Positions 1 through 64,000 of a DNA stretch of 64,000 nt are shown here, piece after piece. The DNA is from Agriterribacter humi (GTDB lineage: Bacteria; Bacteroidota; Bacteroidia; Chitinophagales; Chitinophagaceae). The position numbers and the translations under genes were made by a program. The notes below the pieces were generated by a model. That model saw only the letters and a program-made list of their open reading frames with translations. It made no database searches and was not told where the DNA came from. Numbering within the stretch: position 1 is the first letter of the stretch; the number at the start of each line of letters is the position of its first letter. The stretch is taken from contig NZ_VOHQ01000004.1 in NCBI RefSeq assembly GCF_009192765.1, positions 124,001 through 188,000 of the forward strand, in the 5' to 3' direction.

Positions 1-1
1 T

Positions 2-256
2 GACCTTGAAAAAATATATACTGCTGTTCCTAAGTTTGAACGATTCTTCCGCATATTGGCTGAAAATGCTTTGGCTACTTACCAGCACCGCTTAATCGGC
101 AACCTGAGTTTGTCCGCAAAAGAACGTTATGAAAATTTTTGCCGGCTCTACCCTTCGCTCATACAATGCCTGCCACAAAAACAGATTGCGGCATACATTG
201 GCGTTACACCGGAGTTTTTGAGTAAAATGCTAAACCAGGGAACCGCTAAAAAATAA
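2..256 (+). CDS. Crp/Fnr-family transcriptional regulator, C-terminal part
   Basis: The reading frame is open from base 2 and stops at 254-256, so the gene enters from outside the window and only about 84 C-terminal residues are seen. The end, KQIAAYIGVTPEFLSKML, is a helix-turn-helix recognition segment, and the preceding LSAKERYENFCRLYPSLIQ is typical of the short Bacteroidota Crp/Fnr regulators, which have a cyclic-nucleotide-binding-like domain followed by this HTH. An internal TTG at 56 is not the true start because the family sequence continues upstream of it. The following pirin gene is a plausible neighbour target, but this is inference. Confidence 0.75.
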   Translation, partial: DLEKIYTAVPKFERFFRILAENALATYQHRLIGNLSLSAKERYENFCRLYPSLIQCLPQKQIAAYIGVTPEFLSKMLNQGTAKK

Positions 257-321
257 AAGCCATTAACCTGGATTAAGTTTTTGGCTTAATCTGCATTATT
301 TTCCACCTCCGGGCATCAAAG

Positions 322-329
322 TAATTTTG
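322..329 (+). promoter_or_regulatory. candidate -7 box TAATTTTG of the pirin gene
   Basis: TAATTTTG fits the Bacteroidota -7 consensus TAnnTTTG and sits 20 bases before the start codon at 350. No TTG is found at the expected -33 distance, so only the -7 element is supported. Confidence 0.35.
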
Positions 330-349
330 CTTTATTAAAATCAAATAAT

Positions 350-1069
350 ATGGCAAACACAGTATTACACCAGGCAGTTACGAGAGGGCATGCAGATCAT
401 GGCTGGCTGAACAGTTATCACACTTTTAGTTTTGCAAATTATTACAATCCTGAACGAATGCATTTTGGCGCTTTAAGGGTACTTAATGATGATACAGTAG
501 CCGCGGGTAAAGGTTTTGGAAAACATCCGCACGACAATATGGAAATCATTTCCATTCCACTGGAAGGCGACCTGGAGCATAGCGACAGTATGGGAAACAA
601 AACAATCATTCGCAAAGGCGACATCCAGGCCATGAGCGCAGGCACCGGTGTAGCGCACAGCGAGTATAATGCGAATTCAGACAAGCCTGTAAAGTTTTTA
701 CAAATATGGGTTTACCCCGATCGTAAAAATATTCAACCGCAATACAGCCAGGTAACGCTTCAGCCCGCAGACAGGAAAAACAAGTTACAGCAGATCGTAT
801 TGCCACGCTCAAAGGACAGCGATGGGGTTACCGTTCAGCAGGAGGCCTGGTTTAGCCTGGGCGATTTTGAAAAGGAGAAGCAGGTAATCTACGAAATCAA
901 AAGAAAGGAAAATGGTGCTTATATTTTTGTATTGAAAGGAAAGGTAACCGTTGAAGGGCAAAAGCTTGATACCCGTGATGGATTTGGAGTATGGGAAACA
1001 AATAAAGTTTCCATTACAGCCGATAGCGATGCGGAAGTATTGCTGATGGATGTTCCCATGAATATTTAA
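350..1069 (+). CDS. pirin family protein (bicupin, quercetinase-like)
   Basis: A 239-residue protein of the YhhW/pirin type: an N-terminal cupin with the metal ligands His59, His61 (in KHPHDNMEI), His103 and Glu105 (in GVAHSEYN), and a C-terminal cupin from about residue 150 onward without obvious ligands. Members bind one metal ion and some have quercetin 2,3-dioxygenase activity in vitro; the physiological substrate is usually unknown. Length matches the family. A second, different pirin lies 0.5 kb downstream on the same strand with a small receiver-like gene between them, so the three may be one transcription unit. The protein is cytoplasmic, with no signal peptide. Confidence 0.88.
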   Translation: MANTVLHQAVTRGHADHGWLNSYHTFSFANYYNPERMHFGALRVLNDDTVAAGKGFGKHPHDNMEIISIPLEGDLEHSDSMGNKTIIRKGDIQAMSAGTGVAHSEYNANSDKPVKFLQIWVYPDRKNIQPQYSQVTLQPADRKNKLQQIVLPRSKDSDGVTVQQEAWFSLGDFEKEKQVIYEIKRKENGAYIFVLKGKVTVEGQKLDTRDGFGVWETNKVSITADSDAEVLLMDVPMNI

Positions 1070-1097
1070 TGATCGAACAACAACGTAAAATAATAAT

Positions 1098-1481
1098 ATG
1101 AACACGCGAACAGAAATTTTGATAATAGGCAGAAATGAAAGCATTTTGCAAACTGTAGTAAGATTGGTTAATAATAATCCGGAATGGATTGGAACAGGTG
1201 CGGCTACGGATGAGGATGCTATTGAAAAATTTCATCATCATCATTTTGATGTGGTATTACTCACCAATGGCATTGGTGACGAAGAAGAAAAAAAGCTTCG
1301 TAAAATTTTTACACACCAGGATACTGACATTATTATAATTCAGCACTATGGTGGTGGCAGTGGATTGTTGCAGAATGAGATCAGGGAAGCGCTTGGCAAA
1401 CGCAGTGCTGAAAACAAACCAACGATTTCTATTACCGATGATGCGCTGAAAAGTGCAAAATGGAATATTAGTATTCAATAA
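1098..1481 (+). CDS. receiver-like domain protein without phospho-acceptor
   Basis: A 127-residue single-domain protein with the alternating beta/alpha pattern of a response-regulator receiver: strand 1 EILIIGRNES, strand 3 FDVVLLTNGIG and a Lys-rich C-terminal half. In canonical receivers strand 1 ends in an acidic pair and strand 3 ends in the phosphorylated Asp; here strand 1 has Gly-Arg-Asn and the acceptor position after DVVLL is Thr56. A run of four His (46-49) precedes strand 3. It is therefore probably a pseudo-receiver. It lies between two pirin genes on the same strand with short gaps, which suggests co-transcription. Function unknown. Confidence 0.6.
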   Translation: MNTRTEILIIGRNESILQTVVRLVNNNPEWIGTGAATDEDAIEKFHHHHFDVVLLTNGIGDEEEKKLRKIFTHQDTDIIIIQHYGGGSGLLQNEIREALGKRSAENKPTISITDDALKSAKWNISIQ

Positions 1482-1540
1482 AAATGAAAGGCAGCACTTA
1501 ATCTGCCTGTAACAATATATCAAAAAGCTAAACAGAAATC

Positions 1541-2410
1541 ATGAGAAAAACAATTGAAGAAATTACGTCCCGCCCCGCCCGTCCGGGAATGGTGGGCGAT
1601 GGTTTCAGGGTATTTAATTTTATTCCCGGAGCCAATATTTCCCAAAAGCGCATTAGCCCTTTTTTGATGCTGGATTTTAACGCCGAATTTGACTTTGGCC
1701 CATCCAACCATATCCGGGGAGTAGATGTGCATCCACATAAGGGATTTGAAACCGTAACGATTGCTTATAAAGGTAGTGTGGAACATTATGACAGCACGGG
1801 CAATAGCGGTATCATCCATCCCGGCGATGTGCAATGGATGACGGCAGGAGCTGGTATTCTCCATAAAGAATTTCACGAAAAAGAATTTTCAAAAAAAGGC
1901 GGACCTTTTGAAATGGTGCAGCTTTGGGTAAACCTTCCTAAAAAAGATAAATCAACACCAGCGCACTACCAACCTATTACTGCCGCACAAATGGGCAAAG
2001 TACAATTACCCAACAACAGCGGACTGGTAAATGTAATTGCGGGAACGTTCAATGCCGTAAAAGGCCCTGCCGTTACTTATTCATCGGTTAATTTATTTGA
2101 TATTAAACTGAACAAAGGCGGCGAAGTAACCACAAACATCTCTAAGGAACACAACACCGCACTTCTGGTGGTAAATGGAAGCATAGAAGTGAATGGTGAA
2201 AAAGCCGCGGAGCACAGCTTCGTTTTATTTAATAACGATGGCGAAGAAATTACGATCAAAGCCACTGAAAATGCGGTAGTACTATTATTAAGCGGGGAGC
2301 CCATTAATGAACCCATTGCCAGTTACGGTCCTTTTGTTATGAACACCCAGGAAGAAATACAGGAAGCCATACTGGAATTTCAATCAGGAAAATACGGCAT
2401 ATTAGAGTAA
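1541..2410 (+). CDS. pirin family protein
   Basis: A 289-residue pirin of the longer class. The N-terminal cupin has His64 and His66 (VDVHPHKGFE), then His108 and Glu110 (ILHKEF) as metal ligands; the C-terminal pirin domain spans about 175-285. The start RPARPGMVGDGF is typical for this subfamily. It is only distantly similar to the 239-residue pirin at 350, so this is not a recent tandem duplication. The role is probably redox or metal dependent in the cytoplasm; the substrate cannot be told from sequence. Transcription appears to end in the palindrome at 2431-2509. Confidence 0.88.
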   Translation: MRKTIEEITSRPARPGMVGDGFRVFNFIPGANISQKRISPFLMLDFNAEFDFGPSNHIRGVDVHPHKGFETVTIAYKGSVEHYDSTGNSGIIHPGDVQWMTAGAGILHKEFHEKEFSKKGGPFEMVQLWVNLPKKDKSTPAHYQPITAAQMGKVQLPNNSGLVNVIAGTFNAVKGPAVTYSSVNLFDIKLNKGGEVTTNISKEHNTALLVVNGSIEVNGEKAAEHSFVLFNNDGEEITIKATENAVVLLLSGEPINEPIASYGPFVMNTQEEIQEAILEFQSGKYGILE

Positions 2411-2430
2411 CTGACAAGGAAAGAAAATTT

Positions 2431-2509
2431 AACACATAGGCACAAGTAGGTACATAGGAACACAATAGAAGCGGGAAGTCAGTTCTATATTCCTATGATC
2501 CTATGTGTT
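2431..2509. terminator. CATAGG-word hairpin between convergent genes
   Basis: AACACATAGG at 2431-2440 is the exact reverse complement of CCTATGTGTT at 2500-2509, and the arms contain further cataggn units, giving an imperfect stem of about 30 bases. It lies between the ends of the pirin (+) and gldB (-) genes, where a bidirectional terminator is expected. The same word appears in other intergenic palindromes at 29709-29885 and 55718-55783. Confidence 0.5.
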
Positions 2510-2602
2510 GAAAAAAGTAACGCACAGGTACAACAGGCGCATGGTATATAATAGAAGAAAAAAAAGCGCAAAAGAATAAGAAGAATATAGCCCCCGCTGA
2601 TT

Positions 2603-3646
2603 TTAGCGGGGTTTGTATTTTGAATCCTGTAAAATTTGTCTGGCATCCAATTGCAGCAGTGCATCAATAGTAGTATCCGGAAATTTTTCCATGTATTTTT
2701 TTATGATCTGCCATCCCAGGAATAAGGAGATATTTCCTGGCGAGCCTTCCCCCAGTTCCTGCGTAAGCGGGCCTTCTTCTACATAAGATTGAATCCTTAA
2801 CGGATCGCTGTTGTATATCAGGTTGTTTTGAATGAGGAAGCTCCATATCAGTCCTTCATTGGCATAACAACCTTTCAACTGGGCTTCAGTATAACCAATT
2901 TTTAAAGTATCCGCCACATGCGGCAACAGCTTATCCAATACATACAGCCGTTTGCCTTTATCTATGGTCAGGTCTAATAAAGTTTTGTCTGCTGCACGGG
3001 GTGGATATATATCGTCAACAATATTCTTCATACAGTTAACTACTATATAAGCCGGTTCAAATTTCCGGGATACGTATTTAGGAAAGAGGGATTGCGCAAC
3101 CTGACTTTGGTATAAGGAAGCATTATTACCCAGGTGCAACTGTAATCCAACAGCAAGCGCATCCTGTGTTATCACATCACCGGTTTTTCCCAACGTAGTT
3201 TCAAAAATAGCATCGAGGGGGCCAATAAAAGTGATGAGTTTTTCGGGTGTATGATACGCAGGGAAATAATATTTGGTGAACTGCAGTCCTTTTTTAAGGT
3301 CATCTTCAATAGCCGTAAAGTTGCTGAATACTTTTGATGCTGTATCTTTTACCAGCCTGTAATCGCGAAGGAACATTTTAATGGCTGCATCAGATTTTCC
3401 TCCGTCGTCAATAAGCGAAAGCCCAAGGATATGCTGGATAAAATCAGGTAAAAAAACAGGATACTTTTGCAGTAAGGCAGGCATTGCCGCAGAAATGTTG
3501 TTGGTATCTATTGCAAAAAAATCCTGTTCAAACCGTTGTACTTCAAGATTTACTTTGATGTTGGATACATCGGGCGTTTTTTTGTTTCCATTACATGCCG
3601 TAAAGCATGCGGTAACAAACAGCAGAAAAAAAAACCATTTTTGCAT
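2603..3646 (-). CDS. gldB: gliding motility lipoprotein GldB
   Basis: Resembles GldB, a lipoprotein needed for gliding or type IX secretion in Bacteroidota. The frame is open to 3688, but a start at 3646 gives a clean lipoprotein signal, MQKWFFFLLFVTACFTAC, with the lipid-modified Cys at residue 18. The upstream ATG at 3682 would add 12 polar residues and overlaps a -7 promoter box. Conserved family stretches are visible: VQRFEQDFFAID near the N-terminus, the FTKYYFPAYHTPEK segment, and EGSPGNISLFLGWQIIKKYM near the C-terminus. Length, 347 residues, is normal. It acts in the cell envelope. It is a single gene with its own promoter; porT, another secretion-system gene, lies 50 kb away. Confidence 0.85.
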   Translation of the reverse strand: MQKWFFFLLFVTACFTACNGNKKTPDVSNIKVNLEVQRFEQDFFAIDTNNISAAMPALLQKYPVFLPDFIQHILGLSLIDDGGKSDAAIKMFLRDYRLVKDTASKVFSNFTAIEDDLKKGLQFTKYYFPAYHTPEKLITFIGPLDAIFETTLGKTGDVITQDALAVGLQLHLGNNASLYQSQVAQSLFPKYVSRKFEPAYIVVNCMKNIVDDIYPPRAADKTLLDLTIDKGKRLYVLDKLLPHVADTLKIGYTEAQLKGCYANEGLIWSFLIQNNLIYNSDPLRIQSYVEEGPLTQELGEGSPGNISLFLGWQIIKKYMEKFPDTTIDALLQLDARQILQDSKYKPR

Positions 3647-3685
3647 AGCAGGTGTAACGCTATGTTTTTTAAAATGTTGCATGAT

Positions 3686-3693
3686 CAAATCTA
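3686..3693 (-). promoter_or_regulatory. candidate -7 box TAGATTTG of gldB
   Basis: Read on the minus strand, TAGATTTG matches TAnnTTTG. Transcription would begin near 3679, downstream of the ATG at 3682, which favours the gldB start at 3646. The -33 region has TTT rather than TTG. Confidence 0.35.
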
Positions 3694-3774
3694 AGTTTTT
3701 GCTGCGAAAACAGGTTTTGCTTTTTCATAAAACATGATATTTAGCTATTGCAACTCCGGGCTTGTTTTTTTAAT

Positions 3775-3819
3775 ATCTATAAAAAGAAAAAAGTTTATTG
3801 AAACGAAATTCAATAAACT
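3775..3819 (-). terminator. rho-independent terminator of the GMC/sugar-oxidation operon
   Basis: A perfect 12-bp stem (AAGTTTATTGAA and its complement, 3790-3819) with a 6-base loop. On the minus strand it is followed by a long T-rich run. It lies just downstream of the small dehydrogenase subunit gene that ends at 3930. Confidence 0.75.
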
Positions 3820-3929
3820 TCTCTTAAACGTTTTTTATGTCAATTCCGGTTACAGGGGATTTTACCAAACATTGCCGGCATCTGTAACCCAATACTTCAA
3901 AACCATAAACAACAAACTATAAACTATTC

Positions 3930-4502
3930 TTAAGTCGCCCATGCCCTGTCGCCTTTTTTATAAGGTACACAGCCTTCATATTTTCCGGGCACTGCTACAT
4001 AACGTAAAGCCTGTGTGGCGCCAATTTCCGATGTAAAATAACCCAGCAGGGTCAGTTCCTTCATCATGCGGAAATAATGTTTGGGATCTTCTCCCTTTTT
4101 TTCAGCCATATACTTTTTTACTTCCGTATCTATTTCCATAAGCAATGTCTTACGCTGCGCAGCATCAATATCCATAAATGATTTGCCAAACTTTTTGTCG
4201 CTTGCTTCATTTAATAGTTTCATGCCTTCAAAAAACACCTTTTGATCTTTTTCTTCGTAACAGTCGTTCACCATTACGGTCATAAAGGCCCCCACTTTGG
4301 CAGCTTTGGCGCCTGGTGTGTTGGTAGTGGGTATAATGGTTTCGGCTATCTCATCTAAATAAGCAATGTCGCCATCACTGAAGGTTCGGGTGGTTGCCGC
4401 TTTTTTATCGCCGGGTTTGCATCCTTCCAAAAAAACATTGGCTCCCACCACAGTACCGCCCAGTATAAGCGCTACTCTTGATAAGGCTTCGCGTCTGTTC
4501 AT
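3930..4502 (-). CDS. gluconate 2-dehydrogenase subunit 3 family protein (Tat-exported small subunit)
   Basis: A 190-residue protein. The N-terminus MNRREALSRVALILGGTVVG has the twin Arg and hydrophobic stretch of a Tat signal, and the Cys in VFLEGCKPG may be a lipidation site. The body (FSDGDIAYLDEIAETIIPTTNTPGAKAAKVG) is typical of the gluconate 2-dehydrogenase subunit 3 family. In known GMC dehydrogenases of this kind the small subunit carries the export signal and takes the signal-less flavoprotein across the membrane. It directly follows two GMC genes in the same direction, 31 bases after the nearer one, which supports the same arrangement here. Confidence 0.87.
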   Translation of the reverse strand: MNRREALSRVALILGGTVVGANVFLEGCKPGDKKAATTRTFSDGDIAYLDEIAETIIPTTNTPGAKAAKVGAFMTVMVNDCYEEKDQKVFFEGMKLLNEASDKKFGKSFMDIDAAQRKTLLMEIDTEVKKYMAEKKGEDPKHYFRMMKELTLLGYFTSEIGATQALRYVAVPGKYEGCVPYKKGDRAWAT

Positions 4503-4533
4503 AATTGATATTTTAAGTAATCAAAATAATTTA

Positions 4534-6246
4534 TTAAATATTCCCTTTCTTCAATTCCTTTACCGCAAAATCCGCTGCCCTTGCTGTTAAAGCCATATAT
4601 GTTATAGAAGGGTTTTGACAAGCCGAAGATGCCATGCAGGCTCCATCTGTAACAAACACGTTTTTTACTTCGTGCATCTGATTAAAGCCGTTCAATACAG
4701 ATGTTCTGGGATCACGTCCCATCCGGGCGGTACCCATTTCGTGAATACAAAACCCAGGCGCAGGCATACTGTCATAGGTATTTACATTTTTTAACCCGGC
4801 CTTTTCCAGCATCTCCGCAGCGCTGTTCATCATGTCTTTACGCATTGCCAGCTCATTGGCTTTAAACTCGCAATCTATATCCAGCGTGGGCATCCCCCAT
4901 TTGTCTTTTTTATCTTTGTTGAGCGTTGCTTTATTTTCGTAATAAGGCAAATGTTCTCCCCATGAGCCAATACCCATACTCCAGTTGCCGGGCTCCAGCA
5001 ACTGGTCTTTTAGTTCTTCCCCCACTCCATCGGCACTCCATTGCCTGCCCCTGGAAGCGCCGCCCTGGTAGCCGAAACCTCTCACATAATCGCTTTGTTT
5101 TGTTTTTTCGCTGATATTGCGAAAGCGCGGAATATAAATGCCATTCGGCCGCCTTCCATAAATATACTGATCCTGGAATCCTTCAAATGATCCGCTGGCG
5201 CCAACACCATAATGATGATCCATCAAATTATGGCCTACCTGTTCGCTGCTGTTTCCCAAACCATTTGGAAAAGCATCGGAGACGGAATGAAGTAAAATAG
5301 ATGCCGTACCTAAAGTGGATGCATTAAGGAAAATTATTTTAGCGAAATATTCTTCTGTTTTCATGGTTTCGGCGTCAATGATCCGGATGCCTTTAGCGCG
5401 CCTGCTTTCTTTATCATAAATTACTTCCGTAACAATGGAGAAAGGACGAAGGGTGAGGTTGCCTGTTTTTCTAGCAGCAGGAAGCGTTGCCGAATTGCTG
5501 CTGAAATAACCGCCGAAAGGACAACCTTCATGGCATTTGTTTCTATACTGGCACGGACCACGGTCGCCCACTTTTTGCGTATGATTGGCCGACCGGCCAA
5601 TGATCATTCTTCTGCCATCTGAAAATTCTTTTTTAATCCTTTCCGCCACATGCTTTTCTAAGCAGTTCATTTCCATCGGGGGCAAAAACTTCCCATCGGG
5701 TAATTGCGGAAGTCCTTCAACAGATCCGTTTATACCTACAAAAGGCTCTACATAATCGTACCAGGGAGCAATGTCTTTATAACGTATGGGCCAATCCACA
5801 CCATGACCATCTTTAGCATTCGCTTCAAAATCTATATCGCTCCAGCGGTAGCATTGCCTGCCCCAGGTTAATGACCGCCCTCCAACATGGTATCCCCTTA
5901 TCCAGTCAAATGGTTTCACCTGGCTGTAGGGATTCTCCTCATCGTTTACAAAAAAATGTTTCGACACTTCGTTATAAGCATAACATTTGCTTTGAATGGG
6001 GCTATCCTTTTTATCCTGTTGTGTGCGGTTACCATGATGCTTCAGTTCCCACGGGTCAAGCGTAGTGCCCGTATAATCTTTTATGTGCTCAACATTCCTT
6101 CCTCTTTCCAGCACAAGGGTCTTTAATCCTTTTTCACAAAGTTCTTTAGCCGCCCATCCGCCACTGATTCCGGAGCCTACCACAATGGCATCATATGTAT
6201 TTTGGGCCACGGCTTTGTTGTTGATATTTGTACTGTCGTTTGGCAT
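4534..6246 (-). CDS. GMC family FAD-dependent sugar dehydrogenase, large subunit 1
   Basis: A 570-residue GMC oxidoreductase. The FAD-binding Rossmann motif GSGISG is at 24-29; the catalytic His502 lies in CIHEMGTARMG and the partner Asn545 in ACQNPSITYMAL. Cys232, Cys238 and Cys242 form a C-X5-C-X3-C motif near the position where bacterial FAD glucose dehydrogenases bind a [3Fe-4S] cluster. An electron route FAD to Fe-S to cytochrome c is therefore likely, rather than direct use of oxygen. There is no signal peptide; export would depend on the Tat-type small subunit encoded just downstream. It is close to the GMC gene upstream, with only 6 bases between them. The sugar substrate is not deducible; glucosides oxidised at C3 are my best guess. 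Confidence 0.9.
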   Translation of the reverse strand: MPNDSTNINNKAVAQNTYDAIVVGSGISGGWAAKELCEKGLKTLVLERGRNVEHIKDYTGTTLDPWELKHHGNRTQQDKKDSPIQSKCYAYNEVSKHFFVNDEENPYSQVKPFDWIRGYHVGGRSLTWGRQCYRWSDIDFEANAKDGHGVDWPIRYKDIAPWYDYVEPFVGINGSVEGLPQLPDGKFLPPMEMNCLEKHVAERIKKEFSDGRRMIIGRSANHTQKVGDRGPCQYRNKCHEGCPFGGYFSSNSATLPAARKTGNLTLRPFSIVTEVIYDKESRRAKGIRIIDAETMKTEEYFAKIIFLNASTLGTASILLHSVSDAFPNGLGNSSEQVGHNLMDHHYGVGASGSFEGFQDQYIYGRRPNGIYIPRFRNISEKTKQSDYVRGFGYQGGASRGRQWSADGVGEELKDQLLEPGNWSMGIGSWGEHLPYYENKATLNKDKKDKWGMPTLDIDCEFKANELAMRKDMMNSAAEMLEKAGLKNVNTYDSMPAPGFCIHEMGTARMGRDPRTSVLNGFNQMHEVKNVFVTDGACMASSACQNPSITYMALTARAADFAVKELKKGNI

Positions 6247-6252
6247 GATATA

Positions 6253-8028
6253 TTAAAGATTTCCTTTTTTCAATTCATTCACGGCATGGTCTGCCGCCCG
6301 GGCTGTAAAAGCCATATAACCCAGCGACGGATTTACGCATGAGGCTGATGTCATAAATGATCCATCAGTAACAAATACATTGGGTGCATCCCATACCTGG
6401 TTCCATTTGTTCAGTACCGATGTTTTAGGGTCTTTACCCATACGCGCTGTGCCCATTTCATGTATACCTCTTCCTAATGTACCATCGCCATCACGCCCTT
6501 TTACATTTTTAACGCCTGCGGCTTCCAGCATTTCAATGGCATCGTTCAGCATGTCTTTGCGCATTTTCTTTTCATTTTCCTTATACTCCACATCAAAAGC
6601 CAGCACTGGCAGCCCCCATTTGTCTAAGCGCTGTTTGCCATTTTTATCAGGCACAGGACGCATACCGAGGTCTTTACCGGTTATAGGATCATTAAACTGT
6701 TCCTGCTTGTCTGAATAGGTATTCTTATCAAGATATATCCTGTTTTCGTGGTAAGGCAACGTTTCTCCAAAGCCACCTATACCCATTGTCCAGGTTCCTG
6801 GTTCAACAAGCGCGTCTTTAAGATCAGCGCCAATAGAGATTTCTTCTGCAGAGCGGCTGTAACCACCCCGGCCACCGCCACCCTGGTAGCCAAAGCCACG
6901 CAGATAATCTCTTTTATCTCCGAAGAAATTGCGGTAACGGGGAATATATACGCCATTGGCGCGCCGTCCAAAGTAATATTGGTCTTCATAACCTTCCACC
7001 TGCCCACCGGCGCCTACGCCCAGGTGATGATCCATTACATTATGCCCCAACTCACCACTGCTGCTGCCCAAGCCATCGGGCCATATATCGGTAGCGGAAT
7101 TCATTAGTATCCATGCGCTGTTTAATGCGGAAGCATTGACGAAAATGATTTTTGCATTGTAGGTATATGTTTTATTGTTTTCGCCGTCAAGCACTTCAAC
7201 ACCAGTTGCCCTTTTCTTGTCTTTATCGTATAAAATTTTTGTAACAATGCTCCAGGGGCGAAGTGTAAGGTTACCTGTTTTCATAGCCGCCGGCAAAGTA
7301 GAGGATTGTGTGCTGAAATATGCGCCAAAGGGGCATCCCAGCCAGCATTTGTTACGGTACTGGCAACTGGCTCTTCCCTGATCGGTAAAAGGCACCGTAA
7401 TATTAGCCGTACGGCCGATGATCATATGCCGTTTGCCATCGAATTTTTCTTTGATACGCGCAGCAACATCTTTTTCCACGCAGGTCATTTCCATGGGTGG
7501 AAGAAATTGTCCGTCCGGCAGTTGGGGTAACCCTTCTTTAGAGCCACTGATTCCTGCAAACCGTTCGGCATAGTCGTACCATGGTGCAATTTCTTTATAG
7601 CGTACCGGCCAATCTATAGCAATGCCCTCCTTCGCGTTTGCTTCAAAATCCAGGTCCGACAGGCGATAGCTTTGCCTTCCCCACATCAGGGAACGGCCAC
7701 CCACATGGTAGCCGCGAAACCAGTCAAAGCGTTTTATTTCTGTATAAGGACTGTCTTTATCGCTGCACCAGTAATCTAAGTTGGTTTCATTAAGCGGGTA
7801 GTCGCGTTTTAATACGGGGTAATCTTTGATCATCTGTTGCGTACGCCCACCCCTGTGCGGAAATTCCCATGGGGCTTTGTTGGCGTTCACATAATCTTTT
7901 ACATGCTCAATATTGCGTCCTCTTTCCAGCATCAGTACTTTCAGTCCTTTTTCGGTGAGCTCTTTGGCGGCCCAACCGCCGCTGATTCCGGAGCCTATTA
8001 CAATAGCATCATAAACATTATCAGGCAT
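6253..8028 (-). CDS. GMC family FAD-dependent sugar dehydrogenase, large subunit 2
   Basis: A 591-residue paralogue of the next gene, colinear over nearly its whole length. Rossmann motif GSGISG at 12-17, Cys222/Cys228/Cys232 in the same C-X5-C-X3-C pattern, His523 in GIHEMGTARMG and Asn566 in CVNPSLGYMAF. It has an extra stretch at about 433-470 (around GKDLGMRPVPDKNGK) that the other copy lacks, which suggests a different substrate pocket. No signal peptide, so it probably also pairs with the single Tat small subunit at 3930. It may be the first gene of the unit with the other GMC and the small subunit, or follow the TIM-barrel gene at 8180 after a 151-base gap. Confidence 0.9.
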   Translation of the reverse strand: MPDNVYDAIVIGSGISGGWAAKELTEKGLKVLMLERGRNIEHVKDYVNANKAPWEFPHRGGRTQQMIKDYPVLKRDYPLNETNLDYWCSDKDSPYTEIKRFDWFRGYHVGGRSLMWGRQSYRLSDLDFEANAKEGIAIDWPVRYKEIAPWYDYAERFAGISGSKEGLPQLPDGQFLPPMEMTCVEKDVAARIKEKFDGKRHMIIGRTANITVPFTDQGRASCQYRNKCWLGCPFGAYFSTQSSTLPAAMKTGNLTLRPWSIVTKILYDKDKKRATGVEVLDGENNKTYTYNAKIIFVNASALNSAWILMNSATDIWPDGLGSSSGELGHNVMDHHLGVGAGGQVEGYEDQYYFGRRANGVYIPRYRNFFGDKRDYLRGFGYQGGGGRGGYSRSAEEISIGADLKDALVEPGTWTMGIGGFGETLPYHENRIYLDKNTYSDKQEQFNDPITGKDLGMRPVPDKNGKQRLDKWGLPVLAFDVEYKENEKKMRKDMLNDAIEMLEAAGVKNVKGRDGDGTLGRGIHEMGTARMGKDPKTSVLNKWNQVWDAPNVFVTDGSFMTSASCVNPSLGYMAFTARAADHAVNELKKGNL

Positions 8029-8179
8029 AGCTTATAATTTTAAGGATTAGCTGTATAAATGTATTTATGAAATGCAGGCTTCAACCAATTGCCGGTTTTA
8101 CGGAAACTATTCAATTGTTTAGCATGCTTCCCTATTTAATTCTAAAGCGTATTAGTGTATTAAAAAACACGGTATTTTC

Positions 8180-9082
8180 TTATACGTCGCATATTCTTAC
8201 TCCCTCCTGCAGGGAAGCCAATTGGCCTTCGGCGTCTTTGGGTGTTGGAATAAATTCCTGTGCAACATATCCTTTAAAGCCCAGGTCAACAATAGCTTTC
8301 ATTATAGCGGGATAGTACAACTCCTGCGATTGGTTAATTTCCTTTCTGCCCGGAACGCCGCCTGTATGAAAATGCGAAAGATAGGGATAGTATTGCCTGA
8401 TGGTCCTGATCACATCTCCTTCATCAATCTGCATATGATAAATATCGTAAAGCAGTTTAAAATTTTCTGATCCTATCCGTTTAGCCAATTCCGCTCCCCA
8501 TGCTGTTTTATCGCATTGGTAATCCTTATGATCAATCTTACTGTTGAGCAATTCCATTACCAGTGTTACATTATGTTTTTCGGCAATTCCTATCACCTTT
8601 TTCAATCCTTCGGTACAGTTTTTCCAGCCGGTGTCATCATCTAAATTCCTGCGGCTGCCGCTAAAGCAGATCAGTTGCTTGTATCCTGCTTTTGCTACCA
8701 GTGGAATCATTTCAGCATAATTTTTTATGAGCGTAGAATGGAATTCCGTATGATTCCACCCATCTTCCAGGTTAATTTCGGCGCCATTGCACATGGATGA
8801 ATACAAGCCATGCTTTTGCAAAACCGGCCAATCTTTCGGGCCCACCAGGTCAATGGCCACGATACCCATCTTTTTTGCACCTGCGCAAAGTTCTTCGAGT
8901 GGAATGCCACCGTAGCACCACCTGCATACGGAGTGATTGATATTTCCTTTCATGGTATAAACTTCCTGTTCTTTTGATGAAGAGGGGCGTGCAAAAGCAC
9001 CTGCGGTAGTACCCATAGCCAGAGATCCTACAACCATATTTTTAATAGCACGCCTGCGGGGATTTGATGAAGAACCAGACAT
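8180..9082 (-). CDS. exported hydroxypyruvate-isomerase-like TIM-barrel protein
   Basis: A 300-residue protein of the sugar phosphate isomerase/epimerase (AP endonuclease 2) superfamily, closest in appearance to hydroxypyruvate isomerases. The N-terminus SSNPRRRAIKNMVVGSLAMG has a twin-Arg signal followed by AFARPSSSKE. Likely metal ligands are the Glu in TLVMELLNSKID, the Asp and His in LLYDIYHMQID, the His residues in LSHFHTGGVPGR and the Glu in YVAQEFIPT. Export to the periplasm fits a role in rearranging oxidised sugars made by the neighbouring GMC enzymes. It is divergent from the Gfo/Idh gene at 9321, with a 238-base shared upstream region. Confidence 0.85.
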   Translation of the reverse strand: MSGSSSNPRRRAIKNMVVGSLAMGTTAGAFARPSSSKEQEVYTMKGNINHSVCRWCYGGIPLEELCAGAKKMGIVAIDLVGPKDWPVLQKHGLYSSMCNGAEINLEDGWNHTEFHSTLIKNYAEMIPLVAKAGYKQLICFSGSRRNLDDDTGWKNCTEGLKKVIGIAEKHNVTLVMELLNSKIDHKDYQCDKTAWGAELAKRIGSENFKLLYDIYHMQIDEGDVIRTIRQYYPYLSHFHTGGVPGRKEINQSQELYYPAIMKAIVDLGFKGYVAQEFIPTPKDAEGQLASLQEGVRICDV

Positions 9083-9320
9083 AATAATAAATTAGGAAAG
9101 TTAAGTTATGGAATGTTTAATAAATAAATCCTTTTTAAATGTTAACCCGTTTAACTCTCTTATATAGCGCTGGCAATAATACTTACCTGCTTTTGAGAGG
9201 GAATGAATTCATTTTTCCGGCAGCACAAAATTGTATCTTATCAAAAAACAAGTTGCCAGTAAATGTAAATGTTTTATTTTTAAGCCTCTTCTGATTATTT
9301 AATACGTTAATATCTTTTTC

Positions 9321-10478
9321 ATGAACAGAAAATTACGAATGGGTATGATCGGTGGGGGCAAAGATGCCTTCATCGGCGCGGTTCACCGCATTGCCGCTAA
9401 TATGGACGGGCTTATAGAATTATCCTGCGGGGCTTTAAGTATAAAGCCTGATATAGCCATGGATTCTGGTAAAGTACTTTTTTTGCCGGAAGACAGAACT
9501 TATTTGACTTATGAAGAAATGTTAGAAAAAGAAAGCCTGCTGCCTGCAGACAAGCGGATAGACTTTGTAACTATTGTTACGCCTAACTTCGCACATTTTG
9601 CTCCGGCTATGCTTGCATTAAGTAAAGGATTTCATGTAGTGATTGAAAAACCTATGACTTTTACGATTGACGAAGCCAGGCAATTGCAAAAAAAGGTAGA
9701 GGAAACAGGATTGGTGTTATGCCTTACGCATACCTATTCCGGCTATCCTATGGTTAAGCAGGCTAAACAAATGATCAAAGAAGGTGTTCTGGGAAAAATA
9801 AGGAAAGTTTGGGTGGAGTATCCGCAGGGATGGCTGAGCAGGCTTACAGAAAGAGAAGGGAATGCCCAGGCCGCCTGGAGAACAGATCCCTCCAAATCCG
9901 GAAAGAGTGGTTGTATGGGCGATATTGGTACACATGCAGCGCATCTTGCAGAATATATAACAGGATTAAAAATTACCAAATTGTCGGCAGATCTTAATAT
10001 TATGGTAGAAGGCAGACCTTTGGATGATGACGGCAATGTATTATTAAAGTTTGATAACGGAGCCGCGGGTGCATTACTGGCATCACAGGTAGCGGCAGGT
10101 GAAGAAAATGCGCTTAAGATCAGGATTTATGGCGAAAAAGGAGGATTAGAATGGGCACAGCAGGAACCCAATACTCTATTGGTAAAATGGTTGGATCAGC
10201 CCACACAAATATATCGCACGGGCGGTGGTTATTTGGGTAATTATGCCAAACACAATACCCGTGTACCTGGCGGCCATCCCGAGGGATACTTAGAAGCATT
10301 TGGTAATATTTACCGCAATTTCGCATTAACAGTGTCTGCACATATTGATGGACAAAAGCCTTCAGAAGAAATATTAGATTTTCCAACGGTGTATGAAGGG
10401 GTAAGAGGAATGGCTTTTATAGATAACGTGGTAAAGAGTGGTGCGAGCAATGAAAAATGGACGGAATTTGTGGTGTAA
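9321..10478 (+). CDS. Gfo/Idh/MocA family NAD(P)-dependent oxidoreductase
   Basis: A 385-residue cytoplasmic oxidoreductase. N-terminal Rossmann fold with MGMIGGGKDAFIGAVH; the cofactor and active-site Lys is in VVIEKPMTF (about residue 113), and the catalytic Asp-X3-His is in GDIGTHAAH. Members reduce or oxidise sugars and inositols, and several act on 3-keto sugars. It heads a plus-strand group with a sugar isomerase/epimerase, a cytochrome c and a DUF1080 protein. The group reads away from the GMC operon, so the two groups probably share a regulatory region. Confidence 0.88.
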   Translation: MNRKLRMGMIGGGKDAFIGAVHRIAANMDGLIELSCGALSIKPDIAMDSGKVLFLPEDRTYLTYEEMLEKESLLPADKRIDFVTIVTPNFAHFAPAMLALSKGFHVVIEKPMTFTIDEARQLQKKVEETGLVLCLTHTYSGYPMVKQAKQMIKEGVLGKIRKVWVEYPQGWLSRLTEREGNAQAAWRTDPSKSGKSGCMGDIGTHAAHLAEYITGLKITKLSADLNIMVEGRPLDDDGNVLLKFDNGAAGALLASQVAAGEENALKIRIYGEKGGLEWAQQEPNTLLVKWLDQPTQIYRTGGGYLGNYAKHNTRVPGGHPEGYLEAFGNIYRNFALTVSAHIDGQKPSEEILDFPTVYEGVRGMAFIDNVVKSGASNEKWTEFVV

Positions 10479-10504
10479 AGCATAAGGGGTAAGGAATAAA
10501 GTAT

Positions 10505-10540
10505 AAGATGTAAGGTTGTCCGGCCTATACCTACATCTTC
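10505..10540 (+). repeat. short intergenic hairpin made of taagg-type words
   Basis: AAGATGTAAGG and its near complement CCTACATCTT face each other in the 98-base gap between the Gfo/Idh and isomerase genes; the preceding 30 bases repeat variants of ataagg/gtaagg. It may be an attenuator or RNA-stabilising stem; there is no long T-run. Confidence 0.35.
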
Positions 10541-10576
10541 CACCTCAATTAATAATTTTTTTCAAATTTTACAATC

Positions 10577-11632
10577 ATGACAAATATCCAGGGTCCAGCT
10601 ATATTTCTTGCCCAGTTCCTGGGCGATCAGCCACCCTTTAATAATTTAAAATCTATTTGCGAATGGGCGGCAGGGTTAGGTTATGTTGGCGCTCAGCTAC
10701 CCACATGGGACAGCCGCGTTATTGACCTGCAGAAAGCAGCAGAAAGTAAAACCTATGCCGATGAAATTAAAGGTATAGTAAACGGGGCGGGCTTGCAGAT
10801 CACCGAACTTTCTTCTCATTTGCAGGGACAGTTAGTAGCAGTGCATCCGGCTTATAACGATTTGTTTGACGGATTTGCTCCTGAGGCCTACCGCGGTAAT
10901 CCAAAGGCACGTACCGAATGGGCTGTGCAACAATTAAAATATGCAGCTAAAGCATCTCAGAATCTTGGGTTGAAGGCGCATGCTACTTTTAGCGGCGCTT
11001 TATTGTGGCATACGGTGTATCCCTGGCCCCAGCGTCCGGCAGGATTAGTAGAAACAGGCTTTACGGAATTGGCCAGCCGCTGGTTGCCCATTTTAAATGT
11101 ATTTGATGAAAATGGTATAGATCTGTGCTACGAAATACACCCCGGAGAAGACCTGCATGACGGGATTTCGTATGAGATGTTTTTAGAAAAAGTAAACAAT
11201 CATTCACGCGCCTGCCTTTTATATGATCCCAGCCATTTTGTTTTACAATGTTTGAATTACTTAGATTATATAGACAATTACCACGAACGCATACGCATGT
11301 TTCATGTAAAGGATGCGGAATTTAATCCTACCGGGAAACAAGGTGTATATGGCGGATACCAGGGCTGGGTACAACGTGCAGGCCGTTTTCGTTCTTTAGG
11401 CGATGGGCAGGTAGATTTCAAGTCTATTTTCAGTAAACTGGCTGCATACAATTACGCCGGCTGGGCTGTGCTGGAATGGGAATGTGCCATTAAACATCCT
11501 GAAACAGGCGCAGCGGAAGGAGCGCCGTTTATTAAAGATCATATTATCCGGGTAACCGAAAAGGCCTTTGATGATTTTGCAGGAACAGGCAGTGATGAAA
11601 AATTTAATCGTAAAGTTTTGGGTCTTGCGTAG
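10577..11632 (+). CDS. sugar phosphate isomerase/epimerase family protein
   Basis: A 351-residue TIM-barrel protein with the metal ligands of the xylose-isomerase-like family: Glu in LCYEIHPGED, Asp and His in LLYDPSHF, His and Asp in RMFHVKDAEF, and Glu in AVLEWECAIKHP. It has no signal peptide, unlike the related proteins at 8180 and 19679. Proteins of this kind sit beside Gfo/Idh dehydrogenases in keto-sugar and inositol catabolic loci. Here it lies between a Gfo/Idh gene and a cytochrome c gene, which argues for a step in the same sugar-oxidation pathway. The actual substrate is unknown. Confidence 0.87.
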   Translation: MTNIQGPAIFLAQFLGDQPPFNNLKSICEWAAGLGYVGAQLPTWDSRVIDLQKAAESKTYADEIKGIVNGAGLQITELSSHLQGQLVAVHPAYNDLFDGFAPEAYRGNPKARTEWAVQQLKYAAKASQNLGLKAHATFSGALLWHTVYPWPQRPAGLVETGFTELASRWLPILNVFDENGIDLCYEIHPGEDLHDGISYEMFLEKVNNHSRACLLYDPSHFVLQCLNYLDYIDNYHERIRMFHVKDAEFNPTGKQGVYGGYQGWVQRAGRFRSLGDGQVDFKSIFSKLAAYNYAGWAVLEWECAIKHPETGAAEGAPFIKDHIIRVTEKAFDDFAGTGSDEKFNRKVLGLA

Positions 11633-11693
11633 TATTTATTCGGATATTTATGCCCTGATTTTTGACAATACGATGACATTAAAAAAAGCAAGC

Positions 11694-12122
11694 ATGAAAA
11701 AAGTGGTAGCAGTATTTTCCTTAATTACAATTTGTTACGCCTGTGGCAGTTCCAATGCCGAAGTAAAAAAACCAATTAGCATCAATGTAAATCCACAGAT
11801 AAATGCCGGGCATAAGGTAGCGGTGGCCGACACAGCCAAAGCCAGCGGAACCCAGGCAACGGCTGCTGCACCAGCTAAAGACGGGAAAGCGTTGATTGCA
11901 GGATCGGATTGCCTGGCCTGCCACCAGGAAACCAATAAGCTGGTAGGACCTGCCTATGCTGAAGTTGCTAAAAAATACAAAGAAGCGGATATTCCAAAGC
12001 TTGTTAAAAAAATAATAGATGGCGGCTCAGGTGTTTGGGGAGAGATTCCCATGCCCCCGCATGCATCTTTAGCACATGATGATGTGGAAGCCATGGTCAA
12101 ATACATTCTTACCATTAAATAA
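11694..12122 (+). CDS. lipoprotein cytochrome c, single haem
   Basis: A 142-residue class I cytochrome c. The haem-binding CLACH is at 73-77 and the probable axial Met is in EIPMPPH (residue 120). The chosen start gives MKKVVAVFSLITICYAC, a lipoprotein signal with Cys17 as lipid anchor; the frame continues upstream to an ATG at 11673 and beyond, but that would bury the signal. An Ala/Lys-rich linker (about 40-66) separates anchor and haem domain. Its place beside GMC dehydrogenases with a predicted Fe-S centre makes it the likely electron acceptor linking sugar oxidation to the respiratory chain. 61 bases separate it from the isomerase gene and 5 from the DUF1080 gene. Confidence 0.88.
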   Translation: MKKVVAVFSLITICYACGSSNAEVKKPISINVNPQINAGHKVAVADTAKASGTQATAAAPAKDGKALIAGSDCLACHQETNKLVGPAYAEVAKKYKEADIPKLVKKIIDGGSGVWGEIPMPPHASLAHDDVEAMVKYILTIK

Positions 12123-12127
12123 ATATT

Positions 12128-12856
12128 ATGAAAATTTTCAGGACAATAGTTTTAAGCAGTTTATTGCTGGCCGGTGGCGCTTTACTCACTGATGCGGTTG
12201 CCCAGCAAAAAGACAATACACTTTCCAAAAAAGAAAAAAAGCAGGGCTGGCAATTGCTATTCGACGGGACTACGACCAATGGCTGGCATTCATTTAATAA
12301 GCCTCAGTTGGGCAGCGCATGGAATGTGAACGATGGTGCATTTCACCTGGGGAAGAAAGAAGACAGGGATTCCGGCGGCGATGCCATTACCAATGAAGTT
12401 TTTGGCGATTTTGAGTTAAAGCTTGAATGGAAGATTTCGCCTAATGGCAACAGTGGTATCATGTTCCTGGTAAAGGAAGATCCCAAATATAAATATGCCC
12501 ATTATACCGGCCCTGAAATGCAGGTATTGGATAATAACGGGCACCCGGATGCAAAGATCATTAAACACCGCGCCGGCGACTTGTATGATTTGATTACCAG
12601 TAAACCAGAAAACGTAAAGCCCGTTGGAGAATGGAATATTGTAGAAATTAAATTAAAAGATTCCAAATTGGAGCTTTGGCAAAACGGCGTTAAAGTAGTG
12701 TCAACCACGCTGTGGGATGATAACTGGAACAAGCTGGTAGCAGGCAGTAAGTTTAAAGATCTGGAAGATTTTGCCAAATTTAAATCAGGTCACATCGTAT
12801 TGCAGGATCATGGCAATGAAGTGTGGTATAAAAACATTAAGATCAGGAAATTGTAG
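12128..12856 (+). CDS. secreted DUF1080 protein (3-keto-disaccharide hydrolase family)
   Basis: A 242-residue protein with a signal peptide ending near TDAVAQQKD, followed by a concanavalin-like DUF1080 domain: GWQLLFDGTTTNGWHSFNK, GDFELKLEWKISPNGNSGIMF, GPEMQVLDNNGHPDAK and a final VWYKNIKIRKL. Some DUF1080 members from gut Bacteroides split 3-keto-glycosides made by Gfo/Idh or GMC enzymes. That fits the neighbours here, so periplasmic cleavage of a 3-keto-glycoside is the favoured role, although it is not proven by sequence. A strong terminator follows at 12887, closing the plus-strand unit that began at 9321. Confidence 0.9.
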   Translation: MKIFRTIVLSSLLLAGGALLTDAVAQQKDNTLSKKEKKQGWQLLFDGTTTNGWHSFNKPQLGSAWNVNDGAFHLGKKEDRDSGGDAITNEVFGDFELKLEWKISPNGNSGIMFLVKEDPKYKYAHYTGPEMQVLDNNGHPDAKIIKHRAGDLYDLITSKPENVKPVGEWNIVEIKLKDSKLELWQNGVKVVSTTLWDDNWNKLVAGSKFKDLEDFAKFKSGHIVLQDHGNEVWYKNIKIRKL

Positions 12857-12886
12857 AGTGAACTAATAGTAGTGGAAAGAAATTGG

Positions 12887-12920
12887 AACCGGTTAAGCAA
12901 CGCTGAGCCGGTTTTTTTGT
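12887..12920 (+). terminator. rho-independent terminator after the DUF1080 gene
   Basis: AACCGGTTAAGC pairs with GCTGAGCCGGTT at 11 of 12 positions around an AAC loop, followed by TTTTT. It ends the 9321-12856 unit. Confidence 0.8.
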
Positions 12921-13018
12921 GCAGTCTTTCTAAAAGTTAAAAGCAGGTAGCTTACTGTGCAGGGAAATAATCAAATGGATTTTTCGTTTTACCATCTTAG
13001 ACTTTTAAACTCCGTTGA

Positions 13019-13552
13019 ATGAAATATATTTTACCAATTTTATTGATTTGTTTTACTACTGTTTTGTCCTGTAAAAAATTAGATAAGCTTACCCAATTCG
13101 ACCTTACATATACCAGTGAAGCTACTATTAGCGCTGGCATTGCGTCGAACCTGCCTTTTGATGTATTTACGCCAGATGTTACCACTCAATCAGAATCTGA
13201 ATTTAAAGGACACAATACGGCCAAAAACCTGGTGCAATCCATCAAGCTTAAAAAGATGCTGATAGCCGTTACCAATCCGGCTGATCGTAACCTGGATTTC
13301 TTAAAAGACATAGAATTGTATATTTCCGCTGAGGGAGAAAAAGAAATGCGCATTGCATGGAAATACAATATTCCGGATACCACAGGAAAAGAAATATTGC
13401 TTGAAACCGGACTGGAAGAGCTCAAACCCTACCTCATAAAGGAAAAATACCGCATAAGGCTAAAAGTTACTACAAGCAAAATCATGAATACAGATATAAC
13501 TGTAAAACTGGTAAGTACGTTCAGGGTAAATGCCAACATTATGGGTATATAA
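13019..13552 (+). CDS. small lipoprotein of unknown function
   Basis: A 177-residue protein. MKYILPILLICFTTVLSC is a lipoprotein signal with Cys18 as the modified residue. The mature part is rich in short beta-strand-like segments (LTYTSEATISAG, KLKKMLIAVTNP, IELYISAEGEKEMRIAWKY) with no catalytic motif. It resembles envelope lipoproteins of unknown function common in Bacteroidota, and I cannot name a family. It is probably transcribed alone: a terminator precedes it and a long gene-poor stretch follows. Confidence 0.6.
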   Translation: MKYILPILLICFTTVLSCKKLDKLTQFDLTYTSEATISAGIASNLPFDVFTPDVTTQSESEFKGHNTAKNLVQSIKLKKMLIAVTNPADRNLDFLKDIELYISAEGEKEMRIAWKYNIPDTTGKEILLETGLEELKPYLIKEKYRIRLKVTTSKIMNTDITVKLVSTFRVNANIMGI

Positions 13553-13649
13553 AAAAAGCAGGTACGGTCATTTTGAGGCGTCGAAAACAGGAGGCTTATT
13601 CTAAGTACCATTTCAAGTGCTGCCATTTTTTGCAGGATCAACGAACCTT

Positions 13650-13864
13650 CTAACAGTAGTCCATCATTATCAAAATACCGCTTATTGAACCCATAGTATA
13701 TTCCGTCCCCGTTTTCAACTTTATAAGGGTCTTTTTAGCGCAATACAATACAATTTGCTCTTTGCTTGAGTCGGGCTGAATGATTATTTTAAGCACTTCA
13801 TTGCCTGCGAAAAGCCGTAAACAGCCAATAGCAGCGAACCCTGCATCAGTATAATAGACTTATT
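13650..13864 (-). other. possible gene relic in the 13.6-14.2 kb gene-poor stretch
   Basis: The 700 bases between 13553 and 14262 hold no intact gene. On the minus strand one frame stays open for about 70 codons without a start and reads like protein (FAAIGCLRLFAGNEVLKII, then SSKEQIVLYCAKKTLIKL) up to a stop at 13650. A neighbouring frame continues with a Gly/Asp-rich stretch. This could be a decayed envelope protein, but chance cannot be excluded. Confidence 0.2.
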
Positions 13865-13997
13865 CACGGGCTTATTTAAAATAAGTTAGTTCAAAGCAAA
13901 GTGGTTTATCGAACCTTTTTTCCCTGTAGTCGAAGCAAAACAATACTTAATCGAATTAAGTTTCATACCCGGTTAATGTTTTACATATTTGTACTGT

Positions 13998-14272
13998 TAT
14001 AGTTGATGACGTTAACCCAATGAAAACTGAAATCCCAATCCTTTGAACAACTGCCCCGGGTCCCGAAACCTGATCCTTAGAAAGAAAGATCCGATACTTA
14101 GGAAAAAACAAAAGTCAACCTGAAAAACCGTATCCAATTTATCCCTTGAAAGAAACTGTGAAGTCCCGTCAGTACCCTTGAATAAAAACCAAATAACGTT
14201 TGCTTTACAACCTCCTGACAAGATTTCAAATGATTGAACCACGCCTTATTCTAAGCGTGGTTTTATTTTTTA
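13998..14272 (+). ncRNA. candidate small RNA with own promoter and terminator
   Basis: No protein gene fits here on the plus strand, yet a good terminator pointing rightward ends at 14272. Upstream, TTT (13961-13963), 20 bases, then CATATTTG (13984-13991) resembles the TTG-N20-TAnnTTTG promoter with two mismatches. A transcript of about 275 bases would result. It contains only an 8-codon reading frame near its 5' end. The evidence is weak; the terminator alone could serve read-through from 13019. Confidence 0.25.
14237..14272 (+). terminator. rho-independent terminator, plus strand
   Basis: AACCACGC pairs with GCGTGGTT (14237-14244 and 14255-14262), followed by TTATTTTTTAT. The T-run overlaps the stop codon of the minus-strand gene at 14263, and it points the wrong way to serve that gene. 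Confidence 0.65.
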
Positions 14273-15375
14273 TCTAAATAAATTTTTCGTCCTTCTTTCC
14301 GCAGCGATTCGTACACGGCATCAATCGCTATCATATCTTTCAACGCTTCTTCGCCGGTCATATCGGGATCGGGTGTCCCGTTGAGTATGCAATCGGCCAG
14401 GCCGTCCATTTGTGCCGCCTGGTGTGTGATCAGCGGCTGATTCATGGGTCCCAGGTGGGTTTTCCCCCCGATAGGCCCGTACCCAAAAGCAGGGCTAAGT
14501 TCTGCAAAACCTTTTTCACCGATAAGGTACAGCCTTTCGTAATTATTAAAATTGTACGTTGTTCCGCAGGAGGCGACAACGCCGCTGGGGAAGCCAAGCT
14601 GGAAAGTAACAGTTTCGTCTACTTCGGCGAATTTAACCCTGTCTGTTTTGGTTTCCTGGGCCGTTACCCAAATGGGCTCTTCGCCGGTAGCATAACGGGC
14701 GCCATTAAGCGCATATACACCTACATCCATCATGGCGCCTCCACCTGCAAGCGCTTTTTTTAAACGCCATTGTGTTGGATCGCCGATTTTAAAGCCCATG
14801 TAATTATTTACGTGCATGATCCTGCCAAATTCACCGGCTTTACGCATTCTTATCAATTCGCGGGTATGGGGTTCAAAATGCAGGCGGTAGCCCACATAAA
14901 ACTTCACACCTGCTTTTTTACATGCGGCAATCATTTCCCTTGCCTGCTGTGCATTATCGGCAACGGGCTTTTCACAAATAATATGTTTACCTGTGGCGGC
15001 TACCTGCAATACATGCTTGTGATGCAGTGAATTGGGCGTAGTAATATATACCAGGTCAATATCAGGATTGTTGGCTATGGTATGGAGATTGCCATAATTA
15101 TAGACATTCTTATCGGGTATTCCATAATTAGATTTCCAGACAGCGATTTTGGAAGACGTTCCGGTAACAATACCTGTAAGGCTTGCCAGTTGGCATTCTT
15201 TCATGGCCCTGGCTACAATATTGGCATAGCCGCCAAGGCCCATAAGGGCCACACGAAGTTTTTTACCCGGTTTTTTAAAAGAGGGAAACAAAGATGCGGA
15301 AGAAGATAACGGGGCCAGTGCAGCAGCACCTATTCCGATAGATAATTTTTGTAAAAAATCGCGGCGGGAATTCAT
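14263..15375 (-). CDS. exported Gfo/Idh/MocA family oxidoreductase
   Basis: A 370-residue protein. The N-terminus MNSRRDFLQKLSIGIGAAAL is a Tat signal (SRRDFL), so NAD(P) would be bound before export, as for glucose-fructose oxidoreductase. Rossmann region RVALMGLGGYANIV, catalytic Lys in HIICEKPVADN (about residue 130) and a conserved MMDVGVYALNGARY where family members of the glucose-fructose oxidoreductase type have Asp and Tyr instead of Asp-X3-His. Hence a periplasmic sugar oxidoreductase. It may join the sugar-oxidation locus 1.4 kb to the left, but is on the opposite strand and separated by a gene-poor stretch. Confidence 0.87.
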   Translation of the reverse strand: MNSRRDFLQKLSIGIGAAALAPLSSSASLFPSFKKPGKKLRVALMGLGGYANIVARAMKECQLASLTGIVTGTSSKIAVWKSNYGIPDKNVYNYGNLHTIANNPDIDLVYITTPNSLHHKHVLQVAATGKHIICEKPVADNAQQAREMIAACKKAGVKFYVGYRLHFEPHTRELIRMRKAGEFGRIMHVNNYMGFKIGDPTQWRLKKALAGGGAMMDVGVYALNGARYATGEEPIWVTAQETKTDRVKFAEVDETVTFQLGFPSGVVASCGTTYNFNNYERLYLIGEKGFAELSPAFGYGPIGGKTHLGPMNQPLITHQAAQMDGLADCILNGTPDPDMTGEEALKDMIAIDAVYESLRKEGRKIYLDKK

Positions 15376-15562
15376 AACAGATGTTTAAATAAGATTGGGT
15401 TACATACTTACGATGCAGAATAAAGTTCGCATATACTCATGAAAGATAAAGCATAAATTTTTTGCATAATAAGGACTCTTCTTTTCTAATGATCCGTATA
15501 GGATTTCACCAGAAGCAAAAAGACATGTAATTTGTATGCTTACCCGAATAAAAATCAGCAAT

Positions 15563-16000
15563 ATGAAAAATCAGCAGTATAGAAACCATGTGCGCTATTA
15601 CCCTCCGCACCACTTTATTTTTTACCCGGTTATTATATTACTGCTTTTTATCAGCATCCGGGGAGTATGGATTGATGCTGCCAACCAATGGCTGTGGATA
15701 ATGGTTACTTTGTTAACCGTGATTACAGGATGGCTGAGCTTTATGGTGAGGCAACATTATGCGCTAACCACTCAAAACCGTATAGTGCGGCTGGAACTTC
15801 GTGTGCGTTATTACCAGCTTACACAGCAACGTTTAGAAAATATAGAACAGCAGTTAAGCTTCAGGCAACTGGCTGCATTGCGGTTTGCTTCCGATCAAGA
15901 GCTTGTTCCACTTATACACCGTACGTTAAAAGAAGGACTGCCTCCTGCTGCAATTAAACAGGCTATTAAAGATTGGTTGCCCGATGCGATGCGGGTATAA
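15563..16000 (+). CDS. DUF6526-like membrane protein
   Basis: A 145-residue protein starting MKNQQYRNHVRYYPPHHFIF. Two membrane segments (about 19-36 and 43-62) are followed by a basic cytoplasmic part with a predicted coiled coil, RLELRVRYYQLTQQRLENIE. The pattern, including the NHxRYYPPHHF start, is that of the DUF6526 family, small inner-membrane proteins widespread in Bacteroidota with no known role. The frame is open upstream to 15536, but the later ATG gives the family start. Confidence 0.75.
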   Translation: MKNQQYRNHVRYYPPHHFIFYPVIILLLFISIRGVWIDAANQWLWIMVTLLTVITGWLSFMVRQHYALTTQNRIVRLELRVRYYQLTQQRLENIEQQLSFRQLAALRFASDQELVPLIHRTLKEGLPPAAIKQAIKDWLPDAMRV

Positions 16001-16002
16001 TA

Positions 16003-16491
16003 CTACTCTATATCTTTATTCCTGTCTTCTGTTTCATTGTCTGTACTGAAGGAATTGTTTTCTTCATCCTCTTCACCTATTTCTTCATCAGCATCATCCG
16101 CTTCACTTCCCGGCACATCCAGGTCGCTGCCACTTAAGCCGCTGCCCTCATTCAGTAATTCCCCTTCATCGTCTGTTATATCTAATTTTGCGCGCCGCAA
16201 AACATTTTCATCATCTGTTGGCATCTTTTCCGCCGCATTTGCAAGGTCTTTTCTTTCATCAGGGGTTACATCTGCATCCGGGTCTGAATCTATATCCGGA
16301 TCGTCCAGATTTTTATCTGTTTCATCGGGCGTAATATCCGGTACTTCCTCCGGTGATTTTTTATATGGAATATCGTCTGGTGTTTCCGGAACTTCTGTTA
16401 TTTTTTTACTGCCGGGGTGAATATTTTTTTCGATTTTTTTGATATCCGGAAATTCAGGCTTTCCTTTTTTACCATGCTTTTTATTTTCCAT
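16003..16491 (-). CDS. highly acidic low-complexity protein
   Basis: A 162-residue protein with a short basic head (MENKKHGKKGKPEFPDIKK) followed by a strongly acidic body of Asp/Glu/Pro repeats such as TPDETDKNLDDPDIDSDPDA and a Glu-rich tail. No folded domain is apparent; it is probably intrinsically disordered. Similar acidic proteins recur in Chitinophagaceae without known function. It ends 2 bases after the convergent DUF6526-like gene. Confidence 0.6.
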   Translation of the reverse strand: MENKKHGKKGKPEFPDIKKIEKNIHPGSKKITEVPETPDDIPYKKSPEEVPDITPDETDKNLDDPDIDSDPDADVTPDERKDLANAAEKMPTDDENVLRRAKLDITDDEGELLNEGSGLSGSDLDVPGSEADDADEEIGEEDEENNSFSTDNETEDRNKDIE

Positions 16492-16628
16492 CGTAATATA
16501 TTTTTAGGCATTTCGTTTTTGAGAATCATTTCTGTTTTAGGGACTCTTTCCCCCTACGTCCTATTGAAAGTGTTTTAGATACCCGGCAAAATGGTTAATG
16601 CCCGGTTTTCGTGTACCTTTTTTATTGA

Positions 16629-17129
16629 TTAATATTTTACGCTACCATGAACCCCTGCATCCGGTTGGTTTCCTGTGAGGGCTGCCGCAGCAATTTTTAT
16701 CATGGAAATAAGCTTGCCATTTTTCGTGTCCCAGTAATGCCCTACATCGGGATGTACTTTTATGAGTGTAATATCCGGGTCTTCTTTACCCTGTTCAAAC
16801 CAGGCCTTAGCCAGTGGAGTCCACAACGCTTCAATTTTTTTTCGGTCATCTACAATTTGAGCATACGCTGTAAGCGACAGGTAATGTTGTGCGCCTGTAT
16901 CGGCATACATCAGATAAACTTTATTATCCGCTGTTATTTGTATGTTTTTAAGACTATTCCTGCTGCTAAAAAACCAAATGGTTCCATTATCATCAATGCC
17001 TTGTGTGCTCATTGGCCTTGAAACAATTTCGTTTCCTTCGAACGTGCAAAAAAGGCATATTTTATTTTCAGCAAGTGCTTTGAGTTTGTTAATAGCCGCA
17101 TCATCGGATAAATTTTTAATATCTTCCAT
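16629..17129 (-). CDS. pyridoxamine 5'-phosphate oxidase-like flavin protein (general stress protein 26 type)
   Basis: A 166-residue split-barrel flavin-binding protein. Start 17129 (MEDIKNLSDDAAINKL) is preferred because AAGGAAAA lies 9 bases upstream; an ATG at 17156 is also in frame. Motifs: CLFCTFEGNEIVSRPMSTQG, DDNGTIWFFSSRNSLK, and VGHYWDTKNGK near the end, as in general stress protein 26. Such proteins bind FMN or FAD in the cytoplasm and are linked to stress responses; the reaction is unknown. Confidence 0.85.
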   Translation of the reverse strand: MEDIKNLSDDAAINKLKALAENKICLFCTFEGNEIVSRPMSTQGIDDNGTIWFFSSRNSLKNIQITADNKVYLMYADTGAQHYLSLTAYAQIVDDRKKIEALWTPLAKAWFEQGKEDPDITLIKVHPDVGHYWDTKNGKLISMIKIAAAALTGNQPDAGVHGSVKY

Positions 17130-17308
17130 ATGAACATTTTCCTTCATTAAGTTCATAAATCATACCACAGCTATTACTGCATACCTTTAATGAAATAATT
17201 GTAATCCTGTAGAATAAATTACCCGTATCTTCATCCCATTGCATTTTTGCTTTTTATGAAGGCTCAGAATGCGGTATAAGACGTATCTTTATAAAAAAAT
17301 ATAGCATT

Positions 17309-17464
17309 ATGTCATTGCTGAATCAACAAAACAACAAGGGCAAAAAAAAGGGAAATAAGAAAGCCAATTTGGCCAGTAACCAGGGATCCAAATTCATACA
17401 AAAACCCAAAGCCACAGGTTTTGTAAGCAAACAAACCAATACGGGTTCACAAAGAGGGAGCTAA
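17309..17464 (+). CDS. small basic protein, 51 residues
   Basis: ATG at 17309 and TAA at 17462 give a 51-residue protein, MSLLNQQNNKGKKKGNKK followed by ANLASNQGSKFIQKPKATG and a Gly/Ser/Gln-rich tail. It is very rich in Lys, Asn, Gln and Gly, with no hydrophobic core. It may be a nucleic-acid-binding or disordered stress peptide. The tight placement 17 bases before the VOC gene and the codon usage of its neighbours support it being real, but this is not certain. Confidence 0.5.
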   Translation: MSLLNQQNNKGKKKGNKKANLASNQGSKFIQKPKATGFVSKQTNTGSQRGS

Positions 17465-17481
17465 GTTTTTATAATGTGATA

Positions 17482-17904
17482 ATGAAAAATCCTCTTCCGC
17501 TTTCTATACGTTCCATACAACATATTGGAATTCCGGTTACCAACATCATTGTGTCAGAGACTTTCTATAAACAGTTGGGATTTATCAATGTAATGCAGGC
17601 AGAATTTTTGCATAACCAGGAGCCTGGCACCTGTGTTATGATGAAGCAGAAGGATATGATTATTGAATTGTACCAGTTGCCCGGCAGGGAACTGGAAAGT
17701 ATCGGCAACCGTAAAGACGGGCATATAGATCATATTGCTTTTGATGTGCCTGATATTAATGAAGCTTTTGCCGTATTGAAAAAAGAAGGATTTACTATTG
17801 CGGAAGCGGCGCCTGTATTTCTAAATTTCTGGCAAAACGGGTGTAAATACTTTAACATTATTGGTCCCGATGGGGAAAGGCTGGAGTTTAACCAGGTGCT
17901 TTGA
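17482..17904 (+). CDS. VOC superfamily protein (glyoxalase-like)
   Basis: A 140-residue vicinal-oxygen-chelate protein with two paired beta-alpha-beta modules: IQHIGIPVTNIIVSETFYKQ at the start and GHIDHIAFDVPDINEAFAVL in the second half. The metal ligands expected in glyoxalases are suggested by His residues at the start of each module and by Glu in MIIELYQLPG and RLEFNQVL. The ATG at 17482 is used instead of the in-frame GTG at 17476. Substrate unknown; methylmalonyl-CoA epimerase and glyoxalase I are both larger or differ in motif. Confidence 0.83.
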   Translation: MKNPLPLSIRSIQHIGIPVTNIIVSETFYKQLGFINVMQAEFLHNQEPGTCVMMKQKDMIIELYQLPGRELESIGNRKDGHIDHIAFDVPDINEAFAVLKKEGFTIAEAAPVFLNFWQNGCKYFNIIGPDGERLEFNQVL

Positions 17905-17916
17905 TGCTGATGGCTT

Positions 17917-18492
17917 TCAGACTCTGGACAATTTTTCCACTTTAAGATATCCAACATGCATTTCGTCTTCTGTATTTTGTGTAGCAGGAGATAGTACAAT
18001 TGCATATTTTTCTTTAACAGTATCAGGCAGAATATCGCCGATCTCATATATATCATCCACATCCACACCATATTTATCATCAATATGTGAAACAGCGCCG
18101 GCAAAGCCGGTATGACGGTAAAATGCGGTTTGTTTTGCCTCTTGTACCGCAATGCCTTTGTCTGCACAGGCTACCAGCATTTTGTAATGATACTCTTCCG
18201 GGTCATTTTCCTTGTATCCTCCGAGATTTATGAAAAACAATTTTGCCATTCGTTGAATATCCGCAGAAAGTTCAGTTCGGGGTATAACTTTTACCGTATA
18301 ACCAGCTACCTGCGTTACCTCCCGCCAGGAATCTATATGTATTTTGCCGTTAGCTTCCGGCCAAAAAGCATACATATCCGGCAAAAGATCGCCCAATTCA
18401 TAGCCAATCCCAAAAAAAACATCATGCTGTTCTGTATGCCTTCCTTCGGGTTTGCAGCCCAGCAGTACCATGTAGAGCTTTAGTGATCGCAT
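17917..18492 (-). CDS. DUF1543 protein
   Basis: A 191-residue protein beginning KLYMVLLGCKPEGRHTEQHD, the hallmark of the DUF1543 family, followed by a second similar half (IAVQEAKQTAFYRHTGF, HIDDKYGVDVDDIYEIGDIL). Two repeated half-domains seem to be present. It is conserved across Bacteroidota and Proteobacteria without known function; no signal peptide. Convergent with the VOC gene, 12 bases between stops. Confidence 0.82.
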   Translation of the reverse strand: MRSLKLYMVLLGCKPEGRHTEQHDVFFGIGYELGDLLPDMYAFWPEANGKIHIDSWREVTQVAGYTVKVIPRTELSADIQRMAKLFFINLGGYKENDPEEYHYKMLVACADKGIAVQEAKQTAFYRHTGFAGAVSHIDDKYGVDVDDIYEIGDILPDTVKEKYAIVLSPATQNTEDEMHVGYLKVEKLSRV

Positions 18493-18512
18493 GGTTTAAA
18501 ATTAAAGCATAA

Positions 18513-18725
18513 TCATTTCTCTCCGTCTTTCTGATGCACAGCGGCTGTCTTTTTTTCTGTTTTGGTTTTTGGATGAATGATCTCTTCTTTAGCAGGAGCG
18601 TGTGGAAATCCGGGATAATCCTGGTCAATATGATTATCCGGATTGCCCTGAATGTCTTCTTTCTTTAATGGATTTGTTTTTTCACGCTTTTGTTGCAGGT
18701 ATTGCTGCCCTCTTTTCTTTTTCAT
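18513..18725 (-). CDS. small conserved hydrophilic protein
   Basis: A 70-residue protein, MKKKRGQQYLQQKREKTNPL, then NPDNHIDQDYPGFPHAPAKE and a Lys/Thr-rich tail. The HIDQDYPGFPH core recurs in small Bacteroidota proteins, which is why I accept it despite its size. No hydrophobic segment; probably disordered. It lies 20 bases upstream of the DUF1543 gene in the same direction and may share its transcript. Confidence 0.55.
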   Translation of the reverse strand: MKKKRGQQYLQQKREKTNPLKKEDIQGNPDNHIDQDYPGFPHAPAKEEIIHPKTKTEKKTAAVHQKDGEK

Positions 18726-18817
18726 GATTTCTTTTTCTATACTACCTTACAATTGTGTGCCAATTTTTGGGCATATAGTATTCAAACACTTTATTTTTCT
18801 CATTGTAAATAAAAGCT

Positions 18818-19531
18818 ATGCAGGTTTTAAAAGATCTTTTCCAGGTTGGGGGTGATATCAATGGTATAACATTTGATGTGCCGGATGCTTTATGGAATGA
18901 TGGTAACTCCTATATTTTAAAAACGGCTGAAGGGCTGATCATGTTTGATTGTGGTTGTGGAGATACGATAGAGCAGATCTTTAATAATATGCGGTACTGG
19001 GATTTGTCGCCCAACGATATACGTTATTGTGTGCTTACGCATCCGCATTATGATCATGCCGGCGGAGCGCATATACTTAAAAAGAGAGGCGTGAAGTTGG
19101 TAGCCATACGTGAAACTGCCGATGCCGTGGCTTCGGGTGATGAACGTTGCTGTGGTTACCTCTATCACAAAACTTTTACTCCTGTTACTGTTGATCAATT
19201 GGTGAAAGATGGAGAAAAGTTCAGTTTGTTGGGTGTTGAAATAGAAGCCATGCATTTGCCCGGACACAGCATGGGCTGTACGGCTTTTTTATTTGAATGG
19301 ACAGGCAAGAGACTCGTCATCAGCGGCGATGTGATCGGCACCCTGCTGGTGGGTGATTTTGGCTGGGATGGTTCCATTGATTTCGATAAAAAAATATATA
19401 CGGAATCGCTGCGGCGCTTTGCCAAAGTAGATTCTGATATTATGCTGCCCGGCCATGGCATGATATATTTTCACAAGCCCCGCTGGCGTGTAGAGCAGGC
19501 CCTGAATTCAGCGTTGATGCAATGGAGGTAG
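18818..19531 (+). CDS. MBL-fold metallo-hydrolase
   Basis: A 237-residue metallo-beta-lactamase-fold enzyme with all metal ligands: THPHYDHAGGAH (His-X-His-X-Asp-His), His in LPGHSMGC, Asp in LVISGDVIG and His in LPGHGMIYFH. The order and spacing suit glyoxalase II-like or general MBL hydrolases. Cytoplasmic. The substrate cannot be assigned. It stands alone between small genes and is followed by a palindromic word-repeat region at 19540-19650. Confidence 0.88.
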   Translation: MQVLKDLFQVGGDINGITFDVPDALWNDGNSYILKTAEGLIMFDCGCGDTIEQIFNNMRYWDLSPNDIRYCVLTHPHYDHAGGAHILKKRGVKLVAIRETADAVASGDERCCGYLYHKTFTPVTVDQLVKDGEKFSLLGVEIEAMHLPGHSMGCTAFLFEWTGKRLVISGDVIGTLLVGDFGWDGSIDFDKKIYTESLRRFAKVDSDIMLPGHGMIYFHKPRWRVEQALNSALMQWR

Positions 19532-19539
19532 CCGGTGCG

Positions 19540-19650
19540 GGTTGCAGGGTACAAGTTGCAGGGTGAGAAAGGTTACAGAGTACAAGTTTCAGGGTGGGAA
19601 GCTAACAAGGGTAAGGACAGCCCCTGTAACCTGTAACATGCAACAACCCA
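19540..19650. repeat. intergenic palindrome built from gttgcagggtacaag words
   Basis: Between the convergent ends of the MBL gene and the isomerase gene the unit ttgcagggtacaag is repeated with variation three times (about 19540-19600). Its complement (cctgtaacctgtaacatgcaac) occurs at 19623-19645, giving a long imperfect stem. Probable bidirectional terminator. Confidence 0.4.
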
Positions 19651-19678
19651 TCTTCATTTCGTGAATCAACAATTCTCT

Positions 19679-20629
19679 TTACACCCCCGCTTTTTGTATT
19701 ACTTCCAGCGTTTTCCTGAGCCCCGTTTCCGCTACATTTTGGAGATCCTGCTTCCAGTATTCGGGATTGTACATTTCCAGCGACACACATCCTTTAAAGC
19801 CGGTTCCTTTTAAATCTTTTAAAATAGAAGTGAGTGGCAATATGCCATCGCCGGGATATACCCTGTGCTTATCTTCTAATTGCGCCAAGGCAGGAGTGGA
19901 TGGTGCATCGTTGAATTGAAAAATAGCGAATGCATCGCCTTTCATCAGCTTAATGCCTTCAAATCCACCTTCACTTATATACATATGGTATACATCCGGA
20001 ATGACCATCGCTTTAGGGTGATTGGCGTCTAAGGCAATACCAACTGCCTGCCCCAGTGTTTTTAGCGGAAAGAACTTTACAAAAACAAGGGCGGGTAATA
20101 TGTTATATTCTTTCAGGCCTATTTCAATAATATCCCGGTAACGGTCTGCCACCCATTTACGGTCAAAATCTTCACCAACGGTATTGGGAATGGTTTGTAT
20201 ATGCTGCGCACCAATATCCGATGCCATGCGCATACGGCGGCGGGTATCTTTAAGTGAAGCATCAAATAGTTCTTTTGTAGGAGGCAGGGCATTCCATAAG
20301 CCAATAACGCTGGGCACAAATAAACCCAGGTCTTTGATTTGTTTGCCGAGATCTTTAAGATTGCCGCCATTTTTTTCGTATTCCGCAAGCTCACCATCCC
20401 AGGGTTCTATGGCATCGAAGCCCGCTTTGGCGGCTATTTTTACTTTATCGGTAAGCGATGCCGGCCGTATAGTAGCCGTATCAAGGCAAATGGGCCATGG
20501 ACTCACTCCTTTCTGAAATCTTTTCTCTTTCTTTTGGCTGAAGTCTTTCTCTTTAAAAGAAAGAAGCGACGCTGAGCCTGCGGCTATGCCAGCAGCAGTT
20601 CCCAATCCGATAAAATTTCTGCGTTTCAT
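19679..20629 (-). CDS. exported sugar phosphate isomerase/epimerase family protein
   Basis: A 316-residue TIM-barrel protein with an N-terminal signal (MKRRNFIGLGTAAGIAAGSA, possibly Tat because of the RRNF). Metal-ligand candidates are the Glu in AIEPWDGELAEY, the Asp and His in VIPDVYHMYISEG, and the Glu in GCVSLEMYNPEYW. A Glu normally expected in the middle strand appears replaced by LPALVFVKFFPLK, so the centre may be altered. Same superfamily as the proteins at 8180 and 10577; periplasmic location links it to the sugar-oxidation locus. Confidence 0.85.
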   Translation of the reverse strand: MKRRNFIGLGTAAGIAAGSASLLSFKEKDFSQKKEKRFQKGVSPWPICLDTATIRPASLTDKVKIAAKAGFDAIEPWDGELAEYEKNGGNLKDLGKQIKDLGLFVPSVIGLWNALPPTKELFDASLKDTRRRMRMASDIGAQHIQTIPNTVGEDFDRKWVADRYRDIIEIGLKEYNILPALVFVKFFPLKTLGQAVGIALDANHPKAMVIPDVYHMYISEGGFEGIKLMKGDAFAIFQFNDAPSTPALAQLEDKHRVYPGDGILPLTSILKDLKGTGFKGCVSLEMYNPEYWKQDLQNVAETGLRKTLEVIQKAGV

Positions 20630-20804
20630 TGATGTGGTTAAAATGTAAGTAAGGGAAATTTCGTATATGCTATGCTGTTAGTTATACAAAAGAACTAAGC
20701 TACGAAAAAAATAAACGTATGAATAAAAAACGCGGGCAGGCGGTAATGAACGGGCTGTTAATGATGACCGGCCGTTTATAGCTCCAATTCGCTGTGAAGA
20801 TGCT

Positions 20805-21338
20805 TTAATTATTTAACACGGCTATAAATGCATCCATTATGCTCCTCACATCCTTTAATGTATTTTCATCTGTGATCTGCTGCCGGTCATTCACTTTTGT
20901 TTTAATAAAAGGGATCAGCAGTTGTGTGTTTTCGGTGATCCTTGCTTCAATCACCTGCAACGTACCTACTAACGAAGCGTGTGCCTTTTGTCCCAGCGAA
21001 GACGCCGTTATCGCAACTACCGGTTTGTTTGAAAAATCGGAAGAGGAAACGGTCCAGTCTAATAAGTTCTTCAAACTACCGGGGATGCCCATGGCATATT
21101 CCGGCGTACAGATCAGGATGCCATTTGCTTCCTTTATTTGTTTGCGGAGATCTGTTACCGGCGCGGGTGGATTTTCAGTATCATCGTCAGGATTGAATTG
21201 CGGAAGGTCTAATAAACCATCGTAGATCCTTATGGATAATTCATTTGCATATAATTTTTCAATGGCTTTTACCAGGTTGAGGTTTGATGAATGCTTCCTG
21301 GTACTGCCTGAAATGGCGAGAATGTTTTTTCTTTGCAT
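20805..21338 (-). CDS. NADPH-dependent FMN reductase family protein
   Basis: A 177-residue flavodoxin-like reductase. The phosphate-binding loop SGSTRKHSSNLNL is at about 10-22, and TPEYAMGIPGSLKNLLDW at about 87-104 is the flavin ring contact typical of azoreductase/chromate-reductase-like enzymes. It uses FMN and NAD(P)H in the cytoplasm, probably for quinone reduction. Monocistronic. Confidence 0.88.
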   Translation of the reverse strand: MQRKNILAISGSTRKHSSNLNLVKAIEKLYANELSIRIYDGLLDLPQFNPDDDTENPPAPVTDLRKQIKEANGILICTPEYAMGIPGSLKNLLDWTVSSSDFSNKPVVAITASSLGQKAHASLVGTLQVIEARITENTQLLIPFIKTKVNDRQQITDENTLKDVRSIMDAFIAVLNN

Positions 21339-21416
21339 CGTTTACAATGGTTGATGATCTGTTTTTTCTTTAGCGCATGAAATATCTAAGGACGGTTAAA
21401 AGTATTTTAATACAAT

Positions 21417-21447
21417 AAAAAGCCGGCAATAAAATCACCGGCTTTTA
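21417..21447 (-). terminator. terminator of the deoxyhypusine-synthase-like gene
   Basis: AAAAGCCGG and its complement CCGGCTTTT form a stem with an 11-base loop, with A/T-rich flanks on both sides. It lies 17 bases after the stop at 21464. Confidence 0.7.
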
Positions 21448-21463
21448 TAAATTTTTATTTGTT

Positions 21464-22438
21464 TTACCATCCCAGCAGCCAGGCAAATATCAGCGGCGCT
21501 ACAATGGTGGCGTCACTTTCCACGATGAATTTTGGCGTATTGATATCCAATTTACCCCAGGTAATTTTTTCATTGGGCACTGCGCCTGAATAAGAGCCGT
21601 AGGAAGTAGTGGAATCGCTGATCTGGCAGAAATAACTCCAGAAAGGTACATCATGCCATTCCAGGTCCTGGTACATCATGGGCACCACGCATATGGGAAA
21701 GTCGCCGGCAATACCGCCGCCGATCTGGAAAAAACCGACTCCTTTTCCGCCACTGTTGGCCCTGTACCATTCGGTAAGCCAAACCATATATTCTATGCCA
21801 CTTTTCATGGTGCTGGCTTTTAGCTCCTGTTTAATAATATAGGACGCGAAAATATTGCCCATGGTGCTGTCTTCCCAACCCGGCACAACAATAGGAATAT
21901 TTTTTTGCGCTGCGGCCAGCATCCAGCTATCCTTAGGATCAATTTCATAATACTGCTCCAGTGCACCGCTTTGCAACAGTTTGTACATGTATTCGTGCGG
22001 GAAATAACGTTCGCCCAATGCATCTGCTTCCTTCCATATTTTTACAATATGTTTTTGGATCCTTCGAAAAGCTTCTTCTTCGGGGATGCAGGTATCGGTT
22101 ACGCGGTTGTAATGATTTTCCAGCAGGTCCCATTCTTCCTGCGGACTCAGGTCGCGGTAATTGGGCACGCGTTTATAATGACTGTGTGCCACCAGGTTCA
22201 TGATATCTTCCTCCAGATTTGCACCTGTACAACTAATGATCTGCACTTTATCCTGCCGGATCATTTCGGCCAGCGACAGTCCCAGCTCGGCGGTGCTCAT
22301 GGCGCCGGCGAGCGTGATCATCATTTTACCGCCTTCAAGTAAATGGGTTTCATATCCTTTAGCCGCATCCATCAGCGCGGCGGAATTAAAATGCCTGTAG
22401 TGATGTTGAATAAACTGCGATACGGGTCCTTTTTGCAT
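21464..22438 (-). CDS. deoxyhypusine synthase-like protein
   Basis: A 324-residue member of the deoxyhypusine synthase family: KMMITLAGAMSTAELG, QIISCTGANLEEDIM for NAD binding, IPIVVPGWEDSTMGNIFASY, and GKGVGFFQIGGGIAGDFP. In true deoxyhypusine synthase the sequence after GGG contains the catalytic Lys (GGGVVKHHI); here that position is Gly245. Bacteria have no eIF5A, so the substrate must differ; some bacterial relatives act in homospermidine or related polyamine synthesis, but whether that applies to a Lys-less form is open. Single gene with its own promoter and terminator. Confidence 0.85.
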   Translation of the reverse strand: MQKGPVSQFIQHHYRHFNSAALMDAAKGYETHLLEGGKMMITLAGAMSTAELGLSLAEMIRQDKVQIISCTGANLEEDIMNLVAHSHYKRVPNYRDLSPQEEWDLLENHYNRVTDTCIPEEEAFRRIQKHIVKIWKEADALGERYFPHEYMYKLLQSGALEQYYEIDPKDSWMLAAAQKNIPIVVPGWEDSTMGNIFASYIIKQELKASTMKSGIEYMVWLTEWYRANSGGKGVGFFQIGGGIAGDFPICVVPMMYQDLEWHDVPFWSYFCQISDSTTSYGSYSGAVPNEKITWGKLDINTPKFIVESDATIVAPLIFAWLLGW

Positions 22439-22463
22439 AATAATAACTTTATGTAATTGCCGG

Positions 22464-22471
22464 CAAAAATA
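22464..22471 (-). promoter_or_regulatory. candidate -7 box TATTTTTG of the deoxyhypusine-synthase-like gene
   Basis: On the minus strand TATTTTTG fits TAnnTTTG and lies 25 bases before the start codon at 22438. No matching -33 TTG was found. Confidence 0.35.
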
Positions 22472-22701
22472 GGATAATTAGGTGGGATGGGTTGGGGAGT
22501 GATATCTCTTACGCAAGTCCCTTTAAATGCCAGAATACTTCCACCCTATCCTTTGGGCAATCCATCATCAATTGCGGGATGACTATTTATTATATTGCTA
22601 TTCGCTTTGCTCATTAGAATTGTTACAGTATAGGTGAGTAACACTCGCCCGAACGCCAGATCACGTCCGACTGTTGTCATCTGGGAGGGCAGAAGATTCA
22701 T

Positions 22702-22763
22702 CCGGGCGGCCCGTCCGAACGGCGTTCAACCCCGCCTGAATGGCTCAGTCGGGCAGGCGGGCA
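22702..22763. repeat. two GC-rich palindromic units next to a tRNA-Arg remnant
   Basis: A unit with the core CCGTCCGAACGGCGTTCAAC (about 22711-22730) is followed by a second one ending CTCAGTCGGGCAGGCGGG (to 22761). Both resemble the 28-base inserts at 23117-23144 and 23555-23582 and the hemF insert at 46014. The 300 bases before it (22439-22701) hold no gene. Confidence 0.65.
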
Positions 22764-23014
22764 GACATTGTTCTACGAGGTAGTATTCTTTTTAAATATC
22801 GTCTTCCGGCAGCAGACTTATAGTATTTTTCTCTTTTTATTGCTTCCTGTTTCGTTTCAAACGCTTCAAAATAGATTAATGCGAAAGGAATATAAGGCCG
22901 GATTGATTCTGTCATTCCTGAATTGTGCTGGTGTAATCTTTTTTCAAGATCCTGGCAATGACCCTTGTAATAATAGCCATGCTCAATACTTTTTAACACA
23001 TAAGCATAAAACAT
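22745..23014 (-). CDS. GIY-YIG nuclease family protein, copy A
   Basis: An 89-residue single-domain GIY-YIG protein: MFYAYVLKSIEHGYYYKGH, then DLEKRLHQHNSGMTESIRPY and AIKREKYYKSAAGRRYLKRI with the conserved Arg and Glu. The GIY and YIG triads are degenerate (YAYVLKS and YYKGH), as in many small Bacteroidota members; nuclease activity is unproven. The last ten residues (RRTMSARLPD) come from reading through a tRNA-Arg remnant and a palindrome, so the ancestral protein probably ended near ILP. Flanked by tRNA-Arg fragments and 380 bases from a second copy. Confidence 0.8.
   Translation of the reverse strand: MFYAYVLKSIEHGYYYKGHCQDLEKRLHQHNSGMTESIRPYIPFALIYFEAFETKQEAIKREKYYKSAAGRRYLKRILPRRTMSARLPD
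22766..22780 (-). pseudogene. tRNA-Arg remnant 1 (5' end only)
   Basis: The plus-strand bases cattgttctacgagg match the 5' acceptor/D-arm end of the intact tRNA-Arg (cattgtactacgagg) with one change. The rest of the gene is replaced by palindromic units. It sits at the same place relative to GIY-YIG copy A as remnant 2 does to copy B. Confidence 0.6.
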
Positions 23015-23052
23015 AGGAAAAGCGGTAGTGTGGCCTCGCCAGGAATCGAACC

Positions 23053-23082
23053 CCCGCCCGTACCGAACGGCGTTCGGGCGGG
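23053..23082. repeat. GC-rich palindrome inserted in the T-arm of tRNA-Arg copy 2
   Basis: A 30-base unit with outer arms CCCGCCCG and CGGGCGGG and an inner CCGAACGG. The bases on either side rejoin perfectly to the T-arm of the intact tRNA. Confidence 0.8.
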
Positions 23083-23116
23083 TGGATCTGGAGCTTCGGA
23101 AACTCTTATACTATCC

Positions 23117-23144
23117 CCGTCCGAACGGTGCTCAACCGGGGGGG
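23117..23144. repeat. GC-rich palindrome inserted in the D-loop of tRNA-Arg copy 2
   Basis: A 28-base unit beginning CCGTCCGAACGG and ending in a G-run, inserted between tatcc and cat of the D-loop. The insertion point is identical in the fragment at 23532-23599. Confidence 0.8.
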
Positions 23145-23151
23145 CATCGCA

Positions 23152-23391
23152 CTACGAGGGCAGTACTTTTTTTAAATATCGTCTTCCGGCAGCAGACTTA
23201 TAGTATTTTTCTCTTTTTATTGCTTCCGGCTCTGTTTCAAACGCTTCAAAATAGATTAATGTGAGAGGAATATAAGGCCGGATTGATTCTGTCATTCCTG
23301 AATTGTGCTGGTGTAATCTTTTTTCAAGATCCCGATGGCCCTTATAATAGTAGTCATGCTCAATACTTTTTAACACATAAGCATAAAACAT
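23152..23391 (-). CDS. GIY-YIG nuclease family protein, copy B
   Basis: A 79-residue near-duplicate of copy A (MFYAYVLKSIEHDYYYKGHR, then DLEKRLHQHNSGMTESIRPY). One codon is lost where A has Cys-Gln (B has Arg), but the frame is kept. Its stop codon is the TAG of the D-stem region of tRNA-Arg copy 2, so the protein ends VLPS. Several substitutions (Phe-Ala to Leu-Thr, Lys-Gln to Glu-Pro) are spread along the gene. The preserved frame suggests either recent duplication or selection. It lies 16 bases downstream of the 3' end of the intact tRNA-Arg. Confidence 0.8.
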   Translation of the reverse strand: MFYAYVLKSIEHDYYYKGHRDLEKRLHQHNSGMTESIRPYIPLTLIYFEAFETEPEAIKREKYYKSAAGRRYLKKVLPS

Positions 23392-23407
23392 GGGAAAAGC
23401 GGTAGCG

Positions 23408-23479
23408 TGGCCTCGCCAGGAATCGAACCTGGATCTGGAGCTTCGGAAACTCTTATACTATCCATTGTACTACGAGGCC
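23408..23479 (-). tRNA. tRNA-Arg (anticodon CCG)
   Basis: A complete 72-base cloverleaf: acceptor GGCCTCG/CGAGGCC with discriminator A at 23408, D-stem GTAC/GTAT, anticodon loop TTCCGAA (anticodon CCG, reading CGG), and T-arm CCAGG-TTCGATT-CCTGG. The anticodon stem has one A-C mismatch at its outer pair and one T-G pair. CCA is not encoded. It is the only intact member of four related copies within 840 bases. Confidence 0.93.
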
Positions 23480-23531
23480 AAGAACTAATTTATACTATTC
23501 GAACCTATAGCCTTTTACGTCAGCCGGGACG

Positions 23532-23599
23532 TCTCGGAAACTCTTATACTATCCCCGTCAGAACGGCGTTCAGTCGGGCGGGCATTGTACTACTAGCCC
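23532..23599 (-). pseudogene. tRNA-Arg remnant 4 (5' half with D-loop insert)
   Basis: From the anticodon loop to the acceptor 5' end this matches the intact tRNA (tcggaaactcttatactatcc, then cattgtactac), but a 28-base palindrome occupies the D-loop and the 3' half is missing. Confidence 0.75.
23555..23582. repeat. GC-rich palindrome in the D-loop of tRNA-Arg remnant 4
   Basis: A 28-base unit, CCGTCAGAACGG at the left and TTCAGTCGGGCGGG at the right, at exactly the same D-loop position as in copy 2. Confidence 0.8.
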
Positions 23600-23652
23600 T
23601 CAAAAATTTGAAAATTAGCCAATTTGAAAATGATTGAATTCCAAAATTTTCA
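23600..23652. repeat. tttgaaaatt-word palindrome before marC
   Basis: Repeated variants of aatttgaaaat face ccaaaattttcaaatt, giving an AT-rich stem just downstream of the marC stop at 23655. A probable terminator of low GC content. Confidence 0.35.
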
Positions 23653-23654
23653 AA

Positions 23655-24233
23655 TTACTTAATCAACCCATGTGCATTTTCCGCAAATATTTTTACGGCA
23701 ATGGCGAGCAAAATTACACCAAAAAACTTACGCACCGCAATTAATCCGGCACTACCCAACAAACGGGCTATGAAATTAAGCGATCGCAATACCACATATA
23801 TCACAATAAGATTGATAAAAATACCCAGGAATATGGTAAGGTCATGAAAATTGGCCTTAAGCGATACAATGGTAGTGAGTGTTCCGGAACCCGCAATGAG
23901 CGGAAAAGCAATAGGGACCAGCGTAGCCGCTTTTACATCTTTTTCACTTTTAAAAAACTCCAGTCCCAGCACCATCTCCAATCCCAGTATAAAAATGACC
24001 ACCGAACCGGCTACGGCAAATGTTTTAATGTCTAACCCCAGAATTTGCAGAAATTCCTCTCCTGCAAATAAAAATAAGATCATTAATGCACCTGAAATGA
24101 GCGTGGCTCTGAATTCATTTATGCCACCCATTTTTTGCTTGATTGAAATCAGTATAGGTACCGACCCTATAATATCAATCACCGCAAAAAGGGTAAATAT
24201 AACCGTTACCAGTTCATTAAGGCTAAATGGCAT
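23655..24233 (-). CDS. MarC family integral membrane protein
   Basis: A 192-residue protein with six predicted membrane segments; MPFSLNELVTVIFTLFAVID, IDIIGSVPILISI and PIAFPLIAGSGTLTTIVSL are the MarC signature parts. The ATG at 24233 starts the family sequence; 15 further upstream residues in frame are not family-like. The family (UPF0056) has no confirmed function, and its supposed link to multiple antibiotic resistance has been withdrawn for E. coli MarC. Inner membrane. Confidence 0.88.
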   Translation of the reverse strand: MPFSLNELVTVIFTLFAVIDIIGSVPILISIKQKMGGINEFRATLISGALMILFLFAGEEFLQILGLDIKTFAVAGSVVIFILGLEMVLGLEFFKSEKDVKAATLVPIAFPLIAGSGTLTTIVSLKANFHDLTIFLGIFINLIVIYVVLRSLNFIARLLGSAGLIAVRKFFGVILLAIAVKIFAENAHGLIK

Positions 24234-24356
24234 AGTTGCGGGTTTATGCAAAGGTATTGTTCCCGGGAGACAGGTCACCGGAATAATGCTAAAAGTATTT
24301 GTTCAGTCCCGGAATAATGATTATTGCCCCTGCGACTTCCACAACTCACCATTTAC

Positions 24357-25478
24357 TTAAACTCTCACATAAATCTTTTTCCTGTCCATCCAGTAGCCCA
24401 CTAACCAGCACAGGAGCATAAAGCATAGTGCAAAGGCGAATGAACCCCAGGCGCCGGGAAGTATTTTTTGAAAAATGCTATTATTGATCCCCACAAACAG
24501 TGGTGTTTCCGGGCCTGTTTTGATCATATAAAACACAACGTACAATATTTCGGACAGTATATAGATGAACAAAGGATTTCTCCCAAAAACCTGGAAAAAG
24601 TAAGTTCCTTTTGTTATCGCTTTTATTTCTACAATAAAAATAAGTATGCCCAAAATGGCAAGATCGAGCCCTACAGTATACAACACAAAAGTGCTCGTCC
24701 AAAGCTTTTTATTGATGGGAAATACAAAATCCCAGAAATAAGCGACGCAAAGCAGTCCAAAACCGGCAATCATCAGCTTAGCCACCGTTTCAAAACTTTT
24801 TCCTTTTCGCTGAATAAAAATACCCGCATAATAACCAGCTATTACGTTTACTATAGACGGCAAAGTACTCAACAGCCCTTCAGGATCAAAAGCTACGCCC
24901 TCCCCATGGTACAAATGGTTTTCCCCAAACAGCATTACATCCAATTTATGCCCCGCATTGCCTGTCATGCTGTAATCGCCGCCAACATATAGAATCAGCC
25001 AGTAACTCACCAAAAAAATAATACTTAAAGCCCACACTGTTTTTTTTGATAAAAAATGGATCATTAAGCCTGCCGCACAATAGGCAAGGGCTATACGTTG
25101 CAACACACCCAAAATACGGGTATGGCTGATGGGTGAAAGCTCGTACCCGCCCCCCTGCGCTTCCCTGAAAAAAGGAAACCAGTACATGAGATAGCCCAGC
25201 AGAAAAATGATTACTGTACGTTTAAATATTTTACCCAACACGCTGCCGGTTCCCAATTGTCTGTATTTGGGCATGGAAAAACTCATGGCATTGCCCACAA
25301 CAAACATAAAGGTGGGAAATACCAGGTCGGTAGGGGTAAACCCATGCCATGAGGCATGCAATAAAGGAGCAAATGGTTCGGCGCCGGTTCCGGGCGTATT
25401 TACAATGATCATGAAACAAATGGTCATGCCTCTTAAAACATCAAGGGCTAAAAACCGGGGAGAAGGAGCTTTGGTCAT
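24357..25478 (-). CDS. NagX-like acyltransferase family membrane protein 1
   Basis: A 373-residue protein with about ten membrane segments, of the DUF5009/heparan-alpha-glucosaminide N-acetyltransferase-like family (NagX type). N-terminal RFLALDVLRGMTICFMIIVN, then HASWHGFTPTDLVFPTFMFV with the His that in the lysosomal enzyme carries the acetyl group. Members are often linked to amino-sugar uptake and catabolism. Followed by a homologue 15 bases upstream in the same direction, so the pair is probably one operon. Confidence 0.86.
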   Translation of the reverse strand: MTKAPSPRFLALDVLRGMTICFMIIVNTPGTGAEPFAPLLHASWHGFTPTDLVFPTFMFVVGNAMSFSMPKYRQLGTGSVLGKIFKRTVIIFLLGYLMYWFPFFREAQGGGYELSPISHTRILGVLQRIALAYCAAGLMIHFLSKKTVWALSIIFLVSYWLILYVGGDYSMTGNAGHKLDVMLFGENHLYHGEGVAFDPEGLLSTLPSIVNVIAGYYAGIFIQRKGKSFETVAKLMIAGFGLLCVAYFWDFVFPINKKLWTSTFVLYTVGLDLAILGILIFIVEIKAITKGTYFFQVFGRNPLFIYILSEILYVVFYMIKTGPETPLFVGINNSIFQKILPGAWGSFAFALCFMLLCWLVGYWMDRKKIYVRV

Positions 25479-25493
25479 ACAATGAAGGGATTA

Positions 25494-26684
25494 TTATACT
25501 TTAATATAGATTTTTCTTTTATCAAGCCACCAGGCTATAGCCCAGAAGATGAGGATATGAAAGACAGCATACAATAAGGAGCCGTTCATATTGCCAAACA
25601 AAGGAGCAAACACATGATCGTACATCCAGCCGCCTAAGCCTTTATGTACCGGCTTTCCTTCTTTTATTCCATCTGCTATCCGCACCAATCCGTATAACCT
25701 CACCCAAATGCCGCTTAATACAAAAATGAATAACGGGTTTTTTCCAAATACATCAAAAAAATGACTCCAGGCGCCACGCCATTTTCTTATTTCAATGAAG
25801 TAAATCAGCGTGGCCAATACAACAATTGCCATCCCTGAAGTATATATTACGAAAGAACTCGTCCATATTTTCTTGTTGATCGGGAAAATGGTGTTCCAAC
25901 ATAGCCCGGTAAAGATCAATAGCATGGCTGCAACAAATAGTTTTGTCAGCAGCGGATAAAGACCATTCGCCGCCTGTGCAGGCTCCTGCTTTTTCTCAAC
26001 CGGCGTATTCTTTGTCCGGATAATGAAATTGCCCGCCCAATAACCCAATATTACCTGCACCACCGCAGGTATGGTGCTCATTAATCCTTCAGGGTCAAAT
26101 GCCACTCCTTCTCCATGATACATATGCGTTTCACCCAGCACCGTCTTGTCTATCGCCGTTCCAAACCAACCTTGCAGGCTGTAAGGATCAGCGCCGCCCC
26201 AAAACAAACACATCACCCAATACAGGAGCAACAGCGCCACACCTGCTGTAAAAAGCCTTGCAGGGCGTAAATAATAAACCATAACAGCAGCAAGAAAGTA
26301 GCATAGTGCAATCCGCTGAAGCACCCCTAATATCCTGAGGTTTTGAAAAGCTTTTAATTCTAAAACCCCTTCAGCATTATATCTTACGAAAGGAAAAGCA
26401 TTCAAAAAGAGACCAATGCAAAATATTAATACTGTTCTTCTGGCTACTTTTTTCCACATCATTGCATCTCCGGCTTCCCTGAACCGGGGCATAGTAAAGG
26501 CCATGGCGTTCCCTACTGCAAACAAAAAAAACGGAAATACCAGGTCGGTAGGAGTGCAGCCATGCCACCCCGCATGATCCAGCGGCGGGTATATATATTT
26601 CCAGCTTCCGGGGTTGTTTACCAGTATCATAAAAGCTACTGTGGCTCCCCTAAATACATCTAAAGCGTAAAAGCGTTGTTTCAA
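25494..26684 (-). CDS. NagX-like acyltransferase family membrane protein 2
   Basis: A 396-residue paralogue of the next gene: RFYALDVFRGATVAFMILVN, DHAGWHGCTPTDLVFPFFLF, then TSSFVIYTSGMAIVVLATLI. It is longer by a cytoplasmic loop at about 224-239 (TKNTPVEKKQEPAQAA). The start codon is TTG at 26684; no in-frame ATG exists upstream before a stop, and the family N-terminus begins here. Tandem copies may use different acceptor sugars or form a heteromer; this is inference. Confidence 0.84.
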   Translation of the reverse strand: MKQRFYALDVFRGATVAFMILVNNPGSWKYIYPPLDHAGWHGCTPTDLVFPFFLFAVGNAMAFTMPRFREAGDAMMWKKVARRTVLIFCIGLFLNAFPFVRYNAEGVLELKAFQNLRILGVLQRIALCYFLAAVMVYYLRPARLFTAGVALLLLYWVMCLFWGGADPYSLQGWFGTAIDKTVLGETHMYHGEGVAFDPEGLMSTIPAVVQVILGYWAGNFIIRTKNTPVEKKQEPAQAANGLYPLLTKLFVAAMLLIFTGLCWNTIFPINKKIWTSSFVIYTSGMAIVVLATLIYFIEIRKWRGAWSHFFDVFGKNPLFIFVLSGIWVRLYGLVRIADGIKEGKPVHKGLGGWMYDHVFAPLFGNMNGSLLYAVFHILIFWAIAWWLDKRKIYIKV

Positions 26685-26912
26685 AAATCAGGAGTTGAAG
26701 AGAACTAAAGATACACATTGTGCATAAAAAATGAAGCAGCACGGGTAACAGTAGGTATCGGGAAGAGATATTATTCTCGTAACAAGGGAGAAACGCTTAT
26801 TTCAAAATGAAAACTGAATGAATAACAGTTCTTTAAGACATTTTTACAAACCATTAAGAGTGTAGTGGCTACTTTTTGATGATCTTTGTATTCACAAACA
26901 ATGGCATTGTAA

Positions 26913-26941
26913 TTGCAATTAAATTTTGTATATTACGTTTA
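26913..26941 (+). promoter_or_regulatory. candidate promoter TTG-N18-TACGTTTA
   Basis: TTG at 26913-26915, 18 bases, then TACGTTTA at 26934-26941, one mismatch from TAnnTTTG. It points rightward, away from the NagX-like operon, toward the terminator at 27063. Confidence 0.4.
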
Positions 26942-26948
26942 GAAAAAG

Positions 26949-27094
26949 TTCTTTAGAAATATTTAACAAAACAGGAATAAACCTTTCTTCTTTGTTTTGT
27001 GTCTTAATATAAAGAGATTATAAAAACAGTCAATTTTCTCATAAGCAGTTAGTTTTGGTTGCGGCCTCTATTTCTATAGAGGCCAATTTTTTTT
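26949..27094 (+). ncRNA. candidate small RNA, about 145 bases
   Basis: The 408-base gap 26685-27092 lies between two minus-strand genes and contains no coding frame, yet carries a plus-strand promoter-like sequence and a strong plus-strand terminator. Within the predicted transcript ACAAAACA and TGTTTTGT can pair around a 19-base loop. No known RNA family is recognised. The terminator pointing against both neighbouring genes is the main argument. Confidence 0.4.
27063..27094 (+). terminator. strong rho-independent terminator, plus strand
   Basis: GGCCTCTAT pairs perfectly with ATAGAGGCC around a 4-base loop and is followed by AATTTTTTTT. It ends against the stop codon of the convergent VanZ-like gene and serves no annotated plus-strand gene. 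Confidence 0.8.
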
Positions 27095-27479
27095 ACAGGG
27101 CTTCCTGTTTCTTCAAAAAGAAAAAGCGGTAACCCACCCATCCACAAAAGGAACCGATAATATCAGCTACCATATCACCCGTTTCAAACCCCCTGTTGGC
27201 TACCCAGTATTTCTGAACATACTCCATCCCGATACCATATATGCACGAAATGAGGAAAATGAGCAAAAATATCCACAAAGGCGGTTGGGTATTTGAATAC
27301 CCGGTATACCTGCACCATAAAAATACCTGTACACCAAACAGGAAAACGTGAATGATTTTGTCAAAAAGAGGGATTTCGGGCCCTTCAGGAAAATCGCTTC
27401 CCGGTATAATCAATAAAACAAAAATGATAACGGACCACACAACAGGCGGCCATATGGAATGCAGCAATTTTTTTTTCAT
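27093..27479 (-). CDS. VanZ family membrane protein
   Basis: A 128-residue protein with four membrane segments; SDFPEGPEIPLFDKIIHVFL and FETGDMVADIIGSFCGWVGY are the VanZ-like signature (phage-shock-like, Asp in the last pair). The start is the ATG at 27479; the frame is open two codons further to a TTG. VanZ relatives have been tied to teicoplanin resistance in enterococci, but most bacterial members have no known role. It follows gcvH with a 12-base gap and is probably co-transcribed. Confidence 0.83.
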   Translation of the reverse strand: MKKKLLHSIWPPVVWSVIIFVLLIIPGSDFPEGPEIPLFDKIIHVFLFGVQVFLWCRYTGYSNTQPPLWIFLLIFLISCIYGIGMEYVQKYWVANRGFETGDMVADIIGSFCGWVGYRFFFLKKQEAL

Positions 27480-27491
27480 ACGCAATTAACA

Positions 27492-27872
27492 TCAGCCCTG
27501 TACGAGTGCAGCATAGGCGTCAGCCTTCAGCAAAGCTTCCATATCTGCAGCATCATCTACTTTAACTTTAACCATCCAGCCTTCCCCATAAGGATCGCTG
27601 TTTACCAGTTCGGGCTGATTGTTTAATTCAGGGTTGATTTCAATTATAGTTCCTGTTATGGGCAAGAAAAGATCGCTCACAGTTTTCACGGCTTCCACTG
27701 TACCAAATACGGAATCTGCAGCCAGGTGCTGATCCAGGGTTTCAATTTCAACATACACTATATCACCCAATTCATTCTGGGCAAATTCGGTAATGCCTAT
27801 TACCGCTGTATCACCCTCCAAACGAACCCATTCATGGTCTTTGGTGTAGCGCAAGTTTTCAGGAAAATTCAT
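27492..27872 (-). CDS. gcvH: glycine cleavage system H protein
   Basis: A 126-residue lipoyl carrier: [20 protein letters not shown] at the start, the lipoylated Lys in [18 protein letters not shown] (about residue 63), and [17 protein letters not shown] near the end. It shuttles the aminomethyl group between the P, T and L proteins of the glycine cleavage complex in the cytoplasm; those partners are not in this window. Length normal. Confidence 0.97.
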
Positions 27873-28013
27873 GGTTTGTGTTTTTGTGTTGCAAAGATTA
27901 CAAAAAACAGTTGGATTAATCCCGGTTACTGATGAGAATCTCTTTCCTGGATAAAAAGATCCGGTTGAATGAATTGCTGATCCTTCTTTTTATTAATCTT
28001 TCCCTGATAATTT

Positions 28014-28364
28014 TTATATCAGATGATTGTTTTCAAAGTACAACAAAACATGGTCTTTCATAAAATTTTCCTGTTCGCGTAAATCCATTACCGGAAGGGG
28101 TTTTAATTGCCTGAAATGCGGCCAGCCGTCATCATCCACCTTTTCCATCTCATAATACCCGCTTTGTGCAAACAAACTGCAAACAGCTACATGCATCAAA
28201 TCCTGCTTCTGCTCCTTGGTAAACTTATCCCTTAATTCCCCAAACTCCTGTATGCCGATCAAAAACAAAATGGCTTCCATATCCGGTTTCTTTCCAAAGC
28301 GTTCCACTAATTGTGCTTCAAGATTCCACCAACGCGTTTGTAAATCACTTTCAATATTGTTCAT
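28014..28364 (-). CDS. conserved hypothetical protein
   Basis: A 116-residue hydrophilic protein with conserved-looking segments RFGKKPDMEAILFLIGIQE, KFTKEQKQDLMHVAVCSLFA and DDGWPHFRQLKPLP. Proteins with this pattern occur widely in Bacteroidota as single genes near serS or gcvH; no function is known to me. No signal peptide. It is divergent from serS with a 62-base gap. Confidence 0.7.
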   Translation of the reverse strand: MNNIESDLQTRWWNLEAQLVERFGKKPDMEAILFLIGIQEFGELRDKFTKEQKQDLMHVAVCSLFAQSGYYEMEKVDDDGWPHFRQLKPLPVMDLREQENFMKDHVLLYFENNHLI

Positions 28365-28402
28365 AACAGCAAAAATACGGGGATTTGAAATCAGCCAACA
28401 AT

Positions 28403-28410
28403 TACCTTTG
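28403..28410 (+). promoter_or_regulatory. candidate -7 box TACCTTTG of serS
   Basis: TACCTTTG is an exact TAnnTTTG match 17 bases before the serS ATG, implying a leader of only about 10 bases. No TTG at the -33 spacing. Confidence 0.4.
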
Positions 28411-28426
28411 CCTGAAATTGCTGAAA

Positions 28427-29698
28427 ATGTTACAGATAAATATCATCAGGCAGGATGTAGCCCGGGTTAAAGAAAGGCTGGCAGTTAAACACTTTTCAAA
28501 CCCCGGTTTGGTAGATAAGATCATTGCATTAGACGATGAAAGAAAAAAGCTTCAAACAGATTCTGAAACCCTTCAGTTTAAAGTGAACAGCAGTTCCAAA
28601 GCAATTGGACAACTGATTGCAAAAGGGCAGAAGGATGAAGCTGAAAATGCAAAAAAAGCAGTAGCCGGCTATAAATTGCAAATAAGCGATCTGAATGAAA
28701 AGCTCGCTGAAACAGAAAAACTATTGATGGATGAGTTGGTAAAATTGCCCAACCTGCCATCCGATAAGGTGCCTGCGGGTAAAACCCCTGAAGATAATGT
28801 GGTTGTGCGGGAAGGCGGCGCCAAACCTCAATTGCCCGAAAATTCAGTTCCCCACTGGGATTTAATAAAGCGATATGATATCATTGACTTTGAAACCGGC
28901 GCAAAAATCACCGGCAGTGGATTCCCACTGTATAAAGGACAGGGCGCTAAACTGCAAAGAACGCTGATTCAATATTTTTTGGATTACAATACGGCCGCAG
29001 GCTATACAGAATATCTTCCACCATTTATGGTAAATGAAGCCTCCGCCTATGGCACTGGGCAGTTACCCGACAAAGAAGGGCAGATGTACTATATGCCTGC
29101 GGATAATTTTTACATGATCCCTACTTCCGAAGTTCCGGTAACCAATATTTACCGCGATGAAATTATTAAGGAAGAAAATCTGCCTCTGAAAATGACGGCC
29201 TATTCTCCCTGTTTCAGGAGAGAGGCGGGTAGTTTTGGTAAGGATGTGCGTGGATTAAACCGGGTACATCAGTTTGAAAAAGTAGAAATTGTACAACTCA
29301 CCCATCCCGACAAAAGTTATGATGCATTAGAAGAAATGGTAGCGCATGTGGAAAAATTACTGGGCACTTTAAATCTTCCTTACCGCATTTTAAAATTGTG
29401 TGGTGGCGATATGGGCTTTACTTCAGCACTTACTTACGATTTTGAAGTATACAGCGCTGCCCAGGAACGCTGGCTGGAAGTAAGTTCTGTAAGTAATTTT
29501 GAAGCTTACCAGGCCAACAGGGCGAAGATCCGGTTTAAAGATCAAAACGGAAAGAACCAGTTGCTCCATACCTTAAACGGAAGCTCGCTGGCCCTGCCCC
29601 GTATAGTAGCCTGCCTGCTCGAAAATAATCAACAGGAAAATCATATAGTACTACCCGAAGTGTTGCACAAATATTTTGGAGCAAAAATCATAGCGTAA
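28427..29698 (+). CDS. serS: seryl-tRNA synthetase
   Basis: A 423-residue class II synthetase starting MLQINIIRQDVARVKERL. N-terminal coiled-coil arm at about 27-105 that grips the long variable arm of tRNA-Ser; motif 2 PCFRREAGSFGKDVRGLNRV and motif 3 LNGSSLALPRIVACLLE close the catalytic domain, with TSEVPVTNIYRDE between. It charges tRNA-Ser, such as the GGA isoacceptor at 61752. The start follows the -7 box at 28403, so the longer in-frame extension to 28385 is not used. Confidence 0.97.
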   Translation: MLQINIIRQDVARVKERLAVKHFSNPGLVDKIIALDDERKKLQTDSETLQFKVNSSSKAIGQLIAKGQKDEAENAKKAVAGYKLQISDLNEKLAETEKLLMDELVKLPNLPSDKVPAGKTPEDNVVVREGGAKPQLPENSVPHWDLIKRYDIIDFETGAKITGSGFPLYKGQGAKLQRTLIQYFLDYNTAAGYTEYLPPFMVNEASAYGTGQLPDKEGQMYYMPADNFYMIPTSEVPVTNIYRDEIIKEENLPLKMTAYSPCFRREAGSFGKDVRGLNRVHQFEKVEIVQLTHPDKSYDALEEMVAHVEKLLGTLNLPYRILKLCGGDMGFTSALTYDFEVYSAAQERWLEVSSVSNFEAYQANRAKIRFKDQNGKNQLLHTLNGSSLALPRIVACLLENNQQENHIVLPEVLHKYFGAKIIA

Positions 29699-29708
29699 AT
29701 GCACAGTA

Positions 29709-29770
29709 GTAACATAGGAACAAATATGGGTAGACAAAAAACTTTGTGTTTCTAATGATCCTATATGTTA
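29709..29770. repeat. CATAGG-word palindrome after serS
   Basis: aacataggaac at the left and gatcctatatgtt at the right form an imperfect stem followed by a run of A; same word family as 2431-2509. Lies between convergent serS and the gene ending at 29895. Confidence 0.45.
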
Positions 29771-29793
29771 AAAAAGAAAATGGGAGATATTGA

Positions 29794-29885
29794 ACACATA
29801 GACACAATAGCAATATAGGAGCACAATAGGGATAAAACAAAACTATGTGTACCTATGTGCATCTATAATCCTCCTATGTGGTTAA
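29794..29885. repeat. second CATAGG-word palindrome
   Basis: gaacacatagacacaatag and aatataggagcacaatag face acctatgtgcatct and cctcctatgtggtt, followed by aaaaaa. A double hairpin with 29709-29770; probably a bidirectional terminator. Confidence 0.45.
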
Positions 29886-29894
29886 AAAAATATG

Positions 29895-30599
29895 TTACTT
29901 CACTTTCTCCACCACAATGCGGGTATTACTTAAGTGAGTAATGATCACTTTTAGCATATCACCTGTTTTTAAGGTCGAAAGCTCTTCTGCCGGTAGTTGG
30001 ATTTTAACCTGTATTTTATCGCCAAAAAGATCCAAATACGCGCCGTAAGGTGAAACTTTGGCAACAGGAGCATCTATCTCAGTTTTATTCTTAAAATGTT
30101 GAACAGCTTTGCGGAATTCAGGAATATAATCATGTGTAAACAACTCCGCTGCCAGCTTGTTGGGCTTATCAGGATGAAGTAATTTGAATTCAACAGGCTC
30201 ATTAAAGCTTTTTTCAGCAGGCGGGTTTTCCCATTTGGATAATACGAGCGGGAAGAAAAGATAATTATCCCATTCTTTTACAAAAAATTGATTATCTACT
30301 AATTTCAAATACCCTTTAAAGCGATTATCGGTTCCGGCTTTATGAATGAGTTGCTCTATTGCAGTATTATACAGGAATTTCAAATCCCAGGCTACTATCC
30401 TTTTGCCGCGGTCGGCGCCTTTTATCTGAAAACTCACTGCATCGCCTGCGCGATATTGATGAGGCTTCTTTCCTTTTTCTTTATCATCTGTTTTGCAGGT
30501 AATCGTTTTCTTTTTATCCTTATGGATGTATTCAATGGATACATATTGTTTTTCGTGATTTACAGATGTAATCTTTCCAATTATAGCATTATTATCCAT
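29895..30599 (-). CDS. RNA-binding-like protein with cold-shock-like and S1-like ends
   Basis: A 234-residue protein. The N-terminal 70 residues (IIGKITSVNHEKQYVSIEYI, GDAVSFQIKGADRGKRIVAW) look like a cold-shock OB fold; the C-terminal 60 (VAKVSPYGAYLDLFGDKIQV, GDMLKVIITHLSNTRIVVEK) look like an S1 domain. The middle (FKGYLKLVDNQFFVKEWDNY) is unassigned. A nucleic-acid-binding role is inferred from these folds alone. Cytoplasmic, no neighbours in operon. Confidence 0.55.
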   Translation of the reverse strand: MDNNAIIGKITSVNHEKQYVSIEYIHKDKKKTITCKTDDKEKGKKPHQYRAGDAVSFQIKGADRGKRIVAWDLKFLYNTAIEQLIHKAGTDNRFKGYLKLVDNQFFVKEWDNYLFFPLVLSKWENPPAEKSFNEPVEFKLLHPDKPNKLAAELFTHDYIPEFRKAVQHFKNKTEIDAPVAKVSPYGAYLDLFGDKIQVKIQLPAEELSTLKTGDMLKVIITHLSNTRIVVEKVK

Positions 30600-30696
30600 G
30601 TACTGCGCATTTATGCGAAGGTGGGGAAATTATATGAGTGTATTCCATTTTCAATAACTGCCGGGATCAATATTGGCAGTGAGAAAAGTGTTTCGT

Positions 30697-32013
30697 TTAT
30701 TTTCCAGGAGCCGCATGCAGCAATTCCAAGCCTACCAGTGTTCGTTGCTTAAATCCCGGCCATGCATTTGCACCGGCGGATTCGTTTACCAACAGGTATT
30801 TGTCAAAGTCTTTTTTCTTCAGGTAAACTCCCAGAAAAGCGGTTAAGAAGTGTTGATTAATATTGTTGATGCGCCGTTCATTCCAGGCCGGTTCAGCATA
30901 ATGATAATATTCCTGCATAGATAGCCCGGGTTGTAGTGATTCAGGCGGAGGGGGGTTGGGCGCTACATTATGTCTTGCGTTTTCGTAGGTAAGCAGGTAA
31001 CGGCTGGCATTTATCGCTCCGTTATACATGGCTTTTGTTCCATCCTCATACCCCGATACATCATCTTTGCTTCCCGCCACAAAAAAAACAGGTATTTTCA
31101 AGCCTTTTAATCCTTCTGCATCCCATACGCCTCTTTGCATACCCCATGGCGCAAAGGCCACTACGGCTTTAATCCGTGAGTCCAAAGACGCTTCAAACTG
31201 CGGGTTATTGGTAGTGCGTACATTGATTGCTTTGCTTCCCCCCGTCATAGCAGTAAAAAAGCCTGCTAATTTTTCACTGTAACCGGCCCCGGCTACATTT
31301 AATACACCATAGCCACCCATGGAGTACCCGATAAGCGCCGTATTGCCGGCATCTGCTAATCCTGATAAAAAACTTCCGCTACCTGCTTTACCTGCTTCCG
31401 CCATTTCATTAAGCACAAAAAGGATATCTTTTGAACGGTTAAGCAAGGTGCTTTGAAAACCCTTTGTATCACTATGCGTAGATTCGGTGTGATCAATTGC
31501 CACTACCACATACCCTTTGGACGCCAGGTTCTCAGTGAGGTAGGATAACAATACCCTTGAACCCGGATAACCATGTGATACAATGACCAGGGGAAAGGCC
31601 GCTGATCCATTAACCGGAGCAGCATCACGCAATGCCCTGCCCTTAAATGTAAATGGAACAACAGGTCTTAATGAATCATTGGCGCTACCCAATACATCTT
31701 CGTAAACAGCAAGCATTGTTTTGCCTTCAGGCACAATAGCAGGATACCATACTTCAAGTTTCAGCGGGCGATCGTATAATGGATCAACGCCTCCCTTCGA
31801 ATGCAGTATATCCGGCTGGCTTTTATTTACAAGGGTTAAAGTTCGCACACCTACTTTGTATGGTCCTCTTGCCGCCAGTTCCGGAGCGTCGGGTAATGCA
31901 TCACCATTGATAAATGACCCCGCGGCGGTTTGCATTTGCTTTTGGGGAACACATGCACCGAAAACCACCATACTGATCGCCACAAAAAGGAGCCTCGAAG
32001 AAAAGAATTTCAT
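30697..32013 (-). CDS. alpha/beta hydrolase lipoprotein (PAF-acetylhydrolase/dienelactone hydrolase type)
   Basis: A 438-residue envelope hydrolase. MKFFSSRLLFVAISMVVFGAC is a lipoprotein signal with Cys20. Oxyanion and nucleophile parts: FPLVIVSHGYPGSRVLLSYL and ALIGYSMGGYGVLN with the nucleophile Ser; the Asp is probably in VAGSKDDVSGYE and the His in ENARHNVAPNPP. Such enzymes hydrolyse esters of short or oxidised chains. It is 84 bases downstream of the DUF4838 gene on the same strand and may be co-transcribed with it, but no shared substrate is evident. Confidence 0.83.
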   Translation of the reverse strand: MKFFSSRLLFVAISMVVFGACVPQKQMQTAAGSFINGDALPDAPELAARGPYKVGVRTLTLVNKSQPDILHSKGGVDPLYDRPLKLEVWYPAIVPEGKTMLAVYEDVLGSANDSLRPVVPFTFKGRALRDAAPVNGSAAFPLVIVSHGYPGSRVLLSYLTENLASKGYVVVAIDHTESTHSDTKGFQSTLLNRSKDILFVLNEMAEAGKAGSGSFLSGLADAGNTALIGYSMGGYGVLNVAGAGYSEKLAGFFTAMTGGSKAINVRTTNNPQFEASLDSRIKAVVAFAPWGMQRGVWDAEGLKGLKIPVFFVAGSKDDVSGYEDGTKAMYNGAINASRYLLTYENARHNVAPNPPPPESLQPGLSMQEYYHYAEPAWNERRINNINQHFLTAFLGVYLKKKDFDKYLLVNESAGANAWPGFKQRTLVGLELLHAAPGK

Positions 32014-32097
32014 GATTCTGATTTAGAATGTCAGCGATTGAGGTTCATTCTTTTTTTAAAAATACAGGAACGCTAACCATCATTGAACACGATGCTA

Positions 32098-33876
32098 TTA
32101 TTTGGCATTTTCCACGGCTTCATTAAACCTGTTACGGTTTTGCTCAACAAGCTCAGCAGTCCATCCTTCGGCATAATGCGTTACTTTTTCGCGCTGTGCA
32201 ATGCGTTTAAAATTTTCATAAGTACCATCATTGCGGGCAATAACCGGCGTGCGTTTGCATTTCAGGTATAATACAGGAAGGGAAGCCATTTCAACGCGAT
32301 GTAATATCTCATTATTATCTGCTACTATTTTCGCTTTCTCAAATAGCTGAACGGACTCGTTGACGAAGTCGTCCGAAAATATCTTGTCATCCGGCTTTAA
32401 CCCGATATGCATATGTGTTTCCGGAGTAATACGGCTTTGCAGCAAATCGAAATACCGATGGATATACTTACCCGATCTTCCGTAGTACCCATACATAAAA
32501 TCATCAATCACTTCTTCTGTATTGCAATCCGGGTTCCACAGCAAGCGGGAAATGAGGTAGGATTTTAGTTCGGAAAATTCCCCGCCGCGGCTTTGATAGG
32601 CAGCCTGCTCCATAATGCCGATCGCTTTATTTGACTGAAAGGTTTTGATGTTGGGTTGAAGCGCCCCGAAGTTCGGGTAGGGCATCACGTAGTGCGCAAA
32701 GTTTACCACGTAATCCCAAATATACAGGTGCGGCGATATAGAGGACCATGTTTTGAGATCCTTCAAAAACGACTGGTTTTGCGGACAGCTTTCCAAACTA
32801 TGGGCAACGCAGGCTTCAATAGGGCACAAACGAATTACTACATTTTTACGTGGCTGCAATGTTTTAGGTGGAGTGCGGGTATACTGGTAAGACAGTGTAC
32901 CAATAAATTTATCCGGAAATTCTTTTTCAACCGCCTCTGCTACCTTGTTCACAAAACGAATAAGCGGACCGGATTCACTTCCTTCCTGTTTTACAATGGA
33001 CTGGCATTTGTTGCACTGGCAGGGATTGTACCAGTCGTTTTGCGATACGGAATATATCAGGTATTCGGGATGATCCCGCATCTGCTTTTTAATCCTTTCT
33101 GTAATAATTTTTAAAACATGCGCATTGGTAAGGCATAGCTGGGCTCTGTCGTGCGTACGCTTTCCATTGATCAAACTATAATATTCGGGGTGCTTGTCAA
33201 AAAATTCTTCCGGTGGCATTAAAGGATAAAAAGTATGCACCGACCAGTAGGCTTCCACGCCGCCGGGTTGTTCTGCAAAACCCATCCTGCCATTCATTTT
33301 ATTTCTTGCGGCCCAGGTGGGATCAAATGCTTCAAAATAAAAATCATTACGTACTCTTATTCCGGGTGTTTCCGCATGCTTATATGCATAGAATTTCAAT
33401 TCATCTTTTTTAGGAATAACTGAAACGGAAGGCGTATACCACCTGCAGCCCAGTTCGTTTTCCAGGAAAGACATTACGCCGTACATTGTTCCCCGCTGTT
33501 TACCACCGTAAATAAAAATATCAGGACCTACATTAAAATACGCGAAAGATTCATCCAGATCTGCCGGAGCTTCGGCGCCGGTTTCGGACTTTACGCTTTC
33601 ATTATATCCCAGTATGATTTGGGGGCCTGCATGCAAATCACCAATAGCGGATACAGGAAAATCGGCACCGCTCGCTTCCTTCAGCCAGTGCTGCAGTTCT
33701 TTGGCCGCCCATCGTTCAGACTCCGATGCGGTGGCATTAATGGCAATCCGGTAATTGGTTTTTTTGCCGTAGAAGAGTGTGTATTCATTTTGCTTCTCAG
33801 ATGAAGTTGTTTGCGCTTTTACTGACGCAGTAATCAAAAGACAAAGTGAAATGATGAGTAAACAATAGCGCTTCAT
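32098..33876 (-). CDS. secreted DUF4838 protein (alpha-glucuronidase-like N-terminal domain)
   Basis: A 592-residue exported protein; start 33876 (MKRYCLLIISLCLLITASVK) gives a signal peptide cleaved after KAQ. Residues about 30-130 resemble the non-catalytic N-terminal domain of alpha-glucuronidases (YRIAINATASESERWAAKEL, GGKQRGTMYGVMSFLENELG), and the rest is DUF4838, with RNDFYFEAFDPTWAARNKMN and NDWYNPCQCNKCQSI, the latter with a conserved Cys cluster. Probably a polysaccharide-processing glycoside hydrolase of the periplasm or surface; activity not established. An in-frame start at 33939 would destroy the signal. Confidence 0.85.
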   Translation of the reverse strand: MKRYCLLIISLCLLITASVKAQTTSSEKQNEYTLFYGKKTNYRIAINATASESERWAAKELQHWLKEASGADFPVSAIGDLHAGPQIILGYNESVKSETGAEAPADLDESFAYFNVGPDIFIYGGKQRGTMYGVMSFLENELGCRWYTPSVSVIPKKDELKFYAYKHAETPGIRVRNDFYFEAFDPTWAARNKMNGRMGFAEQPGGVEAYWSVHTFYPLMPPEEFFDKHPEYYSLINGKRTHDRAQLCLTNAHVLKIITERIKKQMRDHPEYLIYSVSQNDWYNPCQCNKCQSIVKQEGSESGPLIRFVNKVAEAVEKEFPDKFIGTLSYQYTRTPPKTLQPRKNVVIRLCPIEACVAHSLESCPQNQSFLKDLKTWSSISPHLYIWDYVVNFAHYVMPYPNFGALQPNIKTFQSNKAIGIMEQAAYQSRGGEFSELKSYLISRLLWNPDCNTEEVIDDFMYGYYGRSGKYIHRYFDLLQSRITPETHMHIGLKPDDKIFSDDFVNESVQLFEKAKIVADNNEILHRVEMASLPVLYLKCKRTPVIARNDGTYENFKRIAQREKVTHYAEGWTAELVEQNRNRFNEAVENAK

Positions 33877-34076
33877 TGCTAAGAATTTTTTTAAATGTTG
33901 AACAGAATAAAACTTCAGGTAGCCATTACTGTAATGCAAAACGTTGATATAAATATAAGCTAAATGAAGCGGAGGGTTTATACAAACGTATTTCGGATTA
34001 CCCTGTCGGTATGTGCAGCGTCAGACCGGGTAAGTATATTCCTTTTATGCAGGTATAAGGCCAAAGAACATCTAAT

Positions 34077-34122
34077 CATTTTGCAGTCTGACCCTCCTTC
34101 GTTGTATACCGACTGCAAAATG
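34077..34122. repeat. 11-bp inverted repeat in a 250-base intergenic stretch
   Basis: CATTTTGCAGT (34077-34087) and ACTGCAAAATG (34112-34122) pair perfectly around a 24-base loop, just downstream of the SdpI-like stop. No T-run follows on either strand; it may be a weak terminator or a protein-binding site. The remainder of 33877-34127 holds nothing recognisable. Confidence 0.35.
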
Positions 34123-34127
34123 GCCGG

Positions 34128-34487
34128 TCATTCTGTTTTCCTGTTCCCATCTTTGTCAAACGACTTTCTTAAATGCCGTTCCGTAAGCGGAATGGGCAAC
34201 AGGGTAAATAAAAAAGTAAGTATTGTTCCGGTAATTATACCTGTTTGGTTTAAGAATGAAACAAAAAAAGAAAGGAGACCAATTATTAGAAGAGCAAGTC
34301 CGCAAAACAACATCAATTTTGAAGAATAGCGGTTGGCTTCCTCCCAGGTTTGCTGGTTGCGCATTGAAGCTTTTGTTCTGTAACCGTAAGAAGAATTGAT
34401 TTTTTTAGGCGTATAGAAGAGCGTTATTATGCTCATAACAACAAGCGTACAGCCGGTAACGAATGTTATGATAGTAAATGGAGACAT
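34128..34487 (-). CDS. SdpI family membrane protein
   Basis: A 119-residue protein with three membrane segments and the SdpI signature between the first two: NSSYGYRTKASMRNQQTWEE followed by ANRYSSKLMLFCGLALLI. SdpI of Bacillus gives immunity to the toxin SdpC; most Bacteroidota members have no such toxin nearby and none is seen here. It lies 23 bases downstream of the OPT transporter gene and may share its transcript. Confidence 0.83.
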   Translation of the reverse strand: MSPFTIITFVTGCTLVVMSIITLFYTPKKINSSYGYRTKASMRNQQTWEEANRYSSKLMLFCGLALLIIGLLSFFVSFLNQTGIITGTILTFLFTLLPIPLTERHLRKSFDKDGNRKTE

Positions 34488-34510
34488 ATATCGAACTGCT
34501 TAACAGGAAT

Positions 34511-36556
34511 CTATTTCTTTTTTGCTACTTTATACAATAAGCCGCCCAGCGCTGCAAAAAATATTACCCCTAATATTTCATAGCCCAATGCGCCACCCAG
34601 TACATTGGTTATGCCATGTTCAAAGCTCAGCTTTTTTAATCCGCTCAAAATAATATCGTTGGCCGATAAGAAGGCAACGATAACACCGGCTATAGCGCCG
34701 CCTGCCACCAATCCCGTTGCAAACAAATTGCCTTTGCCCAGGTCTTCTTCACCGGGTTGTAACACTTCGCCTTTCTTTTTAGCCTGCCAGTCAACAATAC
34801 CACGTATAGCGCCGCCTATAAAAATGGGTAAGGTGGTTGACAAAGGAAGGTACAAACCAATGGCGAACGACAATGCTTTAATGCCGCAGAGTTCTACCAC
34901 CACAGCTATAAACACACCCACCAGCACATACTGCCAGTCGAGGTTAAACGATAAAACACCTTTTATTAGTGTAGCCATTAATGTGGCCTGCGGAGCGGCA
35001 TATGTGCTTTGGCCAATGGCATGATGGATGCCCTGCGCTACCATTTCGGGCGTGGGAGTATCCAGCACTTTTATGGTTATCCCTATTGCCAGCGAAGAGA
35101 CGATGACACCGATAAACAAGGCCAACTGCTGGTAACGTGGAGTAGCACCGATTATATAGCCGGTTTTAAGATCCTGAGAGGTAGCTCCGGCATTGGCCGC
35201 GGCTATACATATCATTCCACCTACAACCAGTACCATGGGCTCGTAGGATTTGCCCGTCCACCCCACGGCTATAAAAATTAAACAGGTACCCAGAATAGTA
35301 GCTATCGTCATGCCCGAAATAGGATTATTGGAAGAACCGATCAAACCAACAATACGGGAAGAAACGGTTACGAATAAAGCGCCAAACACTACAATGAGTA
35401 TGCCCACCAGCAAACGGCTTATGAAATTTTCACCGGGTATGAACGGTAAAACAGATACGATCAATACCAGTCCCAAACTTCCAAAGCCCACCAGTTTTAA
35501 GCTCAGGTCCTTTTCTGTACGGGCTTCTTCAGTGATCATGTTGCCGGTATTTTTATTTTTTAAAGATCCCAGGCTGCTTTTAAATGAAGAGACGATAGTG
35601 GGTAAGGTTTTCAGCAGTGTTATAAAGCCGCCTGCTGCAACAGCGCCTGCGCCTATCTGCCGGATATACGCCCAATAAATAGCATCTGAAAGATCTGCAA
35701 AGGTGTGCGTGTCGGGGTTCCAGCCACCTTTCCCTCCTTCTGTATTCACGCCGGCGAGTACACCCAGTTTTACCAATTGGGCGGCAAAGGCATCAGCAGG
35801 TACCAATGTTGCCAGCAAAGGAATAAGTACAAAAGAAGCCAGTACGCTGCCCGCCACCAGCACACCCCCGATTTTAGGGCCTATGATATAACCTACTCCC
35901 AGGTATTCAGGTGTTATTTCACCGCTGATCTTGGCTGAAGGGAGAAACTTATTGACCTGCTTCGTCATAAACGCGGGTGTTTCGGCAATTACATGAACAA
36001 TTCTTTGTAAAAAAGCGTACAGCAGTGCAAACCCCAAACCAATAAAAGCCGTTTTGGCAAAATCCCCGCCCTTTTCTCCCGCTTTCAGCACAGCAGCGCA
36101 GGCGGTTCCTTCGGGGTAAGGAAGCGTACTATGTTCCTTTACAATTAAAGGACGCCGCAATGGTATCATCATTAATGTGCCCAGTATACCACCCAGTATG
36201 GCAAGGGTCAGTATGGTAACATAATTGAAATAATCTTCATTGGCTTTATCACTTAAAAATAAAAAGCCGGGTAGCGTAAATACAACCCCTGCGGCAATGC
36301 TTTCACCTGCGGACCCCGTGGTTTGAATAATATTATTTTCGAGTATAGTGGTCTTTAAAAAAATACGGCTGAGGGTTATGGCCATCACTGCAATGGGAAT
36401 TGAAGCGGAAACGGTTAGCCCGGCTTTAAGCGCAAGATACACTGTAGCCGCGCCGAAAATAATACCAAAAGCCGAACCGGTTAGCACTGCCTTAATTGTA
36501 AACTCGGCCATTTTGGTTTCGGGCGCTATAAAGGGTTGGAATTTTTTTTCAGACAT
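34511..36556 (-). CDS. OPT family oligopeptide transporter
   Basis: A 681-residue transporter with about 15-16 membrane segments: FIAPETKMAEFTIKAVLTGS at the start, TTGSAGESIAAGVVFTLPG, HSTLPYPEGTACAAVLKAGE and LYLPLSTTLPIFIGGAIRG are typical of the bacterial OPT/YSL branch. Substrates of that branch include oligopeptides and metal chelates. Start 36556 (MSEKKFQPF) is chosen; the frame runs to 36622, and an ATG at 36574 is also possible. Inner membrane. Confidence 0.9.
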   Translation of the reverse strand: MSEKKFQPFIAPETKMAEFTIKAVLTGSAFGIIFGAATVYLALKAGLTVSASIPIAVMAITLSRIFLKTTILENNIIQTTGSAGESIAAGVVFTLPGFLFLSDKANEDYFNYVTILTLAILGGILGTLMMIPLRRPLIVKEHSTLPYPEGTACAAVLKAGEKGGDFAKTAFIGLGFALLYAFLQRIVHVIAETPAFMTKQVNKFLPSAKISGEITPEYLGVGYIIGPKIGGVLVAGSVLASFVLIPLLATLVPADAFAAQLVKLGVLAGVNTEGGKGGWNPDTHTFADLSDAIYWAYIRQIGAGAVAAGGFITLLKTLPTIVSSFKSSLGSLKNKNTGNMITEEARTEKDLSLKLVGFGSLGLVLIVSVLPFIPGENFISRLLVGILIVVFGALFVTVSSRIVGLIGSSNNPISGMTIATILGTCLIFIAVGWTGKSYEPMVLVVGGMICIAAANAGATSQDLKTGYIIGATPRYQQLALFIGVIVSSLAIGITIKVLDTPTPEMVAQGIHHAIGQSTYAAPQATLMATLIKGVLSFNLDWQYVLVGVFIAVVVELCGIKALSFAIGLYLPLSTTLPIFIGGAIRGIVDWQAKKKGEVLQPGEEDLGKGNLFATGLVAGGAIAGVIVAFLSANDIILSGLKKLSFEHGITNVLGGALGYEILGVIFFAALGGLLYKVAKKK

Positions 36557-36694
36557 CGTTCTGGAATTTTGCATAAGAAAGATAAAGAAAAAGATGGGTT
36601 TGACATCGGCTATACCCCGCATAAAACCATTAGCATTTCGTATAGGCCCGGTGGATATAAACTAACCTAAAATATAATTACAGCAATAGCTGAT

Positions 36695-37405
36695 CTATTC
36701 TTCAACGAGGCTAAAGTATCGCATGGCTTCCAGTATGCCACCTGCGCCTTCTTCCTTTGCATGATAGATAGCATGCCAGCCGGCGGTTGCCTCTAACAAA
36801 CCGGGCTCGGCATTGCCAACCACTACTCCCTTATAACCCGTGGCAAATAAAGAAAGATCATTGAAAGTATCGCCTGCAACCAAAATCTCTTCCATAGGGA
36901 AATGGCATTGCTTTGCCAGCATTTGTAAGGTATATCCTTTATTAATATCCTTTGGCAGCACATCGGCGAATTTTCCGGCAGAGAGCACCAGGTCGCAATT
37001 CAGTTGTTCCACTTTATACTTCAGATCATCAACATCGGTATGCTCATTAAAAAAATACGAACAACGTCTTTGTTGCGGCACATTCTGCGGCACCAGTCCT
37101 TTTACACTGGTTAATAATCCGGATACCATTTCTTCGCCAGGCCATCTTTCTTCAATCAAAGAATGTATCGGTTCAATGGGCTGAAGCGTATTGCCATTAA
37201 GAATAGTGGCGCCTACATCACAAATAATGAATTCAGGCTTTGGCATGAACGGCTCATTAAAAAGGGGGAGGATAGTAGCCAACCCTCTTCCGCTTACAAA
37301 AACAAGCTGAATGCCTTTACCATTGTTTATAATGCGGTACAACTGCTCCTTCTGTACAGGTGTTCCCCCTAAAAAAGTGCCATCAAGGTCAGTAGCCAGT
37401 AACAT
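36695..37405 (-). CDS. HAD-IIB family phosphatase
   Basis: A 236-residue haloacid-dehalogenase hydrolase. Motif 1 MLLATDLDGTFLGG (Asp nucleophile and general acid), motif 2 LVFVSGRG, Lys in PKDINKGYTL (motif 3), motif 4 ILVAGDTFNDLSLF. The IIB cap with the Cof/sucrose-phosphatase layout lies between motifs 2 and 3. A sugar-phosphate substrate is likely; the exact one is unknown. Confidence 0.87.
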   Translation of the reverse strand: MLLATDLDGTFLGGTPVQKEQLYRIINNGKGIQLVFVSGRGLATILPLFNEPFMPKPEFIICDVGATILNGNTLQPIEPIHSLIEERWPGEEMVSGLLTSVKGLVPQNVPQQRRCSYFFNEHTDVDDLKYKVEQLNCDLVLSAGKFADVLPKDINKGYTLQMLAKQCHFPMEEILVAGDTFNDLSLFATGYKGVVVGNAEPGLLEATAGWHAIYHAKEEGAGGILEAMRYFSLVEE

Positions 37406-37619
37406 TTTCTTTCTCTTTTTGTTATAATTAGTAGAGGCAAATATCCTTTGTAAAACGATATATGCAGTTTCTTTTTGAAAATGGTTATGCCCAAGTGATA
37501 AGCAGGATAACTCTGTTTTAACAGCTTTTAGTATACTTATATACCAAAAATCATCCTGAACCGTTTTTATTAATAAAAAATAAAACGGGAAACCAACGCC
37601 AACGCTTAACTATAATGCT

Positions 37620-37781
37620 ATGAAAAAAATGATCATTTATGCAGCATGCAGCCTTTTGTTTGTGTCGTATATATGTGGCTGTTCACCAAAATACGGATGC
37701 CCGGCCAATGGCAAAAGTGTTGGTGCTGAAAGAATTTTGAGCGGCGAAAAAGCACCCAAAGCGAAGTCCTTTAAAAATTAG
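37620..37781 (+). CDS. tiny lipoprotein, 53 residues
   Basis: ATG at 37620 and TAG at 37779. MKKMIIYAACSLLFVSYICG leads to GCSPKYGCPANGKSVGAERI, with the lipid-modified Cys at residue 21, so the mature peptide is only 33 residues and ends KSFKN. The KYGCPANGKSVGAER core looks conserved in Chitinophagaceae-like genomes from memory. Upstream 37406-37619 is AT-rich with no recognised promoter. Function unknown. Confidence 0.6.
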   Translation: MKKMIIYAACSLLFVSYICGCSPKYGCPANGKSVGAERILSGEKAPKAKSFKN

Positions 37782-37805
37782 TTTCACCACTTAAAAAATA
37801 AAGTT

Positions 37806-38111
37806 ATGAACCTAACCCTACGTAACGATTATGGCTGTACTGAAGCTGTAATTGATGAAAACTGCGGCTTCGACAAATTTTATGGAGTTGCCGGTTTACT
37901 TGCAGAAAAGCTACAGGTACATTTTACCAACAAAATTGATGACCTTGATACATCCTATTGGGACTTCAATTTCAATGGACACAAGCTTACTCTGCACTAT
38001 AATATATATGACGGCGTATCCATTTTGCCCGTGCGGCTTAAAAATGCTGTAGCAAAAGACAATGAAGCGATAAAAGAGCTGGCCAGGGTTTTGGAAGATC
38101 ATTTGAAATAA
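37806..38111 (+). CDS. conserved small protein, 101 residues
   Basis: MNLTLRNDYGCTEAVIDENC, then DLDTSYWDFNFNGHKLTLHY and a C-terminal amphipathic helix KDNEAIKELARVLEDHLK. A compact alpha/beta protein without signal or catalytic motif; similar proteins occur in Bacteroidota and gamma-proteobacteria, but I do not recognise a named family with confidence. It follows the tiny lipoprotein after 24 bases. Confidence 0.6.
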   Translation: MNLTLRNDYGCTEAVIDENCGFDKFYGVAGLLAEKLQVHFTNKIDDLDTSYWDFNFNGHKLTLHYNIYDGVSILPVRLKNAVAKDNEAIKELARVLEDHLK

Positions 38112-38186
38112 TGACAGGCACAAAGGTAACAGAGGGATACCTGTAAATTATAAAGTGCCATGTTAATCACGAGATGGCAGACATGA

Positions 38187-38215
38187 AAGGTGAAATGCTC
38201 ACATCTCACCTTCAT
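38187..38215 (+). terminator. weak hairpin downstream of the 37806 gene
   Basis: AAGGTGA and TCACCTT pair around a 12-base loop and are followed by cattttg, a short T-run. Confidence 0.4.
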
Positions 38216-38284
38216 TTTGCAATAAACATCATAAACCACAAAACCCGCAAAGAAGCCTCTGCGGAATTGCGTAAGTTTTGTACA

Positions 38285-38962
38285 TCAGGAACCCAGAAAA
38301 AACTTTACCCCAACTGTCCATAACGTGGAACTGCCCAACCCTATACCTGCATTAAAACCACTTGATTTGGTTTTTGTTTCTGAAGTTTGATTACCGGAAG
38401 TCGTCTTGCTGTTGCCATAGCCCACCTGGAATAAATCATTTAAGCCGGTCTCTATATGCATTTTAGGCGTTATAGCATAAGATACGCCCGGATAAAGGTT
38501 AAGCCGAATATCAAACCCATTATTGTCGCTCTTCATAACCGGACCAGGATTGCCTGTATTGCTGGTTTTACCTTTTGTAACATTTGCTCCTAACCTGCTT
38601 TGCAGAAAAAGATAAAATCCCGAATTGCCTAGATTTTTATATCCTCTTATGAACGCGCCGATACCATAAGAATTATTATCTGTTTTATAAACAGCATTGG
38701 CAGGGGATTCTTGCTTATTGAAAGAATTTCCATAGGTAACGTCGCCTCCAACAATAAAGTTTTGCTTTATAGCTTTGGCAAATAACGGCGCTACATTGAA
38801 GCTGCGATTGGTGTTGATTGAACCTCCGCCTGGACCGGGATCGTACTTTTGAGTATTAAAACCGATATTACCACCCCATACCGTAGTCCCTTTTTGTATT
38901 TGACCATTCACGGCAGATATCATTATGAAAGCAATCAGGAAGAGGAATGTAAATCTTCTCAT
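38285..38962 (-). CDS. outer membrane beta-barrel protein
   Basis: A 225-residue protein; start 38962 (MRRFTFLFLIAFIMISAVNG) gives a signal peptide cleaved near NGQ. The mature part alternates hydrophobic and polar residues (TTVWGGNIGFNTQKYD, FIVGGDVTYGNSFNKQ, KMHIETGLNDLFQVGYGNS) and ends in TLWTVGVKFFLGS, with a near-terminal aromatic pattern as in 8-10 strand barrels. Specific function unknown. Confidence 0.75.
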   Translation of the reverse strand: MRRFTFLFLIAFIMISAVNGQIQKGTTVWGGNIGFNTQKYDPGPGGGSINTNRSFNVAPLFAKAIKQNFIVGGDVTYGNSFNKQESPANAVYKTDNNSYGIGAFIRGYKNLGNSGFYLFLQSRLGANVTKGKTSNTGNPGPVMKSDNNGFDIRLNLYPGVSYAITPKMHIETGLNDLFQVGYGNSKTTSGNQTSETKTKSSGFNAGIGLGSSTLWTVGVKFFLGS

Positions 38963-39220
38963 GAATTTTAATTTTAAAAACGAAAGAATGAGCAAATATT
39001 GATACTGCAGATCAAATAAAATTTTAGCAGCAGTTGCTTTAACGAAAATTTACACTAACAAAATACAAATGTTTTAAAATGAAGCAGCGTTTATAAAAGG
39101 GCGTTGCCTATTACATTTCTTTTTTGCTGCCGTGCTACGGCTTTTACCAAAATGCCAGTTCCCGGAGTTTCAATCAAAACCATAGCACAATTTCTATCAT
39201 CGTCTTTAGAGCTGTTTTTG

Positions 39221-40051
39221 CTACTGATTAAGTTTTACTTCAAAAATCCTGGGCCACATCTTCCCTGTTACAAATAGGGTTTTTGAACCAGGATTATATG
39301 CAATGCCGTTCATTTCCAACGTTCGCGGATATTCATCCTTAGCCATTTTAACCAGCGGCCACAGATCCATTTTTCCTGCAATTACGCCGGTTTCCGGATT
39401 GATTTTTACAATATAGTTGGTACGATATACATTGGCAAACAGCCAGCCATCTATATATTCCAGCTCGTTTAATTGATCAACCGGATTTCCATTTTCGGTA
39501 ACGGGTAAATTTTTTAAGGGCTTATATGTTTTGGGGTCCATATAAGTAATATTGCTGGTACCATCACTCATAATCAGGTATTGCCCATCAGTGGTTAATC
39601 CCCAACCCTCTTCATTAAAAAAACTAAATCCCCCGATTTTTTTCATGGAGTGAAGATCATAAACAAACCCCTTCCTGTTTTTGTAAGTAAGTTGAAAAAG
39701 CCTGTCGTGTAGTATGGTTATGCCTTCTCCAAAAAAAATACTTCTATCCAGTTCATGCCTGTTCTCTACTTTTCCGTTAGCAGTATTTATTATGCCCCAA
39801 TAACTTTTTGTTTGTGGCAATTCACCGGGCGACCCGGTGCTTTCATATAGCTTTCCATTATACCAGCATAAGCCTTCGGTAAAAGCAAGAGTGTCGTGAG
39901 GCATACTATTTACAACACTATAGGGGATAAGTTGTGTTTTGTTTTCGGGAATACCATCGCTAGTATCAGCTTTTTTATCTTCATCTACACAGGATATTAT
40001 ATACATTATACATAACGCAACAAAGACCGTATATCTTTTTTGAACAGGCAT
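39221..40051 (-). CDS. glutaminyl-peptide cyclotransferase lipoprotein
   Basis: A 276-residue glutamine cyclotransferase of the plant/bacterial beta-propeller type: YSVVNSMPHDTLAFTEGLCW, GEGITILHDRLFQLTYKNR, EEGWGLTTDGQYLIMSDGTS and ELEYIDGWLFANVYRTNYIV are characteristic. Start 40051 gives the lipoprotein signal MPVQKRYTVFVALCIMYIIS ending at Cys21; an ATG three codons upstream is also possible. It converts N-terminal Gln of exported peptides to pyroglutamate. It follows rsgA by 19 bases at the end of the haem operon direction. Confidence 0.87.
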   Translation of the reverse strand: MPVQKRYTVFVALCIMYIISCVDEDKKADTSDGIPENKTQLIPYSVVNSMPHDTLAFTEGLCWYNGKLYESTGSPGELPQTKSYWGIINTANGKVENRHELDRSIFFGEGITILHDRLFQLTYKNRKGFVYDLHSMKKIGGFSFFNEEGWGLTTDGQYLIMSDGTSNITYMDPKTYKPLKNLPVTENGNPVDQLNELEYIDGWLFANVYRTNYIVKINPETGVIAGKMDLWPLVKMAKDEYPRTLEMNGIAYNPGSKTLFVTGKMWPRIFEVKLNQ

Positions 40052-40070
40052 GATGATCATTTTACAATAG

Positions 40071-41000
40071 CTATTTGTATTCTTTGCCGTTGATGGAATC
40101 AAAAATTTTACAATAGCTTATATATCTGTCTATATGAATGGTTTCATTTTCAACAGCAGCTTTAACTGCACAGCCAGGCTCATTAATGTGCAAGCAATTA
40201 TTAAACTGGCAATCGGATATTATATTTCGCATTTCAGGAAAATAATGCGAAAGTTCCTGTTTTGAAATATCCACCAGCCCAAATTCGCGTATCCCCGGCG
40301 TATCAATTATCCTTCCACCAAAGGGCAGATCATACATTTCCGCAAAAGTAGTGGTATGCAGGCCCTTACCGCTCCAGCCACTTACTTCCTGCGTTTTAAG
40401 GGCAAAGGAGGGGATAAGGGTATTAATGAATGAAGATTTTCCCACGCCGGAATGCCCGCTGACCAAAGAAGTTTTATGCTGTAAAATTTGTTGTATATCT
40501 TTTATGCCTTCGTTTTTTTCCACACTCATCAAAATCACAGTATACCCTATTGCTTCATACATTTCCTTTCTTTCTTCAAACTGAACCGTTTCTTTTTCCC
40601 TGTGCAGATCGGATTTATTAAATACAAGTACTGCAGGTATATGATATGCTTCGGCAGCAACCAGAAACCTGTCCATAAACCCCTGCGATGTACGCGGTTC
40701 CCTGAGTGTGCAAACCAGTAAAGTTTGATCAAGATTGGCCGCAATAATGTGATGCTGGTATTTATGGGAGGGAGATTGCCGGTTAATATAATTGCGGCGC
40801 TCGTATATACGGGTAATGATGGCACTCTGGTCTTCTCCTTCTTCTATTTCAATATCTATTTCATCACCTACCGTTATCGGGTTGGTAGAGGTAATGCCAT
40901 CCAGCTTAAACTTACCTTTTATCCTGGCATTATACAATGACCCGTCGCGGGTTTTAACCACATACCAGCTTCCTGTAGATTTATATACCAATGCTTTCAT
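40071..41000 (-). CDS. rsgA: ribosome small subunit-dependent GTPase A
   Basis: A 309-residue circularly permuted GTPase. N-terminal OB fold (AIITRIYERRNYINRQS), G4 VFNKSDL, G1 VSGHSGVGKSSFIN, G3 IIDTPGIREF, and the C-terminal zinc knuckle CQFNNCLHINEPGC. It helps late maturation of the 30S subunit. 14 bases downstream of hemH on the same strand, so possibly read from the haem operon. Confidence 0.95.
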   Translation of the reverse strand: MKALVYKSTGSWYVVKTRDGSLYNARIKGKFKLDGITSTNPITVGDEIDIEIEEGEDQSAIITRIYERRNYINRQSPSHKYQHHIIAANLDQTLLVCTLREPRTSQGFMDRFLVAAEAYHIPAVLVFNKSDLHREKETVQFEERKEMYEAIGYTVILMSVEKNEGIKDIQQILQHKTSLVSGHSGVGKSSFINTLIPSFALKTQEVSGWSGKGLHTTTFAEMYDLPFGGRIIDTPGIREFGLVDISKQELSHYFPEMRNIISDCQFNNCLHINEPGCAVKAAVENETIHIDRYISYCKIFDSINGKEYK

Positions 41001-41014
41001 GAAATGAAATTGCT

Positions 41015-42067
41015 TTAAAAGATCATGCTGCGTTCACCATCCGCATATTCTTTCATCCATAAAGCGATGGTATCCACCCAGGCAGTACTGGTATTCATAC
41101 AGGGAATAAAAGTAAAGGATTCGCCTCCTGCATGCAAAAAGGTTTCTTTTCCTTCCACTGCTATTTCTTCAAGGGTTTCTAAGCAATCACTTACAAAGGC
41201 AGGGCAAAGTACCAGTAATTTCTTTTTACCTTCTTTTGGAAGTTCTGCCAAACGTATATCGGTAAAAGGTTCCAGCCATCCCTTTCCTAACCTTGATTGA
41301 AATGAAATGCTGTATTTGTTTTCGGGAATGTTTAATTTTTCGGTTATAAGCCGGGTTGTTGTAAAACATTGATGCCTGTAGCAAAAAGCATGGGCAGGAG
41401 AAGCTGTTTGGCAACAGTCGGGCGTTTGTAAACAATGATTGCCTGTGATATCGGATTTGCGTATATGCCTGCCCGGTACGCCGTGGTAGCTGAATAATAT
41501 ATGATCATAATCCTGCTGCAGATAGGGTCCAATACTTTCCGCTAATGCCTGTATATAATTTGATTCATTGTAAAAGGGCCGGATGAAAGAAAGCGAAAAA
41601 GGATATTTCCCTTTTTTGTGCACTGCTTTGGCGTGTTCTACAGCCGTTTCATAAGACGACATGGCATAGTGCGGGTACAAGGGTATAGCGATCACTTCTT
41701 CCAGCCCGGGCAATCGCTTTAATAAATTATCATATGCAGCGGCAACAGATGGATTTCCATACCGCATGGCTATTTCTACGGGCTCTTGCAGCTTTGCCTG
41801 TACCGCCTTCTGCAATTGTTGCGTTATTACAATAAGAGGAGAACCTTCTTTGGTCCATACAGAACGGTAGGCTGCTGCAGACTTTGCCGCCCGAAACGGC
41901 ACAATAATGCCCCCAACCAACAGCAAACGCGCCAGGTAGCTATAATCAATTACTCTCCCATCCATCAAAAATTCCATGAGGTAACGGTGTACGTCTTTTA
42001 CTTCTGTTGAGTCGGGTGAACCCAGGTTCATCAATATTATTCCGCGCCTGGCTGATGTATTTGTCAT
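41015..42067 (-). CDS. hemH: ferrochelatase
   Basis: A 350-residue ferrochelatase starting MTNTSARRGIILMNLGSPDS. Conserved AMRYGNPSVAAAYDNL and the active-site His in ILFSYHGVPGRHI; the Glu of the metal site is in LVLCPAFVSDCLETLEEI. A cysteine-rich insert HCLQTPDCCQ follows the active-site region. It inserts iron into protoporphyrin IX, the last step of the haem pathway encoded upstream. The frame is open to 42106, but only 42067 gives an ATG and the family start. Confidence 0.95.
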   Translation of the reverse strand: MTNTSARRGIILMNLGSPDSTEVKDVHRYLMEFLMDGRVIDYSYLARLLLVGGIIVPFRAAKSAAAYRSVWTKEGSPLIVITQQLQKAVQAKLQEPVEIAMRYGNPSVAAAYDNLLKRLPGLEEVIAIPLYPHYAMSSYETAVEHAKAVHKKGKYPFSLSFIRPFYNESNYIQALAESIGPYLQQDYDHILFSYHGVPGRHIRKSDITGNHCLQTPDCCQTASPAHAFCYRHQCFTTTRLITEKLNIPENKYSISFQSRLGKGWLEPFTDIRLAELPKEGKKKLLVLCPAFVSDCLETLEEIAVEGKETFLHAGGESFTFIPCMNTSTAWVDTIALWMKEYADGERSMIF

Positions 42068-42097
42068 GTTTGATATGCTTACTTGGTTAAAATGGTA

Positions 42098-42120
42098 AAA
42101 GGTCACTCAGGGTGACCTTT
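42098..42120 (-). terminator. hairpin between hemL and hemH
   Basis: AAAGGTCAC and GTGACCTTT form a perfect 9-bp stem with a 5-base loop in the 67-base gap between hemL and hemH. The T-run after it on the minus strand is short (ttttacc), so it may be a partial terminator or RNA-processing stem that lowers hemH expression. Confidence 0.5.
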
Positions 42121-42134
42121 ACTGATATGATGGA

Positions 42135-43409
42135 TCAAAAACGGGACGCCGCGTCAATGGTACGGTCCAGGTCTTGATAGGTAATGGCATTACTTATAAA
42201 CCATGTTTCAAAAGCAGAGGGAGGCAAATATACGCCGGAATTCAACATATGATGAAAAAACTTATTAAACATTTCAATATTGGATTCCGCAGCCGAGTTA
42301 AAATCTACAATTTCCTGATCACTGAAATGCACGCTAATCATACTTCCCATGCGATTGATACGGAAAGGATGCGCTTTTGCTTTCAACACTTCTGTTAAAC
42401 CTTTTTGGAGGTAAGCGCCTTTGGCTTCCAACTCCTCATATACTACAGGGTTGATATTTAATTCATTAAGCAGGGTATAACCCGCTATCATCGCCAGTGG
42501 GTTACCACTCAGCGTACCGGCCTGGTACACGCTCCCAAGTGGTGCTATATGCTGCATGATCTCCTTTCGGCCTGCAAAAGCACCAACCGGCATTCCCGCG
42601 CCAATTATTTTTCCAAAGGTGATAATATCGGCATTGACTTTTAATTTTTCCTGTGCACCTCCTCTTGCCAGACGAAATCCTGTCATCACTTCATCAAAGA
42701 TCAGCAGTACGTTTTCCCTGTCGCAAATTTTACGAAGCGCTTCCAGATATCCTTCCTCCGGCAAAATGCAACCCATATTACCTGCTACAGGCTCAATAAT
42801 AATAGCGGCAATTTCATTTTTGTTTTCTGCCACTAATTTTTCTACGGCACTTATATTATTGTATGCACAGGTAAGCGTATCATTGGCAACGCCTGCCGTT
42901 ACGCCCGGTACCTTTTGAATATTAAACGTGGCTACCCCACTACCGGCCTTTACCAAAAAGCAGTCTGCGTGGCCATGATAACAGCCTTCAAACTTTATAA
43001 ATTTATTCTTTTGTGTATATCCACGCGCCAGTCTTACAGCACTCATGCAGGCTTCGGTACCGCTGTTCACCATGCGGATCAGATCAACGTTCGGCGCCAT
43101 CTTTTTTATCAGTTCCGCTATTTCAATTTCCAGTTCAGTTGGGGCGCCAAAAGAAGTAGATGCCACGGCTTTATCCTGGATAGCTTTTATAACAGGCTCG
43201 TGTGCATGACCTAAGATCATCGGTCCCCAGGAATTGATAAAATCAATATATTCATTGCCGTCAACATCGTACAAATAAGCGCCTTTGGCCTTTTCGATAA
43301 ATACCGGAGTGCCACCAACACTTCTGAATGCCCGTACCGGAGAGTTTACACCGCCGGGGATGGAATGTTGGGCACGTTCAAATAAGGCTTTACTGGATTG
43401 ATGGATCAT
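42135..43409 (-). CDS. hemL: glutamate-1-semialdehyde 2,1-aminomutase
   Basis: A 424-residue PLP enzyme of aminotransferase class [23 protein letters not shown] at the start, [24 protein letters not shown]-like [12 protein letters not shown], and the PLP Lys in [16 protein letters not shown]. It makes 5-aminolevulinate from glutamate-1-semialdehyde, the second step after HemA. Its gene follows the disrupted four-helix-bundle gene inserted between it and hemB. Confidence 0.97.
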
Positions 43410-43410
43410 G

Positions 43411-43452
43411 GTGAATAAGTGAATGGTGAATAGTTAATAGTGAATTGCAATG
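43411..43452. repeat. gtgaatagtgaat-word repeat, left arm
   Basis: Tandem variants of gtgaatggtgaatagt. The reverse complement of the same word string appears at 43894-43930, so the two flank the pseudogene between hemL and hemB as inverted repeats. Confidence 0.55.
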
Positions 43453-43458
43453 TCTATA

Positions 43459-43823
43459 TTAATGCTTTGAACAAGATAATATTAAACCTGTCAATAATTT
43501 AAAGGTGCCGACTATCTTTTCTTCTAAATCTTTCATATCAACGTTATTCAAATAGTTTAAATCACTGGCTATATCTAATGCCGCATCCACTTCTACATTG
43601 AACCTCTTGAAATTTCATAATATCTTTTTCTCTCCACTTCAGATTTTCTAGAGGCCCCTTCTGCAATATTGAGGTGTACTGACAATGCAGCTCTTCTTAT
43701 TTGAGAAATCATTCCGAATTTTTCCTCTACCGGTAATGCTTTTGTAAGCTTGTAACATGCTAATGTAAATGCTCTTGAATAAGTATATACTTCTAACTTT
43801 TGGTGATTGAGTTTGAGAAACAT
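43459..43823 (-). pseudogene. four-helix-bundle protein (23S rRNA intervening-sequence protein family), frameshifted
   Basis: From 43823 the frame reads HQKLEVYTYSRAFTLACYKL, then RRAALSVHLNIAEGASRKSE and KRYYEISRGS, the four-helix-bundle family of about 115-120 residues. It stops early at 43593; one base to the side the frame continues VEVDAALDIASDLNYLN, then VGTFKLLTGLILSC to a stop at 43459. The total of 365 bases, one short of a multiple of 3, shows a single-base loss. The gene is flanked by inverted short repeats and interrupts the haem operon. A sequencing error could mimic this. Confidence 0.8.
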
Positions 43824-43893
43824 AGGCAGTATTTTTTAGATGAAGAAATATCTGCAAAATAATTGTTTTACACTTACGCCTCATCCCGGATGT

Positions 43894-43930
43894 ATTCATT
43901 CACCATTGCCTCATTCACTATTCACTTCCC
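43894..43930. repeat. gtgaatagtgaat-word repeat, right arm
   Basis: cattcaccattgcctcattcactattcact, the reverse complement of the words at 43411-43452; it ends against the hemB stop codon. Confidence 0.55.
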
Positions 43931-44905
43931 TCATGTCAGCATCCCCGCCGCGTCTTTGGCAAAATACGTTGCAATAAGATCGGCCCCGGCTCTTTTAATA
44001 GCAGTAAGACTTTCAATGATTGCTTTTGGCTCATCGAGCCAGCCCATTTTTGCAGCGGCTTTTATCATGGCATATTCACCACTTACATGATACGCGCTTA
44101 CAGGAACAGTTACCGCATTTTTTACTTCGCGGATAATATCCAAGTAAGCCATGGCAGGTTTTACCATTACAATATCAGCGCCTTCTTCTATATCCGTTAT
44201 GGTTTCCTTTATGGCTTCAATACGGTTGGCATAATTCATCTGGTAAGTTTTTTTGTCGCCAAAGCCCGGCGCACTGTCTAAAGCATCGCGGAATGGGCCG
44301 TAAAAGCAGGAGGCATATTTGGCGCTATAGGCCATAATGCCCGTATGCGTGAAGTTATTTTCTTCCAGGGCTTTCCGGATAGCCCCAATGCGGCCGTCCA
44401 TCATATCGCTCGGCGCTACAAAATCTGCACCTGCAGCAGCATGGCTTACACTCATTTTCACCAAAGCATCCACGGTTTCATCATTTACGATCTTGCCTTC
44501 TTTTACAATACCATCGTGCCCATATTCAGAATAGGGATCCAATGCCACATCCGTCATTATAATCATTTCGGGCACCGCATCTTTAATGGCTTTGATACTT
44601 CTCTGCATTAATCCGTTTTCATTCCATGCTTCTTTGCCGGTATTGTCTTTCCACTCATCATTGCATTTTATAAAAAGCAAAGTGCTTTTAATACCCATGC
44701 TCCACAAAGTTTTCACTTCCTTAATCGTGTTGTCAAGTGAATGACGGTAATATCCGGGCATGGATGGAATTTCGTAAGAGATGTGTTCACCTTCATCAAT
44801 AAATAAGGGTGCAATAAAATCGGCGGGTGTTAATACTGTTTCGGCTACCATATTCCTTATGGAAGCGTTATTGCGAAGTATACGGTTTCTGCGTTGTAAA
44901 TACAT
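43931..44905 (-). CDS. hemB: porphobilinogen synthase (delta-aminolevulinate dehydratase)
   Basis: A 324-residue enzyme. Schiff-base Lys residues lie in MAYSAKYASCFYGPFRDA and DIVMVKPAMAYLDII. The metal segment reads DVALDPYSEYGHDGIV with Asp/Ala in place of the three Cys of zinc-dependent enzymes, so this is the Mg/K-type, not dependent on catalytic zinc. It condenses two 5-aminolevulinate molecules. A 197-base gap with repeats separates it from hemF upstream. Confidence 0.96.
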   Translation of the reverse strand: MYLQRRNRILRNNASIRNMVAETVLTPADFIAPLFIDEGEHISYEIPSMPGYYRHSLDNTIKEVKTLWSMGIKSTLLFIKCNDEWKDNTGKEAWNENGLMQRSIKAIKDAVPEMIIMTDVALDPYSEYGHDGIVKEGKIVNDETVDALVKMSVSHAAAGADFVAPSDMMDGRIGAIRKALEENNFTHTGIMAYSAKYASCFYGPFRDALDSAPGFGDKKTYQMNYANRIEAIKETITDIEEGADIVMVKPAMAYLDIIREVKNAVTVPVSAYHVSGEYAMIKAAAKMGWLDEPKAIIESLTAIKRAGADLIATYFAKDAAGMLT

Positions 44906-44937
44906 TTTTAATTTGAAATTTATGATCTAAGATTGAA

Positions 44938-45080
44938 GCCGTTCGGATTTCGGATTTTCTTCTTCGGATTCTCCTGTCATGCTGAAGAACGAAACATCTG
45001 TATTTTCATTTGGTTCTTGTTATTTGTCTTTTGGTTCTTCTTTTCGGATTTCGCATTTACGGCTTCGGGCTTGCATGCTT
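44938..45080. repeat. dispersed repeat with caagaaccaaatga and catgacagg words (copy Q)
   Basis: In the hemF-hemB gap. Its reverse complement contains aacaagaaccaaatgaaaa, cagatgtttcgttcttcagc, then atgacaggagaatccgaag. The copy at 50290-50460 has the same words in the same order but on the opposite strand. The string around the gtcatgctga part recurs in many Bacteroidota intergenic regions from memory. Confidence 0.55.
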
Positions 45081-45102
45081 CGTTACCTTCTTCTTTCAAC
45101 CC

Positions 45103-46098
45103 TCACACCCACTTCCGTGGATGCAAACAAACCTGTAATAGTTTGTCTTCTTCACTTCCAGGTTCCGGCTGATAATCATATTCGAACCGTACAGTGGGAG
45201 GCAGGCTCATTAAAATGCTTTCTGTTCGCCCGTTTGTTTTTAGCCCGAACAATGTTCCGCGGTCGTGTATGAGGTTAAACTCAACATACCGGCCCCTACG
45301 GATCTCCTGCCAGTGCTTATGCGTTTCGTTCCATTCTGTATGTTTTCTTTTTGCTACAAGCGGCATATATGCATTGATAAAACAATTGCCATTGGCTTGC
45401 TGAAATGCAAACAAACGATTGGCGTCTTCTTCATTTTCCGGCCGCTGGTAATCATAAAAAACGCCTCCTATCCCACGCATTTCATTACCCCGATGGGTAT
45501 TGGAAAAATAGGCATCGCATTGCTGCTTAAATTTAGGGTATAGATCTTCACCAAAAGGGAGAATAGCATCATGCAATGTTTGGTGAAAATGCCTTGCGTC
45601 TTCTTCAAACAAATAATAGGGGGTAAGGTCTGCGCCTCCTCCAAACCACCTGTCCACCACTTTCCCTGATGCGTTGTATAATTCAAAATAGCGCCAGTTG
45701 GCATGCACAGTGGGTACAAAAGGATTCAGGGGATGCATAACAATACTGAGCCCGCATGCAAACCAGTTATCGCCATTGATATTCAACTGGTTTCGCATCG
45801 CATCACTCACTTTCCCATAAACAACGGATGAGTTTACCCCTCCTTTTTCAAATACATTCCCATTCGCTATCACCCGCGTTTTTCCTCCCCCGCCTTCTGC
45901 ACGATCCCACTTATCTTCTATAAACCCGGCTTTCCCGTCTTCCCGCTCCAATGCATTGCATATGCGATCCTGGAGCTCATGTATATAATTGACCCAACTG
46001 TCGGTGGTGAGTGCCCGCCCGGCTGAACCGTTCGGACGGGGTGAGTGGTGAGTAGTCAATGATTCGTCAATGCCAGACGACAGATTATGGGTTTTCAT
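45103..46098 (-). CDS. hemF: oxygen-dependent coproporphyrinogen III oxidase with insert near the N-terminus
   Basis: A 331-residue HemF; family members are about 300. Conserved core: GGGGKTRVIANGNVFEKGGV, GLSIVMHPLNPFVPTVHANW, FGGGADLTPYYLFEEDARHF and YVEFNLIHDRGTLFGLKTNG. The first 34 residues are unlike the family; residues 20-29 (PRPNGSAGRA) are encoded by the GC-rich palindrome at 46014-46041, flanked by Thr/His from repeats of ctcacc. No alternative start exists between it and the family-like WVNYIHELQDRI. Catalyses oxidative decarboxylation of coproporphyrinogen with O2, in the cytoplasm. Confidence 0.95.
   Translation of the reverse strand: MKTHNLSSGIDESLTTHHSPRPNGSAGRALTTDSWVNYIHELQDRICNALEREDGKAGFIEDKWDRAEGGGGKTRVIANGNVFEKGGVNSSVVYGKVSDAMRNQLNINGDNWFACGLSIVMHPLNPFVPTVHANWRYFELYNASGKVVDRWFGGGADLTPYYLFEEDARHFHQTLHDAILPFGEDLYPKFKQQCDAYFSNTHRGNEMRGIGGVFYDYQRPENEEDANRLFAFQQANGNCFINAYMPLVAKRKHTEWNETHKHWQEIRRGRYVEFNLIHDRGTLFGLKTNGRTESILMSLPPTVRFEYDYQPEPGSEEDKLLQVCLHPRKWV
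46014..46041. repeat. 28-base GC-rich palindrome inside hemF
   Basis: Read on the hemF strand it begins CCCCGTCCGAACGG and ends TTCAGCCGGGCGGG, matching the D-loop inserts of the tRNA-Arg copies at 23117 and 23555. It is flanked on both sides by CACTCACC, compatible with a target duplication. The reading frame is kept. Confidence 0.8.
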
Positions 46099-46147
46099 TT
46101 CTTTCAGTTTGTTTAATACAGCCTACTTCAATACGCCCATTCAGGTA

Positions 46148-47197
46148 CTAATCGAAATGCGCATTATTGCTCCCGCTGTTGCGCCATTCCTTAACCGTAT
46201 CTACAAACGCCCGGGCATGATCAACAGGTACATTGGGCAAAATGCCATGTCCAAGATTTACAATGTGCCGTTCACTGCCAAAAGCAAAGAGCATTTCTTT
46301 TACTTCCTTTTTAATAACAGGTACAGGCGATAATAGTTTTGCGGGATCAAAATTACCCTGCAAAGTTACTTTATTGCCGGCTAAGCTCCGGGCCATCTGC
46401 GGGGTAATGCACCAGTCTATACCCAACCCCTGTGCGCCGGTTGCAGCCATAGATTCCAATGCATGCCAGGCGCCCTTGGCAAAAATGATAACAGGCACTT
46501 TATCTTTTAGTGCGTTTACGATTTGCCTGATGTATTTCAATGAAATGGCTTCAAAATCTGCAGGCCCCAATAATCCGCCCCAACTGTCAAAAATTTGTAT
46601 CACATCCGCACCCGCTTCAACCTGTCCCTCAAGATAGGCTATGGTGGTGTTGGTAATCATTTGCAGCAGTTGATGCGCCAGCTGGGGCTGGGTATAACAG
46701 AATGCTTTGGCCTCATCAAAGGTTTTACTGCCTTTGCCCTGAACCATATAACAAAGAATTGTCCACGGCGCCCCTGCAAAACCTATAAGGGGCACACGGT
46801 CATTCAATTCTTTTTTAATCAATTGTATTGCATCAAAAACATATTGAAGCTTTTCATGAACATCGGGTATGAATAACCGCTGTAAATCTGCCTCCGTTCT
46901 AATGGGATCCGGTAAAAATGGGCCTTTGCTTTCTATCAACTGCACTTCAAGTCCCATGGCCTGGGGCACCACCAAAATATCCGAAAAAAGTATAGCGGCA
47001 TCCACGCCAATAATATCTACAGGCTGTAAAGTAATTTCGCAGGCAAGTTCAGGAGTTTGACAACGCTCAAAAAAGCCGTATTGCTCCCGCAATTTCATAT
47101 ACTGAGGTAAATAACGGCCGGCCTGGCGCATCATCCATACAGGCGGTCGTTCTGCAGGTTTACCGCTAAGTGCTTTTAATAACAAATCGTTCTTCAT
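46148..47197 (-). CDS. hemE: uroporphyrinogen decarboxylase
   Basis: A 349-residue decarboxylase: [20 protein letters not shown] then [14 protein letters not shown] with the substrate-binding Arg residues, [20 protein letters not shown] and [18 protein letters not shown]. The catalytic Asp is in ILFSDILV. It removes four carboxyl groups from uroporphyrinogen III. The start at 47197 is one base after the hemD stop, so the two are tightly coupled. Confidence 0.97.
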
Positions 47198-47198
47198 A

Positions 47199-47897
47199 TC
47201 ATTTAAAATAATCTGCAACCATCTCCAGCATGTTGGATTCCCCCGGCCATTGACTGGTGATCACTTTATTACTGCAATAAGATTCTATTGCAGCGGTAGT
47301 GCTTTCACCAATGGAAAACAATACAGTATGTACAGGTATGGTATTTATTGAAAAAAAACTATCTACAGCACTGGGGCTAAAAAACAATATGCCTTCATAT
47401 TCCTTAGTGGTGGCTACGGGCGTTCCCACAGTTTGGTAAACAAGCAGTTCCTCTACCCTTATTCCTGCATCGCCAAGCCTTTCCGGTAAATGATTCATTC
47501 TCCTGTTGCCGCAAAAAAATACCACTTCTTTTATATCTCCGTAAGCAATTATTTTTTCAGACAGGAGGGTGGCATTTTTAGCAGTAGCAACAATGGAAGA
47601 CGCGTCAAAAAAATGCAGCAGGGCATCTTTGGTAGCTCCGCCGATACTAAAAATTTTCCATGAAGGAACAACAGTTAGCCGCGTTGTAACCGCATTAACT
47701 GCGTTAACACTCGTAAAAATAACGGCTGCCGGCTGCAGTGCCAGGGATTGAATGAATGCATCCGTTTCCTTCGAAACATCCGGAATGATTTTTATAAAAG
47801 TATCCGCCTCCACATCCATATCCTGCAAGACTGTTTTGTGCAACAATTCACCGTTCAGGGTCCGTGTTGATAATATTTTAATTTTATTTTCCACCAT
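47199..47897 (-). CDS. hemD: uroporphyrinogen-III synthase
   Basis: A 232-residue HemD, a family with weak conservation: [32 protein letters not shown]-like [31 protein letters not shown], and [14 protein letters not shown]. Start 47897 overlaps the 3' end of hemC by 14 bases; a TTG 15 bases upstream is less likely. It closes hydroxymethylbilane to uroporphyrinogen III. Identity rests partly on position between hemC and hemE. Confidence 0.92.
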
Positions 47898-48861
47898 TCC
47901 GGATAGATTCAATTATTTTATCACCGCCATTGGCTAAAATTTCCAAGGCCGCCTCCCTGCCTAAACCATCAACTTTATTTAACGCTACCTTTCTTTCTGT
48001 TTCAACTTTTTCTTTTCCATCAACCGAAACAATGCTCCCTTTAAATTGCAGGAACCCATTTTCAATTTGTGCCAGTGCGCTTATTGGTGTAGAACAGCCC
48101 CCCAATAATGCGCGCAAAAAGTCTCTTTCTGTTCGGGTGCATATATCTGTATACTCATCATTTAATACATCAAAAGCCTCTCTTAACCATTGATCTTCTT
48201 CCCGGCAAACGGCCACAACAGCTCCCTGGGCCGGTGCAGGCAACATCCAGTCTAATTCAATACCCGTTGACGGACGCAGATTAATACGATCCAAACCAGC
48301 CGCGGCAAAAATAGCTCCCTGCCACTTGCTTTCCTCCAGTTTTCTAAGCCTGCTGTTGATGTTTCCGCGAAGATTGTCAATGCTGTGATGGGGATAGCGG
48401 TGCAACCATTGAGCTTTGCGGCGTGTGCTGCTGGTAGCGATGGTAAAGTTTGAAATTCCACCGGGGGTATTATCATATTTCTCCAGCCATTTTCCTCCCG
48501 AAAAACCCAGTTCTTCTTCCAGGAAGGCTGTTTCAGCTTTATATATTAAAATGTCTTTGTACGAATCCCGTTTGAGCACTGCCGCTTTCACAATTCCTTT
48601 TGCCGGTTGTGTTGGAACATCTTTGTAAGAGTGTACAGCAACATCAATTTCTTTTTGAAGCAGCGCGCTGTCCAGGGCTTTGGTAAAAATACCCTGCACC
48701 CCTATTTCGTAAAGCGGAACGGTGAGGTTAATATCGCCTTCGCTCTTTATATACAATAACGATGAATCAATGGCTTGCTCAGCCAAAAGGGATTGTACCT
48801 TTTTTGCCTGCCAAACCGCTAACTCACTCTCACGGGTGCCAATTTTTACTGTATGCTTCAT
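47884..48861 (-). CDS. hemC: hydroxymethylbilane synthase (porphobilinogen deaminase)
   Basis: A 325-residue enzyme starting MKHTVKIGTRESELAVWQAK. The dipyrromethane-binding Cys is in RALLGGCSTPISALAQ; SSTRRKAQWLHRYPHHSIDN and LRGNINSRLRKLEE carry the conserved Arg residues. It polymerises four porphobilinogens. 57 bases downstream of hemA. Confidence 0.97.
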   Translation of the reverse strand: MKHTVKIGTRESELAVWQAKKVQSLLAEQAIDSSLLYIKSEGDINLTVPLYEIGVQGIFTKALDSALLQKEIDVAVHSYKDVPTQPAKGIVKAAVLKRDSYKDILIYKAETAFLEEELGFSGGKWLEKYDNTPGGISNFTIATSSTRRKAQWLHRYPHHSIDNLRGNINSRLRKLEESKWQGAIFAAAGLDRINLRPSTGIELDWMLPAPAQGAVVAVCREEDQWLREAFDVLNDEYTDICTRTERDFLRALLGGCSTPISALAQIENGFLQFKGSIVSVDGKEKVETERKVALNKVDGLGREAALEILANGGDKIIESIRNGGK

Positions 48862-48918
48862 GAAATGAATATTCTTAAACTGAAATCTTTTAGAAAAAGA
48901 GGGGTCGCTACTCTTATG

Positions 48919-50157
48919 CTATGAAGGATTCATTTGCAGGTACTCATTAATTGTACTGATGTACTGACAGCCTTTGGCGGTACGTGTACGCAGATCTACG
49001 GCAAGCGTTTTTACTGCTTTCTGAATTCGTGCATCCGTAACTTCCTTTTCCCTCTTACCGGCGGCTACACAAGAATGTGTTTCGCTTATTTCATATAATT
49101 TGGATTTTACTTCACCAAGAAAATGGCGATGTAAAAATATTTTATGCCACTCTACAAATTCACCCAGGGTTTCCTGAATAATGGTCAATGCTTTAGGTAC
49201 TTCGGCCTTTCGCATAGCGAATGTATTATCCAAAATAGCCGATATCTCATCCACATCCATTAAGGTAGTTCCAGGCAAAAATTTTACAGCGGGGTCAATG
49301 CTTTTAGGAACAGAAAGGTCTAAAAGCAACCTGGGCTTCTGAACTGAAAAAAATGAAGGAATGATATTAAATGATTCAGCAGCAGTGCTTGCAATCAACA
49401 CGTCACTTTCATTGGCTACAGCGCTCAGCGTTTCATAAGGCACACATTCCAATCCATATTCCTGCGCAAAAGCTTCCGCTTTTTGATGCGTACGATTTGT
49501 GATCCTTACTCTTGCCCCGGGAAAATATGCATTGATATTTTTAGCCACATTACAGCCAAACTTACCTGCGCCAACGAGCAGAATATTTTTGTATTTAATA
49601 TCCGGTACTTTTTCACGTATCACTTCAATAGCTGCGTAGGCCACTGAAACCGTGCCGGTGCTGAGACGGGTTTCCGATTTTACTCTTTTTGATGCCTGAA
49701 GCGCAAAATTCACAAGGCGATCCAGCAAAGTACCCAGCAAACCTTTTTCTTTAGCGTATTTTGTTGCTTTTTTTAACTGCATCAAAATTTCATAATCGCC
49801 TATAATTTGGGAATCCAGGCCCGCAGCAACTTTAAACAGGTGCATCACAGCAGCCATGCCCTGGTAAACATAACCGTGCTGTTTAAACCCGGAAACAGGA
49901 TTACCGGTGGCCTCACATAACATATTGGTCAGCAATTCAGCAGGGGCAATGCCATACACTTCAGTTCTGTTGCAGGTAGAAAGAACAAAAATATCTTTAA
50001 TGTTTTTTTGTGCTGCACTTTCGGCGATCCTGTCGTATGCTGCATTAGAAACCGAAAAATTGCTTCGGGTGGAGGTATCGGCATTGTGATAATTAACGCC
50101 AATAACAATAAAATTGTCTAATCCGCTACAAACATCGTATGTACAAGAGTTGAACAT
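48919..50157 (-). CDS. hemA: glutamyl-tRNA reductase
   Basis: A 412-residue enzyme. The catalytic Cys is in FVLSTCNRTEVYGIAPAE, the NADPH site in KNILLVGAGKFGCNVAKNIN, and the C-terminal dimerisation helix runs from about 320. The ATG at 50157 is chosen: the frame continues upstream to 50169, but that overlaps the -7 box. It reduces charged tRNA-Glu to glutamate-1-semialdehyde, the first committed step and usual control point. First gene of the haem operon. Confidence 0.95.
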   Translation of the reverse strand: MFNSCTYDVCSGLDNFIVIGVNYHNADTSTRSNFSVSNAAYDRIAESAAQKNIKDIFVLSTCNRTEVYGIAPAELLTNMLCEATGNPVSGFKQHGYVYQGMAAVMHLFKVAAGLDSQIIGDYEILMQLKKATKYAKEKGLLGTLLDRLVNFALQASKRVKSETRLSTGTVSVAYAAIEVIREKVPDIKYKNILLVGAGKFGCNVAKNINAYFPGARVRITNRTHQKAEAFAQEYGLECVPYETLSAVANESDVLIASTAAESFNIIPSFFSVQKPRLLLDLSVPKSIDPAVKFLPGTTLMDVDEISAILDNTFAMRKAEVPKALTIIQETLGEFVEWHKIFLHRHFLGEVKSKLYEISETHSCVAAGKREKEVTDARIQKAVKTLAVDLRTRTAKGCQYISTINEYLQMNPS

Positions 50158-50166
50158 AAACAGGTG

Positions 50167-50174
50167 CAAATGTA
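50167..50174 (-). promoter_or_regulatory. -7 box TACATTTG of the haem operon
   Basis: On the minus strand TACATTTG matches TAnnTTTG exactly. No TTG occurs at the -33 distance (only one 8-11 bases upstream). Transcription would start within a few bases of the hemA ATG at 50157. A weak -33 suits activation by the AraC protein encoded next door, but that is inference. Confidence 0.45.
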
Positions 50175-50289
50175 ATAGACAACAACCATCTTAGCGTCAG
50201 TGTATTGTCATAAAATAGTCATCTCTGTATAAACTGTTCAAAATCATTTATTCAACTGATTAAAATCAGGTATGAGTTGTGTGGGGAAA

Positions 50290-50460
50290 TACAATAACCA
50301 AAAACCAAATCACAAGAACCAAATGAAGGAGAAATCCGAAGACGGGAAATCCGAAATCCGTGGAAATACAAAGAATAAAATCACAAAAAACAAGAAACAA
50401 ATAAATGCAGATGGTTCGTGCCTACCATGACAGGTAAAATCCGAGGGCGGGTATCCACAC
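50290..50460. repeat. dispersed repeat with caagaaccaaatga and catgacagg words (copy P)
   Basis: In the 350-base gap upstream of hemA. Words: aaaccaaatcacaagaacc, gaaatccgaagacgggaaat, gcagatggttcgtgcc and accatgacaggtaaaatcc. Inverted relative to copy Q at 44938. No gene is visible in 50175-50523 besides these repeats. Confidence 0.55.
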
Positions 50461-50523
50461 GTGCGAAACAAAATCCGAAGCGAAATGCCACCATAAATCA
50501 CAAACCATAAATCACAAATATCC

Positions 50524-51462
50524 CTATCTCAGCAGCAACTCACAAGGTTTTAAGCCGGTATGTTTTTTGAAAGCAGTAGAAAAATGAGATATAGAGGAAT
50601 AGCCCAGCATAAGTGAAACTTCGGTTACGCTTAATCCTTTTTCATATAAAAGGTATTTTGCGTGTTCCATACGCTGGCTCTGGTAAAAATCAAAAATAGT
50701 AGTCCCAAAAATTTCTTTAAATCCTTTTTTCAGGTAGCATTCATTAATTGCCACCTTGCGGCTCAGATCTTTAATGGTGATGGGCTCGCCAATATGCTCC
50801 AATAACACTTCCCTTGCTTTCAGGATTTTATCCCTGTCGGACTCATTGGCAAGAAACTTACAACTAAAGGTCTCTTCTTCCTTATTACCCAGCATGCATT
50901 CCAGGCTATACAACAACAGCATCTGGGTTTGCGCATTAATGTATATATTCTCGAAGCTTTCTGTATAAGTATTGCTTAAAAGGCTTTCCAATATCACTCT
51001 CACACGGCTGCAAAGCGGGAGGATCTTTGTAAAAGATGAAGGGTGCTTAAAACAAAGCACATCATTGGTAAAGCTGAAAGAACGGGGGTTTTTTACAAAT
51101 TGCAATAAATGTTCAGGCAAAAATGTAAAATTCATTACATCAATAGTATCTTCTCTTTCTGAACAGGCTTTTGTTAGGCCGTTCCTACAATTAAGACACT
51201 CCTGTTCCTTACCCTTGCAATACACATTTCCACTCACACAAAACCGCATTTCAAGATAGCTTGCAGCGGGCTCATTTTTTTTATAATGGTATACCATCAT
51301 GCCCATATCCTCGGCGTTCCATTGGGGAATGCGACTGTAGCGTTTTATGCTGTATTGCACTGCACCAGGGGTTTGGCGTTCCTTTTCATGCAATATATTC
51401 AATGCTTCCAGCATCACGGGATGCTTTTGTGCCAAATCTAATATATTGGGTGCCTGCAGCAT
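50524..51462 (-). CDS. AraC family transcriptional regulator with cysteine-rich sensor region
   Basis: A 312-residue regulator starting MLQAPNILDLAQKHPVMLEA. The C-terminal 100 residues carry two helix-turn-helix motifs (GEPITIKDLSRKVAINECYL and KGLSVTEVSLMLGYSSISHF). In the sensor half five Cys are clustered: FCVSGNVYCKGKEQECLN then CRNGLTKACSE, spacing C-X6-C-X6-C-X2-C-X7-C, at about residues 75-100. This may bind iron-sulphur, zinc or haem. Position immediately upstream of hemA, same strand, suggests it controls the haem operon. I know of no described AraC protein with this cluster. Confidence 0.87.
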   Translation of the reverse strand: MLQAPNILDLAQKHPVMLEALNILHEKERQTPGAVQYSIKRYSRIPQWNAEDMGMMVYHYKKNEPAASYLEMRFCVSGNVYCKGKEQECLNCRNGLTKACSEREDTIDVMNFTFLPEHLLQFVKNPRSFSFTNDVLCFKHPSSFTKILPLCSRVRVILESLLSNTYTESFENIYINAQTQMLLLYSLECMLGNKEEETFSCKFLANESDRDKILKAREVLLEHIGEPITIKDLSRKVAINECYLKKGFKEIFGTTIFDFYQSQRMEHAKYLLYEKGLSVTEVSLMLGYSSISHFSTAFKKHTGLKPCELLLR

Positions 51463-51472
51463 AATAAGTTTG

Positions 51473-51480
51473 CAAATATA
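51473..51480 (-). promoter_or_regulatory. -7 box TATATTTG of the AraC gene
   Basis: Exact TAnnTTTG on the minus strand, 11 bases before the ATG at 51462; -33 region has a T-run only. Like hemA, it implies a very short leader. Confidence 0.4.
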
Positions 51481-51688
51481 CATTGATAAACAATTAAAAA
51501 AGCAGGAACAGCAGTAATGACTGCTTCATGACAAATGAAATACATCATATAAAAAAGCCAAGAGCAGCAGTTTACAGAACCTGTTGCGACTGTTTTTTTT
51601 ATTGGTTTCAACTCCCCGGAACGGATCTCACGGGACGCTCAAAAAACAGAAAAATTACCCAAAATTCTCCCCGCCGGGCCATTAGTAA

Positions 51689-53761
<2,073 letters not shown>

Positions 53762-53865
53762 ACAATTTTAGCATTGAGGATGGTGAAATATTCTTATCTT
53801 AGAATAATAATACTTGGCTATCCATAGAATAAATCATTACTTTACTAACCATCAAATGTAATTTT

Positions 53866-54075
53866 ATGTCAGACGATGCAACTTTAACCGCATACAACGT
53901 AAAAACCAAAGAAAAGAACGTTCCCATCAAGGACGCAGTAATCACAAAAACTTCCAAAGGAGCTTATATGGCTCAGGGTCATGATGGAAAGGGAAATAAG
54001 CTTACCACATTGCTGGGTGAAGCTAAAGCCCTGGCTGCCATTAAAGCGGGTACAGCCAAACAAGGCTGGGAATAA
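53866..54075 (+). CDS. small conserved protein, 69 residues
   Basis: MSDDATLTAYNVKTKEKNVP, IKDAVITKTSKGAYMAQGHD and a C-terminal helix EAKALAAIKAG. The fold pattern of strands followed by a GHDxxGNK turn is reminiscent of the DUF5679 family, but the Cys pairs of that family are absent (NVKTKEK in place of CVKCK), so I do not assign it. Two further strong points for it being real are its upstream T-rich leader and clean codon usage. Downstream of gyrB by 104 bases. Confidence 0.65.
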   Translation: MSDDATLTAYNVKTKEKNVPIKDAVITKTSKGAYMAQGHDGKGNKLTTLLGEAKALAAIKAGTAKQGWE

Positions 54076-54113
54076 ATGATGATAACTTAGGTTAGCTACC
54101 AGTTTAGCGTTAC

Positions 54114-54881
54114 CTATAGCATACCCCCTCCTTCAAAATGCAATGAAAACAAGATCATCCTGGAATTCAGTTTGTCTATAACATTGGAGTATTTGAGCGA
54201 GGGGTCTTTTGCATGAACGTTGCTCAGACCGCTGCTGATTTTGATTTCAGGGGATACAATAACATATTTATTGAAGAATTGAAAACCGATTCCGGCTTCT
54301 ACGCCGAAGTCGGTTTTTTTAACTTTCAGCAGGTTCTCCGAGTTGGAAGTGCCGGAGTTGGATGCCAGGTCGTAATCAAATTTTATTCCTGCAAGCGTGT
54401 ATACCCGGAAGTTGCCTATACGATCGCTTTTTAACCTCACCTGCAATGGCCAACTCATTACAATAGATTCTATTTTCTGCGTTTTTTCTAATACGCTTTC
54501 TCCCAGGTCGGGATATTTAAGATCATAACGAAATTTCTTTTCACTAAAAATAAGATTCAATGGGTAAAACCGGATATCCCAGCGTTTCGACAACTGCCAG
54601 TTGGCCATAATACCCAAATGTATCCGGCCGCTGTTCAATCCATTCACACCCTGTATGCTGTCCTGGTTTAAAAAAGAGGAAGCATGAGAAATATGATAGT
54701 GCGAAGTGTTATAGCCAAGCACTATACCAAAGTAGTACGGCTTTTCATCGTGATTGGGAAGATTAATGTTACCACGAAGCTGTGCAAAAGAAGGTGTAAC
54801 AAAACCCGATGCAATAATAACCGCTACAATTATTTTACACCGCAATAAATACTGCAAATACCCAGGCTTAATTTTTTGCAT
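54114..54881 (-). CDS. porT: type IX secretion outer membrane protein PorT
   Basis: A 255-residue outer-membrane barrel with signal peptide ending near PSFAQLRG. NLPNHDEKPYYFGIVLGYNT, then HLGIMANWQLSKRWDIRFYP and PLQVRLKSDRIGNFRVYTLA match the PorT family, whose gene lies next to ubiE in many Bacteroidota. PorT is needed for the type IX secretion system and gliding. Its 5' end overlaps ubiE by 52 bases in another frame, so translation is probably coupled. Confidence 0.88.
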   Translation of the reverse strand: MQKIKPGYLQYLLRCKIIVAVIIASGFVTPSFAQLRGNINLPNHDEKPYYFGIVLGYNTSHYHISHASSFLNQDSIQGVNGLNSGRIHLGIMANWQLSKRWDIRFYPLNLIFSEKKFRYDLKYPDLGESVLEKTQKIESIVMSWPLQVRLKSDRIGNFRVYTLAGIKFDYDLASNSGTSNSENLLKVKKTDFGVEAGIGFQFFNKYVIVSPEIKISSGLSNVHAKDPSLKYSNVIDKLNSRMILFSLHFEGGGML

Positions 54882-55573
54882 GATGTGTTTCGGAATCCAA
54901 CGTTATTTAAAATTTCCACAAAAGTCTTTCCCTCCGGGAATCCCTGCACCGACTTGTTAAGATACTGATAGGCCTTCCTGTTATTTGAAACAATTGAAGC
55001 CATCTGCGGCGCTACGATTCCCACGTACAAATTGTAAAGTTGTGCTATGCCTGTTATTTTAGGTTTTGAAAATTCTAATATTACCAATTTACCACCTGGT
55101 TTCAATACTCTTTTTATTTCTTCAAGGCCTTGCTCCAGATGTTCAAAATTCCGAACGCCAAAGGCTACAGTAACTGCATCAAACGAACCGGTGGGAAAGT
55201 TTATTGCTTCACTATCACCGCTTTGCAGGTCAATATACTGCTCCAGTCCTAACTTTAACACTTTCTCTTTACCTATCTCCAGCATCTTCTCCGATATATC
55301 AATACCGGTTATTTTATCGGGTTTAAGCAATTCATATGCCATGATGGCTATATCACCCGTTCCGGTGGCAACATCTAATATAATTTTAGGCTTTTCTTCT
55401 GCCAATTGCTTTAACGCTTTTTTACGCCAGCCAACGTCTATACCGGCAGAAAGAAACCGGTTCATAAAATCATAGCGGAACGCTATCCGGTTAAACATTT
55501 CAGCAACCTGCTGTTTTTTTGTTAAACCCGATTCTTTATAGGGAACTACGCTATCATGGTCAAATTTCGCCAT
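54830..55573 (-). CDS. ubiE: demethylmenaquinone methyltransferase
   Basis: A 247-residue SAM-dependent methyltransferase of the UbiE/MenG family: RIAFRYDFMNRFLSAGIDVG, WRKKALKQLA, motif I LDVATGTGDIAIMAY, and VAFGVRNFEHLEQGLEEIKR with VLEFSKP. It methylates demethylmenaquinone, the last step of menaquinone synthesis; ubiquinone is absent in this phylum. Overlaps the start of porT by 52 bases. Confidence 0.95.
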   Translation of the reverse strand: MAKFDHDSVVPYKESGLTKKQQVAEMFNRIAFRYDFMNRFLSAGIDVGWRKKALKQLAEEKPKIILDVATGTGDIAIMAYELLKPDKITGIDISEKMLEIGKEKVLKLGLEQYIDLQSGDSEAINFPTGSFDAVTVAFGVRNFEHLEQGLEEIKRVLKPGGKLVILEFSKPKITGIAQLYNLYVGIVAPQMASIVSNNRKAYQYLNKSVQGFPEGKTFVEILNNVGFRNTSCKKLSLGICSIYCGVK

Positions 55574-55717
55574 CCGGGCAGCAAAAGTAAAACAATAATC
55601 CAGATGAATGCGGATTTATGCTGCAGGCGGCATTGAATTGAAGGCAATCTTAACGTGAATTTTGGATGTTCGGAAATGAAAATCGGTTTGTTATTGTTTC
55701 TGTTTCTGAATATTTGC

Positions 55718-55783
55718 CACATAGAGCATAGAAACATAGCTACACATCGTTTTTAATATAACCCTATGCTTTCCTATGATCCG
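55718..55783. repeat. CATAGG-word palindrome upstream of ubiE
   Basis: gccacatagagcatagaaac and catagctacacatc face accctatgctttcctatgatcc. Same word family as 2431-2509 and 29709-29885, here between two minus-strand genes. Confidence 0.45.
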
Positions 55784-55822
55784 ATTACGCCTCTGTATTG
55801 AAGATCAGCATCAAAGTGGCAA

Positions 55823-56428
55823 TCAATATCTTCTTCCGCTTACATATATATTATCCCTGATAAAAAAACGGTAGGGCAATAAAGCATCTTCGCCGGCATA
55901 ATCCACTCCTATACGTGTGGTAGCAATAATATCTTTTTTCTTAAGTTCATAGCTATCATCTGCAATAAAAACAGTATCTTCTAAAAGGCTAACCCCGGTG
56001 TGCGAGACCATCAGCCCAAGGGCTTTGGATACATTTCCGGGGCCCGACGTTAAAGTACGATCCGGCTTTTTCTTTCCTGTTCTTTGCAGCATAGTCCCTA
56101 TTCCCTCCATTGGTTCCACTGCTCTCACCAGCACTGCATGCGGCGTTTCTTTTATATTGGTAACTACGTTAAACAAATGGTGGATGCCATAACATAAATA
56201 TACATATCCTTTACCTCCTTCGTCATACATTATTTCTGTACGCCGGGTTCGCCTGCCGTTCCATGCATGAGAAGCCCTGTCGGTAACACCCCGGTACGCC
56301 TCTGTTTCAACAATCCTTCCCGATGTTACCACGCCATCCCATTGTGTAACCAGCACTTTACCCAATAATTCCCTGGCAATGTTCACTACATCGGCACGGT
56401 TATAAAAATAATAATCCAGTTTCTTCAT
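55823..56428 (-). CDS. DNA-3-methyladenine glycosylase (AAG/MPG type)
   Basis: A 201-residue glycosylase of the eukaryote-like AAG family. IVETEAYRGVTDRASHAWNG carries the catalytic Glu and the Tyr that enters DNA; KGYVYLCYGIHHLFNVVTN and HAVLVRAVEPMEGIGTMLQ are family segments. It excises alkylated bases. No operon partner. Confidence 0.93.
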   Translation of the reverse strand: MKKLDYYFYNRADVVNIARELLGKVLVTQWDGVVTSGRIVETEAYRGVTDRASHAWNGRRTRRTEIMYDEGGKGYVYLCYGIHHLFNVVTNIKETPHAVLVRAVEPMEGIGTMLQRTGKKKPDRTLTSGPGNVSKALGLMVSHTGVSLLEDTVFIADDSYELKKKDIIATTRIGVDYAGEDALLPYRFFIRDNIYVSGRRY

Positions 56429-56524
56429 CTCCGGAAATTAAGCAAAAGAATTTCATTAAGTTTGATCATTGGGATCGCCCCATTTACTGAGGCAAGTTTA
56501 CAAAAATCATTTAAACAGGATCAT

Positions 56525-57286
56525 TTGCTTAAAGAGATTATAATAGCTGTTCAATCGTACTTTAAGGCACACCAGTTTATCCGTAAGCACAACCTGTGGA
56601 AATGGATCATTATTCCCGGGTTGATTTATGCTTTGCTGTTTGTGGTGAGCATGTATTTTTTTAGCAAAAGTGCTACCTATGTAATTGAACTGCTGAGTAT
56701 TAAAACAGGTTTAAAAGTATGGGTAGATAAAATGCAAAGCAGCCTGCTGGGATTCTTCTTTGCATTGGGGGGCATAATGATATGGCTGATACTGATGATG
56801 CTGTATTTTTCGTGGTTCAAATACATGTGGCTGATCGTGGGATCGCCATTATTTGGATACCTGAGCGAAAAAACAGAATCAATTATTGAAGAAAGAGATT
56901 ATCCTTTCAGCTTCCCACAGTTATTAAAAGATATTGCACGGGGTATACGGCTGGCTATGCGTAATGCATTATGGCAAACAGTATATACTTTTACACTGCT
57001 TATCATTTCTTTTGTGCCCATATTGGGCTGGATAACTCCATTAATCGTTTTACTGATAGAATGTTATTATTATGGATTTTCCATGCTGGATTATAGTTGT
57101 GAACGGCAAAAACTATCTCCCACACAAAGCATTGAATTTATAGGTAAGCACAAAGGACTCGCTATTGGAAACGGACTGATATTTTATTTGATGCATGGAT
57201 TAATAGGAATTGGCTGGGTACTGGCACCCGCTTATGCGGTAATAGCAGCAACACTCAGCCTGTATCATCCTAAAGAAGGCGAATGA
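56525..57286 (+). CDS. EI24/CysZ-like membrane protein
   Basis: A 253-residue protein with about five membrane segments, of the EI24 domain family; LLKEIIIAVQSYFKAHQFIR, then WGWITPLIVLLIECYYYGFS-like ILGWITPLIVLLIECYYYGF. The start is placed at TTG 56525 because AGGA lies 5 bases upstream and family members begin there; an in-frame TTG at 56462 is less likely. CysZ relatives move sulphate; EI24 proteins of Bacteroidota have no known role. Inner membrane. Confidence 0.8.
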   Translation: MLKEIIIAVQSYFKAHQFIRKHNLWKWIIIPGLIYALLFVVSMYFFSKSATYVIELLSIKTGLKVWVDKMQSSLLGFFFALGGIMIWLILMMLYFSWFKYMWLIVGSPLFGYLSEKTESIIEERDYPFSFPQLLKDIARGIRLAMRNALWQTVYTFTLLIISFVPILGWITPLIVLLIECYYYGFSMLDYSCERQKLSPTQSIEFIGKHKGLAIGNGLIFYLMHGLIGIGWVLAPAYAVIAATLSLYHPKEGE

Positions 57287-57295
57287 ACCATTTCT

Positions 57296-57385
57296 GATTT
57301 GAAATTTTAGATTTCAAATTTCCATTGCGAGTCTATATCATTCGTTACAAAGAAGTTATCCGCCATTCCACATTTCAAATCTCAA
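57296..57385. repeat. atttgaaatt-word palindrome
   Basis: gatttgaaattttagatttcaaatt faces catttcaaatctcaaatc. Fills the 115-base gap between the EI24 and RsmI-like genes, both on the plus strand. Confidence 0.4.
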
Positions 57386-57401
57386 ATCAAAATCAAGGAT
57401 T

Positions 57402-58115
57402 ATGCCCGGTACGAACAACGGAACTGTTTATTTAATTCCTTCTGTAATTGATGATCGCGCACCCGCAACTATACCAGCATATATTGCAGATGCAGTTAAA
57501 GCGTGCAGTGTATTTTTTGTTGAAAATGAAAGAACCGCCCGGCGCTTTTTAAAAAGCATCTGGAAAGAAATGGTGATTGATGATTATGAATGGCATATTA
57601 TTCATAAAGCAGAACAAACAGTACGATCCATTTTTACAGCAGCATTGAAAAACAATAAAACAGTGGGCATCATCAGTGAAGCGGGTTGCCCCGGCATTGC
57701 TGATCCCGGGCAAATTTTAGTGGCGGCCGCACAATCGGCCGGCGCATTGGTAAAACCATTGGTAGGTCCAAGTTCGATTATCCTGGCGCTTATGGCCAGC
57801 GGCATGAATGGACAACATTTCAGATTTGCAGGCTATTTGCCCATAGACAATGCCGCAAGAGCGAAAGCAGTAAAAGCTGTCGAAAACGAAGCAATTACAA
57901 AGCATTGCACGCAAATATTCATTGAAACCCCATACAGGAACAATCAATTGCTCGACACGCTGCTCAAAACCTGCAACCCGCTTACAAGCTTATGCATAGC
58001 CGCCTCCCTTACTTCTCCTGAAGAATATATTAAAACAAGAAGCATTGCAGAATGGAAAAAAGATAAACCCGATCTGCATAAAAAACCGGCGATCTTTATT
58101 CTGGGCGAAAATTGA
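57402..58115 (+). CDS. SAM-dependent methyltransferase, RsmI-like (tetrapyrrole methylase fold)
   Basis: A 237-residue protein with VYLIPSVIDDRAPATIPAYI, then FVENERTARRFLK and TVGIISEAGCPGIADPGQIL with VGPSSIILALMASG: the SAM site of the tetrapyrrole methylase fold as in RsmI, the 16S rRNA C1402 2'-O-methyltransferase. It lacks the usual GTLYVVxTPIGN start, having VYLIPSVIDD, so it belongs to the short Bacteroidota branch and the rRNA target is uncertain. Confidence 0.84.
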   Translation: MPGTNNGTVYLIPSVIDDRAPATIPAYIADAVKACSVFFVENERTARRFLKSIWKEMVIDDYEWHIIHKAEQTVRSIFTAALKNNKTVGIISEAGCPGIADPGQILVAAAQSAGALVKPLVGPSSIILALMASGMNGQHFRFAGYLPIDNAARAKAVKAVENEAITKHCTQIFIETPYRNNQLLDTLLKTCNPLTSLCIAASLTSPEEYIKTRSIAEWKKDKPDLHKKPAIFILGEN

Positions 58116-58127
58116 GTAAGGAGGGAA

Positions 58128-58520
58128 TTAGCGTACAATATTACCATTCCGGGGGTCTTTCATCGCTACAATACTATCCACCACGTATTTACTAAATCCC
58201 CGCCACGGAATGGCTCCTTTGTATTCCTTGTAATACAGGTCGAATACCATACCAGAGTTAGCCATTAATGTTTTTGCTACCTTTTCATTTGTCACAGAAA
58301 ATTCAAAGTCGTACGACTGTATAGTATTCGGGGAAAGGGAACGGATACCAGACTGGATAAGCTTTCCTTCGTAGGTTTTAAAAACATATCCTTTTTTTAC
58401 ACAATAATTCAACTCTCCCGATTTTACCCCCTCGCCCAAAACAAAATAATAGCGTACATAAATAAATATGGCAAGTGCAACTACAACAAGCAGCAAAAAA
58501 ATACGAAAGAATTTTTTCAT
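58128..58520 (-). CDS. small membrane-anchored protein of unknown function
   Basis: A 130-residue protein starting MKKFFRIFLLLVVVALAIFI, a single N-terminal membrane anchor, then GVKSGELNYCVKKGYVFKTY and KEYKGAIPWRGFSKYVVDSI outside. Similar proteins in other Bacteroidota are sometimes misnamed 6-phosphogluconate dehydrogenase in databases, as far as I recall; no dehydrogenase motif is present. A longer frame to 58592 has no supporting start. Confidence 0.72.
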   Translation of the reverse strand: MKKFFRIFLLLVVVALAIFIYVRYYFVLGEGVKSGELNYCVKKGYVFKTYEGKLIQSGIRSLSPNTIQSYDFEFSVTNEKVAKTLMANSGMVFDLYYKEYKGAIPWRGFSKYVVDSIVAMKDPRNGNIVR

Positions 58521-58657
58521 ATATGGTGTTTGAAACAACAATTTAATAAATGTAGCTGGAATACTGTTGCATAGGTATAATATAAAATTCACTTTCCGTC
58601 CATTCCCATAGCCCGGCTATAATAGTTAACTTCGCTGATCTTTTAAAACAAAAATGT

Positions 58658-59830
58658 ATGAATATAGGAATAGTTTGCTACCCTACTTTTGGGGGAAGCG
58701 GTGTATTGGCTACCGAACTGGGCATGGCGCTGGCCGACAAAGATCACAATGTTCATTTTATTACCTACCGGCAACCGGTACGACTTACAGGGTTTCGCGC
58801 CAATATGTTTTACCACGAAGTAAGGGTTCCGACTTATCCTTTGTTTGATTACCCTCCTTATGAATCAGCATTAGCGAGTACCCTGGTTGATGTGGTAAAA
58901 AACAACAAACTCGATCTCCTGCATGTACATTATGCCATTCCGCATGCCTCTGCTGCCTACATGGCCAAACAGATCCTTCAAAAAGAGAATAAATATGTTC
59001 CTGTTATAACCACATTGCATGGTACGGATATTACCCTGGTAGGCCGCGATAAAACCTATGCCCCTGTTGTGGCCTTTTCCATCAATCAGAGCGATGCCAT
59101 AACGGCCGTATCGGAAAACCTGAAAGAAGAAACCTACCGTACCTTTAAGATTGAAAAGGACATAGAGGTGATTTACAACTTTGTGGATGTACAGCGCTTC
59201 AGTAAAAAGCCTATTGATGCTTTTCGTAAAGTAATAGCACCCAATAATGAACGTATTATATTGCATGCTTCTAATTTCAGGAAGATAAAACGTATAGACG
59301 ATGTTATTCAAATATTCAAAAAACTCAATGATGTTATCCCATCTAAGTTATTACTGGTAGGCGACGGACCGGAAAGGCCTATGGCGGAAGCTTTATGCAG
59401 GGAATTGAATTTGTGCGATGAAATACGCTTTGTAGGCAAGCAACAGGACATGGAAGAGATTTTTGCCATAGCCGACCTGTTTTTACTCCCCTCGGAATAT
59501 GAAAGTTTTGGCTTATCGGCGCTGGAAGCTATGGCTGGCGGGGCGCCTGTTGTGTCTACCAATGTTGGCGGTTTACCCGAAATTATAACGCCGGGCGAAA
59601 ACGGTTTTATGGCCAATATTGGAGATACCGGTCAAATGGCACAGTATGCCATAGATATTTTAAAAGATGAAAATACTTTTAAACGGTTTAAGGCCAACGC
59701 AAGAAGACAGGCCGAAAACTTTGATATCACCCGTATTGTACCCCAATATGAACATTTGTATGAAAGGCTGTATGAAGGATTTTGTAAAGGACAGCATAAA
59801 GAAAATAATGTACCCGAAGTGCAGAAGTGA
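58658..59830 (+). CDS. bshA: N-acetyl-alpha-D-glucosaminyl L-malate synthase
   Basis: A 390-residue GT4 glycosyltransferase: MNIGIVCYPTFGGSGVLATE at the start, VITTLHGTDITLVGRDKTY, SNFRKIKRIDDVIQIFKKL, and SEYESFGLSALEAMAGGAPV with the acidic donor-site Glu. The start and the HGTDITLVG motif are specific for BshA, the first enzyme of bacillithiol synthesis, which joins UDP-GlcNAc and malate. bshB and bshC are not in the window. Confidence 0.94.
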   Translation: MNIGIVCYPTFGGSGVLATELGMALADKDHNVHFITYRQPVRLTGFRANMFYHEVRVPTYPLFDYPPYESALASTLVDVVKNNKLDLLHVHYAIPHASAAYMAKQILQKENKYVPVITTLHGTDITLVGRDKTYAPVVAFSINQSDAITAVSENLKEETYRTFKIEKDIEVIYNFVDVQRFSKKPIDAFRKVIAPNNERIILHASNFRKIKRIDDVIQIFKKLNDVIPSKLLLVGDGPERPMAEALCRELNLCDEIRFVGKQQDMEEIFAIADLFLLPSEYESFGLSALEAMAGGAPVVSTNVGGLPEIITPGENGFMANIGDTGQMAQYAIDILKDENTFKRFKANARRQAENFDITRIVPQYEHLYERLYEGFCKGQHKENNVPEVQK

Positions 59831-59872
59831 AACTACAGCATGCACCTCAAAGGGGAGACTTAAAGAAAGCAC

Positions 59873-60646
59873 ATGACCATTATTGATACACATTGCCACT
59901 TGTATGTAAAGGAATTTGAAAATGATATTGCACAGGTGATTGAAAATGCGCAACAAGAAGCTGTTCGGCAATTTTATCTTCCCAATATAGACAGCGCTTC
60001 CATTGAAGATATGCTGCAGTTAGAGGCAAAATATCCCGGCATTTGTATACCCATGATGGGACTGCATCCCTGCTCCGTTAATGCAGATTATAAAGAACAA
60101 TTACAAATAGTAGAAAACTGGCTGCAAAAAAGACGTTTTGCGGCCATAGGTGAAATAGGACTTGATTTTTACTGGGACCGGACTTTTGAAACACAACAGT
60201 ATGAAGCTTTCCGGCGGCAAACAGCGCTGGCGCTGCAATACCAGTTACCCATTGTAATACATACAAGAGATGCGATGCAGCAATGCATAGACGTAGTTTC
60301 GGAATATGCAGGCAGCGGGTTGAAAGGAATTTTTCATTGTTTTGGCGGCAGCATACAGGAAGCTGAAAAAATAATAGCCCTCGGCTTTTACCTGGGCATA
60401 GGCGGTGTACTGACATATAAAAAATCGGGGTTGCCGGCCGTACTGGAGCATATAAGTCTTGATCATATGGTACTGGAAACAGACTCGCCTTATCTTGCTC
60501 CCGTGCCCAAACGCGGCAAAAGGAATGAAAGCGCTTACCTGAAATACATTATAGCGGCTTTGGCCGAAATCAAACACACTTCTCCGGAAGAAGTTGCACA
60601 GATCACCACCGCAAATGCTACATTCGTTTTTCAAAATAAGGGTTAG
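59873..60646 (+). CDS. TatD family hydrolase
   Basis: A 257-residue metal-dependent hydrolase. Metal ligands: His-X-His in TIIDTHCHLYVKEF, Glu in AAIGEIGLDFYWD, His in LPIVIHTRDA, Asp in VLETDSPYLAPVPKRG. TatD-type enzymes are DNases or general hydrolases. Followed by ansA after two bases and preceded by bshA after 42, which suggests a shared transcript. Confidence 0.92.
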   Translation: MTIIDTHCHLYVKEFENDIAQVIENAQQEAVRQFYLPNIDSASIEDMLQLEAKYPGICIPMMGLHPCSVNADYKEQLQIVENWLQKRRFAAIGEIGLDFYWDRTFETQQYEAFRRQTALALQYQLPIVIHTRDAMQQCIDVVSEYAGSGLKGIFHCFGGSIQEAEKIIALGFYLGIGGVLTYKKSGLPAVLEHISLDHMVLETDSPYLAPVPKRGKRNESAYLKYIIAALAEIKHTSPEEVAQITTANATFVFQNKG

Positions 60647-60648
60647 AT

Positions 60649-61692
60649 ATGTCCATTGCTTCTTCACCCGGCGCAAAACTATTTATCATTTATACCGGAG
60701 GCACTATTGGGATGGCCTTCGATGACGCCACAGGAACACTTGTGCCCATGGGTTTCCGTGAAATAAAATACCATATACCGGAGCTTGCCAAACTGGGTTA
60801 TGAATTTGACATGCATGCTTTTAATCCACCGATGGATTCCTCCAATATGTCGCCTGAAATATGGATAGAACTGGCGAACATCATTTATACCCATTATGCG
60901 AACTATGACGGGTTTATTATATTACATGGTTCCGATACGATGGCTTTTACCGCATCGGCGCTAAGCTTCATGCTCGAAAACCTCGCTAAACCTGTTATAC
61001 TTACCGGCTCACAGTTACCCATAGGCGAAATACGTACCGATGCCAAAGAGAATATTATTACCACTATGGAAATTGCCGCCGCCAAAAAAAACGGCAAGGC
61101 CCGGGTTCCTGAAGTTTGCATCTACTTCGACTATGATTTATTCCGGGGAAACCGCACCAAAAAATACAATACAGAAACATTTGAAGCCTTTAACTCGTTC
61201 AATTATCCTTCGTTAGCTGAAGCAGGTATAGATATTAAATATAATGATCAATTTATATTGGATTACCCCCGTGAACCTTTTCAGATCAATACCCGGTTAA
61301 ATGTCAATATAGCTGTGCTCAAAATGTTCCCTGGCATTACACCCCATGCTGTAAACGCAGTTTTACAAACACCGCAACTCAAGGCTGTTATCCTTGAAAC
61401 CTTTGGCAATGGGAATACGATTACAGCACCCTGGTTTATTGATTGCCTGAAAAAAACCATTGATGAAGGCATTATTGTGTTAGACAGGACACAATGTGAT
61501 GGCGGATCGGTGGAGCTGGGGCGATATGAAACCAGCGCTTACCTAAAGGATGCAGGGGTAATTAGTGGCCATGATATGACTTTTGAAGCGGCTGTTACCA
61601 AATTAATGTACCTGCTGGCACAGGGATACCCGGTGGAAAAAGTTAAACAATTGCTTGAAATTTCTTTAAAAGGCGAACTCACTGAAAAATAA
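60649..61692 (+). CDS. ansA: type I asparaginase
   Basis: A 347-residue L-asparaginase: IYTGGTIGMAFDDATG with catalytic Thr, then FIILHGSDTMAFTASALSFM with the second Thr and Asp, and SQLPIGEIRTDAKENIITTM. No signal peptide, so cytoplasmic type I. Hydrolyses asparagine to aspartate and ammonia. Two bases after the TatD-like gene. Confidence 0.93.
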   Translation: MSIASSPGAKLFIIYTGGTIGMAFDDATGTLVPMGFREIKYHIPELAKLGYEFDMHAFNPPMDSSNMSPEIWIELANIIYTHYANYDGFIILHGSDTMAFTASALSFMLENLAKPVILTGSQLPIGEIRTDAKENIITTMEIAAAKKNGKARVPEVCIYFDYDLFRGNRTKKYNTETFEAFNSFNYPSLAEAGIDIKYNDQFILDYPREPFQINTRLNVNIAVLKMFPGITPHAVNAVLQTPQLKAVILETFGNGNTITAPWFIDCLKKTIDEGIIVLDRTQCDGGSVELGRYETSAYLKDAGVISGHDMTFEAAVTKLMYLLAQGYPVEKVKQLLEISLKGELTEK

Positions 61693-61727
61693 ATAAAGCC
61701 ACCCGCCTGCACTAAGGCTAATAATAC

Positions 61728-61735
61728 TATTTTTG
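61728..61735 (+). promoter_or_regulatory. candidate -7 box TATTTTTG of tRNA-Ser
   Basis: Matches TAnnTTTG and ends 16 bases before the first base of the tRNA; no TTG at -33. Confidence 0.4.
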
Positions 61736-61751
61736 CAGTCCTTCAAAAAAA

Positions 61752-61838
61752 GGAGAGGTGTCCGAGTGGTTGAAGGAGCACGCCTGGAAAGTGTGTATAT
61801 GGGAAACTGTATCGCGGGTTCGAATCCCGCCCTCTCCG
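61752..61838 (+). tRNA. tRNA-Ser (anticodon GGA)
   Basis: 87 bases with a class II long variable arm. Acceptor GGAGAGG/CCTCTCC with G discriminator, anticodon loop CTGGAAA (anticodon GGA, reading UCC and UCU), variable arm around ATATGGGAAACTGTATC, T-arm GCGGG-TTCGAAT-CCCGC. The 3' end is copied 178 bases downstream. Confidence 0.95.
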
Positions 61839-61841
61839 CAA
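61823..61841 (+). repeat. 19-bp direct repeat, copy 1 (3' end of tRNA-Ser)
   Basis: AATCCCGCCCTCTCCGCAA covers the 3' part of the tRNA and recurs exactly at 62001-62019. The arrangement is that of an attachment-site duplication. Confidence 0.8.
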
Positions 61842-61957
61842 GCCAGTAAATGACCCCGCATTAGCGGGGCATTTTTGTTTTCAGGAGCGTGCAAAGCTTG
61901 TTTTGCAAAGTGAGTGGAAACAAAAATGGAAGTGAGCGGAGCGAACGGTCATTTACC
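61841..61957. repeat. long imperfect hairpin after tRNA-Ser
   Basis: The outer arms agccagtaaatgacc (61841-61855) and ggtcatttaccggct near 61940-61957 pair with one mismatch. Inner arms catttttgtttt and gaaacaaaaatg also pair. The terminator at 61854-61877 forms a side stem. Possibly a structured RNA or folded remnant of a small element. Confidence 0.5.
61854..61877 (+). terminator. terminator of tRNA-Ser
   Basis: CCCCGC and GCGGGG pair around ATTA, followed by CATTTTTGTTTT. Confidence 0.75.
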
Positions 61958-62000
61958 GGCTTAAGCCCGCCCGCCGCAGGCGTTAGGGATCACTGAAAGA

Positions 62001-62019
62001 AATCCCGCCCTCTCCGCAA
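62001..62019 (+). repeat. 19-bp direct repeat, copy 2
   Basis: Exact copy of 61823-61841, without the rest of the tRNA. Between the copies lie 159 bases with no gene. Confidence 0.8.
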
Positions 62020-62110
62020 TTCTATTTTTTAGAACACCACAAGCACGAGCTATATTGTAGTTCGTTCCATTTAGCGGTTCTTACACAAACACCCTGAATT
62101 TCATCATTAG

Positions 62111-62230
62111 TGTCCGGTAAAAATACTTGATTGATAAATTAAAAGGAGGCGAGTAGCCTCCTTTTTCGGTATTTTTAAGTTACCACACAAAAAAACAGCC
62201 GATGAGTAAAGGTACTTTTTTTACCGGACA
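62111..62230. mobile_element. 120-bp element with terminal inverted repeats (MITE-like)
   Basis: TGTCCGGTAAAAA at 62111-62123 is the exact reverse complement of TTTTTACCGGACA at 62218-62230. The element holds one strong hairpin (62141-62166) and no gene. No clear target duplication was seen. It could instead be the fused ends of an insertion sequence whose middle was deleted. The rest of 62040-62374 is AT-rich without a gene. Confidence 0.55.
62141..62166. terminator. bidirectional rho-independent terminator
   Basis: AAAAGGAGGC and GCCTCCTTTT pair around GAGTA, with A-run before and T-run after, so it can end transcription in both directions. Confidence 0.75.
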
Positions 62231-62312
62231 GCCAATCTTCAATCAGGTACTGACAGCAATGATTTCAAATCAACTCTTCCGTTCATTACTTTTTGAACTT
62301 TCTAAAATATAA

Positions 62313-62348
62313 TTTGCACGTGTAAATATATGCTCTATATTTGTAGAG
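62313..62348 (+). promoter_or_regulatory. promoter and operator of the BlaI/M56 pair
   Basis: TTTG (62313-62316), 19 bases, TATATTTG (62336-62343): a full Bacteroidota promoter. An inverted repeat CTCTA-N6-TAGAG (62333-62348) overlaps the -7 box, and ATAGAGCA (62363-62370) is a further partial half-site. A repressor bound here would block polymerase, as known for BlaI/MecI operators. Confidence 0.75.
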
Positions 62349-62374
62349 TAAACTAAAACCAAATAGAGCAAGTT

Positions 62375-62746
62375 ATGATGACTAAGGGAGAAGAAGAGTT
62401 AATGAAATATTTATGGAGACTGGAGAAGTGTTTTTTCAAAGATCTGAAAGATCAGTATCCCGATCCTAAACCGGCTACCACAACCATTAATACCCTGCTG
62501 AAGAGACTGATTGATAAAGGTATTGTCAATTACCGCTTATATGGCAATAGCCGTGAATACTATCCTCTGGTAAGCAGGAATCAGTACTTTTCCAGGCAGA
62601 TCGGCGGTTTGATAAAAAATCATTTCAATAATTCCGTGGAACAATTCGGAAGTTTCTTTACCAAAGAAATTGAGATCAGCGAGAATGACCTGAAGAAATT
62701 GAGGGATATCGTAGACAAACAGTTAAAGACTAAATCCAATGATTGA
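62375..62746 (+). CDS. BlaI/MecI/CopY family transcriptional repressor
   Basis: A 123-residue winged-helix repressor: MMTKGEEELMKYLWRLEKCF, FKDLKDQYPDPKPATTTINT (recognition helix), LLKRLIDKGIVNYRLYGNSR, and a C-terminal dimerisation part with SENDLKKLRDIVDKQ. In the classical system a membrane M56 peptidase triggers cleavage of the repressor; that peptidase is encoded next, overlapping by 8 bases. Autoregulation through the operator at 62333 is likely. No beta-lactamase is seen. Confidence 0.9.
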   Translation: MMTKGEEELMKYLWRLEKCFFKDLKDQYPDPKPATTTINTLLKRLIDKGIVNYRLYGNSREYYPLVSRNQYFSRQIGGLIKNHFNNSVEQFGSFFTKEIEISENDLKKLRDIVDKQLKTKSND

Positions 62747-63929
62747 GTATCTCATAAAATCAACGCTTTGTTTGCTGTTCCTATACCTGGTTTACGTTAT
62801 AATGTTCAGGCGCTCCAGGAACTATCATATTAACCGGGTAGTATTGCTGTTTTCAGTGATCTTTCCCCTGCTGGCACCACTGTTTAAGATTACACCGGCA
62901 GAAATTCCGGTAGCAGATATCCAACAGGTTGAAGTTCTTTATAAAATTGCCTCTTATCAGCACTATGTTCAGACTTCTGTCCCTGCAAAAACACTAGCTA
63001 CAGAGAATTCAACCGACCTTTGGCGAATCGTTCTGATTGCTTATTCAATTATATGCTTTGTATTCCTGATAAGGTTTGCAACGAATATTTCAATCCTGTC
63101 GATAAAAGCCCGTAAATCGGATAAAACGGACCATAATGGAACCAAACTCACGCTGATCGATGAAAATATCGACCCATTCACTTTTATGGGTTATATATTT
63201 ATCAATCGTACGTACTATGAGAGACATGTGAATGAAGAAATGATCGTTCACGAGATCGCACACAAAAAACAATTTCATTCAGCAGATATCGTGTTAGTCG
63301 AATTCATCCAGGTGTTTTTCTGGTTTAATCCCTTTATTCATCTTTTTAAGAAACTAATCCGGGCCAATCATGAATTTCTGGCTGATGATTATGTTATAAG
63401 ATCAGGCATCAGGCAAAACGACTATTCTTTAAAACTTCTCAACCATACCGTAAAAAGCAGGCAGCCTCTGGCGTTTGCAAGCGGATTTAACCATTTATTA
63501 ATTAATCAAAGACTCACTATGTTATCAAAATTCAACCAGAAAAGACGTCCGGCATACCAACTGGCACTCTTTATTCCGCTTATCATGGTATTATTCTTCA
63601 CAACTGCTTTCAAAACCACAGCAGCAAAAACTCTGGGTTCATTCTATGCCGAACGCTTGGTATGGTCGGCAGAAACAAAACAGGTCTGGATATACGGCGA
63701 AAAAATGATCGTAAAGTTCGGTTCGAACGACTTTACCGGCTCGGGTAGGTTTTCAGGATTCGGACAGGTAAACCTGTTGGTAGTTGATGGTAAGAAAGCA
63801 GTGCTTGATTCGTCAATTCTGGTTTCAGGCAAAAAATGTGAGGTCATAATTTTAACAAAAGACGAAGCCGCACAGAAATATGGCGCAGATGGCAGATTAG
63901 GCGTTATTGAAATTAATACCTCCAGATAG
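62739..63929 (+). CDS. M56 family metallopeptidase (BlaR1-like) with TonB-plug-like tail
   Basis: A 396-residue membrane protein. Four membrane segments (about 5-20, 34-47, 90-107, 270-290), then the zinc site MIVHEIAHKKQFHSADIVLV (HExxH) with a later Glu in NHEFLADDYV. After the last membrane segment about 95 residues (KQVWIYGEKMIVKFGSNDFT to KDEAAQKYGADGRLGVIEIN) resemble the plug region of TonB-dependent receptors rather than the penicillin-binding domain of BlaR1. So the sensed signal is probably not a beta-lactam. Overlaps the repressor gene by 8 bases. Confidence 0.9.
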   Translation: MIEYLIKSTLCLLFLYLVYVIMFRRSRNYHINRVVLLFSVIFPLLAPLFKITPAEIPVADIQQVEVLYKIASYQHYVQTSVPAKTLATENSTDLWRIVLIAYSIICFVFLIRFATNISILSIKARKSDKTDHNGTKLTLIDENIDPFTFMGYIFINRTYYERHVNEEMIVHEIAHKKQFHSADIVLVEFIQVFFWFNPFIHLFKKLIRANHEFLADDYVIRSGIRQNDYSLKLLNHTVKSRQPLAFASGFNHLLINQRLTMLSKFNQKRRPAYQLALFIPLIMVLFFTTAFKTTAAKTLGSFYAERLVWSAETKQVWIYGEKMIVKFGSNDFTGSGRFSGFGQVNLLVVDGKKAVLDSSILVSGKKCEVIILTKDEAAQKYGADGRLGVIEINTSR

Positions 63930-63970
63930 ACGCCGGTCTTAAGATAATCATCTTCTAATTAATTTTTACG

Positions 63971-64000
63971 ATGAGTACATTAATAAACAGACCCATAAGG
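63971..64000 (+). CDS. start of a further gene, cut by the window end
   Basis: ATG at 63971 opens a frame MSTLINRPIR that runs off the window. It is 41 bases after the M56 gene stop and on the same strand, so it may be the regulated target of the BlaI/M56 pair. Only ten codons are visible. Confidence 0.35.
   Translation, partial: MSTLINRPIR

Follow-up and report, generated by a model that had tools for sequence, protein, structure and literature searches.

The sequence under study lies in a 64,000-nucleotide stretch of Agriterribacter humi DNA, here called the window, which belongs to contig 29 of a genome (G000) assembled as 34 contigs with a total of 5.69 Mb. Between positions 22700 and 23600, the recognised genes are two GIY-YIG nuclease genes and one tRNA gene. 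Read along the minus strand, the array runs from an upstream broken tRNA copy through an intact tRNA-Arg(CCG), GIY-YIG gene 2, a middle broken copy and gene 1 to a 5' tRNA fragment:

23498..23599, minus strand: broken tRNA-Arg copy upstream of the intact gene; its D loop holds a palindromic insert of 29 nt (23554-23582), and its 3' end is gone
23407..23479, minus strand: intact tRNA-Arg(CCG), called by ARAGORN and matched to Rfam RF00005 at 61.4 bits
23152..23391, minus strand: GIY-YIG gene 2, 79 aa, PF01541 E 2e-10
23030..23161, minus strand: middle broken tRNA-Arg copy, with two palindromic inserts, one in the D loop (23116-23144) and one before the T arm (23054-23082)
22745..23014, minus strand: GIY-YIG gene 1, 89 aa, PF01541 E 3.9e-14
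22766..22780, minus strand: 5' tRNA-Arg fragment, about tRNA nt 3-17, recognised from the sequence, with palindromic sequence then continuing down to about 22700

Gene 2 starts 15 nt after the intact tRNA, and its stop codon, TAG, sits within sequence resembling the start of the next tRNA copy. The 3' end of gene 1 passes through the short 5' tRNA fragment. A preliminary description of this DNA had proposed two near-identical GIY-YIG genes in a unit of about 380 bases, with reading frames kept despite the broken tRNA copies. Both points hold. The two genes match PF01541 (53.1 and 41.2 bits, cut-off 22.6), the proteins are 89% identical, the DNA is 85.5% identical over 345 nt, the repeat spacing is 380 and 377 nt, and both frames are open. 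The same description counted four copies of tRNA-Arg(CCG), one intact and three broken. The intact copy and two long broken copies are as described, but the third broken copy is a short 5' fragment only.

The damage to the tRNA copies is not random, as it consists of GC-rich imperfect palindromes of about 29 nt. The two long broken copies share their D-loop insertion point, and judging from this shared point, they probably descend from one disabled ancestor copy. In the middle copy, tRNA nt 18-50, with the anticodon arm, and nt 51-73 are unchanged with respect to the intact gene. Therefore, a disabling insert is not always found in that arm. A scan of the whole window for perfect GC-rich hairpins of 8 pairs gave none (0 to 2 in ten Markov controls), which means that the inserts in the array are imperfect palindromes. 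The exact palindrome of the window, CCGAACGCCGTTC, occurs as a single copy in its own genome and is not a dispersed family there.

We compared the syntenic site in 12 genomes of the genus. All 12 have tRNA-Arg(CCG), and the site carries 0, 1 or 2 nuclease genes. It is empty in G003, G004, G007 and one of two G010 loci; it has one GIY-YIG gene in G005, G006 and G008 and two in the window; and it has an apparently decayed gene in G001. G002, G009, G011 and the other G010 locus have broken tRNA copies without a GIY-YIG gene. The window's upstream neighbour (23655-24278), presumably a MarC-like gene from our reading of its sequence, is found at 12 of 13 loci, the exception being the G011 locus. 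The number of array copies is thus not fixed among these genomes, in keeping with the cassette proposed in the preliminary description. For each isoacceptor with a linked gene in the genus, between 1 and 5 of the 12 genomes showed such a gene, with absence from the site verified for Arg-CCG only. The intact tRNA of the array does not differ in sequence from the one at the empty G007 site. Therefore, if the tRNA is the target, the working copy carries no protective change. One G010 locus (L131, G010:C9:73139-74144) has about seven tandem pseudo-tRNA-Arg copies, in a unit of ~132 nt, upstream of tRNA-Arg(CCG) and no GIY-YIG gene nearby. The second tRNA-Arg(CCG) locus of G010 (L140) has the same neighbour gene and no copies, and is possibly MAG contamination.

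The link between GIY-YIG genes and tRNA genes reaches far beyond Arg(CCG). A PF01541 search of 19 genomes, the 12 of the genus and thus G000 included, gave 123 matches. We set aside 38, namely 36 UvrC-size or fused frames (at least 446 aa) and two of 53 aa, and followed the remaining 85, of which three or so are longer multi-domain frames. G000 itself has 13 matches, flanked by tRNA-Ala, Pro, Phe and Asn genes and by decayed tRNA copies. All ARAGORN tRNAs within 1 kb of the 85 loci are on the same strand, and they belong to many isotypes. With a cleaned tRNA library, same-strand tRNA sequence was found within 250 nt of 53 of the 85 loci in this genus and order set, and opposite-strand sequence only at one. 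Of the UvrC-size or fused loci, 36 were seen and five were checked; none of the five had tRNA sequence nearby. As a measure of chance, five of up to 400 random 745-nt windows from the 64-kb window, those touching the array or tRNA-Ser being skipped, had any tRNA-like match, all on the minus strand.

A second search, of named genomes with a tRNA-Leu-linked protein as the query, gave 80 loci. Their titles include Pontibacter, Algoriphagus, Echinicola, Mucilaginibacter, Chitinophaga, Sphingobacterium, Barnesiella, Neomarinimicrobiota, Melioribacteraceae and Patescibacteria. ARAGORN called a tRNA within 200 nt at 56 of the 80, at least one of which (L216) has a tRNA-Stop call only. Same-strand tRNA sequence lay within 250 nt of all 80 named loci and of 29 of 29 order loci with a first tRNA library, which included two long ARAGORN calls that were spurious; once the library was filtered, 93 of the 100 named and order rows in the tree still had a label. 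L209, one of the seven rows that lost it, sits by eye in a tRNA-Ala array. Merging the 85 loci with 76 named ones, after removal of four duplicates, gave 161 loci, still including L176, a second record of one G003 locus. An intact tRNA lies within 150 nt of 77 of these, and the near tRNAs number 79 on the same strand and 0 on the opposite strand. At E 1e-8, such GIY-YIG genes occur in 95 of 149 genomes of the order Chitinophagales. The tRNA-bound set is apparently mostly Bacteroidota with some Patescibacteria. Therefore, the proposal that a tRNA gene serves as the site of the cassette is well supported, and homologous genes, far from lacking the association, include a large branch tied to tRNA genes.

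These results dispose of a plain tandem duplication that by chance took in a tRNA and a GIY-YIG gene. The repeat anatomy of the window alone would permit such an event. However, GIY-YIG genes are paired in this way with over a dozen tRNA species, in many genera and, by titles, in several phyla, and the pairing is nearly absent from two other kinds of GIY-YIG gene, the UvrC-size or fused loci (0 of 5) and a control clade described below (1 of 18). We reject this explanation as hardly credible.

Several contig ends of G000 (C5, C11, C13, C14, C18 and C33) fall inside tRNA/GIY-YIG or pseudo-tRNA arrays, and true array sizes may therefore exceed the assembled ones. Ends in this genome cut a Met and an Arg(TCT) array, and the end of contig 18 shares a 105-nt overlap with the start of contig 13, within tRNA-Met plus GIY-YIG.

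We built a tree of 175 proteins from 82 columns, which has many weak forks. Rows with a stop or shorter than 55 aa were omitted, as were seven duplicate rows, and 140 rows carry a tRNA label. The isoacceptor labels change 45 times on this tree, compared with a mean of 93 and a minimum of 85 in 500 shuffles. When labels were shuffled only within genomes, the count was 13 compared with 31.8 and a minimum of 24 in 1000 shuffles. The Met, Val/Ile, Asn and Arg groups and several Ala groups span genus or family borders; Ala, Asp, Met and Arg-TCT labels occur in more than one part of the tree. The control clade of GIY-YIG proteins, with 'ITNK' or 'LTNFT' near the start, has a tRNA label in 1 of 18 rows, and a weak one. 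That row, G009_C8_83223, has no ARAGORN tRNA within 1 kb.

The tRNA-bound GIY-YIG genes are under purifying selection: dN/dS is 0 to 0.31 in the 15 pairs, out of 18, that yielded a value, several of which have saturated dS. Between species, the identity of a cassette mostly equals that of its flanks. Two cases hint at recent transfer. A Val cassette is 97% identical compared with 90 and 86%, and an Asp cassette is 96% identical over 950 nt compared with 72% at the Arg locus, one of the two genomes being a MAG of 88% completeness and 5% contamination. In a Magasanikbacteria GIY-YIG frame (L240:1500-1760), an internal TGA stands where relatives have Trp, reflecting either decay or a recoded stop.

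At 65 of the 77 loci with an intact tRNA, the nuclease gene is flanked on its far side by another copy of that tRNA, a damaged one, compared with 61 of 325 when a tRNA of another amino acid was matched to the same flank. Right-hand copies have lost the 5' end in 52 of 55 cases and kept the 3' end in 47 of 55. Left-hand copies are the mirror image, with the 5' end kept in 10 of 10 and the 3' end lost in 9 of 10. The second copy has therefore usually lost the acceptor strand that faces the nuclease gene. At many loci, the nuclease frame ends within tRNA-derived sequence, and at some (Val, one Ala, one Asn and one Phe) a repeat of the terminator belonging to the tRNA follows the second copy. At L275 (G069:C31), two full-length copies of tRNA-Val enclose a GIY-YIG gene; this is perhaps a recent insertion in which the second copy has not yet decayed.

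Many second copies contain a hairpin. A perfect GC hairpin of at least 6 pairs is present inside 39 of 65 second copies; the figure is 9 of 77 for the intact tRNAs and 1 of 65 for gene stretches of equal length. The count of 39 covers the copy body only and replaces one of 56 of 65 that took in 25 nt of flank, some of those hairpins being terminators. We mapped 49 of 65 hairpins, in a set that includes terminators and other flank hairpins. The anticodon arm holds 23 of the 49, and 14 of these replace it exactly, with boundaries at tRNA nt 27|45 (28|46 in two tRNAs). Elsewhere, hairpins occupy the D loop (in the two Arg types of the genus), the variable region or the T loop, and terminators account for some of the 49. 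Hairpins in Bacteroidota often resemble YCCCGAnnGCnnTCGGGR, and a nnnGCCCNAGGCnnn hairpin is present at 6 of 7 Patescibacteria loci. The complete genome of Chitinophaga sp. E66 carries a tRNA-Ala, six tandem hairpin units, a nuclease gene and one further unit; therefore, such arrays are not only metagenome artefacts.

Two loci of G000 have tandem copies and no GIY-YIG gene. At L019 (G000:C12:670530-670807), three tandem 96-nt pseudo-tRNA-Thr copies come after tRNA-Thr(GGT); a GC hairpin forms their anticodon arm, and ARAGORN calls two of the three tRNA-Stop(TTA). The gene shortly after them we take to be tuf. At L167 (G000:C1:529879-530290), three tandem broken copies precede tRNA-Arg(ACG), each with the D-loop hairpin CCTGCCTGCCGGTAGGCAGG.

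Two further explanations have been considered. In the first, the protein would be an isoacceptor-specific tRNA nuclease acting on RNA, and the hairpin-bearing copy would be a decoy, guide or antidote RNA. The isoacceptor lineages, the same-strand placement of near tRNAs and the replaced anticodon arm in 23 of 49 mapped hairpins are consistent with this. Yet a decoy should keep the anticodon arm that is recognised, which is often the part replaced, and most copies have lost one acceptor strand. Moreover, all GIY-YIG enzymes known to us act on DNA, and we regard an RNA-acting enzyme as improbable. In the second, the array would guard tRNA genes against integrating elements, with the disabled copy as a decoy attachment site and the nuclease attacking integration intermediates. 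tRNA genes are common integration sites, the anticodon arm is a usual core site, and disabled copies do flank the gene. We nevertheless consider a guard function very improbable.

Hairpins of a similar kind are also found away from tRNA genes. TCCCG-N-CGGGA hairpins were considered as plain genome background and ruled out by their rarity, with 1 in the window. They occupy 70 places compared with 16 for the reversed pattern in G000, and 104 compared with 25 in G007. The 18-nt palindrome TCCCGANNGCNNTCGGGA occurs in 35 of 149 Chitinophagales genomes, 29 of the 95 with such GIY-YIG genes and 6 of the 54 without. It thus co-occurs weakly with the tRNA-bound genes (Fisher p 0.0085; 167 copies compared with 7; Spearman 0.33), in statistics that ignore kinship. 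Of 34 sampled TCCCGANNGCNNTCGGGA copies, 5 are near tRNA-like sequence, so most are dispersed. Some Chitinophagales genomes carry dispersed copies of an 18-nt palindrome, usually TCCCGATAGCTATCGGGA, as at L285 and other loci among L281-L310 (42 copies in G155); its co-occurrence with tRNA-bound GIY-YIG genes is weak, and most of its sampled copies are away from tRNAs. One such palindrome (L293:1480-1540) precedes AGGAAAGTCCG, which we take to resemble an RNase P RNA motif.

The protein is a single-domain UPF0213/Slx1-like GIY-YIG enzyme, closer to these families than to I-TevI or UvrC. Among 76 sequences, Y16, G18, R26, H30, E62 and K66 are invariant and Y5 is conserved in at least 90%, and these are residues of the catalytic type. 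The AlphaFold (AF2) model has a confident fold (pLDDT 89.2). A PDB search with a profile of the 76 relatives found UPF0213 (1zg2, E 1.6e-13), then SLX1 (7cq2, 2e-7) and I-TevI (0.016). Foldseek with the AlphaFold model gave the same order, with only 1zg2 below E 0.001. There is no DNA-binding module beyond the catalytic domain, and none of five proteins matched an NCBIfam family above its cut-off.

This resemblance leads to the main rival, in which a structure-specific enzyme maintains or remodels tRNA repeats. An Slx1-like enzyme, host-kept or half-domesticated, would, at tRNA genes, act on forks, cruciforms or intermediates of recombination and thereby set tRNA copy number. Its lineages would follow isoacceptors through joint duplication and inheritance and not through tRNA recognition. 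The nearest solved structures are UPF0213 and SLX1, with I-TevI far behind; hairpins would be natural branched substrates; and, in the excerpts of the GIY-YIG superfamily survey (PMC1564403), Slx1 keeps rDNA copy number. The mostly vertical identity of the cassettes and the tandem hairpin copies without a nuclease gene are also consistent with such an enzyme. However, the genes are patchy among close relatives (1 to 5 of 12 genomes), which is odd for a host maintenance gene, and the extra tRNA copies are disabled, so the working tRNA dosage does not rise. We consider this explanation possible, and on the unlikely side.

We suggest instead that the array is a chromosomal homing-like cassette on a tRNA gene, one that duplicates its target tRNA and does not split it. 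In our estimate, the case for and against this reading is evenly balanced. From the association with tRNA genes, the anatomy, the selection and the variation in copy number, we infer cleavage and movement as follows. The nuclease would break the gene of its cognate tRNA, or a branched structure arising at that gene. A cassette-bearing chromosome would then serve as the repair template via the two tRNA copies, installing the nuclease gene and keeping one working tRNA. In this scenario, a break in an empty tRNA, repaired via the left and right copies, would leave exactly a tRNA, a nuclease gene and a disabled copy. Because of its hairpin, the second copy may be poorly targeted or inactive as a gene, and recombination between tRNA copies could make tandem units grow and shrink. 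Duplicating an essential tRNA gene would avoid the cost of breaking it.

The self-duplicating cassette of the preliminary description therefore stands as regards the tRNA gene as its site, and stays a hypothesis as regards self-duplication or homing by the protein. Several observations count against homing: the intact tRNA is unchanged, identity is mostly vertical and mostly follows the flanks, and hairpin copies occur without a GIY-YIG gene (Thr-GGT and Arg-ACG, and at Arg-CCG in G002, G009, G010 and G011). Also against it, some tRNA labels recur in separate parts of the tree, the protein lacks a DNA-binding module beyond its catalytic domain, and the middle copy of the window has an undamaged anticodon arm. 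There is also no obvious vehicle, since searches of phage, plasmid and viral collections gave no close relatives, only few weak matches or none. Four Listeria phage matches were weak (E about 5e-4), and two viral_contigs scans, which detect close relatives only, gave no relative.

A broader form of the homing reading takes in the hairpin. Here, an Slx1-like GIY-YIG gene and a hairpin-marked pseudo-tRNA would form a mobile unit in several phyla, the hairpin being a cis element that the nuclease reads or makes, with dispersed relatives moved by the same enzymes, in a kind of homing by target duplication. We think this version rather unlikely. If true, it would be a natural 'cut and replace' of essential tRNA genes.

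To our knowledge, Bacteroidota commonly have small GIY-YIG genes, which are so far unexplained. A large branch of them that is bound to tRNA genes and sorted by isoacceptor gives these genes a testable biology. If the homing reading is correct, a nuclease gene has a further way to live in an essential gene, by means of a spare copy of the target and not as an intron or intein. It would place a mechanism like the amplification by phage SegB in chromosomes, and it could account for the arrays of tandem tRNA pseudogenes in these genomes and for some of the breaks in their assemblies.

Among the titles of the open-access literature, we found no earlier report of this GIY-YIG/tRNA association. The UPF0213 or prokaryotic Slx1-like proteins, such as YazA and YhbQ (COG2827), have the same single GIY-YIG domain and fold, with 1zg2 and 1ywl as the nearest solved structures; we know of no tRNA link for them. 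In the excerpts of PMC1564403, the three mentions of 'tRNA' do not concern neighbouring tRNA genes.

Intron-encoded homing endonucleases include nucleases at home in a tRNA gene, as here, and two relatives match the NCBIfam family grpIintron_endo weakly, below its cut-off. Unlike the targets of those enzymes, the intact tRNA is uninterrupted, and its site is kept working by duplication and not by splicing. An Rfam scan of the window and nine loci of G000 gave tRNA only and no intron family at the gathering threshold.

REP/RAYT and Rickettsia palindromic elements are short dispersed palindromes, some of them inside RNA genes, and the type of palindrome found here in tRNA copies is also dispersed. 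Unlike REP/RAYT, the array has no Y1 transposase, and palindrome and nuclease share one place.

The nearest system described in the sources as excerpted is SegB of phages T4 and T6. According to the excerpts of PMC13096335, SegB is a free-standing GIY-YIG homing endonuclease that cuts inside tRNA genes and drives tandem amplification of the tRNA and its own gene, with many isotypes involved. In both systems, as far as those excerpts describe SegB, a GIY-YIG gene adjoins tRNA genes, and a match to the SegB motif RAWTSGAAC can be seen by eye in the window's tRNA, within its T arm (plus strand, 23420-23428). SegB is phage-borne in that account, whereas the genes here are chromosomal, and searches of phage and viral collections gave no close relative. 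Also unlike SegB as excerpted, the proteins here are single-domain (79 and 89 aa in the window), their lineages are largely sorted by isoacceptor, and the second tRNA copy is disabled and often bears a hairpin.
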